Positions 1-32,739 of a stretch of DNA of 32,739 bases are shown here, piece by piece. The position numbers were made by a program, and so were the translations under genes. Within the stretch, counting starts at the first letter, position 1. Every line of letters starts with the position of its first letter. The notes beneath the pieces were generated by a model, which saw nothing but the letters and a program-made list of their open reading frames with translations, was not told the origin of the DNA and made no database searches. The DNA is from Microcystis aeruginosa LEGE 91341 (GTDB taxonomy: Bacteria > Cyanobacteriota > Cyanobacteriia > Cyanobacteriales > Microcystaceae), in the NCBI RefSeq assembly GCF_015206885.1, contig NZ_JADEXY010000038.1:1-32739 (forward strand), written 5' to 3'.

Positions 1-372
1 GTTGCGGGGGATAGCGATTTACTGGTGGAAGCGCTCGCGGACGATGGAACGACGGTTTTAGCCGGCTATAAAATTTTACGCGCAAACTACACGAAAGCGG
101 ACTATAACATCAGGACAATCGTTCCTCCCGTCCTCGACAACGGCCCGTTCAATATTGGTTCGATCGGGATTAGGCTCGACGGTATCCGCTCCCGAACCCT
201 GCGCTTAACTAGCAAGCGCAATAACGATCCCCTCCGTCTGAACGGAGTCGGCGATAACGGACCAGATTTCAAAGTAATCGCCGCCGACGTAAAGGTTCCC
301 GAACCGAGTGTCGTGTTCGCAACTCTACTCGCAGGAAGTCTTGGAATCTTTGTGAAACGAGGCAAGGCCTGA
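1..372 (+). CDS. PEP-CTERM exported protein, 3' part only
   Basis: An open frame runs in from the left edge (frame 1) and stops at 372, so the N-terminus and signal peptide lie outside the window. The last ~25 residues form a PEP-CTERM sorting signal: VPEPS, a hydrophobic stretch (VVFATLLAGSLGIF) and a short basic tail (VKRGKA). Such tails are known to mark exported proteins handled by an exosortase in bacteria with exopolysaccharide. The visible upstream ~95 residues have no motif I recognise. A GTG at 25 could serve as a start, but the frame is open upstream of it and the protein would lack a signal peptide, so truncation by the window is the better reading. Confidence 0.7.
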   Translation, partial: VAGDSDLLVEALADDGTTVLAGYKILRANYTKADYNIRTIVPPVLDNGPFNIGSIGIRLDGIRSRTLRLTSKRNNDPLRLNGVGDNGPDFKVIAADVKVPEPSVVFATLLAGSLGIFVKRGKA

Positions 373-451
373 TCGTTCTACTCCCAGTTAGGAAGTGAAT
401 GCTTTTAATTAAAATGCCATCAACCAGCGAATTTCATTGATGAAAAATACC

Positions 452-480
452 GATAAATAGGGCAAAAACCTCTATTTATC
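452..480 (+). terminator. Hairpin after the PEP-CTERM gene
   Basis: A 9-bp perfect inverted repeat (GATAAATAG at 452-460, CTATTTATC at 472-480) with an 11-nt loop lies 80 bp after the first stop codon and 80 bp before metY. No T-run follows, so a terminator role is only plausible; it could also be part of the metY leader. Confidence 0.3.
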
Positions 481-555
481 CAGTATTCAGGATATAATCA
501 CCCTTTTTCCTTGATCGCACAGATCGGGGAATTTACCCTTTATTTTCCTCCCTGA

Positions 556-1860
<1,305 letters not shown>

Positions 1861-1875
1861 CCCACCACCCCGCCC

Positions 1876-2967
1876 ATGGATCGCCTAGACTTTATCTCCC
1901 CGGAAACCCGTTTCTATTCCCCACCGCATCCTTTTGTTCTCGAATCGGGGGCGGTTCTCGAAAGGGTGCGGATCGCCTATCGAACCTGGGGAATTTTGAA
2001 TAACAAGCGGGATAACGGGGTTATTGTCTGTCATGCCTTCACGGGATCGGCGGACGTGGAAGCTTGGTGGGAACCTTTGTTAGGAACTGGACGCGTTCTC
2101 GATCCGACCCGCGATTTTATTGTCTGTAGCAATATTCTCGGTAGTTGCTACGGGACAACCGGCCCGACTTCGATCGATCCCCGTACCGGTAAACCCTACG
2201 GCCCGACTTTCCCAGAGATTACCATTCGGGATCTGGTTCACCTACAACGGCTTTTGATGGATGCGTTGGGGATCGAGTCTTTGCGGTTGGTGATCGGGGG
2301 TTCCTTGGGGGGGATGCAGGTTTTGGAATGGGCGCTACTATACCCGGAGAGGACGCGATCGATCGCTGTGATTGCGGCTTCGGGACGACATTCGGCCTGG
2401 TGTATCGCGCTGGGAGAGGCCCAAAGGGGGGCGATCTACGCTGATCCAGATTGGCAAGGGGGAAATTATGCGATCGATCGCCCTCCGGCCCGGGGTTTAT
2501 CGGCAGCCCGGATGATGGCGATGACTACCTACCGATCGCACGCCAGTTTTGAGGAACGTTTCGGCCGGGAGTACGGGGAGGGGGGAGAGTTCACGATCGC
2601 CCGCTATCTAGAATATCAGGGGAAAAAGTTAGTCGAACGTTTTGATGCTAATGCTTATATCACCTTAAGTAGGGCGATGGATCGTCATGATGTCACCCGG
2701 ACGGGAAAAAGTTACGAATCGGTTTTACAGTCGATTCAACAACCGACGGCGATCGTGGCGATCAATTCGGATCTTCTTTATCCTCCGGTGGAACAAGAGG
2801 AGTTAGCGAAATATATCCCCAATTCGGAATTATTCTGGTTGCGATCGCCGCACGGTCACGATGCGTTTTTAATGGATGGCGATATGGATGCGTTGAATGA
2901 TCTTCTCGTCACTTTCCGTTTAGAAAGGGGAACTCGTGACGGTTGCGGGTTCGGGATGACTGGGTAG
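1876..2967 (+). CDS. metX: Homoserine O-acetyltransferase
   Basis: Alpha/beta-hydrolase-fold enzyme that activates homoserine with acetyl-CoA, providing the substrate for MetY. 363 residues, the normal size. The nucleophile elbow GGSLGGMQ places catalytic Ser at S143; the likely Asp is D299 (NSDLLYPP) and the likely His is H328 (HGHDAF). The ATG at 1876 is followed by a family-typical N-terminus (DFISPETRFY). It lies 15 bp after metY. Some MetX homologues use succinyl-CoA; the sequence does not let me exclude that. Confidence 0.92.
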   Translation: MDRLDFISPETRFYSPPHPFVLESGAVLERVRIAYRTWGILNNKRDNGVIVCHAFTGSADVEAWWEPLLGTGRVLDPTRDFIVCSNILGSCYGTTGPTSIDPRTGKPYGPTFPEITIRDLVHLQRLLMDALGIESLRLVIGGSLGGMQVLEWALLYPERTRSIAVIAASGRHSAWCIALGEAQRGAIYADPDWQGGNYAIDRPPARGLSAARMMAMTTYRSHASFEERFGREYGEGGEFTIARYLEYQGKKLVERFDANAYITLSRAMDRHDVTRTGKSYESVLQSIQQPTAIVAINSDLLYPPVEQEELAKYIPNSELFWLRSPHGHDAFLMDGDMDALNDLLVTFRLERGTRDGCGFGMTG

Positions 2968-3083
2968 AAAGCGATCGGCGTTGCTGCGCCGGAGGCGATC
3001 GGGATGTTTGAGAGGAAATCTTGTTAAAATTAGAGAAAGGAAGTTTGCTTTAATCGTTCGTGTTAACTCCCCGAACTCGTTCA

Positions 3084-3917
3084 ATGGAATTTAAAAGTAT
3101 CAAAGAGCTTCGTGAATATCTCCGTCGTTATAACTCTAACTCGTTTTTAGAAGTTGGTACAAGTGTATGTTGGCAAGAATGGCAAAATGGGGGACCTCGA
3201 ATATCGCGTCTAGGACAGGGAATAAAAAATTCCAGACGAAATTATGCTTTACGCTTGATCTTGCTTGGGAGTGCAGGAAATCCTTACGGTAATCAAGCGA
3301 TTACTTTTCAAGAATTTGAAAGTCTCATTGATGTCTTGTCCAATTTTGCTAATCATACCATTTCAGACAAAACCCTCCTAGATACGGAAGCAGAATATAC
3401 CTTTAATTATTTACATACTTGGGAGCAAGATAATTATAAAACTGTTCGTAACTGGAAATTGCTTCTAAGTGATATTTTCACCAAAGAACTAATACGCAAA
3501 AATGGAGGCCATCTTTTCTTACAGCGTCAGGCACTTTTTCAAAATTCTGGATTTGGGAAACCCCTTGCTCGCGTACAACGAACTATGAAGGTTTTTGAAA
3601 TTCTAAATTCTATAGACTTAAATACTATAAATTTTTTTGAATCCTCCACTAAATTCAATCATGAATTTTATTTTGTTCAGTTTATGTCTAGCATCGGATA
3701 TTTTTTGAAAACGAGATTTCGAGGTGGAGGTGTACTAGATTTTAAAAAAAGTTTTGATATAGATTTTGATGACGAACTGAAATCTAAAGGTTATACCGAA
3801 GAAAATCTAAGGATTTTTGTTCGTTTTCACGCTTTATCATACATACCTCCGATCGCCCGTTTAAATCTGATAATCCATGACGAAAACCACCTTACCACCC
3901 CGTGCGTTGGCACTTAA
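3084..3917 (+). CDS. Unrecognised protein in AT-rich DNA
   Basis: 277 residues from the ATG at 3084; an in-frame GTG at 3060 would add eight residues, but neither start has a convincing ribosome binding site. No signal peptide and no membrane segment; mixed alpha/beta composition with aromatic-rich stretches (YFVQFMSSIGYFLKTRF). I recognise no family. The DNA is clearly AT-richer than metYX just upstream and has few HIP1 sites, suggesting acquisition. The C-terminus is doubtful: over the last 40 bp a second frame opens at ATG 3877 and runs to 3942 (21 codons, starting MTKTTLPPRAL), as if the 3' end had been joined to another sequence. Confidence 0.55.
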   Translation: MEFKSIKELREYLRRYNSNSFLEVGTSVCWQEWQNGGPRISRLGQGIKNSRRNYALRLILLGSAGNPYGNQAITFQEFESLIDVLSNFANHTISDKTLLDTEAEYTFNYLHTWEQDNYKTVRNWKLLLSDIFTKELIRKNGGHLFLQRQALFQNSGFGKPLARVQRTMKVFEILNSIDLNTINFFESSTKFNHEFYFVQFMSSIGYFLKTRFRGGGVLDFKKSFDIDFDDELKSKGYTEENLRIFVRFHALSYIPPIARLNLIIHDENHLTTPCVGT

Positions 3918-4040
3918 GGCCGCGGTCATCTTCTTGGGATAGGGTTGTTTTTTAATTCTCAGACCAAATTCTTTTATAACTTTTCAAGAGGATTTAGTAT
4001 TACTTGGTCTAGCTGAAAGATAATTTTTGGCCATTCTTGG

Positions 4041-4679
4041 TTAAGACATTAAAAATAAACGATAGGATCGGCTGTCAATTAAGATATAAATCCCTAGAAC
4101 AATATAGATAAAAGGACTAATTTTATGTCCGTAGTTTGTAACCACTTTAGCTATCCTGGGATGGGTAATCAAAAAATAGGCTAGGAGGCACCAAATCCCC
4201 ATCATGAGATAAAAAACTATCATGATAATTAAGACGTGCATCGGGGAATTATTGGCAAAAAGAGAGGTATAGATACCAATATTATCACCACCATTAGCCA
4301 CAGTCACGGCAGCAACGTAATAGGTTTGGGAGGGAAAACGAGGAAAAAAGGAGCGATTTTTAGAATAATTAACATCTGATCTTACTTCTTGAATATAATC
4401 CTCATTTTCCCTTGACAAAAGTTGTTTAATGCCGATAATTAGAGGGATAAATCCTAATAGACCAATCCATTCTTTAGAAACCAGTAACCCAAATAGTAAA
4501 CCGAGGGAACTAGCTAGGAGAATCAGGGTAAAACCGAGGTATTGACCAACAATCAGGTGTCGAGGTCGAAAATTAGCATTAAGTCGCGAGAAAAACAACA
4601 TTAGCACCATCAGATCATCGAGATTTGTGGCCACAAAACTCGTCACGCTAGTAATTAAAAGGGTTACTAACCAATTCAT
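4041..4679 (-). CDS. CadD-family (cadmium resistance) membrane transporter
   Basis: 212 residues with about six hydrophobic segments. The first helix contains the acidic motif FVATNLDDLMVLMLFF, and the middle of the protein has TVANGGDNIGIYTSLF. Paired acidic motifs of this kind in two symmetric halves are typical of the CadD/LysE-like cation exporter group. It probably exports a divalent cation or another small solute across the plasma membrane; the substrate cannot be read from sequence. It follows the Crp/Fnr gene on the same strand after 30 bp, so that regulator probably controls it. Confidence 0.72.
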   Translation of the reverse strand: MNWLVTLLITSVTSFVATNLDDLMVLMLFFSRLNANFRPRHLIVGQYLGFTLILLASSLGLLFGLLVSKEWIGLLGFIPLIIGIKQLLSRENEDYIQEVRSDVNYSKNRSFFPRFPSQTYYVAAVTVANGGDNIGIYTSLFANNSPMHVLIIMIVFYLMMGIWCLLAYFLITHPRIAKVVTNYGHKISPFIYIVLGIYILIDSRSYRLFLMS

Positions 4680-4709
4680 AGATTGAAAAAAGAGATAATC
4701 CTTCCCATT

Positions 4710-5285
4710 CTAAATCTCGTAGTGCCAGATGTCCTCCTCTCGTAAAAGAAGACGATGGACGGGAAGACGTTCCACGGCCCCCTGTTGTTCAAGATGATTA
4801 AGTGCGCGGGTAATTGTGACTCTAGTGGTTCCTAATAAGTCAGCGATATCCTGATGAGTTAGACGCACATCAATTAATTGTCCGGTACCGGTTTGTTTAC
4901 CAAATTGATTGCCTAACCATGACAGTAATTTCACAACCATAACATCAGTACGTTTGTAGCTACGAATAATACTTAGTTCTTGTGCTTGCTGAAGATGAGA
5001 CAGCAGAATTTCTGCCATTTGATAACTCTCAACTGTGGAAAAGGAAACTGCTTGCACAGGAGTGATGCACTCAACTTGATAGGGATTGACTCTCTCTAGG
5101 GTTTTGCCAACAAAATTGCCAGGTCCCCACAATCCCAAGACGATCAGGGTTCCATCTTCTAACCAGGTGGAGGTTTTCACGACTCCACTCTCGATTTTCC
5201 AGAAATTAGGGTTTCTAAGGGGCAAAATCGCCCGATTATCAAAGTGCCAGCGATGGGGGGTTGGTGGTTGATAGGTAAGCGTCAT
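4710..5285 (-). CDS. Crp/Fnr-family transcriptional regulator
   Basis: 191 residues. The N-terminal ~110 residues form a cyclic-nucleotide-binding-type beta barrel (LEDGTLIVLGLWGPGNFVG resembles the core of that domain). The C-terminal third is a winged helix with LTHQDIADLLGTTRVTITRA, the classic Crp helix-turn-helix. It lacks the Fnr-type N-terminal cysteine cluster, so it is not an iron-sulfur oxygen sensor. It is the first gene of a likely two-gene operon with the CadD-like transporter. Small Crp-type regulators of this kind are common in cyanobacteria; the ligand is unknown. Confidence 0.8.
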   Translation of the reverse strand: MTLTYQPPTPHRWHFDNRAILPLRNPNFWKIESGVVKTSTWLEDGTLIVLGLWGPGNFVGKTLERVNPYQVECITPVQAVSFSTVESYQMAEILLSHLQQAQELSIIRSYKRTDVMVVKLLSWLGNQFGKQTGTGQLIDVRLTHQDIADLLGTTRVTITRALNHLEQQGAVERLPVHRLLLREEDIWHYEI

Positions 5286-5380
5286 GATTGGTAATTAATT
5301 TTGATGAGGTACTTAGCTAGTCAAAAGCACAATTTCCCCGATAAAGGGGCTTTTTAGACGAGTTAAGGTTTTTTTGATAA

Positions 5381-5411
5381 TTTTGGGGTAAAAACGATAA
5401 TTACCCCAAAA
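5381..5411. terminator. 11-bp inverted repeat between convergent signals
   Basis: TTTTGGGGTAA (5381-5391) and TTACCCCAAAA (5401-5411) form a perfect 11-bp stem with a 9-nt loop, 32 bp beyond the stop codon of the gene at 5443-6117. T-runs flank rather than follow the stem, so termination is likely but not canonical. Confidence 0.4.
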
Positions 5412-5442
5412 AAGACTGATTTTATGCCCTTGCAAGCCCTAT

Positions 5443-6117
5443 TTATTTCGGGGTGCTAGTCTTCTCCAGTTCCGTGGTGGCCGAGGAGATCAGTTCTTGC
5501 CAAGCTCGATCGCTTTCCTGTAGAGTTTGTTTAACTGCGTCGATGGTCTTTTCCACGCGAGTTTTCAGGAAAGGGGAAGCATTGTCTTTGAGTCGTTCGG
5601 TGTCGTCGGCTAAGATATCGATCGTCTCGGAGGTATTAACAAGGCTATTTTCTAGGGTAATAAGGTTGTTTTGCAGGGTTTCACTGAGGTTAGCCCCAGA
5701 TTTGGTCAATTTTTTCGTAAATTTACTCACTTTTTCCCCTAGATCGTCAATATTGTCCGCTAAGTTCTCTAGGTTGTCCTGTTGAGCTTCGATAATCTTC
5801 TTATCGAGAGAAGGAGCGGCCAGTTGAGCATTTAGGTCATCGATAGCCGATTTTGCCGCTTGGATGGCTTTTTCATAGGCAATTTGGGCATCTTCCAGAA
5901 TTTTTGGGCTAGAAACCTCATTTTTTTTCTTGACTGGTTCCACCACAGTGCCACCCGTTGCTGTTGCACGGTCAATGACGGCCAACGGTTCGGGGAGTAG
6001 CGGCAAGGCGATCGCATTTCCCCTTCCCCCGAGGAGCAAAGTGACCGTTAAGAGGAAAATCAGCAGCCGGAAAACTTGATTTTTGAGGCTTTGAAAGCTC
6101 TTATTTCGGTTGATCAT
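5443..6117 (-). CDS. Exported helical protein without Cys or internal Met
   Basis: 224 residues. The N-terminus has a basic start (MINRNKSFQSLKNQ), a hydrophobic core (FRLLIFLLTVTLLLGG) and a probable signal-peptidase site near ALPLL. Residues ~75-220 are heptad-rich helix or coiled coil (repeated LENLADNIDDLGEKV-type patterns), reminiscent of apolipoprotein- or alanine-zipper-like proteins. I recognise no enzyme motif. It contains no cysteine, and its only methionine is the initiator, which matches the sulfur-poor composition of several genes further downstream; a helical repeat composition could also explain this. Function unknown. Confidence 0.65.
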   Translation of the reverse strand: MINRNKSFQSLKNQVFRLLIFLLTVTLLLGGRGNAIALPLLPEPLAVIDRATATGGTVVEPVKKKNEVSSPKILEDAQIAYEKAIQAAKSAIDDLNAQLAAPSLDKKIIEAQQDNLENLADNIDDLGEKVSKFTKKLTKSGANLSETLQNNLITLENSLVNTSETIDILADDTERLKDNASPFLKTRVEKTIDAVKQTLQESDRAWQELISSATTELEKTSTPK

Positions 6118-6333
6118 GATTTAATTTTCTCCTGTTTAGAAAAATTAGTTACTCTCTCTAAATGCTATCATATAAAATATTTGTATTTTGTTTATACACA
6201 GAAAATTTTATAAAAAATTTATTATATTTTTGTTTAATAAATTGCAAATAAAAATATAAGTTATCTGAGCCAAAAGCCATTACAGAAAAGCTTTTGCTCT
6301 CCTAATAAAAAATAATTTTTATCGTTTTTTTTA

Positions 6334-6870
6334 TTAATGGGATGCTGAACTATCCGATGAGTCTATTTCTTGATTAATCGGATATATTTTCTTACGACCT
6401 TTAATATATTTGGCTAAGGGTTGTTTTTTCTTCAGTCGTTTAATGCCACTGAGGGTGGAGAGAGTGAAAAAAGTTCCCACCAGAACCATCTGCCATAAAC
6501 CGCAGCCAGAAGCCGCGCCTAATCCTGCCGCTAACCAGATAGTCGCCGCCGAAGTCAAACCTTTCACTTGTACCTTATTTAGTTCCCGATGGGATTGTTG
6601 TAGGATGATTCCCGCCCCTAAAAAACCGACACCAGAAGCGACCCCTTGAATAGTACGACTGAGAGCATTAGAAGACGCATAACCCACATCTCCCTCCGCT
6701 TGTAGGGGAATCATCACGAACATGGCAGCCCCGAGACTAACGATGATAAAAGTTCTCAATCCAGCCGGACGACCGCCTCGCTGTCGGTTATAACCAATCA
6801 GACAGCCGACGGCCATAGCCATACTCAGCCGAAAAATAATCGTTTGCCAATCTGTCGAGTCAAAAAACAT
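6334..6870 (-). CDS. MgtC/SapB-family membrane protein
   Basis: 178 residues with four to five predicted membrane helices. The N-terminal half carries family hallmarks: GCLIGYNRQRGGRPAGLRT (residues ~22-40) and the glycine-rich GVASGVGFLGAGIIL followed by VKGLTSAATIWLAAGLG. MgtC proteins modulate growth in low magnesium and membrane ATPase activity in other bacteria; the role in cyanobacteria is not settled. The C-terminus is a short soluble tail, without the longer ACT-like domain of Salmonella MgtC. A 216-bp AT-rich stretch (6118-6333) with no gene separates it from the next gene. Confidence 0.85.
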   Translation of the reverse strand: MFFDSTDWQTIIFRLSMAMAVGCLIGYNRQRGGRPAGLRTFIIVSLGAAMFVMIPLQAEGDVGYASSNALSRTIQGVASGVGFLGAGIILQQSHRELNKVQVKGLTSAATIWLAAGLGAASGCGLWQMVLVGTFFTLSTLSGIKRLKKKQPLAKYIKGRKKIYPINQEIDSSDSSASH

Positions 6871-6903
6871 TGCTTAACCCATCAAATGAGATAAAAACTT
6901 CGC

Positions 6904-7247
6904 CTAACCAATCAAGGCCTTTTCCATATCCCGCTTTAAATCGTTCCTATTCTCATTCCCAGTTTTAAGGGTTCTTTTTCCGGCGAGGTAAAAGCCGTCG
7001 CTGCCGTTAATCACCCCTTTAACCCGATGCTAATGACGGGCGAGACTATGCTGGGGATGACTGGGTAAACTGGGATAATAAACTCGATCGATCTTGGGAT
7101 GATTAGCCTGAAAATAGGAGATCAATAGGGCATTTTTCTCCCATCCAGGGACCAGCGCATCGGGTTGCCTGTCCTGGAATATTCATAGCTTCCGAGATAA
7201 ATGGGAACCGTTACCGCCCCATGAATCGCCCTCGTTTCAAATTCCAT
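6904..7247 (-). pseudogene. Remnant of cystathionine gamma-synthase/lyase gene
   Basis: Translating the minus strand by eye gives pieces of a Cys/Met-metabolism PLP enzyme in family order. From the ATG at 7247: MEFETRAIH, GAVTVPIY, then YEYSRTGNPMR. After a stop and a frame change come NALLISYFQANHPKIDRVYY and PSLPSHPQHSLARH; the end resembles the C-terminus of the family (DLKRDMEKALIG, stop at 6904). About 344 bp remain of an expected ~1,140, so the central catalytic part including the PLP lysine is deleted, and at least two stops interrupt the rest. The remnant starts only 15 bp after the cysK stop, so it was probably the second gene of a cysK-metB (or mccB-like) operon. It should make no functional enzyme. 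Confidence 0.8.
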
Positions 7248-7262
7248 CAATTTACTGTCCTA

Positions 7263-8210
7263 TTAGTCGATATCTTCGAGGTCTTTAAACAGGGCCGTGC
7301 TGAGGTAACGTTCCCCGAAACTAGGCTGAATCATGACGATTAATTTATCTTCGTTTTCGGGTCTTTTGCCCACCTGAATCGCCGCCCATAAAGCCGCCCC
7401 GGCCGAGATGCCCGATAGTAGTCCCTCCTGACGAGCTAACCGTCGCGCGTAGGCGAAAGCGTCCGTATCATCGACGATAATCACCTCATCGATTAATTCC
7501 GGTCGGAAAATGGCCGGAATAAAACCGGCCCCGATGCCTTGGATTTTGTGCGGTCCCGGTTGTCCTCCCGATAAGACGGGACTATTAGAGGGTTCAACTG
7601 CGATCGCTTGAAATTGGGGACGACGGGGTTTAATGGTTTCGGCAATACCAGTAATGGTTCCCCCGGTTCCCACGCCACCGATAACGATATCTACCAGACC
7701 ATCGGTATCAGTCCAGATTTCTTCGGCGGTGGTTTCTCGGTGAATTTTCGGGTTAGCCGGGTTGCGGAACTGTTGCAAACTATAGGCGTTGGGGGTGTTT
7801 TCGACTATTTCCTCAGCCCGGGCGATCGCTCCTTTCATGCCTTGGCTACCCGGGGTTAATTCTAATTGCGCCCCGTAAGCTTTTAACATGGCCCGTCGTT
7901 CTAAACTCATGGTTTCGGGCATAGTCAGGACTAAGCGATAGCCTTTGGCTGCCGCTACCATGGCCAGGGCGATGCCGGTATTGCCGGAAGTGGGTTCCAC
8001 CAGAATTGTTTTATCGGGGTGAATTAGTCCGGCGGCTTCCGCGTCCTCCACCATACTGACACCGATGCGATCCTTAACCGAGGCGGCGGGGTTCATACTT
8101 TCCAGTTTGACGACGATGCGGGCTTTTACTCCCTCTGCTACTGGGATTCGATTCAGTTGAACTAGGGGTGTCCGTCCTACCAATTGGGTGATGTCTTTTG
8201 CGATCGCCAT
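7263..8210 (-). CDS. cysK: Cysteine synthase (O-acetylserine sulfhydrylase)
   Basis: 315 residues, full length. It forms cysteine from O-acetylserine and sulfide using PLP. The cofactor Lys is K46 in [11 protein letters not shown]; the substrate loop [10 protein letters not shown] (from ~74), the phosphate-binding [11 protein letters not shown] and the C-terminal GISAGAA are all present. The ATG at 8210 gives a standard N-terminus ([13 protein letters not shown]). It is transcribed away from cpcBA across a ~630-bp intergenic region and was probably co-transcribed with the now-decayed transsulfuration gene. It contains no cysteine but has several methionines, so it is not sulfur-depleted overall. 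Confidence 0.94.
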
Positions 8211-8844
8211 AATCCCACTTGCTTTATACTTGTTGGCTATTTTTAATTATATATGTATTTAAATTGTTTTACAATACCTTTTAGATTGAAGTACAGTGCG
8301 TCGGCGGGGATAATCCCTGTCGATTTTTATTGCCTTGCCACTTTTTTTGTATATCGAAGCACAATCGATAAAATTGTCTTGGGAAATTTCCCTCAATTTA
8401 GTTAATTATTATTAGTATATGAAAGCACATTTGTTTAAATAACTTAAACGAATTATTAGAGAGATGAAAAGAGTGATACTTTTTCTTGGTATAGAGTTAC
8501 ACATTTAGGAAAGTTTTCTGAGATTTATATTAAAAAATTATTTTTTTGCCACTTTTTTGAGAAACAATTTTTAATAAATAAAGGTGAAAATATGTTCTAT
8601 AAAATAATTCATGGCAAAAACGAAGTCTATCTAGGAGCGGATAACAACGCTAAATTCAATTAACAAGAATTGTTCCTCGATATACAAAAAATCTGGCCAA
8701 GGGAGAGCAAAACTTTTTTCTGGGACGATATTATAGTCCCAAGGGAAAAACTCCTAGATACTTTATCGGAAAAATAAAGAAAAGCCAGAAAAATCAACCT
8801 CGATATTTTGCCGAAACCAATCATCATTATAGGAGATGAAAACT
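8211..8844. promoter_or_regulatory. Divergent cysK / cpcBA intergenic region
   Basis: About 630 AT-rich bases separate the divergent cysK and cpcB starts and must hold both promoters. A GC-rich imperfect hairpin around 8303-8322 (GGGAT/ATCCC core) followed by ATTTTTAT could be an attenuator or terminator. The cpcB-proximal half contains the interrupted small frame listed separately. The cpcB ribosome binding site AGGAG is at 8831-8835. I cannot assign -10 and -35 boxes confidently. Confidence 0.5.
8592..8777 (+). pseudogene. 60-codon frame interrupted by one in-frame stop
   Basis: From ATG 8592 the frame reads MFYKIIHGKNEVYLGADNN and so on to a TAA at 8661-8663, then continues in the same frame for 37 codons (including QELFLDIQKIWPRESKTFFW) to a TAA at 8775. 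The downstream part has ordinary protein-like composition, so this may be a small gene broken by one point mutation, or a chance frame in the cpcB leader. A purine-rich AAAGGTGAAAA precedes the ATG. I recognise no family. It ends 68 bp before cpcB. Confidence 0.35.
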
Positions 8845-9366
8845 ATGGTGTTAGATGCCTTTGCCAAAGTCGTTTCCCAGGCCGATACCCGGGGGGAATA
8901 CCTGAGCGAGAATCAAGTCAATGCCCTAATTGCCTTCGTCAAAGATGGTAATAAACGGGTCGATGTGGTCAATCGTCTTTCCAGTAATTCTTCTGCGATC
9001 GTTACCGATGCCGCGCGTAGTTTGTTTTCAGAACAACCCGTTTTAGTTGCCCCCGGTGGCAACGCCTATACAAACCGTCGTGCCGCCGCCTGCTTGCGGG
9101 ATTTGGAAATTATCCTGCGCTACGTTACCTATGCCACCTTCACCGGCGATGCCAGCATCCTCGATGATCGCGCCTTGAACGGTCTGCGGGAAACCTACGT
9201 CGCCCTAGGGGTTCCGGGTGCTTCTGTTGCGGCTGGAATTCTCAAGCTCAAAGACGCTTCCCTTGCCCTAGCAGCCGATCCCAACGGGATCACTCGTGGG
9301 GATTGCAGTTCTTTACTAGCAGAAGTCGCTTCTTACTTCGATCGAGCGGCGGCGGCAGTTTCCTGA
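8845..9366 (+). CDS. cpcB: Phycocyanin beta subunit, sulfur-depleted isoform
   Basis: Light-harvesting biliprotein of phycobilisome rods; 173 residues, normal length, globin-like fold. Bilin cysteines are C83 ([13 protein letters not shown]) and C154 (GDCSS), and the methylated Asn site is N73 (GGNAYTNRR). The start is ATG 8845 rather than the in-frame ATG at 8836, because AGGAG (8831-8835) abuts the earlier ATG and is correctly spaced from the later one, giving the family start [14 protein letters not shown]. The protein has no internal Met and no Cys beyond the two bilin sites. Usual Met and Cys positions are replaced: RRMAAC is RRAAAC, CLRDME is CLRDLE, DDRCLNG is DDRALNG and KMKEA is KLKDA. 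This matches the composition known for sulfur-starvation phycocyanin Cpc3 of Calothrix PCC 7601. No rod-linker genes follow cpcA. Confidence 0.95.
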
Positions 9367-9421
9367 TGCTGTGACTTTCTTATCTCAATCCGATTAAACT
9401 TTTGTAGGAGCAATTCCATCG

Positions 9422-9913
9422 ATGACCAAAACACCTTTAACCGAAGCGGTGGCTACTGCCGATTCCCAAGGCCGTTTTCTCAGCAGTGCTGAATTACAAG
9501 TAGCCTTCGGTCGTTTCCGTCAGGCCGCCATCACCCTAGAAGCGGTAAAAATCCTCGCCCAAAAAGCCCCCAGTTTAGCCCAAGAGGCAGCCAACGCTGT
9601 CTATCAAAAATTTCCCTACACCACCCAACTCCAGGGGCCGAACTATGCCTACGATGAGCGGGGGAAATCCAAGTGCGTTCGTGATATCGGCTACTATATC
9701 CGAATTATTACCTATGCCCTCGTGGTAGGGGGTACAGGCCCGATCGATGAATATCTGGTCGCCGGTTTGAGTGAAATTAATAGTGCTTTTGAACTATCTC
9801 CTAGCTGGTATATCGAAGCCTTAAAATACATCAAAACCAATCACGGATTAAGTGGGGATGCTGCTGTAGAAGCTAATTCCTACATTGATTATGTGATCAA
9901 CGCCCTTAGCTAA
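9422..9913 (+). CDS. cpcA: Phycocyanin alpha subunit, sulfur-depleted isoform
   Basis: Partner of CpcB in the rod hexamer; 163 residues, full length. The single bilin cysteine is C85 ([14 protein letters not shown]). It lies 55 bp after cpcB with an AGGAG ~11 bp upstream of its ATG, and the pair ends in a strong terminator. As in CpcB, sulfur is removed wherever the chromophore does not need it: YTTQMQG is YTTQLQG, YYLRMVTYC is YYIRIITYA and GPMDEYL is GPIDEYL. Only the initiator Met and C85 contain sulfur. Cyanobacteria usually carry another cpcBA copy with linker genes; here cpcH/I/D and lyase genes are absent, so rod assembly would rely on linkers encoded elsewhere. Confidence 0.95.
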
Positions 9914-9958
9914 TTTACTTCAACTTTACGTCAAAATAAGCTCAAATCTCCTAAATTC

Positions 9959-9986
9959 ACCTCGGGATGAGCGCCGAGGTTTTTTT
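9959..9986 (+). terminator. Rho-independent terminator of cpcBA
   Basis: ACCTCGG (9959-9965) pairs with CCGAGGT (9974-9980) over an 8-nt loop and is followed directly by TTTTTT. It lies 46 bp after the cpcA stop codon, so the transcript probably ends here and includes only cpcB and cpcA. Confidence 0.85.
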
Positions 9987-10007
9987 GCGTCCGTCTAATA
10001 CTAAATT

Positions 10008-10042
10008 CAGAAAACGGGTTTCTCCGAGAAACCCGTTTTCTG
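10008..10042. terminator. 16-bp perfect hairpin, second terminator
   Basis: A perfect 16-bp inverted repeat (10008-10023 and 10027-10042) with a 3-nt loop lies between the cpcBA terminator and the convergent rhodanese gene. No T-run follows, so it may act as a bidirectional back-up or transcript-stabilising hairpin. Confidence 0.5.
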
Positions 10043-10076
10043 CCTAACTTAGCCATCCTCGCGAACCTACCCCAAC

Positions 10077-10103
10077 AAAAAAACCATCTTGGGTAAGATG
10101 GTT
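10077..10103 (-). terminator. Terminator of the rhodanese gene
   Basis: On the minus strand, AACCATCTT and AAGATGGTT (10095-10103 and 10082-10090) form a 9-bp stem followed by a run of T, 33 bp beyond the rhodanese stop codon. Confidence 0.85.
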
Positions 10104-10136
10104 AAACACAACGAGTATAAACCGACAAACTTGACT

Positions 10137-11135
10137 TCAGACCGCTTTTTCTGGCCCAGTAGCGACGGGCAGATCTGTGGTACTGTACTCTGTCCAAGAA
10201 CCCTCATAAATTCGCACCTTGGGATAACCGAGCAGATGTTTGAGGACAACATACTGTAAAGTCGCTTCCCGTCCCGTACTGCAACTGACGATAATATTAT
10301 CCGAGGGCTTGATGTTGCGTTGGGCAAGAATCTTCCTGATTTCGTCTAAAGATTTCAATTTATGGGGATTTTTCAGAGATTCATCGGGATTATTCGCTTC
10401 CGTAAAGGTCGGCCAGGGTATATTTTTCGCCCCCGGAATATGACCATTTCTCAGCCAGATATCCTGTTTCCCCTGAAAAAGTTCTTCCGGTCTAGGATCG
10501 ATAAAAACCACATCGGGTTTGCCGATCAATTTCTCTACTTCTGCCAAAGTCACCCGAATCGAGGGATTATCACGGACAGTAAAGCTCCCTGGTTGATATT
10601 TAGGGAATTCTTTCGTTACCTTTTGTTCAGAAGCCTTATAACCCTTAAAACCACCATCTAAGACGGCCACATCTCGGAAACCCGATCGCTCTAATAAATA
10701 AGCGACCATGGTTGCCCCCAAGACATCGCGACCATCGGAATAGACTACCACTCGATCGCCATTAGTGATTCCCGCAGCGGCAAAGAGACTGCCAATTTTA
10801 TCCTCTTGCCAATATTGAACCGGCAAAAATCCGTTCGGACCGCGAAAATTATTATCGGCTATATTCACCGCTTTCGGTAAATGACCGGTGATATATTCCA
10901 AAGGATTAATCCGCAGATCGAGAATTTTTAACTTCGGATCGTTGAGATTTTGTGCTACCCAAACCGGCGATACAAAGTCTATCTTAGTCTCAGATTTAGA
11001 CGTGGCCATCAGGGGCGATGACGGTGCTAAGGTAAAGGTTAAAATGCAGAGAAGAACTAAAGTGAGAAAAGCAAGGGGACGGCTTTGAAACCGTCCCAGG
11101 GATAGACCTTTCCCTTTAGGCAGTTTTGGTTTCAT
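10137..11135 (-). CDS. rhdA: Periplasmic rhodanese (thiosulfate sulfurtransferase)
   Basis: 332 residues with a signal peptide: basic N-region, hydrophobic core LAFLTLVLLCILTFTL, probable cleavage near PLMATS. Two rhodanese domains follow (~55-165 and ~195-325). The second has the active-site loop CSTGRE with Cys285; the first has SDGRDV at that place and is catalytically dead, as in other tandem rhodaneses. The mature protein contains one Met (M143) and one Cys (the catalytic one). A periplasmic rhodanese of this type (RhdA) in Synechococcus PCC 7942 is induced by sulfur starvation. Its position between sulfur-sparing cpcBA and the sulfate-binding protein gene supports the same role here. 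The exact substrate in vivo is not established. Confidence 0.88.
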   Translation of the reverse strand: MKPKLPKGKGLSLGRFQSRPLAFLTLVLLCILTFTLAPSSPLMATSKSETKIDFVSPVWVAQNLNDPKLKILDLRINPLEYITGHLPKAVNIADNNFRGPNGFLPVQYWQEDKIGSLFAAAGITNGDRVVVYSDGRDVLGATMVAYLLERSGFRDVAVLDGGFKGYKASEQKVTKEFPKYQPGSFTVRDNPSIRVTLAEVEKLIGKPDVVFIDPRPEELFQGKQDIWLRNGHIPGAKNIPWPTFTEANNPDESLKNPHKLKSLDEIRKILAQRNIKPSDNIIVSCSTGREATLQYVVLKHLLGYPKVRIYEGSWTEYSTTDLPVATGPEKAV

Positions 11136-11245
11136 GATTCAGTGTCAGCGACGAATATCAAACAATAATTACTATAGGGCTTTGATTAGCTTTCTCCAAA
11201 AATTTAGGTATAACGTGATATTTTTTTTGGCAGCAAGTCGATCAA

Positions 11246-11914
11246 CTAATTATTAATTTCCTCTTGGGTGTTGATCGCCTTGGGTGTCTCTAATAACTGT
11301 CGCCACCAGATATGAACTAGGAAAGACCAAGCGATCGCTAAAAGCCAAGCGGCAAGGATATCACTAGGAAAGTGAACCCCTAAATAAAGACGAGTCCAAG
11401 CAATAACCAAAACCAGGGGAATCCCCAGTAAAACTACCCCTAAAAACCAGCGCGTTTTCCAAGATAGGATCAGTAAAGAAACCACTAACAGGGAACTAAA
11501 TAAAGCATGACCGCTAGGGAAGGCAAAATCATCGGGTAAGGGATAAAATAACGGCCAAAATTGCGGGCGATTCCGATGAAAAAGAATCTTGAGATTATAA
11601 CTAATTGCCCAACCTCCCGCCATAGTTACAAGGAGATAAGCGAACCCATACCAGTATTTTTTTAGGGCAAAAATCAGCAGTGAAATTGTTAGTATCGGAG
11701 CCACTCCCCAATAAGTACCTAATCCCGTTAATTTTATGGCCAAAAAGTTTAGGTTTAAATTAGCGGTTTGATGAATAGATAGCATCAGGGATTTTTCCCA
11801 AGCAAATCCTTGGGGATGCCGATCAATAGCGATCGCTAAATCCGTAAAACTTAGCGATGTTAACAAGATGGCTAAGAAAAATAAGCTATTGTTTAAGTAG
11901 GTTTTGGGAATCAC
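11246..11914 (-). CDS. PAP2-family membrane phosphatase
   Basis: 222 residues from a GTG at 11914; six membrane segments. It has the three phosphatase motifs: KILFHRNRP, PSGHA and the third motif SxxxxxRxxxGxHxxxD (here RLYLGVHFPSD). It probably dephosphorylates a lipid phosphate such as phosphatidate or undecaprenyl pyrophosphate at the membrane. An ATG at 12037 would add 41 residues, but that part overlaps the upstream gene in another frame. The GTG overlaps the upstream stop codon (GTGA), a standard translational-coupling arrangement, so I prefer it. Confidence 0.8.
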   Translation of the reverse strand: MIPKTYLNNSLFFLAILLTSLSFTDLAIAIDRHPQGFAWEKSLMLSIHQTANLNLNFLAIKLTGLGTYWGVAPILTISLLIFALKKYWYGFAYLLVTMAGGWAISYNLKILFHRNRPQFWPLFYPLPDDFAFPSGHALFSSLLVVSLLILSWKTRWFLGVVLLGIPLVLVIAWTRLYLGVHFPSDILAAWLLAIAWSFLVHIWWRQLLETPKAINTQEEINN

Positions 11915-12291
11915 GGGGAAAAAGTAGCGATCGAGGATAACAGAGGCATTTCTAATACCTGAAAATGAATTAAGACCATAATTACTAATGTATAGGCAGT
12001 CGAGGAAAGTAATCCATTTCTTAATTCTTTTGGCCAATTGCGTTCTTCTTTCTCTCCACCGATTAATTCTTTCGTCCCGAATTGCATCAGTAGGATTCCC
12101 ACAAGATTAGATAACCAATAACCAACCACGGCCGCAGGTAGAAAAAAATCGGCGTGTAAGCAAGCAATTAAACGACCAAAACCGTAGGCGATCGGCAGAT
12201 TAAAAATTAGATCGTTCCACCAACACAGGGGCGATAATAAGTAACCAATCAATACCAAGCTTCCGTTTTTGATTTTGTCAAGTAGATACAT
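11911..12291 (-). CDS. Small multi-pass membrane protein, unknown
   Basis: 126 residues with at least three hydrophobic segments (around 10-30, 45-72 and 98-115) and a charged stretch GGEKEERNWPKELRNG between the second and third. Length, membrane pattern and tight coupling to the PAP2 gene (stop TGA overlapping its GTG start) indicate a real gene. I do not recognise the family. It may act with the PAP2 phosphatase in lipid metabolism. Not sulfur-depleted: it has several Met and Cys. Confidence 0.7.
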   Translation of the reverse strand: MYLLDKIKNGSLVLIGYLLSPLCWWNDLIFNLPIAYGFGRLIACLHADFFLPAAVVGYWLSNLVGILLMQFGTKELIGGEKEERNWPKELRNGLLSSTAYTLVIMVLIHFQVLEMPLLSSIATFSP

Positions 12292-12329
12292 CTTTTTTTT
12301 AGTTACTAACTATTAGTTTTGTTTTTTTT

Positions 12330-12376
12330 GCCATCAGCAATCAACTATCTCTGCTATCTAGCTGACGGCTGATGGC
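12330..12376. other. Imperfect hairpin after sbpA
   Basis: GCCATCAGC (12330-12338) and GCTGATGGC (12368-12376) form a 9-bp stem with a 29-nt loop just beyond the sbpA stop codon. On the minus strand it is followed by A rather than T, so it is not a canonical terminator. Confidence 0.35.
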
Positions 12377-12386
12377 TCACTACTAA

Positions 12387-13469
12387 TTAACGCTGAATTT
12401 GGTCAAAAATCGCCCCATCAGCGAAGAATTTTTTCTGTATCTCCTCCCAACTACCGATCGCCGTATAGGAGAACAGATTCGGCACTTTTGGGTATTGTTT
12501 ACTAAACTCTTTAGCCACATTAGCATTAACCGGACGGAAACCCACCTTGGCGAATTCCCGCTGCGCTTCGGGAGTAAAGAGAAATTGGGCAAAAGCTGTC
12601 GCTACTTCCCGGGTTTTGCGTTTATCAACTATTTTATCCACTACGGCCACCGGTGGATCGATCGAAACATTGACCGGAGGAATAGTATAGGAAAAACCGG
12701 TTTCCCCTTTTTGACGGGCCAAAATTACCTCGTTTTCGTAGTTAAGCAGCACATCCCCCTGATCCTGTTTAAAGAAGACATCGCTGGCTTCCCGGGCATC
12801 TTTGGGTAGTACAGGCACGTTTTTATAGACATTGCGGACGAAATTGGTCGCTTGTGCTTGATTGCCGCCGGTCTGAGTTACCGCTCCCCACAGGGCCAAA
12901 AAATTCCAACGGGCCACCCCAGAGGTTTTCGGGTTGGCAGTAATCACTTTAATCCCCGATTTGGCTAGATCCGGCCAGTTGCGGATTCCTTTGGGATTGC
13001 CCTGACGAGTAACTAAGGCTACCACGGAACGAGTGGCGATGGCGTTATTGGGTAATTCTTTCTGCCAACCGGGGTTAACTAAACCCGCTTTTTGCAGGCG
13101 TTCCACATCGGAACCGATAGCCAAATTTACCACATCTGCATCTAATCCGTCGATAACAGCGCGGGTTTGGGAACCAGAGCCGCCATAACTCTGTTTAATC
13201 ACTACATCCTGTTTTTTCTCTCTTTTCCATTTGTTGACGAATAGAGGAATGATTTTTGAGTAGGCCGATTGAGTCACCGCGTAGGAAACTAGGGTGATTT
13301 CCACGGTTTTTTGTTTAGCTTGCTGTTTGTCCGGACTTGCCAGCAGATTACTTGATGCCGATAGGGGACTAGAAGCTAGTCCGATTCCCGTTGTGACAAC
13401 GGCAGCCGTAGCTAGAGAAATAAAAGGTAAGAGGGTTTTCGGTTTTGAGGATCTAGGATCAGGGATCAC
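12387..13469 (-). CDS. sbpA: Periplasmic sulfate-binding protein
   Basis: 360 residues; substrate-binding component of the sulfate/thiosulfate ABC transporter. A signal peptide (TLLPFISLATAAVVTTGIGL) precedes a mature protein starting near residue 45. Family blocks include QSYGGSGSQTRAVIDGL (oxyanion-binding region), TANPKTSGVARWNFLALWG and LLNYENEV. The start is GTG 13469 with AAAGGAG upstream; an ATG 9 bp earlier opens a three-codon frame whose TGA overlaps the GTG. There is no cysteine and no methionine apart from the initiator in the whole protein. Permease and ATPase genes are not adjacent. SbpA is sulfur-regulated in Synechococcus PCC 7942. Phosphate- or molybdate-binding proteins are more distant alternatives. 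Confidence 0.92.
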   Translation of the reverse strand: MIPDPRSSKPKTLLPFISLATAAVVTTGIGLASSPLSASSNLLASPDKQQAKQKTVEITLVSYAVTQSAYSKIIPLFVNKWKREKKQDVVIKQSYGGSGSQTRAVIDGLDADVVNLAIGSDVERLQKAGLVNPGWQKELPNNAIATRSVVALVTRQGNPKGIRNWPDLAKSGIKVITANPKTSGVARWNFLALWGAVTQTGGNQAQATNFVRNVYKNVPVLPKDAREASDVFFKQDQGDVLLNYENEVILARQKGETGFSYTIPPVNVSIDPPVAVVDKIVDKRKTREVATAFAQFLFTPEAQREFAKVGFRPVNANVAKEFSKQYPKVPNLFSYTAIGSWEEIQKKFFADGAIFDQIQR

Positions 13470-13980
13470 GATGTCATCGGCTCCTTTGTTTATTTATGGG
13501 AGATTGCTAGGTATTTTCTCTCGAATTGTATTCTATACGAAATAAAAAACATTTTCAATACATCGAAGAAAAAATTATACTGTTTGGGTTAGCTGCAGAT
13601 AAATCAAGCCATTAATGGCTTGATTAGCTGAAAAAACTGTAAATATTCGATTTATATCCCTTGAATGTGCCTTTAAATCTGCCTGAAGCCTCTTTATGCT
13701 TGCAGAATAGAGATTTTATCGTTTTTATGGAGAAGAAAGAATTTTTTAGCGATCAAAAACCTCTGCCTAGGTGGCTTCACCGGTGAAGTTAGCGGACTTT
13801 AGCAACTATTACCCTAAAATTAAAGCGGTCTAACGACTTCCATCAATGTGCATGGTGCGTTCCCCAAAATCTATTGGTGGAATATTTGGACTTGCATTAG
13901 CGAACGCACCCTACAGCTACAGCTACTAGACGGCTACGCTACCTGTTACCCTTTTCAAACATCCTCTGAGGAGTTGATAA
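13470..13980. other. sbpA upstream region with palindromes
   Basis: About 510 bp without a gene. It holds the sbpA promoter side, a perfect 24-bp palindrome at 13602-13625 (AATCAAGCCATT and its complement) that could terminate the fdhF-type gene or bind a regulator, a 14-bp palindrome CTTCACCGGTGAAG at 13775-13788, and one interspersed repeat at 13849-13913. Confidence 0.5.
13849..13913. repeat. Interspersed repeat, GTGCATGGTGCGTT family
   Basis: It begins TGTGCATGGTGCGTTCCCC and ends GAACGCACCCTAC, giving imperfect terminal inverted repeats (GGTGCGTT/AACGCACC). A second copy is at 23530-23601; the central part differs between copies. It looks like a short non-autonomous (MITE-like) element. 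Confidence 0.7.
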
Positions 13981-16218
13981 CTAAAAAACCCAGACGGGAA
14001 CTCGTTTATAAGCAGGAGTCCCACAGCGAGGGTCGATTTTAGCTTTGAATAAAACATTGGCTTCGGGATAGAACATAAAGCCAACACCTTCGCGAATCGG
14101 ACCGAAGATAATTTCGATATTCTCTAATTTACCAGCATCTCCTTGAACGGTGACTCGTTGATGTTCTTGAAAGCCCGCTTTTTTGGCATCTTCGGCGTTG
14201 ATCAATAAACAATGACGGTGAGGCATTCCCCGATATTTATCGCCCACTTGATAAACAACGGTGTTATGTTGTCCATAACTGCGTCCTGTTCCGAGAATCA
14301 GGGCAATTCCGGGGGCATTTTCTGGTTGATTGAAATCTTGCTTTTGCGGTGCTTTTAAAGTGGGTAAAGGGGTGACAGACATTTGCGCTTTTCCGGTCGA
14401 TGTTGGAAAATGGGGTTCGGTAAAAATCCGTCCGCTAATGGTAAATTCTGTTTGGGTTTGATCTAATTGCCCGATCTTTTCATAACCCGGAATCGTTTTG
14501 GCGATTAACTGACGAATATAGGCGGTATCGTGTAATCTCGACCAATCAATCGGGTTTGTGCCTAAAACCTTGACGGCAATATTTGTTAATAGTTCTACTT
14601 CCGAGATAATATCCATATCGGAACCCTGTAGATGACTGCTTCCCCGCTCGTTAAAACGGACAAAATTATTGCCCGATTCGGTGGTTGTCGGGTGAGGATT
14701 TTCAAAGCGAGCGAATACGGGTAAAATTACCGTATTTTGTCGGGCTAATCCCTGAAAATGTCCTAAATTTGGCTTGGTGGCAACATAGAAAATCGTATCA
14801 ATTTGAGCTAAGGCTTTTTTTGCTTGATTTAAATCTGGATTTGCCCCATAAAGATTACCTCCCAAACAGAAAAGGGTGTTGATTTTTCCCCGTTCGGCAG
14901 CTTCAATTAATGCCCTGGTATCATAACCGCCGGTTATATTTAATGGCTTTCCTAAAAGTTGAGCAAGTGCCTCGGCGATTTCCTGACGTAATCTCACCGT
15001 AACGCCCATAGAACCGAAGCCCTGTACATTAGAATGACCTCTGATTGGCATGGTTCCGGCTCCGATTTTGCCAGCATTTCCCGTCATTAAAGCGGTATTG
15101 GCAATACTGATAATATTATCTACCCCGTTTTCCTGTTGTGTAACCCCCATCGCCCAAGCGAAAACCACACGCTCTAAATTGCCGAAAAGGGCGGCGGTTG
15201 CTTCAATTTCTTCTCGGGATAAACCGCAGGTTTTAGTAATGGTTTCCCAGGGTGTTTGTCGGGCATAATCTATAACAGATTGCCAATTTTCTGTATGAGA
15301 TTTGAGATAATCCCACCGCACTAAATTTTGTTCAATTAAAGATTTTTGTAATCCGACGAATAGGGCAGTATCGCTACCCGGTATCGGCTGTAGGTAGAGA
15401 GTCGAAATATCGGAACCGCCCCGCAATAAAGATTTAATCGGAAAAGCGGGGGAGGAGAATTTGACCAATCCGACTTCAATTTGCGGGTTAATAATAATAA
15501 TTTTACCACCGCGATCACGAATTTGAATTAATTCATTCATCAGGCGAGGATGATTAGCCGGAGCGTTAGAACCGATCAATACCACACAATCGGCTTGTTT
15601 TAAACTTTCCAGACTGACCATCGAAGTTCCGGAGCCGAAAACCTGTTTTAAGCCTACGGTCGAGGCGGCATGACAGAGATCGGAACAATCGGCTAAATTA
15701 TTACTTCCTAATGCCCGGAAAAACAATTGTAAGAGATAGGCGGCTTCATTAGAAGAACGTCCCGAACTATAGGAGGCAATGGTCTCGGACGGTTGATGAA
15801 AAGCTTGTTCGGCTAATCGATACACTTCTTCCCAACTAATACGTTGATAGTGACTTTCTCCGGCTTTTAAGAGGACGGGATAACTGAAACGACCCAAGCG
15901 ATCGCATTCTAGGGAGGTTAAGGACTGTAATTGAGCGAGATGATAGGTCTGAAAAAAATCGGTTTTAATACCTGGCATTAATTCGGAAGTAACTGCCTCG
16001 ACACTTTTGAGACAACGTTGCAGACTTTCCCCCGCTTCGTTGACAAAACCGCCCTTTTGTCCTCCCGTTCCCCAAGCGCAAGCTAAACAGGCACTTTTAT
16101 GATTTAAGGTTTGCCAGAGTTTAACCCCTTGAGGAGAGAGGGTTTTTTCTGCCCAATATTGTAATATGGGAAAACCCCCACCCGCCTCAATTTTGTTGGA
16201 TGTTTCTAGTTCGTTCAT
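13981..16218 (-). CDS. FdhF/YdeP-family molybdopterin oxidoreductase
   Basis: 745 residues from ATG 16218, chosen because GGGAG lies ~9 bp upstream; an in-frame start at 16245 lacks this. The N-terminus has the cysteine pattern SACLACAWGTGG for an iron-sulfur cluster, then the molybdopterin oxidoreductase domain (SSGRSSNEAAYLLQLF, DCSDLCHAAS, IGSNAPANHPRLMNEL) and a C-terminal molybdopterin-dinucleotide-binding domain (LILGTGRSYGQHNTVVYQ). It belongs to the formate-dehydrogenase-alpha-like YdeP group, whose substrate is mostly unknown; no formate dehydrogenase beta or gamma genes are adjacent. It has no Tat signal, so it is cytoplasmic. An fdhD or cofactor gene is not in view. Confidence 0.87.
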   Translation of the reverse strand: MNELETSNKIEAGGGFPILQYWAEKTLSPQGVKLWQTLNHKSACLACAWGTGGQKGGFVNEAGESLQRCLKSVEAVTSELMPGIKTDFFQTYHLAQLQSLTSLECDRLGRFSYPVLLKAGESHYQRISWEEVYRLAEQAFHQPSETIASYSSGRSSNEAAYLLQLFFRALGSNNLADCSDLCHAASTVGLKQVFGSGTSMVSLESLKQADCVVLIGSNAPANHPRLMNELIQIRDRGGKIIIINPQIEVGLVKFSSPAFPIKSLLRGGSDISTLYLQPIPGSDTALFVGLQKSLIEQNLVRWDYLKSHTENWQSVIDYARQTPWETITKTCGLSREEIEATAALFGNLERVVFAWAMGVTQQENGVDNIISIANTALMTGNAGKIGAGTMPIRGHSNVQGFGSMGVTVRLRQEIAEALAQLLGKPLNITGGYDTRALIEAAERGKINTLFCLGGNLYGANPDLNQAKKALAQIDTIFYVATKPNLGHFQGLARQNTVILPVFARFENPHPTTTESGNNFVRFNERGSSHLQGSDMDIISEVELLTNIAVKVLGTNPIDWSRLHDTAYIRQLIAKTIPGYEKIGQLDQTQTEFTISGRIFTEPHFPTSTGKAQMSVTPLPTLKAPQKQDFNQPENAPGIALILGTGRSYGQHNTVVYQVGDKYRGMPHRHCLLINAEDAKKAGFQEHQRVTVQGDAGKLENIEIIFGPIREGVGFMFYPEANVLFKAKIDPRCGTPAYKRVPVWVF

Positions 16219-16700
16219 CGATTTTTTCTCCCGATTTTTTCTCAAATCCCTCCGATAGAGAGAGTGTACCCAGTACAGTTGAGTTTATCACCATTTTTTA
16301 AAAAGTGCATGAGCAACGGATAAACGACCGGGTAAGCTACGGCTGGTTATTGACAATACTCTATGATTGTGATTTTATCAGACTAGGGAGATGTCTATTA
16401 AAAATGATAATTCCGATGAATGAAAATGAAGACTTTCAACATTTAAAAGAGATTATCGCCGATCTGCGAGCAAAACAAAAATTGATTTATGTCCATATTC
16501 CAAAAGTGTTAAGAATTATGTGCGATTGCCCCACCTCTTAACTAAGTTGTTAGAACAAGTTTCTTTATTCTATGTTAAGATGTGGGCGGTTCATTTTTGT
16601 TTGGGTCTGATTTGTTCTTGTATTGATCAGACAGTACCTGATGAGCCTTTCTTGGTCAACTCTTGAGGTTGATGCGTTTCATTTTTGCATTGGCGAATCG
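16219..16700. other. Intergenic region, weak small frames only
   Basis: About 480 bp between the divergent oxidoreductase and GDSL genes. It contains a possible 41-codon frame (ATG 16418 to 16541, MNENEDFQHLKEII) without family match; I do not call it a gene. The rest must hold the two promoters. No clear repeat seen. Confidence 0.3.
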
Positions 16701-17744
16701 ATGAAATATTTATTAACAAAATCACTAATCACCACGGCGGGAATTACCTTCCTGACTCTCCTTTCTCCTTTCAAGACTCTAGGGGCAACCTTCGATAGTT
16801 TTCAGGTATTCGGGGATAGCCTATCGGATCCGGGAAATTTATATAAGCTAACGGGCAATATTTACCCACCTAGTCCCCCCTACGCGAACGGGCGCTTTTC
16901 TAACGGTCCACTCTGGATCGAGTATTTACAGCAAGATTTCGGACTGCCGAATGGCGCGGTGCTGAATGTTGCCTACGGCGGGGCCACCAGCGGTCGCCAG
17001 AACGTGGCCGAACTCTTGTTCGGGGGGGATTTTCCCGGATTACTCGACGAGATCGACGAGTTCGTCGCGAACCTGTTCCTATCAACTTTCGACGCTCGCG
17101 ATCTCTTCGTCGTCTGGGCCGGGGCTAACGACTATCTTTTCGGTTTCAGTACCGACCCCGATGCCGTAGTCGGTAACATTATCGCGGCGGTTCAAACCCT
17201 GATCTCCCCTGGGGTCGGGGCGAAAACGGTGATCGTTCCAAATCTACCGGATCTCGGGAAATTACCCAGTCAGGCGGGAATACCGGGGATGACGGATCTA
17301 GCCCTAAAGCATAATCAGAAATTAGCCACGGCGCTTCAAGCCCTCCAAAACGCTCCCTCGACTGCGGCCACTCTGATCCCGCTAGATATCTACTCTCTCT
17401 TCGAGAACACCTACAACGATCCGTCTCGCTACGGTTTAACCAACGTCAGGGATGCTTGTTTGAATACCACTACTGGGCAGATCTGCGCGAATCCCTCCGA
17501 GTATCTTTTCTGGGACAGTTTCCATCCCACGACCGTAACCCATCGAGCGATCGCTGGTCTCGCCTCGACAACCCTCGCCAGCGTTCCCGAACCGGACGCG
17601 ACAGGCGCGATCGTTATCGTCGCTTTTGTCGGTTTAGGCGTTAAAGTGGCGCAGGTAACGATGAAAAGAAAACCTAACCGGGCCAGCGATCCCGCTTTCC
17701 GGGTAAAAGCGGTTGAAGGAAGGAGTAAATCTTTACTTCGGTAG
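16701..17744 (+). CDS. GDSL/SGNH esterase with PEP-CTERM tail
   Basis: 347 residues from ATG 16701, which gives a proper signal peptide (MKYLLTKSLITTAGITFLTL); an earlier in-frame start at 16623 would bury it. SGNH blocks are clear: FGDSLSDPGN with the nucleophilic Ser, the GAND block (WAGANDY) and the DSFHPT block with catalytic Asp and His. The C-terminus has SVPEPDATG, a hydrophobic stretch and KRK, a PEP-CTERM-like signal, but it continues ~25 residues past the basic cluster, which is unusual. It is probably an exported lipase or esterase delivered to the cell surface. GC content is higher than in neighbouring DNA. Confidence 0.85.
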   Translation: MKYLLTKSLITTAGITFLTLLSPFKTLGATFDSFQVFGDSLSDPGNLYKLTGNIYPPSPPYANGRFSNGPLWIEYLQQDFGLPNGAVLNVAYGGATSGRQNVAELLFGGDFPGLLDEIDEFVANLFLSTFDARDLFVVWAGANDYLFGFSTDPDAVVGNIIAAVQTLISPGVGAKTVIVPNLPDLGKLPSQAGIPGMTDLALKHNQKLATALQALQNAPSTAATLIPLDIYSLFENTYNDPSRYGLTNVRDACLNTTTGQICANPSEYLFWDSFHPTTVTHRAIAGLASTTLASVPEPDATGAIVIVAFVGLGVKVAQVTMKRKPNRASDPAFRVKAVEGRSKSLLR

Positions 17745-17895
17745 GTAGAAAAATCGTTATACCATTTTTCAAAAGTAATGGCAGAGATGGTTAATTGCCC
17801 TCACCCTCAACTCCTCTGCCAGAAAAGAAGAAAAGAGTAATATACTTGCCACGAATAAAGAAAAATGGTACGGTCCTCCCGATTCCGAAAAATAG

Positions 17896-18111
17896 ATCGT
17901 TAATGGCGACGAGCAGGAAAAATCAGAGAATCGGGGAAATCCCGAAAAATTAAAGGGTCTTGCGACTCACTATGGTGGTTTTATCCGGTATTTTCAAGTT
18001 ATTAGCCCTCGAAGATTTCTAGAGCGAGTTTATCCAAATAGTCAGTCTATAGATTTACTCGAAGAAATGTTTAAAAAGTTCAAATCTGTGGCTGAAAACA
18101 TTATTGTCTAG
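17896..18111 (+). pseudogene. Remnant of an unknown gene
   Basis: After an in-frame TAG at 17893 the plus strand reads 71 codons of protein-like sequence with no ATG start near its beginning: THYGGFIRYFQVISPRRF, then LERVYPNSQSIDLLEEMF, ending at TAG 18109. The same frame upstream of the stop also looks coding (TNKEKWYGPPDSEK). It therefore looks like the 3' part of a gene broken by a nonsense mutation and missing its 5' end. I do not recognise the family. It fills most of the 440-bp gap between the GDSL gene and 18186. Confidence 0.45.
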
Positions 18112-18185
18112 TTAACAATCAGTTTCTGAAACCCCTATTATCTTGTTTAGGTTAGTCCTTTTTAAACATTGTCTAAGCGTATTTT

Positions 18186-18653
18186 TCATTCTTTTACACT
18201 GAAACTTAGCGAATACATAAATATGCTTCCAACGGCATAGGATAGGGTATTGGCGAGCAAACAGGCTTTCCAGATTTCTAGTCTAGAGAAATATCGTTTG
18301 AGAAAGTATTGTAAAAACAGTCCCTCTATTGCGACGGAGAGGATGAAACAAATAATATAGTAAATACTGATAGCCAGAAGCTCGGCTGGAATATCAACTT
18401 CATGACTGCTCACCCAAGGCATCCAGATAACCAGCCACCAACCGCCATTAGCGAGAAGTGAGAGTCCAAATCCCAAAGCACCGCTAATAAAATTCGCATA
18501 AAATGCGGCAAAAGCACTCTTTTCTTCCCACCAGTTTCCGTATAGAGTGCGTGAAAGGACTATTGTTTCTAATGCAATTATAGCCGCCATGAAAATCCAT
18601 CCCGGAGGCAACAATGCCCACAAACCAAAGCTTACATTGGCGATAAGGTGCAT
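18186..18653 (-). CDS. Four-helix membrane protein, unknown
   Basis: 155 residues with four hydrophobic segments (about 10-30, 50-72, 90-115 and 130-150), the first and second separated by YGNWWEEKSAFAAFYANF. The N-terminus MHLIANVSFGLWALLPPGW starts directly in membrane. No enzyme or transporter motif recognised. It stands alone, with convergent debris on one side and a 420-bp gap on the other. Confidence 0.6.
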   Translation of the reverse strand: MHLIANVSFGLWALLPPGWIFMAAIIALETIVLSRTLYGNWWEEKSAFAAFYANFISGALGFGLSLLANGGWWLVIWMPWVSSHEVDIPAELLAISIYYIICFILSVAIEGLFLQYFLKRYFSRLEIWKACLLANTLSYAVGSIFMYSLSFSVKE

Positions 18654-19077
18654 ATTCTAACCTCGATTAGTAGAAATCGTTTCTTTTTTGTTATACCCAT
18701 TTTTTATTTCCCACGCTAAGAGAGAAATTGTTAACTAGAGTCAGTGAACAGTTTTGTTATCACCTTGTTCTCTAATTAAGTAGCGTCACAACACCTATGG
18801 TATGCAAATATTTTGACATAGTGATCGGTTTTTTACTACAACAGGCTTTTGAGGTTGGGGAGAGCAAGTGCCAACGCAGTCAGGCTGGTAATGCCTACGG
18901 TCAGGAGGTTGTTCATGGCATAGGCGCATACTGGGAGGGTTAATAATCTAAGTATCGCCTTGTGTAGTGAGAGAAGAGACATCGTGGGGAGTGATTTGCT
19001 TACGCTGTGCCAGAAGCGATCATTTCTGCTGGTAGCATGGTAAAATATTAGGGTAATTGCTATGGGGAAGATAAAAG
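18654..19077. other. Sparse region with one possible microprotein frame
   Basis: About 420 bp with no standard gene. The minus strand holds a 48-codon frame (ATG 18982 to TAG 18836) encoding a hydrophobic peptide (MSLLSLHKAILRLLTLPVC; later LLTVGITSLTALALALPNL). It has no good ribosome binding site, so it is either a small membrane peptide or a gene remnant. Nothing else seen. Confidence 0.3.
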
Positions 19078-19683
19078 ATGTCGGAACGTCAATTCTTAAA
19101 ATTACTTTTTTACTTACTTCTTTTTTCTACAGGCATTGTCGGGCTTTCTGTCCTCTTGTTATCGGGAGTAGCTATTTACCGTTTGGAATCTGAACCAAAG
19201 ACAGAGAACCACAGTCAAATATATGACATGGCTACTCGATCAATAAACCTAACTGAAAAGATATTATTGTTGTTAGGGGGAGGTACCACTCTCATCGGAG
19301 GACTTCGAGAAATTCAGTTAAATCGTAGTAAATCTGGTCATGAGTTCCTGTTAGGCACTATTTTAGATAAGGCACTAAAAATAAGAAATCAATTAGCAAG
19401 ATACGGTTACGATATTTATAGCAATAGTGGACAGTGTCCAAATACAGCAATGACTACGGGAAATGATAAATACCTAATTATCTCATTCCTCAATTACTTA
19501 GATTATATGTGTATCGCTCTTGATAAGGAAATAATAGATGAAGAATTAGTTAAGGACTCTGCCAAATATTTAATATTAAAATCATGGTTTTATTTTCAGC
19601 CAGCCATAAAGGAATTTCGTAATAATGCAAATGCACCAGATGCTTGGAAATCAATAGAGGAAAAGTTTAATCTATGGAGGTGA
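19078..19683 (+). CDS. Membrane-anchored protein, unknown
   Basis: 201 residues. An N-terminal helix (LLFYLLLFSTGIVGLSVLLL, ~10-30) and a possible second one (ITEKILLLLGGGTTLIGGL-like, ~62-80) are followed by a soluble helical domain of ~120 residues. The pattern resembles small bitopic proteins with a DUF4760-like cytoplasmic helical domain, but I cannot assign a family. A GGGGA-containing ribosome binding site lies ~13 bp upstream of the ATG. Convergent with the OmpA-like gene. Confidence 0.6.
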   Translation: MSERQFLKLLFYLLLFSTGIVGLSVLLLSGVAIYRLESEPKTENHSQIYDMATRSINLTEKILLLLGGGTTLIGGLREIQLNRSKSGHEFLLGTILDKALKIRNQLARYGYDIYSNSGQCPNTAMTTGNDKYLIISFLNYLDYMCIALDKEIIDEELVKDSAKYLILKSWFYFQPAIKEFRNNANAPDAWKSIEEKFNLWR

Positions 19684-19738
19684 GAAACCTCAGCACAATA
19701 GGGGAGTCATACTAATTATTGGAGATGTTTAATCAAAC

Positions 19739-20470
19739 TTACTTTGGCTTTGGGCAATCTTTCTGTTCGTTTGTGATCTCTATTTCTGCCAGTCGATTCT
19801 CAGGCTCTCGAATCTCATCATCTGTATGAGAATGATGTTTATATTCTCCCAATGGACAGGGCTTAATCCGATCACGAGAGATTTTTTCATCAACTAAAAT
19901 ATCGATGACAGCATTACACCGCTTTTCGGAAAGACTAAAGTTAAAGGATTCTTTGCCTACTCGATCGGCGTAGCAGTAAATAAAAACCATTTTAGATTTG
20001 TTTTGATCTGCAAATTGGATTGCTCGCCCAATTTTTACTCTACCAGCAGGTGTTACTTGAGCTTCGTTAAATTCAAAGTGGACTGTAAAATCCGGTTGTG
20101 GCTGGTTATCTTGTCTGGAAATTACCAGTAATCTAGCGAGTTGCAAGATAAGTTTAAAGATTAGTTCTAAAGTTCTATTTTCATCACCTGTTTTCATATC
20201 TATTTTTATTTGGGCAATGAGAACTTTTATATTTGCAATAAGAGCTTCTACTTCCTTGTCAGGAAAAGGGGGGTTAACCGATGTCGGTTGATATTTTAGT
20301 ATTTGGTTGGAAATGTCATAATTCAATTTTAATAAATAAATCGTGGATGGCACTAATAATATTCCGACAATTAGCCCACCCCATTTAGCTAATATTCCGA
20401 CAATTAGCCCACCCCATTTAGAAATTGACGCAACCCGTTTTAACATTGATTTTACTGGCAATTTTTGCAT
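19739..20470 (-). CDS. OmpA-like domain protein with one membrane anchor
   Basis: 243 residues. An N-terminal hydrophobic anchor (~18-50) is followed by a predicted helical linker and a C-terminal OmpA/MotB-type peptidoglycan-binding domain (~135-240): FEFNEAQVTPAGRVKIGRA, then YCYADRVGKESFNFSLSEKR, and NRLAEIEI near the end. The anchor contains an exact tandem duplication of 11 residues (KWGGLIVGIL plus one) produced by a 33-bp DNA repeat. It may tether an envelope complex to peptidoglycan; the partner is unknown. A 23-residue C-terminal gene remnant ends immediately upstream (stop inside GGGCTTTGAACTATG), suggesting a lost upstream operon gene. Confidence 0.72.
   Translation of the reverse strand: MQKLPVKSMLKRVASISKWGGLIVGILAKWGGLIVGILLVPSTIYLLKLNYDISNQILKYQPTSVNPPFPDKEVEALIANIKVLIAQIKIDMKTGDENRTLELIFKLILQLARLLVISRQDNQPQPDFTVHFEFNEAQVTPAGRVKIGRAIQFADQNKSKMVFIYCYADRVGKESFNFSLSEKRCNAVIDILVDEKISRDRIKPCPLGEYKHHSHTDDEIREPENRLAEIEITNEQKDCPKPK
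20357..20422. repeat. 33-bp tandem duplication inside a coding region
   Basis: Two adjacent copies (20357-20389, 20390-20422) of a 33-bp unit, starting TAATATTCCGACAATTAGCC, are identical over at least 32 bases. The period is a multiple of three, so the frame of the OmpA-like gene is kept and its membrane anchor is lengthened by 11 residues. Identity at DNA level indicates a recent event. Confidence 0.9.
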
Positions 20471-21314
20471 AGTTCAAAGCCCTACCTTCGGCTGAATAAT
20501 CTTCGCCGCCACTGTCCCCACCGCAAACTGCTCTTTGAGGACAGTGATCGCACTTTAAATTCAAAAACACGCCATCGCCGTACCCGCCAAACCGACCTGC
20601 TAATAGTCAGGAAAAGCGACAAAAGGCTCTAATTATCTCCCTCTTATTCACCTAATCTTACTCTATCTCCGATAATCTCAACAAATGAGGCTGTTTTCAT
20701 AAAATTTAACGGTTAGCCGACAATGAATCGCAGAAATATCCAGCGATCGCTAAAGTGTTTAACAAAAGAAATTGTAATCCTATCGATTTTGACCGCGCCA
20801 CTATCCAAAGGAATAGATTAGATTTCTTGCAAAGACCAATGAGAGTAAATTACCGAGTAATCACCCGAACTTTTTCCTTATCGGTAAAGATCGGGTGATT
20901 TGCATATTCTTGCCATTCCTAATACATCCGAGATCGCCCGTCCCGTCTTATCTATCTTTAGTTATAGGCCGACATTCCGCACATCTTCATATACTTTTAT
21001 ATATTTTTACATTCCCCAAGATGTTTTGACGAAAAACCTTCATTGTAGAAACTACTATTGAGAACATTTTCAATAATTGATTTTTTTCTGAGAAAAAAAA
21101 TTACAATTCTTCACCTTGATAAAAATCTATCATTGTAGCTATAATCCTTACTGGCAAAGGGTTTTAAGCAATATATTAGTAAAAATTATCAATTGAATAT
21201 TAAGAAGTGCGGAAAGTGAGTTCAACAAGGTTTTTAGATTTATTCAGCAAACCCTGACTATCCCCGTACAATTATCAGCATATCGATCATAAACCTTGAG
21301 ATAGGTTACACGCC
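20471..21314. other. Long non-coding gap with gene debris and hairpin
   Basis: About 840 bp with no intact gene. At 20471-20550 the minus strand reads the C-terminus of a lost gene (VLKEQFAVGTVAAKIIQPKV, stop just before the OmpA-like start). A 10-bp inverted repeat AATCACCCGA (20859-20868) and TCGGGTGATT (20891-20900) forms a hairpin with a 22-nt loop. A 33-bp inverted-repeat partner of the element at 22488 lies at 21223-21255. The rest is AT-rich and I see nothing else in it. Confidence 0.5.
21223..21255 (-). repeat. 33-bp repeat, inverted copy of the 22488 element end
   Basis: It reads CAACAAGGTTTTTAGATTTA and so on to CAGCAAACCCT, the reverse complement of 22488-22520 with one mismatch. 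The two copies face each other across the 374-residue gene at 21315-22439. Confidence 0.85.
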
Positions 21315-22439
21315 ATGAGCGAATACCAATATTACGAATTCCAAGCTATCGATCGCCACCTCACCCAAGAGGAAAGGGCTGCCATAGGCGAGCTATCGAG
21401 CCGCGTCAAACCGACGGCAACGAGTGCCAGTTTCAACTATAGTTACGGCAATTTTCGGGGGGATCCCAAACAGGTACTAGCTCGGTATTTCGATATCATG
21501 TACTACATCGCCAACTGGGGAACACAGCAATTAATGTTTCGTTTTCCCACATCCCTGATCAACCGAGAAGCAATTGAACTTTACTGTATCGATAATTATA
21601 TCAGCTTATCTTTTGCGGGAGATTGGGCAATTTTAGATTGGGAATTTAGTCAAGAAGAAGGTTTTAATGACTGGATAGAAGGAGAAGGGATTCTATCGGA
21701 ATTGATAGGATTACGCCAAGAAATTCTCCAGCAAGACTATCGAGGATTATATTTAGCCTGGCTGAAAGCTATTGACTTATCCGAGGGATATATAGACATC
21801 GATAAGACCCAACTAGAACCTCCTTTACCCCCCGGACTAAATCAACTTTCTGCATCTCAAAAGGCTTTTACAGAAATCTTTGAATTGGACGAACACTTAT
21901 TAAATGTTGCTTGTGCATCCAGTGGTAAACTAACAACTATCTCGGAGCAAACTTGGCAACAAGCTATTAGCCAATTATCGGCTTCTGAACGTCAAGATTT
22001 CCTATTAAGATTGGCTAAAGGAGAACTGAATTTATCTGCTAAATTCAAACAAAAGCTGTCTCAATTAATCCCTACTTCTCCCCCCTCTAACCAGCCTCGA
22101 CGCACGATCCAAGAACTTCTTGAGGCTGCTTCTGAGGAAGGAAAAAAGGCAGAAAAACGGCAACAACAAGAAGCAGAAGCCAAGCGAATTGAGGAACTAC
22201 AAGCTTTAGCTAAAAGGGAAGCGCAAGTTTGGCAGCAAGTCGAGTCCCTAATTCAGAAAGCCCAGTCTAAATCCTACGATGAGGCTGTTAAATTGTTGGT
22301 CAAATTAAGAGATTTAGCCGAATATCAAAACAGCTTGCCCGTTTTCCAAGAGCGCCTGAACCAGATTTACGAACAGTACAGTAACCGGTCTGGGTTGAAG
22401 AGGAGGTTACAGGAAATAGGACTTACCGACAGTAAGTGA
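21315..22439 (+). CDS. Conserved-type hypothetical protein with coiled coil
   Basis: 374 residues. The N-terminal ~190 residues start MSEYQYYEFQAIDRHLT and contain YFDIMYYIANWGTQQLMFRF, features I associate with a hypothetical family often encoded beside a SWIM zinc-finger gene in other bacteria; that is recollection, and no such partner is seen here. Residues ~270-310 form a charged coiled coil (EEGKKAEKRQQQEAEAKR), and the C-terminus is helical (EAVKLLVKLRDLAEYQNSL). No catalytic motif recognised. The gene stands alone between inverted 33-bp repeats, suggesting transfer or repeat-mediated capture. Confidence 0.65.
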   Translation: MSEYQYYEFQAIDRHLTQEERAAIGELSSRVKPTATSASFNYSYGNFRGDPKQVLARYFDIMYYIANWGTQQLMFRFPTSLINREAIELYCIDNYISLSFAGDWAILDWEFSQEEGFNDWIEGEGILSELIGLRQEILQQDYRGLYLAWLKAIDLSEGYIDIDKTQLEPPLPPGLNQLSASQKAFTEIFELDEHLLNVACASSGKLTTISEQTWQQAISQLSASERQDFLLRLAKGELNLSAKFKQKLSQLIPTSPPSNQPRRTIQELLEAASEEGKKAEKRQQQEAEAKRIEELQALAKREAQVWQQVESLIQKAQSKSYDEAVKLLVKLRDLAEYQNSLPVFQERLNQIYEQYSNRSGLKRRLQEIGLTDSK

Positions 22440-22487
22440 ATCGCTCTTGAATTTTCTATTTCTTTGTGTTTTCATGCAGCACTAATT

Positions 22488-22758
22488 AGGGCTTGCTGAA
22501 TAAATCTAAAAACCTTGTTGGGTAAGACTTTTAGACTTTTTGTCAATCAAAAAGTACCAGTTCTGGGAGGGATCGGGGGGAAAATTCCGGGACTTTTTCC
22601 CTGAAAATTAGGTAATTTACCAGATGAAAATGGGTAAAAACCCACACCCCACACCCGTTCGGCGGTTCGGCTGAGCTCACCGTCGAAGCCTGAGCTCACG
22701 GCCGAAGCCCACACCCCACACCCTGTCCCCACGAAAAACTTTTTCAGCAAGCCCTAAC
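22488..22758. mobile_element. MITE-like element with AGGGCTTGCTGAA termini
   Basis: The left end AGGGCTTGCTGAA (22488-22500) and right end TTCAGCAAGCCCT (22743-22755) are perfect 13-bp terminal inverted repeats; the interior ~240 bp has no credible gene. Inside are an 8-bp hairpin (ACTTTTTG/CAAAAAGT, 22535-22556) and GC-rich repeats containing CCCACACCCCACACCC twice and GAGCTCAC twice. No clear target duplication is seen. Related half-elements occur at 21223-21255 and 32072-32277. Confidence 0.7.
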
Positions 22759-22764
22759 TAGAGA

Positions 22765-23136
22765 CTATGACAAAGGTTTAATTGTCACTAATCCCCCAGC
22801 AAAACCCTGAATATTCAACTCATAGCCCTCAAGTAAACCCATACCAACTAATGGCTCTGTCTCTGACTCATTGATTTCAATAGATTTGATCTGACCATCC
22901 CAGATCACAGTTGCCTCAAATACGTTAAACATACAGAGGCTTCCATCGCCCAAGATTCCCTCTTCTTGCATATACCACGTTAATCCTAGTGTTGTAATGA
23001 TAGCGGAAGGCAACGTGAGAAATCCAGTGTAACCAGTGTCAATAACTGCTTTAATCGCTTGCCTCTGGTGATTTTCGCCTAGCACTACGAATTGAATAAT
23101 TGCTTCTCGGCGCGAATTGACGCTCCCCATCATCAT
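22765..23136 (-). CDS. Clan AA retropepsin-like aspartic protease
   Basis: 123 residues. KAVIDTGYTGFLTLP carries the catalytic Asp-Thr-Gly of single-domain (retropepsin-like) aspartic proteases, followed by the hydrophobic strand pattern expected for the fold (PLVGMGLLEGYEL near the end). Such proteases work as homodimers. Its ATG overlaps the stop of the upstream 91-residue gene (23133-23136, ATGA), so the two are translationally coupled. This two-gene arrangement recurs in cyanobacteria and is often annotated beside toxin-antitoxin loci; its role is not known to me. Confidence 0.8.
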   Translation of the reverse strand: MMMGSVNSRREAIIQFVVLGENHQRQAIKAVIDTGYTGFLTLPSAIITTLGLTWYMQEEGILGDGSLCMFNVFEATVIWDGQIKSIEINESETEPLVGMGLLEGYELNIQGFAGGLVTIKPLS

Positions 23137-23408
23137 GGCAACACACTGGGGGAACGAAAGCCAAAACGATGGACGGCACGGTGTCCAATGCGAATACCAA
23201 ATATTTGTGCATCAGGAAAACGTATTAACAGTTGTTTAGCAGCTGTTAGGCTGTCGTCAGCCACTTCAAAAGCCCCTGTTTCGATGTCTATTGCTACAAT
23301 CTTCCCATGATTCCCTTCCTCGATTTGGGAGCGTACCTGAGATTCATAGACTTCGTGTCCACGTCGGGCAAATTCTTCTTTGCTGTAGCGGGGTTGTCGA
23401 ACTGTCAT
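23133..23408 (-). CDS. Small partner protein of the aspartic protease
   Basis: 91 residues, soluble. The N-terminus is basic and helical (YSKEEFARRGHEVYESQVRS); the middle has KIVAIDIETGAFEVADDSLT and the C-terminus RIGHRAVHRFGFRS. No cofactor or DNA-binding motif is certain. It is the first gene of the ATGA-coupled pair with the aspartic protease and resembles small proteins that precede this protease in other cyanobacteria. It could be substrate, regulator or antitoxin-like partner; that is speculation. Confidence 0.7.
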   Translation of the reverse strand: MTVRQPRYSKEEFARRGHEVYESQVRSQIEEGNHGKIVAIDIETGAFEVADDSLTAAKQLLIRFPDAQIFGIRIGHRAVHRFGFRSPSVLP

Positions 23409-23529
23409 TGAAGCGACCCTGTGGCAACTTTTGCCCCTCTATTTTAACCTAAACATTGGGAATCTTCGCTAACATTCCTCAACTGGGCCCACAAGAGCAG
23501 CACCGCACCTAACCTCACAGTTTCAATAA

Positions 23530-23601
23530 ATGTGCATGGTGCGTTCCCCAAAATCGATCGCTGGAGCAGTAGGACTTGCATTAGAGAACGCACCCTACAA
23601 G
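23530..23601. repeat. Interspersed repeat, second GTGCATGGTGCGTT copy
   Basis: Same ends as 13849-13913 (TGTGCATGGTGCGTTCCCC and GAACGCACCCTAC) with a different middle part. It is followed by AAGATCGGCGATCGCAC, a trailer also found after other GCACCCTAC repeats in this region. Confidence 0.7.
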
Positions 23602-23676
23602 ATCGGCGATCGCACTCTGTACCGTCCGCACCCTACGGCGATTGCGTACTGCTAGGCAGCGCCTTCGGCATCGCAC

Positions 23677-23883
23677 TTATTGACCTCGCCCTGGCTTACA
23701 GTCGGCAAAACTTAATGCTTCTGTGTCTAAAAAACTGGCGATCGCCATCTCAAGAATCGCTTCAACGGGATAATCAATTTCAGTAGCGCGAGCAATCAAA
23801 GCATCCTGAATCCAGTCTGGTAAGCGTCTTAAAATAATTTCTGCATCAGTGGACGAGATTTGCTCTGAAAGTTTCGCTTGCAT
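23677..23883 (-). CDS. Small helical protein coupled to a GIY-YIG gene
   Basis: 68 residues, predicted helical (AEIILRRLPDWIQDALIARA, then EAILEMAIASFLDTEAL), similar in size and style to ribbon-helix-helix antitoxins but without a recognisable beta strand. It starts 3 bp after the GIY-YIG stop codon, so the two form one transcription unit. The C-terminal tail (CKPGRGQ) runs into repeat sequence and may be altered. Function unknown. Confidence 0.55.
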   Translation of the reverse strand: MQAKLSEQISSTDAEIILRRLPDWIQDALIARATEIDYPVEAILEMAIASFLDTEALSFADCKPGRGQ

Positions 23884-23886
23884 GGG

Positions 23887-24297
23887 TTAGGACTCCATAG
23901 GAATTGGGACATTATACGGTGGCTCAGTCGCTCTCAAAATGATCGCCTCTAATTCTAATAGTAGCGCAGGGTTTTTCCAGTAAGGTATTGTCTGCACCGC
24001 TAGGCGCACATCTTCGCTGTTGTATTGATCCAGCCAAGCCCACAAAAAAGCTTTGTGTCCACCCTTAAAACGACCTCGTAAACTTTTGGTTTTACCAATG
24101 TAAAGCAATCCCTGAGATCTATGCCTGACTGCGTAAATGCCAGGAAAATCAGGAATGTCGCTAAAATCCCGGCTCAAGGGTTGGCATTGCTCAAAGGGAG
24201 TAAAGGCAATTGCATCCAAGACGCTTTTTGCTTGGTTTTGTATTTCAGAGTTGTTCGTTGGCACGGAAGGCAGATTGTCGGTTGTCGAACCGATCAT
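23887..24297 (-). CDS. GIY-YIG nuclease-domain protein
   Basis: 136 residues. The C-terminal ~85 residues are a GIY-YIG domain: PGIYAVRHRSQGLLYIGKT supplies the two tyrosine-bearing strands, SLRGRFKGGH carries the conserved Arg, and LEAIILRATEPPYN carries the metal-binding Glu and the terminal Asn. The N-terminal ~50 residues look disordered or helical. Small stand-alone GIY-YIG proteins are found in mobile, repair and defence contexts. Here it precedes a 68-residue protein with 3-bp spacing in a toxin-antitoxin-rich region, so a toxin-like nuclease is possible but unproven. Confidence 0.78.
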   Translation of the reverse strand: MIGSTTDNLPSVPTNNSEIQNQAKSVLDAIAFTPFEQCQPLSRDFSDIPDFPGIYAVRHRSQGLLYIGKTKSLRGRFKGGHKAFLWAWLDQYNSEDVRLAVQTIPYWKNPALLLELEAIILRATEPPYNVPIPMES

Positions 24298-24406
24298 GCC
24301 ACAGAAAAAGATGCTTTACATTTCATTAACGATCAGAACGATCACATTGTGTTATGCCCGATCGCCTTGGCAATCACTTAATCTTGGCGATCGATATGAT
24401 ATAGCC

Positions 24407-24480
24407 TGTGTTAGCGTCAGCGTAACGCACGGATTTTGAACATTAGATAAGGTGCGTTACATTTCATTAACACACCCTAC
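24407..24480. repeat. GTGCGTTACATTTCATTAAC repeat, single copy
   Basis: A 74-bp copy of the element that is tandemly repeated at 26507-26940: TGTGTTAGCGTCAGCGTAAC at the left, GGTGCGTTACATTTCATTAA at the right, ending CACACCCTAC. Partial right-hand copies are at 24702-24741 and 25379-25416. Confidence 0.85.
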
Positions 24481-24544
24481 AAGAGCGGCGATCTCCCCGT
24501 TAACGCTCCTTGCGCCTATCTGTTTTGGCTCTGATTGCGTCCTT

Positions 24545-24695
24545 GTTCCCCGCTTCAGCCTCTAGATTTCCGAGTCCAGTCACTGGGGGCAGGTCGGGAG
24601 TCACTGTGTCCCTTACAGGGTAGGTCTTTCACCTACATCCTTTTTGTCAGTTATGCTGTTTTATCAGCACTCTAGGCTATTTATTCCCCTAGAAA
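24545..24695 (-). ncRNA. Candidate structured RNA, hairpin-dense segment
   Basis: Within ~120 bp lie five short hairpins: CCAGT/ACTGG (24576-24586), CCCT/AGGG (24610-24620), GTAGGT/ACCTAC with a 5-nt loop (24620-24636), TGCTG/CAGCA (24654-24669) and TCTAGG/CCTAGA (24671-24693). Such density suggests a folded RNA. Read on the minus strand, the series is followed by a 42-codon frame with no start (ending at 24500, containing NLEAEAGNKDAIRAKTDRRK). The arrangement recalls RNAs linked to transposon nucleases (HEARO/IscB or TnpB guide RNAs) left behind after loss of the protein gene, but I cannot identify the family. Confidence 0.35.
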
Positions 24696-24701
24696 CGAAT
24701 C

Positions 24702-24741
24702 GCACCGTTACACTTCGTTAACGCACCCTACAAGAGCGGCG
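24702..24741. repeat. Partial GCGTTA...TAACGCACCCTAC repeat
   Basis: The right-hand half of the same repeat family, here GTTACACTTCGTTAACGCAC followed by CCTACAAGAGCGGCG. It lies between the candidate RNA and hicB. Confidence 0.7.
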
Positions 24742-24802
24742 TGCTGCTACGCAGTGCCTTCGGCATCACACTGGTTCTAGAACATAAAATGTTAATATTT
24801 GA

Positions 24803-25060
24803 ATGAAACAACCAAATAGTTATCGAGCAATGATTATGGTTAAACCACAAGCTGAATCCAGCCGTAAAGTACTTCTCTATCCTGGTGAGGATAGTTACTT
24901 TGTTGTCGAAGTTCCTAGTTTGCCAGGATGTATTAGCCAGGGAAAAACTCGTGAGGAGGCTCTAGCCAATATTGAAGAGGCAATCGCTCTGTATATCGAA
25001 GTTTTACAGGATCGGGGTGAACCTGTTCCCAATGATACGGTTGAGGTCATTCTGGTATGA
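24803..25060 (+). CDS. hicB: HicB-family antitoxin
   Basis: 85 residues. The partial RNase-H-like HicB fold is recognisable: FVVEVPSLPGCISQGKTREE, then ALANIEEAIALYIEVLQDRG. The N-terminal ~25 residues are longer than in the shortest HicB proteins; the ATG at 24803 has no strong ribosome binding site. It overlaps hicA by 4 bp (ATGA). HicB neutralises the HicA mRNA interferase by direct binding and usually autoregulates the operon. Confidence 0.88.
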   Translation: MKQPNSYRAMIMVKPQAESSRKVLLYPGEDSYFVVEVPSLPGCISQGKTREEALANIEEAIALYIEVLQDRGEPVPNDTVEVILV

Positions 25061-25278
25061 GTAAATTACGTGTTATCTCAGGCGCAGAATGTGTAAAAGC
25101 ACTTGAGCAAATAGGCTTTGCCGTAGAGCGTCAGCGTGGAAGTCACATGATTTTAGCACGTGAAGCTCCCAAAACAACAGTCTCGGTACCAGATCATAAA
25201 GAACTAGATCGAGGTACTTTACGCGCAATTATTCGGCAAGTCGGCTTGAGCGTTGACGAATTTGTTGAGCTTTTATAA
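25057..25278 (+). CDS. hicA: HicA-family mRNA interferase toxin
   Basis: 73 residues with the double-stranded-RNA-binding-like HicA fold. The catalytic His is in RQRGSHMIL, and VPDHKELDRGTLRAIIRQVG is the conserved C-terminal half. The order is antitoxin first, toxin second, with a 4-bp overlap. It probably cleaves mRNA when HicB is degraded. It is transcribed opposite to the neighbouring BrnTA module. Confidence 0.92.
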   Translation: MSKLRVISGAECVKALEQIGFAVERQRGSHMILAREAPKTTVSVPDHKELDRGTLRAIIRQVGLSVDEFVELL

Positions 25279-25378
25279 AGCATTTTACTATGGGATTACA
25301 CTCCCACAGATAATTCAGAATTTTCCGGTTCTAGAGCAACCCATAAAATTGTCGGCATAAACCTGCAAAATATCATCG

Positions 25379-25416
25379 GTACGTTACATTTCATTAACCC
25401 ACCCTACCAGAGCGGC
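25379..25416. repeat. Partial GTTACATTTCATTAAC repeat
   Basis: GGTACGTTACATTTCATTAA followed by CCCACCCTACCAGAGCGG, a right-hand half copy of the family, between hicA and the attC-like site. Confidence 0.7.
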
Positions 25417-25457
25417 GATCACTACAATCGGAACGATCGCACTTGACGCGCTGGTCG

Positions 25458-25543
25458 GCATAACGTCTCAAATCAGCGGCGGCAGATATCCTCGAACTCA
25501 GCGCCAGCGGCTTTCAACCGTCCGCTGCATTTGAATGTTAGCC
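25458..25543 (-). other. attC-like integron recombination site after brnA
   Basis: 86 bp. The outer boxes are GCATAAC (25458-25464) and GTTAGCC (25537-25543). Inside, TCAAAT (25468-25473) pairs with ATTTGA (25529-25534), CAGCGG (25474-25479) with CCGCTG (25522-25527) and CGG (25480-25482) with CCG (25518-25520). Two bases on one arm, C25528 and T25521, stay unpaired. This is the layout of an attC site: R and L boxes with extrahelical bases and a variable loop. The arm with extra bases marks the minus strand as the attC top strand, the strand of brnTA, whose stop lies 13 bp before the box. R boxes deviate at one or two positions from the RYYYAAC/GTTRRRY consensus. Confidence 0.72.
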
Positions 25544-25556
25544 CTCTGCAAGCACT

Positions 25557-25814
25557 TCATCGCTCAATGCGCTCAAGTTCTTCACGAACAACTCTGCGTA
25601 GGGTTTCTTCCAAAGGCTCACGGCTTTGCTGAATATACTGGTGCAATGCTTCATTAATAAGGGTTTGGTAGTTTCCTCCACCTGCTAAATGAACTTGCTC
25701 ACGAAACCACGCTAAAACCTCATCATCTAACCGGATTGTGATACGAGTTTTTCCAGGTGGTATTGGATCGATCGCCCCTCGTTTACCCTGACTAAAATCA
25801 TATTCCGCTTCCAT
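25557..25814 (-). CDS. brnA: BrnA-family antitoxin
   Basis: 85 residues. A ribbon-helix-helix DNA-binding segment is visible: TRITIRLDDEVLAWFREQVH followed by GGNYQTLINEALHQYI. It starts 2 bp after brnT and binds the BrnT toxin and its own promoter in known systems. The charged C-terminal tail (EETLRRVVREELERIER) is longer than in some BrnA proteins. An attC-like site follows its stop codon by 13 bp. Confidence 0.85.
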   Translation of the reverse strand: MEAEYDFSQGKRGAIDPIPPGKTRITIRLDDEVLAWFREQVHLAGGGNYQTLINEALHQYIQQSREPLEETLRRVVREELERIER

Positions 25815-25816
25815 AA

Positions 25817-26083
25817 TTATCCTTCCTCATACTGTTGTCGTTCTTGCCGAGTTGCTTTGCGGGCGGAGATGATCCGAGTTTCATCGTCCCGTATCGTGTA
25901 AACAACCACTAAAACCCTGCCAAAAGCATCGACACCGATTGTGACAAACTGTTCCTCACCAAACCGTTCGTCTGGAATGGTAATTGCCAGATCATCTGAA
26001 AAAACCGATACTGCATCAGCAAAGTCAATACCGTGCTTGCGAAGATTGGTTGCTGCCTTGTCTCTATTCCATTGGTAAGCCAT
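25817..26083 (-). CDS. brnT: BrnT-family ribonuclease toxin
   Basis: 88 residues from ATG 26083: AYQWNRDKAATNLRKHGIDF is the family N-terminus, and TRIISARKATRQERQQYEEG its C-terminal signature with the conserved Arg. It is a RelE-like ribonuclease in known systems. A GTG at 26101 would add six residues, but a perfect TATAAT (26088-26093, minus strand) lies between the two starts, so the ATG is preferred and the mRNA may be leaderless. Confidence 0.88.
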   Translation of the reverse strand: MAYQWNRDKAATNLRKHGIDFADAVSVFSDDLAITIPDERFGEEQFVTIGVDAFGRVLVVVYTIRDDETRIISARKATRQERQQYEEG

Positions 26084-26087
26084 CTCA

Positions 26088-26114
26088 ATTATAGTATGCA
26101 CATCTGTACATACT
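26088..26114 (-). promoter_or_regulatory. brnTA promoter with palindromic operator
   Basis: On the minus strand TATAAT (26093 to 26088) is a consensus -10 box five bases from the brnT ATG. Overlapping and just upstream is the palindrome AGTATG (26093-26098) ... CATACT (26109-26114), placed where BrnA would be expected to bind and autorepress. The -35 region is weak. Confidence 0.5.
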
Positions 26115-26242
26115 ACCAGCAGTAAACTCTTTTCGTGCTCGTTGACTCTGTAAATTACTGTAAGCTTTTGGCTTGCCAGATAACCTTAGTGGTCAACTTA
26201 GCTTTGACTGAAGATTGTATCAGAATCATTAATCCTCAACCT

Positions 26243-26283
26243 AAGCTTTCAATGGTGCTAACAGTAGTTACCATTGAAAGCTT
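26243..26283. repeat. 14-bp perfect inverted repeat
   Basis: AAGCTTTCAATGGT (26243-26256) and ACCATTGAAAGCTT (26270-26283) form a perfect stem with a 13-nt loop, in the non-coding stretch 26102-26336 upstream of brnT. It is probably a terminator-like or cruciform structure or a small element remnant; the surrounding ~230 bp holds no gene. Confidence 0.6.
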
Positions 26284-26336
26284 ACAAGCTTGCTCATGTT
26301 GATGCTCCAAGGAATCGTCTCCAAGATCATCCAGAG

Positions 26337-26513
26337 ATTACGATAAGCCTGTTATGCCGATTAGCGTACTCTGTGATGAACCCTTCCCCACTGATTTGTT
26401 CAAAGTTTTCTCGTTGTGCGACTGTCAGATGAACTTTATCTCGCCTACATCTTCCCATGATTGATGTCCTCAGTTGAGCTTATCTATTGCCCTATTTTAG
26501 CTGTGTCAGTCCA
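26337..26513 (-). repeat. 177-bp direct repeat, copy A, with transposase-like start
   Basis: Identical to 27902-28078 except two bases. On the minus strand it encodes a frame start (MGRCRRDKVHLTVAQRENFE) resembling the helix-turn-helix N-terminus of IS630-type transposases, cut after ~22 residues and continued by unrelated sequence to a TGA near 26329. It ends in GCATAAC plus ATTACGATAAGC, the same sequence that forms the left end of the attC-like site at 27785-27922. Confidence 0.85.
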
Positions 26514-26940
26514 GTAGGGTGTGTTAGCATTAGCGTAACGCACGAATTTTGAACATTAGATAAGGTGCGTTACATTTCATTAACGCACCCTACGAGATCT
26601 GAAACAGTCCAGTAGGGTGTGTTAGCGTCAGCGTAACGCACGAATTTTGAACATTAGATAAGGTGCGTTACATTTCATTAACTGAAACAGTCCAGTAGGG
26701 TGTGTTAGCGTCAGCGTAACGCACGAATTTTGAACATTAGATAAGGTGCGTTACATTTCATTAACTGAAACAGTCCAGTAGGGTGTGTTAGCGTCAGCGT
26801 AACGCACGAATTTTGAACATTAGATAAGGTGCGTTACATTTCATTAACTGAAACAGTCCAGTAGGGTGTGTTAGCGTTAGCGTGACGCACGAATTTTGGA
26901 CATTAGATAAGGTGCGTTACATTTCATTAACGCACCCTAC
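26507..26940. repeat. Five tandem copies of an 83-98 bp repeat
   Basis: Units start at 26507, 26605, 26688, 26771 and 26854, each beginning CAGTCCAGTAGGGTGTGTTA. The first (98 bp) and last are complete and end in TTAACGCACCCTAC plus a trailer. The three inner units are exactly 83 bp, almost identical, and lack that end. The full unit has imperfect terminal inverted repeats (GTAGGGTG and CGCACCCTAC) and an internal GTAACGCAC/GTGCGTTAC pair, so each can fold into a long hairpin. No gene in this stretch. Confidence 0.92.
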
Positions 26941-26992
26941 AAGATCGGCGATCGCACTGATAATAGACAACTTTAATGAGCGTATCGGTTAG

Positions 26993-27082
26993 GCATAACG
27001 CTCACCATCACCTGGCCGCATATAGCATCACGCAACGGGGACTAATTTGCGGTGGCGGCTCAGGTGCATGGTGGTGTTAGGC
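26993..27082 (-). other. attC-like integron recombination site after the SDR gene
   Basis: 90 bp. On the minus strand the site opens with GCCTAAC (27082-27076), a perfect RYYYAAC box, and closes with GTTATGC (26999-26993). CACCAT (27003-27008) pairs with ATGGTG (27068-27073), CACCTG (27009-27014) with CAGGTG (27061-27066) and GCCGC (27015-27019) with GCGGC (27055-27059). C27067 and T27060 remain unpaired, exactly as in the site at 25458. The stop codon of the SDR gene (TAA, 27079-27077) lies inside the GCCTAAC box, which is typical for integron cassettes. The loop differs completely from that of the other site, so the shared geometry is not simple duplication. Confidence 0.82.
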
Positions 27083-27766
27083 ACCCTTGCCGGACATGGC
27101 AGGCACATCAATCTCCTTGATACAGGTTTGGCGGGATAAGCACAAAACGCAGTCGATAATCATAAGTAAATCTTTAAGCGGAATCGCATCTGTTGCGGGA
27201 GCTCCATTCTCTGCCAGGTCCGAGAGAACCTCTGGAGTTCCCACATTACCTGGATTGATCACTGTCACAGACATCCGGTCAGGCCGAAGCTCTTCACGCA
27301 ATGAGTGGACCACGCCTCGGAGCCCAAACTTCGAAGCAGAATTTGCGACCTCTCTGCTGGGAAAGTTATCACGCCCGGAAAGAGCTCCCATGAAGATGAT
27401 CTTGGGATTGCTGGACTTTCTCAAAGCAGGCAGCAGTGCCTTTACGATTCTGATGGGTGCCAAGAGATTGACATTTAGAACTCTAGTAATGTCCTCATCA
27501 GAGCAACTTGTAAATGAGTATGATGACGTAAAGGCATTTGTCTCCCAAGTGCCTCCCATGTAGAGAAGAGAATCTAGAACTCCTTCCCCAGCAGCTTCTG
27601 CAACCGTATTGACTCCCTCAAGAGTCGAGACATCAGCCTTAATCCACTCACCATACTTTGAGGCAGAGCGCGACACAGACAATACTCTTTCTGACTTGGC
27701 AACGAGGTGTCGGGCAACAGCCTCCCCAATCCCTCTGCTGCCTCCAATGATTAAGACGTTTGCCAT
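27077..27766 (-). CDS. Short-chain dehydrogenase/reductase in a cassette
   Basis: 229 residues with a Rossmann fold. The nucleotide-binding GGSRGIGEAVARH (8-20) and the NVN motif (98-100) are present, and S130 sits in the catalytic serine position. The catalytic YxxxK motif is altered: residues 142-146 read NSASK, so Tyr is replaced by Asn while K146 is kept. This may abolish or change dehydrogenase activity. GTTAGGC lies 19 bp upstream of the ATG, and the stop codon is within an attC-like box, so the gene fills one ~790-bp cassette. It has no nearby functional partner. Substrate unknown. Confidence 0.85.
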   Translation of the reverse strand: MANVLIIGGSRGIGEAVARHLVAKSERVLSVSRSASKYGEWIKADVSTLEGVNTVAEAAGEGVLDSLLYMGGTWETNAFTSSYSFTSCSDEDITRVLNVNLLAPIRIVKALLPALRKSSNPKIIFMGALSGRDNFPSREVANSASKFGLRGVVHSLREELRPDRMSVTVINPGNVGTPEVLSDLAENGAPATDAIPLKDLLMIIDCVLCLSRQTCIKEIDVPAMSGKGA

Positions 27767-27784
27767 GTCAGGAATTTCAGGTGT

Positions 27785-27922
27785 GCCTAACTATATATTA
27801 TGCGGAAAGTTGCCGTATATGACGCTAAATACACACTTTTAAAAGAATCTTTTTGTGTATTACACTCAAATGGAGTTATCGCGAGAAGTTTTCTGTATAA
27901 TATTACGATAAGCGTGTTATGC
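27785..27922 (-). other. Cassette boundary and possible long attC-like site
   Basis: On the minus strand GTTAGGC (27791-27785) immediately precedes the SDR leader and matches GTTRRRY. GCATAAC (27922-27916) could be its left partner 138 bp away. Between them, ATATTATGCGGAAA near the right end is partly complementary to the left part (TTTTCTGTATAATAT), and AATACACA/TGTGTATT (27829-27864 region) forms an inner stem. Pairing is weaker and more irregular than in the two other sites, so the boundary is better supported than the full site. Confidence 0.4.
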
Positions 27923-28078
27923 CGATTAGCGTACTCTGTGATGAACCCTTCCCCACTGATTTGTTCAAAGTTTTCTCGTTGTGCGACTGTCAGATGAACT
28001 TTATCTCGCCTACCTCTTCCCATGATTGATGTCCTCAGTTGAGCTTATCTATTGCCCTATTTTAGCTGTGTCAGTCCA
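27902..28078 (-). repeat. 177-bp direct repeat, copy B
   Basis: Second copy of 26337-26513, with two mismatches seen. The frame reads MGRGRRDKVHLTVAQRENFE on the minus strand and then runs on past GCATAAC. The two copies bracket ~1.39 kb containing the tandem repeats and the SDR cassette in direct orientation, so recombination between them could delete that segment. Confidence 0.85.
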
Positions 28079-28094
28079 CTACCAGATCGGCTAC

Positions 28095-28140
28095 CTGAAA
28101 TTTCAGCTATCTGTAATGAAATTTCATCTATCTGTAACCC
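28095..28140. repeat. 46-bp repeat, inverted copy at 32617-32662
   Basis: CTGAAATTTCAGCTATCTGT and so on to CTGTAACCC; its reverse complement occurs at 32617-32662 with about three mismatches. Internally it contains two GAAATTTCA palindromes spaced by CTGTAAT-type sequence. Confidence 0.85.
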
Positions 28141-28216
28141 TACAGGCCAAAATAGTTTAAAAATCGGCCGAGAATTTCTAGGATAGAAGTAAAGACCATC
28201 CTTGCCTACCTTTTCT

Positions 28217-30547
28217 ATGATCCTAGCCGCCGAAACTGGACTAAAAACCGCTACTCTAGACGTAAAAGGCATGAAATGCGCCGGCTGTGTGAGTGCCGTG
28301 GAACGACAACTCAGCCAAAATCAAGGGGTAAAATCGGCCCAAGTTAATCTAATCACGGAAATTGCCGTGATTGAATACCAACCAGATGCGATCGCACCAG
28401 AGCAGTTAGCCGCAAAATTAACCGCGATTGGATTCCCCACCCAACCGCGCAGCTCATCGACTCCCCTTTCTCAACAAAATCAACGGCTGCAAAACCAACA
28501 AAAAGAACGGCAACAACAATTATACCGATTAGCGATCGCTTGTTGTTTACTGGTTTTTTCCCTGATTGGTCACTTACACCACATCGGGGGACCAGAAATC
28601 CCCATCCTTCAAAGTATTGCTTTTCACTGGACTTTAGCCACCCTAGCCATTTTATTCCCCGGCCGCGATATTTTCATCGATGGTTGGCGGGGATTACGGC
28701 ACGGGATGCCAAATATGAACACTCTCGTTAGTTTAGGCACAGGTAGCGCCTATATAGCCAGTTGTTTGGCTCTTATCTTCCCTAATCTCGGTCTAGAGTG
28801 CTTTTTCGATGAACCAGTCATGCTGTTAGGTTTTATTCTCCTCGGACGGACTCTAGAAGCGCATTCCCGTCATCGCGCAGCCGCAGACTTAGAAGCGCTT
28901 ACTTCCCTACAACCGGCAGTGGCTCGCCTGATTGGTAGTACAGATGACCGTGTGGGTGTGGCCATTCCGGTGGAACAGCTGCGCGTCGGGGAATGGGTGC
29001 GCGTCTTACCCGGGGAAAAAATTCCCGTGGATGGGGAGATTATTCAGGGAAGAACCACGGTAGATGAAGCTTTATTAACGGGGGAATCGCTGCCGGTGGT
29101 TAAGGAAATGGGAGATTTAGTCATTGCTGGCAGTTTCAATCTCTCAGGTGCGATCGCTGTGCAAACTCGTCAGGTGGGGACTGATACCACCCTAGCTAAG
29201 ATTATCGCAGCCGTGGAATCAGCCCAAACTCGCAAGGCCCCAGTACAGAAGATAGCGGACCGGGTAGCGGGTTATTTTGCCTACGGAGTCATGATAATTG
29301 CCCTAATTGTGCTGCTCTTTTGGTATTTTTGGGGAACTAGGCTCTTTCCAGAGGTGTTAGGATCAACCACAGGACACCACGAGATGATTCAACCCACTTC
29401 TCCCCTACTTTTATCCCTAAAATTAGCGATTTCTGTGCTTGTGGTCGCTTGTCCCTGCGCTCTCGGTTTAGCCACACCAACGGCCCTACTGGTGGGAACC
29501 AGTTTAGCAGCCGAACGGGGTATTTTAATTAAAGGGGGCGATGTTTTGGAAACCGTCTCGCAACTGCAAACGGTGGTTTTTGACAAAACGGGAACCCTTA
29601 GCCAAGGTCATCCAGAAATTACCGATTGTTTGAGTTTTTCTGAGCTTAATCCCCTGGAAATTCAACAATTAGCGGCAGTAGTGGAGAGTGGTACTAATCA
29701 TCCTCTTGCTCGGGCGATTTTAGACGCGGTTACTCCTCCTACTAACCTGACGGGGGAAGATTTTCAAACTGTAGCTGGATTGGGAGTTTCGGCAAGGGTG
29801 CAGGGGTCAAAAATTGTTCTAGGAAATCCGCAATGGTTGGCACAGAACGGCATTAAAATCGATGAAAGTATCCCCCGTATTCAAGAGCTTTTAGAGGCGG
29901 GTAAAACGGTGATTTATCTGGGTATGGAAGAACAATTACTCGGCGCGATCGCTTTTCAGGATCGATTACGTCCTGATGCTCAAACAACCGTTAATCAGTT
30001 GCAAAAACTCGGTTTAGAGGTGATTTTACTCAGTGGAGATCGCCAAGAAGTGGTGACAGCGATCGCTAATAGTTTGGGTATTAGTCAATTTTATGCCCAA
30101 GTTGCTCCCGCCGAAAAATCGGCCTTAATTGCCGACCTACAGACAAAAGAGGGCAAAATCGTCGCTATGGTCGGGGATGGTATCAATGACGCTCCCGCAC
30201 TAGGACAGGCTAACATCGGTATTGCTCTGGCCGGTGGCACGGAAGTGGCCATGGAAACGGCCGGGATCGTTTTAATTAGCGATCGCCTAGAGGATGTGGT
30301 GCAATCTCTGCATTTAAGTCTGGCTACATGGCAAAAAATCCGACAAAATCTTTTTTGGGCTTTGGGTTATAATACCTTTGCTATTCCCATTGCTGGTGGT
30401 TTATTACTGCCCCGTTGGGGTCTAGCTTTCAGTCCGGCCCTAGCAGCAGCTTTGATGGCTTTTAGTTCGGTTATGGTAGTGAGTAATTCCCTGCTTTTAC
30501 GTCGTCAATTTCCTCCGCTCACATCGACGCAGGAAAACGAAAACTAA
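28217..30547 (+). CDS. Copper-type P1B ATPase
   Basis: 776 residues from ATG 28217; a TTG at 28202 is in frame but less likely. An N-terminal heavy-metal-associated domain has GMKCAGC (18-24). Then come the TGES actuator motif (~289), the membrane CPC metal site in VVACPCALG (~411), the phosphorylation site DKTGTL (~456) and the hinge GDGINDAPA (~653). The CPC motif indicates Cu(I) transport. Cyanobacteria use two such pumps, CtaA (plasma membrane) and PacS (thylakoid); the long loop before the CPC helix (LFPEVLGSTTGHHEM) makes CtaA somewhat likelier, but I cannot decide. The gene is alone, with no metallochaperone nearby. Confidence 0.92.
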   Translation: MILAAETGLKTATLDVKGMKCAGCVSAVERQLSQNQGVKSAQVNLITEIAVIEYQPDAIAPEQLAAKLTAIGFPTQPRSSSTPLSQQNQRLQNQQKERQQQLYRLAIACCLLVFSLIGHLHHIGGPEIPILQSIAFHWTLATLAILFPGRDIFIDGWRGLRHGMPNMNTLVSLGTGSAYIASCLALIFPNLGLECFFDEPVMLLGFILLGRTLEAHSRHRAAADLEALTSLQPAVARLIGSTDDRVGVAIPVEQLRVGEWVRVLPGEKIPVDGEIIQGRTTVDEALLTGESLPVVKEMGDLVIAGSFNLSGAIAVQTRQVGTDTTLAKIIAAVESAQTRKAPVQKIADRVAGYFAYGVMIIALIVLLFWYFWGTRLFPEVLGSTTGHHEMIQPTSPLLLSLKLAISVLVVACPCALGLATPTALLVGTSLAAERGILIKGGDVLETVSQLQTVVFDKTGTLSQGHPEITDCLSFSELNPLEIQQLAAVVESGTNHPLARAILDAVTPPTNLTGEDFQTVAGLGVSARVQGSKIVLGNPQWLAQNGIKIDESIPRIQELLEAGKTVIYLGMEEQLLGAIAFQDRLRPDAQTTVNQLQKLGLEVILLSGDRQEVVTAIANSLGISQFYAQVAPAEKSALIADLQTKEGKIVAMVGDGINDAPALGQANIGIALAGGTEVAMETAGIVLISDRLEDVVQSLHLSLATWQKIRQNLFWALGYNTFAIPIAGGLLLPRWGLAFSPALAAALMAFSSVMVVSNSLLLRRQFPPLTSTQENEN

Positions 30548-30701
30548 AGCAATTACCGATTTTTTCTCGATCAATCTATCAAGCGCCAAAAAGAGCGGCT
30601 CTCTTATTCTTTGTCTGATAAGTTTCACTGATACAAAAGCGATCAATCTCTGTGTCCTCTCTGTCTTTGTGGTTCGTTACCCAAGAGAGCCAAGATGGTA
30701 T

Positions 30702-30741
30702 TTTGTCCCTGTCTTTGTCAGTTGACGGAGACAGGAACAAA
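30702..30741. terminator. Hairpin after the 30747 gene
   Basis: TTTGTCCCTGTCT (30702-30714) and AGACAGGAACAAA (30729-30741) form a 13-bp stem with one mismatch, six bases from the stop codon of the minus-strand gene. It could also serve the upstream ATPase gene. No T-run, so the terminator call is tentative. Confidence 0.4.
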
Positions 30742-30746
30742 TCGGG

Positions 30747-31088
30747 TTAAGCAGTAATTCTGGTCAGGGATTGACCTTGATAATTTTTGGTAATAATCTG
30801 GTGAATAGATTCAAAAAATCGCCGACAACGATTATTAGTTCTCAGGGGCAATTCATGATTTTTTACCAATAAATCAATCTGAAGTTCCGAGCTAGTGGGA
30901 GGATGGATAAACAATTCCACTTTCACTAACTGGGGAAAGAAAGCATCGTTAGGAACTTCCGATAAAAGCAAGACATCGGTCCGGCGCTTGATGATTTCAA
31001 ATTCACCCAAACTTAATATATCATCGTATAAAAACCCGGTCTGATGAGGAGAAATCCCGACAAAATAGGAACAGCAATAGCGAGCCAT
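30747..31088 (-). CDS. Small soluble hypothetical protein next to holB
   Basis: 113 residues, no membrane segment, mixed alpha/beta (FEIIKRRTDVLLLSEVPND, VELFIHPPTSSELQIDLLV). It has the look of a conserved cyanobacterial gene rather than a shadow frame: good length and its own ATG at 31088. I recognise no family. Its start is only 12 bp from the divergent holB start, so both 5' ends overlap and the promoters must lie inside the opposite genes. Confidence 0.65.
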   Translation of the reverse strand: MARYCCSYFVGISPHQTGFLYDDILSLGEFEIIKRRTDVLLLSEVPNDAFFPQLVKVELFIHPPTSSELQIDLLVKNHELPLRTNNRCRRFFESIHQIITKNYQGQSLTRITA

Positions 31089-31100
31089 GGCAGGGAAAAG

Positions 31101-32066
31101 ATGATAAATTGGTCAAGGTTAATCGGTCAAAATCAGGCCATTGAACTACTACAAAGAGCGCTTGAAGTCAATTCGATCGCTCCTGCTTACTTATTCGCCG
31201 GCGCTAAGGGGATTGGACGCAATCTAGCAGCAAAATGTTTCTGTCAAGACTTATTAACTAGAGATCGATCTCCGGAAACAAGGGAATTAATCCTGAAACG
31301 CTTTCTCGGTGGCAATCATCCCGATTTACTCTGGATTGAACCCACTTATCAACACCAAGGCAAACTGCTCACCGCAAAAGAAGCACAGGAAAGCAATCTC
31401 AAGCGTAAAGCTCCCCCGCAAATCCGCATCGAACAAATTCGCGAGATTACTAACTTTTTAAGTCGTCCTCCCCTCGAATCGGCCCGCTCTGTGGTGGTAA
31501 TCGAGGAAGCAGACACCATGACGGAATCGGCGGCAAATGCGCTCTTAAAAACGCTGGAGGAACCGGGAAAAGCCACTTTAATCCTGATTGCTCCCAGTCC
31601 CTCCTCTTTACTACCGACTCTCGTTTCTCGCTGTCAACATATCCCTTTTCAGCGTCTTTCGGAAGAAAATCTCGCTCAAGTCCTGCGCTCTAACGGACAC
31701 GCTCGCGTTCTCAATTATCCGGCAATTCTCGGTTTAGCTCAAGGTAGCCCGGGAGAAGCGATCGCCGCTTTAGAGTTTCTCGACAGTCTCCCCCAAGATT
31801 TACCGCGATCTTTCAGCAAGTTTCCCCTAAAACTCTCCCAAGCACTGGAATTAGCAAAAATTATCGCTCAAACTCTTGACACGGAAACCCAATTATGGTA
31901 TGTGAGTTATCTTCAGTATGAGGATTGGCAACGACGACGAGAGCGATCGATTTTAGAAATCTTGGAAAAAACCCGCCGGCAGCTGTTAGCCTACGTTCAA
32001 CCCCGTTTAGTCTGGGAATGCACTTTCTTGGCATTAGCCAAGCTATCCAACGCCCAAAAGTCTTAA
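31101..32066 (+). CDS. holB: DNA polymerase III subunit delta'
   Basis: 321 residues from ATG 31101 with CAGGGAAAAG just upstream; the frame is open to 31044 but the family start is INWSRLIGQNQAIELL. It is part of the clamp loader. The P-loop region is degenerate (AGAKGIGRNLAA lacks the usual Lys), as expected for delta', which does not hydrolyse ATP. Also seen are the Walker-B-like IEEADTMTESAANALLKTLE and the SRC motif (LVSRCQHIPF). The C-terminal ~110 residues are the helical collar domain. Confidence 0.93.
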   Translation: MINWSRLIGQNQAIELLQRALEVNSIAPAYLFAGAKGIGRNLAAKCFCQDLLTRDRSPETRELILKRFLGGNHPDLLWIEPTYQHQGKLLTAKEAQESNLKRKAPPQIRIEQIREITNFLSRPPLESARSVVVIEEADTMTESAANALLKTLEEPGKATLILIAPSPSSLLPTLVSRCQHIPFQRLSEENLAQVLRSNGHARVLNYPAILGLAQGSPGEAIAALEFLDSLPQDLPRSFSKFPLKLSQALELAKIIAQTLDTETQLWYVSYLQYEDWQRRRERSILEILEKTRRQLLAYVQPRLVWECTFLALAKLSNAQKS

Positions 32067-32071
32067 GTAGG

Positions 32072-32277
32072 GTTTTCTGAAAAAGTTTTTCGTGGGGGTA
32101 GGAGCCGGTCGTCGGTCGTCAGGAGAATTAAGAATGAATAATAAGCAATTAAATTGTCTATTTACCGATTTTAGGCCATTTAATCCTTATTTTTGCCGTT
32201 TTTGAACCCTTAACTAGGGTTTGCGGCAAAAAGTTTGTTGGTGGGGTTAGCAGTCAGTAGCCGGTCGTCGGTCGTCA
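32072..32277. repeat. Two diverged MITE half-elements in tandem
   Basis: TAGGGTTTTCTGAAAAAGTT (from 32071) and TAGGGTTTGCGGCAAAAAGT (from 32215) start two related units. Each ends in the identical 20-mer AGCCGGTCGTCGGTCGTCAG (32104-32123, 32258-32277). The starts resemble the right end of the element at 22488-22758 in reverse. This fills the ~310-bp gap between holB and the lipoprotein gene; no gene is present. Confidence 0.75.
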
Positions 32278-32377
32278 GTAATAATTGCGGCAATTTACAT
32301 TTCTTAAGATAGACAACAGAATTTATGTCCGACTACTTAAAATTGTTATATTCATCGATCGAGTGGGGAGAAAGACC

Positions 32378-32605
32378 ATGAAAATCAAATCCTTAGTTTT
32401 GCTGATTCTGTTAACCTTGACTACGGTTTTAGGCGCTTGTCAGGGAGGAAAAGAAGCCGAAGAACCGAAAAACGTCCCTACCACGGTGGAATCGCCGCAA
32501 ACAGACGAAGATGACGATGAAGACGGGGAAAATCGGCAAAAAGACGATGATAATCAACGGGATAAAAAAGACGATGACGATGATGATAACGATGATGATA
32601 ACTAA
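32378..32605 (+). CDS. Small Asp-rich lipoprotein
   Basis: 75 residues from ATG 32378 with GGGGAG upstream; a longer frame from 32285 lacks a signal sequence at its start. The N-terminus is a lipoprotein signal (MKIKSLVLLILLTLTTVL, then GAC with the lipid-modified Cys). The mature part has a short Glu/Pro linker and ends in ~30 residues dominated by Asp with Asn, Lys and Gln. Such a tail is disordered and could bind cations such as Ca2+ at the cell surface. The Asp-rich DNA is a GAT/GAC repeat and may vary in length. No known family. Confidence 0.75.
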   Translation: MKIKSLVLLILLTLTTVLGACQGGKEAEEPKNVPTTVESPQTDEDDDEDGENRQKDDDNQRDKKDDDDDDNDDDN

Positions 32606-32616
32606 ATCCCTATGTG

Positions 32617-32662
32617 GGGTTACAGATACTTGAAATTTCATTACAGATAGCTGAAATTTCAA
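32617..32662. repeat. 46-bp repeat, inverted partner of 28095-28140
   Basis: GGGTTACAGATACTTGAAAT and so on to CTGAAATTTCAA, inverted relative to 28095-28140. Together they bracket the ATPase, the 113-residue gene, holB and the lipoprotein gene. The remaining bases to the window end are AT-rich with no gene seen. Confidence 0.85.
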
Positions 32663-32739
32663 AGTCTGCAAACTTGCATCAATTTATTTTGATAAATTAA
32701 GTGCTTTCAAGGCTTACATCTTTTTTATTGAAAATCTAT

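Follow-up and report, generated by a model that had tools for sequence, protein, structure and literature searches.

A sulfur-sparing second phycocyanin in Microcystis aeruginosa and the recurrence of such proteins among cyanobacteria

The locus

The window, by which we mean the whole stretch of DNA analysed here, is a 32,739-nucleotide contig (C253) of Microcystis aeruginosa LEGE 91341, whose genome of 4.49 Mb is assembled in 280 contigs. It carries a complete pair of genes for the beta and alpha subunits of a C-phycocyanin, cpcB-s and cpcA-s, which encode a second, sulfur-sparing phycocyanin (Table 1). Both proteins score above the cut-offs of the curated NCBIfam equivalog models for C-phycocyanin, the pair TIGR01339 and TIGR01338: CpcB-s reaches 285.5 bits as a beta subunit (cut-off 279.3) and CpcA-s 285.9 bits as an alpha subunit (cut-off 269.45). 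The best match of CpcB-s in the PDB is 1cpc_B (E 1.6e-82). The open reading frame of cpcB-s contains an earlier in-frame ATG, its first, at 8836, which would add one methionine. This codon is unlikely to be the start because the Shine-Dalgarno-like sequence directly abuts it, while the gap to the ATG at 8845 is 9 nt.

Table 1. Features of the window around the phycocyanin pair
Feature	Position	Strand	Basis
metY-like gene and metX, methionine synthesis, further out	562..2967	+	profile search
Crp-family regulator, CysR-like candidate	4710..5285	-	49%/53% identity to Crp-family genes of relatives; CysR identity putative
cysK, cysteine synthase A, divergent neighbour	7263..8210	-	TIGR01139, 459.6 bits, cut-off 350.95
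Promoter-like region, with a TATAAA box and upstream element like those in promoters of ordinary cpcB	8566..8603	+	resemblance only
Shine-Dalgarno-like AGGAG	8831..8835	+	direct reading; in 10/10 aligned Microcystis upstream sequences
cpcB-s, sulfur-sparing C-phycocyanin beta, 173 aa	8845..9366	+	profile search, direct counts
cpcA-s, sulfur-sparing C-phycocyanin alpha, 163 aa	9422..9913	+	profile search, direct counts
Intrinsic-terminator-like hairpin with T run, 3' of cpcA-s	9959..9980	+	consensus scan
Rhodanese-domain protein, 3-mercaptopyruvate sulfurtransferase-like	10137..11135	-	two rhodanese stretches; 106.3 bits, below the 3-MST NCBIfam cut-off of 250
sbpA, sulfate-binding protein	12387..13469	-	TIGR00971, 285.4 bits, cut-off 155.5

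The first-pass annotation of this DNA had claimed that the two subunits have no methionine except the initiators and no cysteine except those that bind bilins. A direct count bears this out: the only cysteines are those at positions 83 and 154 of beta and 85 of alpha, so that all three bilin-binding residues are kept, and the replacement motifs that had been listed (RRAAAC, DDRALNG, YTTQLQG and YYIRIITYA) are all found in the pair. In 20 other proteins of the window, picked by hand from the list of open reading frames, there are 144 methionines and cysteines in 6,585 residues; therefore two subunits of the present length would be expected to contain 7.3, and against this background composition the probability of finding none in the 331 non-bilin residues is 7e-4. 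Two of the substituted residues of CpcB-s, Cys110 and Met135, are invariant in 70/70 ordinary alignment rows.

Three neighbours, cysK, the rhodanese gene and sbpA, were identified by profile searches, in agreement with the earlier statement that the pair lies among sulfur genes, and the separate terminator attributed to it corresponds to the hairpin of Table 1. The SbpA protein of the window itself contains no methionine or cysteine after its first residue. Of the two genes of relatives to which the Crp-family gene is 49% and 53% identical, one adjoins cysE (G088, L225) and the other a palindrome-like site (G295, L236), which suggests that the gene of the window may be a CysR orthologue.

Two further elements of the window were observed. 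A hairpin repeat at 10008-10043, 3' of cpcA-s, recurs across the genus, each genome giving 38-54 matches to the stretch used as query; among the matches listed, most are the hairpin repeat. On the minus strand at 5443-6117 lies an orphan gene for a 224-residue protein with a hydrophobic N-terminus (judged by eye), which matches no Pfam family at 0.001. It is present in 12/12 genomes of the genus, including those that do not carry the phycocyanin pair, and all 12 copies are devoid of methionine and cysteine beyond the first residue, making it a candidate for a second sulfur-starvation protein.

The ordinary copy and conservation in the genus

The ordinary cpcBA of the same genome, on contig C14, belongs to the same family and has the same three bilin cysteines, each of its subunits being one residue shorter at the N-terminus than its counterpart in the window. 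The identity between the two copies is 72.7% for beta and 75.3% for alpha. A comparison with this copy had been proposed earlier, since an equally poor composition would have refuted the sparing reading; the copy is not poor in methionine and cysteine, and the reading withstands this check. Counting initiators, its beta subunit has 7 Met and 3 Cys and its alpha subunit 4 Met and 2 Cys, that is 11 Met and 5 Cys in all versus 2 and 3 in the window pair. The residues that could be removed number 11 in the ordinary pair (9 internal Met and 2 Cys) versus none in the window pair. Thus, an ordinary alpha-beta unit holds 16 sulfur atoms and the sparing unit 5 as translated, or a predicted 3 if both initiators are taken off.

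CpcB-s is 100% identical at the amino acid level in 8/12 genomes of the genus and is missing from the other four (G003, G005, G008 and G009); the pair is therefore dispensable. Named records with an identical CpcB belong to M. aeruginosa and M. wesenbergii. The codons of both genes differ between the window and the seven other genomes by 138 synonymous and 3 nonsynonymous changes, which are not independent events since these genomes are related, and the pair is under strong purifying selection. In G005, contig C10 (L164, about 1380-1562) shows a deletion-like empty site in which the cysK and rhodanese flanks are nearly adjacent, the pair being gone and the rhodanese gene mostly gone. In G009, the place of the pair between these flanks is taken by about 2.3 kb of different sequence.

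Spread and number of origins

Of 388 genomes sampled at order level, 90 gave matches at E <= 1e-80. Copies that count as sparing, those in which no more than one methionine or cysteine is removable, occur in at least 23 of the 388 (8 in the genus, 9 and 6 others), a lower bound because the copies of not all 90 matching genomes were read, and in which one genome, G295, is counted on CpcB alone. A phylum sample of 386 genomes added one more, G432. The first-pass annotation had described a starvation isoform of one organism; its recognition of a sulfur-sparing second phycocyanin stands, but its scope was too narrow, since the class recurs in all these genomes and has several origins.

A tree was built by an IQ-TREE quick search from 135 cpcBA pairs, many duplicates from the same genome or genus and truncated genes having been left out. 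Every column with a methionine or cysteine in any row was removed (29 of 332, leaving 303). The tallies of these residues, which omit the first two aligned positions, divide the pairs into 27 sparing, 88 ordinary (six or more removable residues, 14 of them with only 6-8) and 20 intermediates; 24 of the 135 have exactly zero. Sixteen sparing pairs, including that of the window and those of Calothrix brevissima NIES-22, G358, G321 and G088, form one clade (SH-aLRT 98). The eleven others lie outside it, in each case near intermediates: four Nostocaceae-type pairs (one group, in two places), one pair of Pseudanabaena biceps PCC 7429, and a further group (98) that holds the remaining six. The tree requires at least five changes, four of them forced by well-supported branches. 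A single sparing clade is rejected, as a tree constrained to unite the 27 is worse by 221.8 log-likelihood units (AU p 7e-58); in an earlier set, with 25 sparing pairs in 111 rows, the difference was 208.0. The sparing pairs thus comprise one large clade and at least three further origins, whose exact number could be blurred by gene conversion or transfer between copies.

The replacements recur. In the first alignment, M80A and M87L are shared by all 25 sparing rows and C110A by 24, the row of locus L135 keeping the cysteine. Residue Met135 is replaced by Leu or Ile in sparing rows.

Extra copies and sole copies

Copies were sought in nine further genomes of the main-clade type (G311, G295, G223, G432, G379, G353, G358, G321 and G088). 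All nine retain at least one ordinary cpcBA, a count that G295 enters on CpcB alone, having been placed in this type by a CpcB 84% identical to that of the window. Two ordinary copies are found in G358, G321 and G088, and three ordinary CpcB in G432. Among genomes of other origins, the sparing CpcB is the sole CpcB at E <= 1e-55 in five (G297, G245, G380, G377 and G362), with the proviso that a draft assembly could hide a copy and that a more distant one would escape this threshold; the assembly of G245 consists of 5 contigs. Two more, G318 and G277, have a sparing CpcB plus a 63-65% relative, perhaps a phycoerythrocyanin. Because of the five sole-copy genomes, poverty in sulfur is by itself no proof of inducibility.

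The initiator methionine

With starts set by the alignment, the initiator is followed by a small residue in both subunits of every one of the 27 sparing pairs (V or T in CpcB; T, S, A or V in CpcA), and this arises through one N-terminal residue more than in most ordinary proteins. Among the 88 ordinary pairs, position 2 is L, F or R in 82 CpcB and K in 84 CpcA, and is small in both subunits in 4 pairs. The 20 intermediates have a small residue there in 19 CpcB and 11 CpcA. A small second residue in both sparing subunits leads to the prediction that the initiator is removed and its methionine recovered. On the tree, 4-5 independent contrasts link the N-terminus to sparing and none is contrary, so that the link is suggestive and, with so few contrasts, not significant. 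The additional residue is not unique to sparing pairs, since the PDB beta chains 22vh_D and 4h0m_B, each 173 residues long, align from residue 1.

Rod linkers

The first-pass annotation had noted that no linker genes accompany the pair. Indeed, no linker domain was found on the window's contig, and those of the genome are confined to CpcC, ApcE and one CpcG-like gene. The CpcC protein (243 aa) has 1 internal Met and 1 Cys, and the 256-codon open frame of the CpcG-like linker has 2 Met and no Cys. Since these rod linkers carry few such residues and neither is free of sulfur, Microcystis is without a separate sulfur-free linker, and its ordinary ones are already sulfur-poor. Behind the sparing pair of NIES-22, two linkers (L070:9611-10426 and L070:10567-11433; 271 and 288 residues) have no Met past the first residue and no Cys. 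A 589-residue OprB porin of the same locus (L070:645-2414) is likewise devoid of both.

Sulfur genes beside sparing loci

The surroundings of 87 cpc loci, up to about 8 kb per side and less at contig ends, were searched with 17 sulfur-gene queries, one locus (L129, with a cut CpcA) being left unclassified. The queries match at 13/24 sparing loci versus 0/62 others, a result that is favoured by the design, because some of them derive from genes that had first been noticed next to sparing loci. They represent sulfate (SbpA, CysTWA), sulfonate (SsuACD), taurine (TauD) and methionine-salvage (ARD, MtnB) genes; the family was checked for most, for ARD through the copy at L071, and MtnB was named by eye from its sequence. 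After records were merged per genome or genus, sulfur genes stand at 10/19 sparing loci: at 10/15 of the main-clade type, a count that includes L066/L145, which is without CpcA and absent from the tree, and at 0/4 of other origins.

Related proteins of about 360 residues are encoded near the sparing cpcBA of Calothrix HK-06 and Pantanalinema (L069:6510-7610 and L071:2734-3795). They have no Pfam match at 1e-10 and were seen near 4/24 sparing and 0/62 other loci.

Upstream sequences and candidate regulation

The TATAAA of the promoter-like region lies 247 nt before cpcB-s, a similar box being found at -221 in the genome's own ordinary copy. Between 8150 and 10150 there are 8 sigma-70-like hexamers, versus a mean of 3.5 (sd 1.9) in shuffled sequence. 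An Rfam scan of the window at gathering scores gave no match. The leader of cpcB-s contains, at 8722-8740, a small hairpin-like sequence, GGGACGATATTATAGTCCC, which by sequence is preserved in part across the Microcystis genomes that were aligned.

In relatives, a 30-bp palindrome with the consensus AATACGGTAAATCTATAGATTTACCGTATT is located upstream of the sparing cpcB at five loci (L066/L145, L068, L069/L148, L072 and L073), and at L071 it lies further off from this gene. A matrix was made from six sites at four loci, to which some of the test loci are close kin, and with a threshold of 12 bits it found 19 sites in the 215 kb of 14 other sparing loci, versus a mean of 3.7 after shuffling, and 10 sites in the 887 kb of 63 non-sparing loci, versus 8.7. 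With the threshold raised to 18 bits, 13 sites remain, all in 5 of the 14 sparing loci and 0 in non-sparing ones. Whole genomes were scanned on both strands for a related pattern with at most one mismatch. Matches exceed those of a reversed control in G379 (48 vs 1), G358 (31 vs 4), G223 (22 vs 1) and G088 (11 vs 0), and the signal is weak or absent in G311 (8 vs 2), G295 (7 vs 3), G000 (4 vs 1), G432 (3 vs 0) and G018 (2 vs 2). The whole genomes of G001, which is of the same genus and carries the pair, and G020 gave no match to the pattern.

Ten genes adjacent to sites were picked from 28 site loci. Seven encode SbpA (2), SsuA (2), SsuE, CysE and a TauC-like permease; the other three, a porin, a surface protein and one of no clear family, are not genes of sulfur transport or synthesis. 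Several other site loci are without an evident sulfur gene. A palindrome near AATACGGTAAATC(G/T)ATAGNNTTACCGTATT was seen at sulfate, sulfonate and sparing-cpcB genes (L066, L068, L069, L070, L071, L072, L073, L074, L075 and L149). The palindrome is thus a candidate for a cyanobacterial sulfur-starvation box. The LEGE 91341 genome has one full copy (C34:15794-15823), between the genes of the porin and the TauC-like permease named above. No site in the window reaches 12 bits, versus a mean of 1.0 in shuffled sequence, and therefore the Microcystis pair is probably under other control, the Crp-family gene of Table 1 being a candidate controller.

Relation to known systems

Calothrix/Tolypothrix sp. 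PCC 7601 possesses a second phycocyanin emptied of methionine and cysteine, with ordinary copies alongside. This protein, Cpc3 or phycocyanin-3, was reportedly described by Mazel and Marliere in 1989 and by Gutu et al. in 2011. To our knowledge, the known case is one filamentous strain. Judged by its composition and by the ordinary copy in its genome, the window pair is of the same type: both subunits lack all but the initiating methionine and the bilin-binding cysteines, and the pair is an extra copy beside an ordinary, sulfur-containing cpcBA. In the Cpc3 operon, cpcBA is followed by the linkers H3, I3 and D3. These rod linkers are free of sulfur, whereas the window pair has no linker gene and the rod linkers of its genome are poor in sulfur; unlike Cpc3, it sits between cysK and the rhodanese and sbpA genes. 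Sulfate-binding and scavenging proteins poor in sulfur are known as a class, to which the SbpA of the window can be compared; that class consists of transport proteins, while the pair is an antenna protein.

PCC 7601 responds to low sulfate with antenna proteins in which sulfur amino acids are depleted (PMC4424289), and a sulfur-sparing phycocyanin is ascribed to this strain (PMC4424289; PMC12269360). The window pair is accordingly a new version of this known type of protein, one without linker genes. Among the titles and abstract openings listed for the open-licence literature, we found no description of a sulfur-sparing phycocyanin of Microcystis, nor of its repeated origin, of genomes with a sparing CpcB only, of the residue after the initiator or of the palindrome.

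Interpretation

We put the probability that the window pair is a facultative sulfur-sparing phycocyanin at roughly 0.8. When sulfate is scarce, rod production would be switched from the ordinary CpcBA to the sparing pair, which would keep light harvesting going while freeing methionine and cysteine. The sparing subunits, both predicted to lose their initiator methionine, would be built into rods with the existing sulfur-poor linkers. Induction by low sulfate in Microcystis, like this mode of assembly and the trimming of the N-termini, is what we infer from the composition of the pair and its setting.

It is rather unlikely, in our judgement, that the pair is instead a minor phycocyanin made constitutively, permanently cheap in sulfur and subject to no switch. 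The genomes of other origins with a sparing CpcB only would fit such a protein, as would the resemblance of the upstream region to an ordinary cpc promoter and the missing palindrome; against it stand the position of the pair, away from the cpc operon and divergent to cysK, and the ordinary copy retained here and in all nine further main-clade-type genomes, which would make a permanent replacement pointless. Less likely again is an isoform resistant to oxidation, with a role under high light or peroxide and not at low sulfate. Methionine and cysteine are both prone to oxidation, and composition alone cannot separate their loss on this account from sulfur sparing; however, the sulfur genes found at sparing and not at other cpc loci, the palindrome common to sparing cpcB and sulfate or sulfonate genes in some relatives, and an SbpA in the same window that is devoid of both residues all speak for sulfur. 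That chance or the decay of a duplicate produced the composition, as the absence of the pair from four genomes of the genus and the empty site of G005 might be taken to mean, is refuted by the codon differences, by the like replacement in several origins of positions invariant in ordinary rows, and by a composition of probability about 7e-4 that is matched by zero counts in 24 of 135 pairs.

For the cyanobacteria as a whole, we lean, with more reserve than for the facultative reading of the window pair, towards a recurrent removal of sulfur in at least four origins and under two regimes: in the main clade an extra copy, probably controlled by sulfate, and elsewhere a permanent replacement as the sole CpcB. 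The initiator methionine would also be removable, and hence recyclable, by way of the small second residue of both subunits.

Phycobilisomes make up a large part of cyanobacterial protein, and because of this a phycocyanin emptied of sulfur is among the clearest cases of an element shaping protein sequence. Several origins with identical replacements, intermediates included, amount to a replicated natural experiment on which methionine and cysteine positions are expendable and on the order in which they can be lost, and the predicted removal of the N-terminal methionine is open to a simple test by mass spectrometry. In Microcystis, a common former of freshwater blooms, the conserved pair provides a marker gene and allows the supply of sulfate to be tested as a factor in the physiology of blooms.
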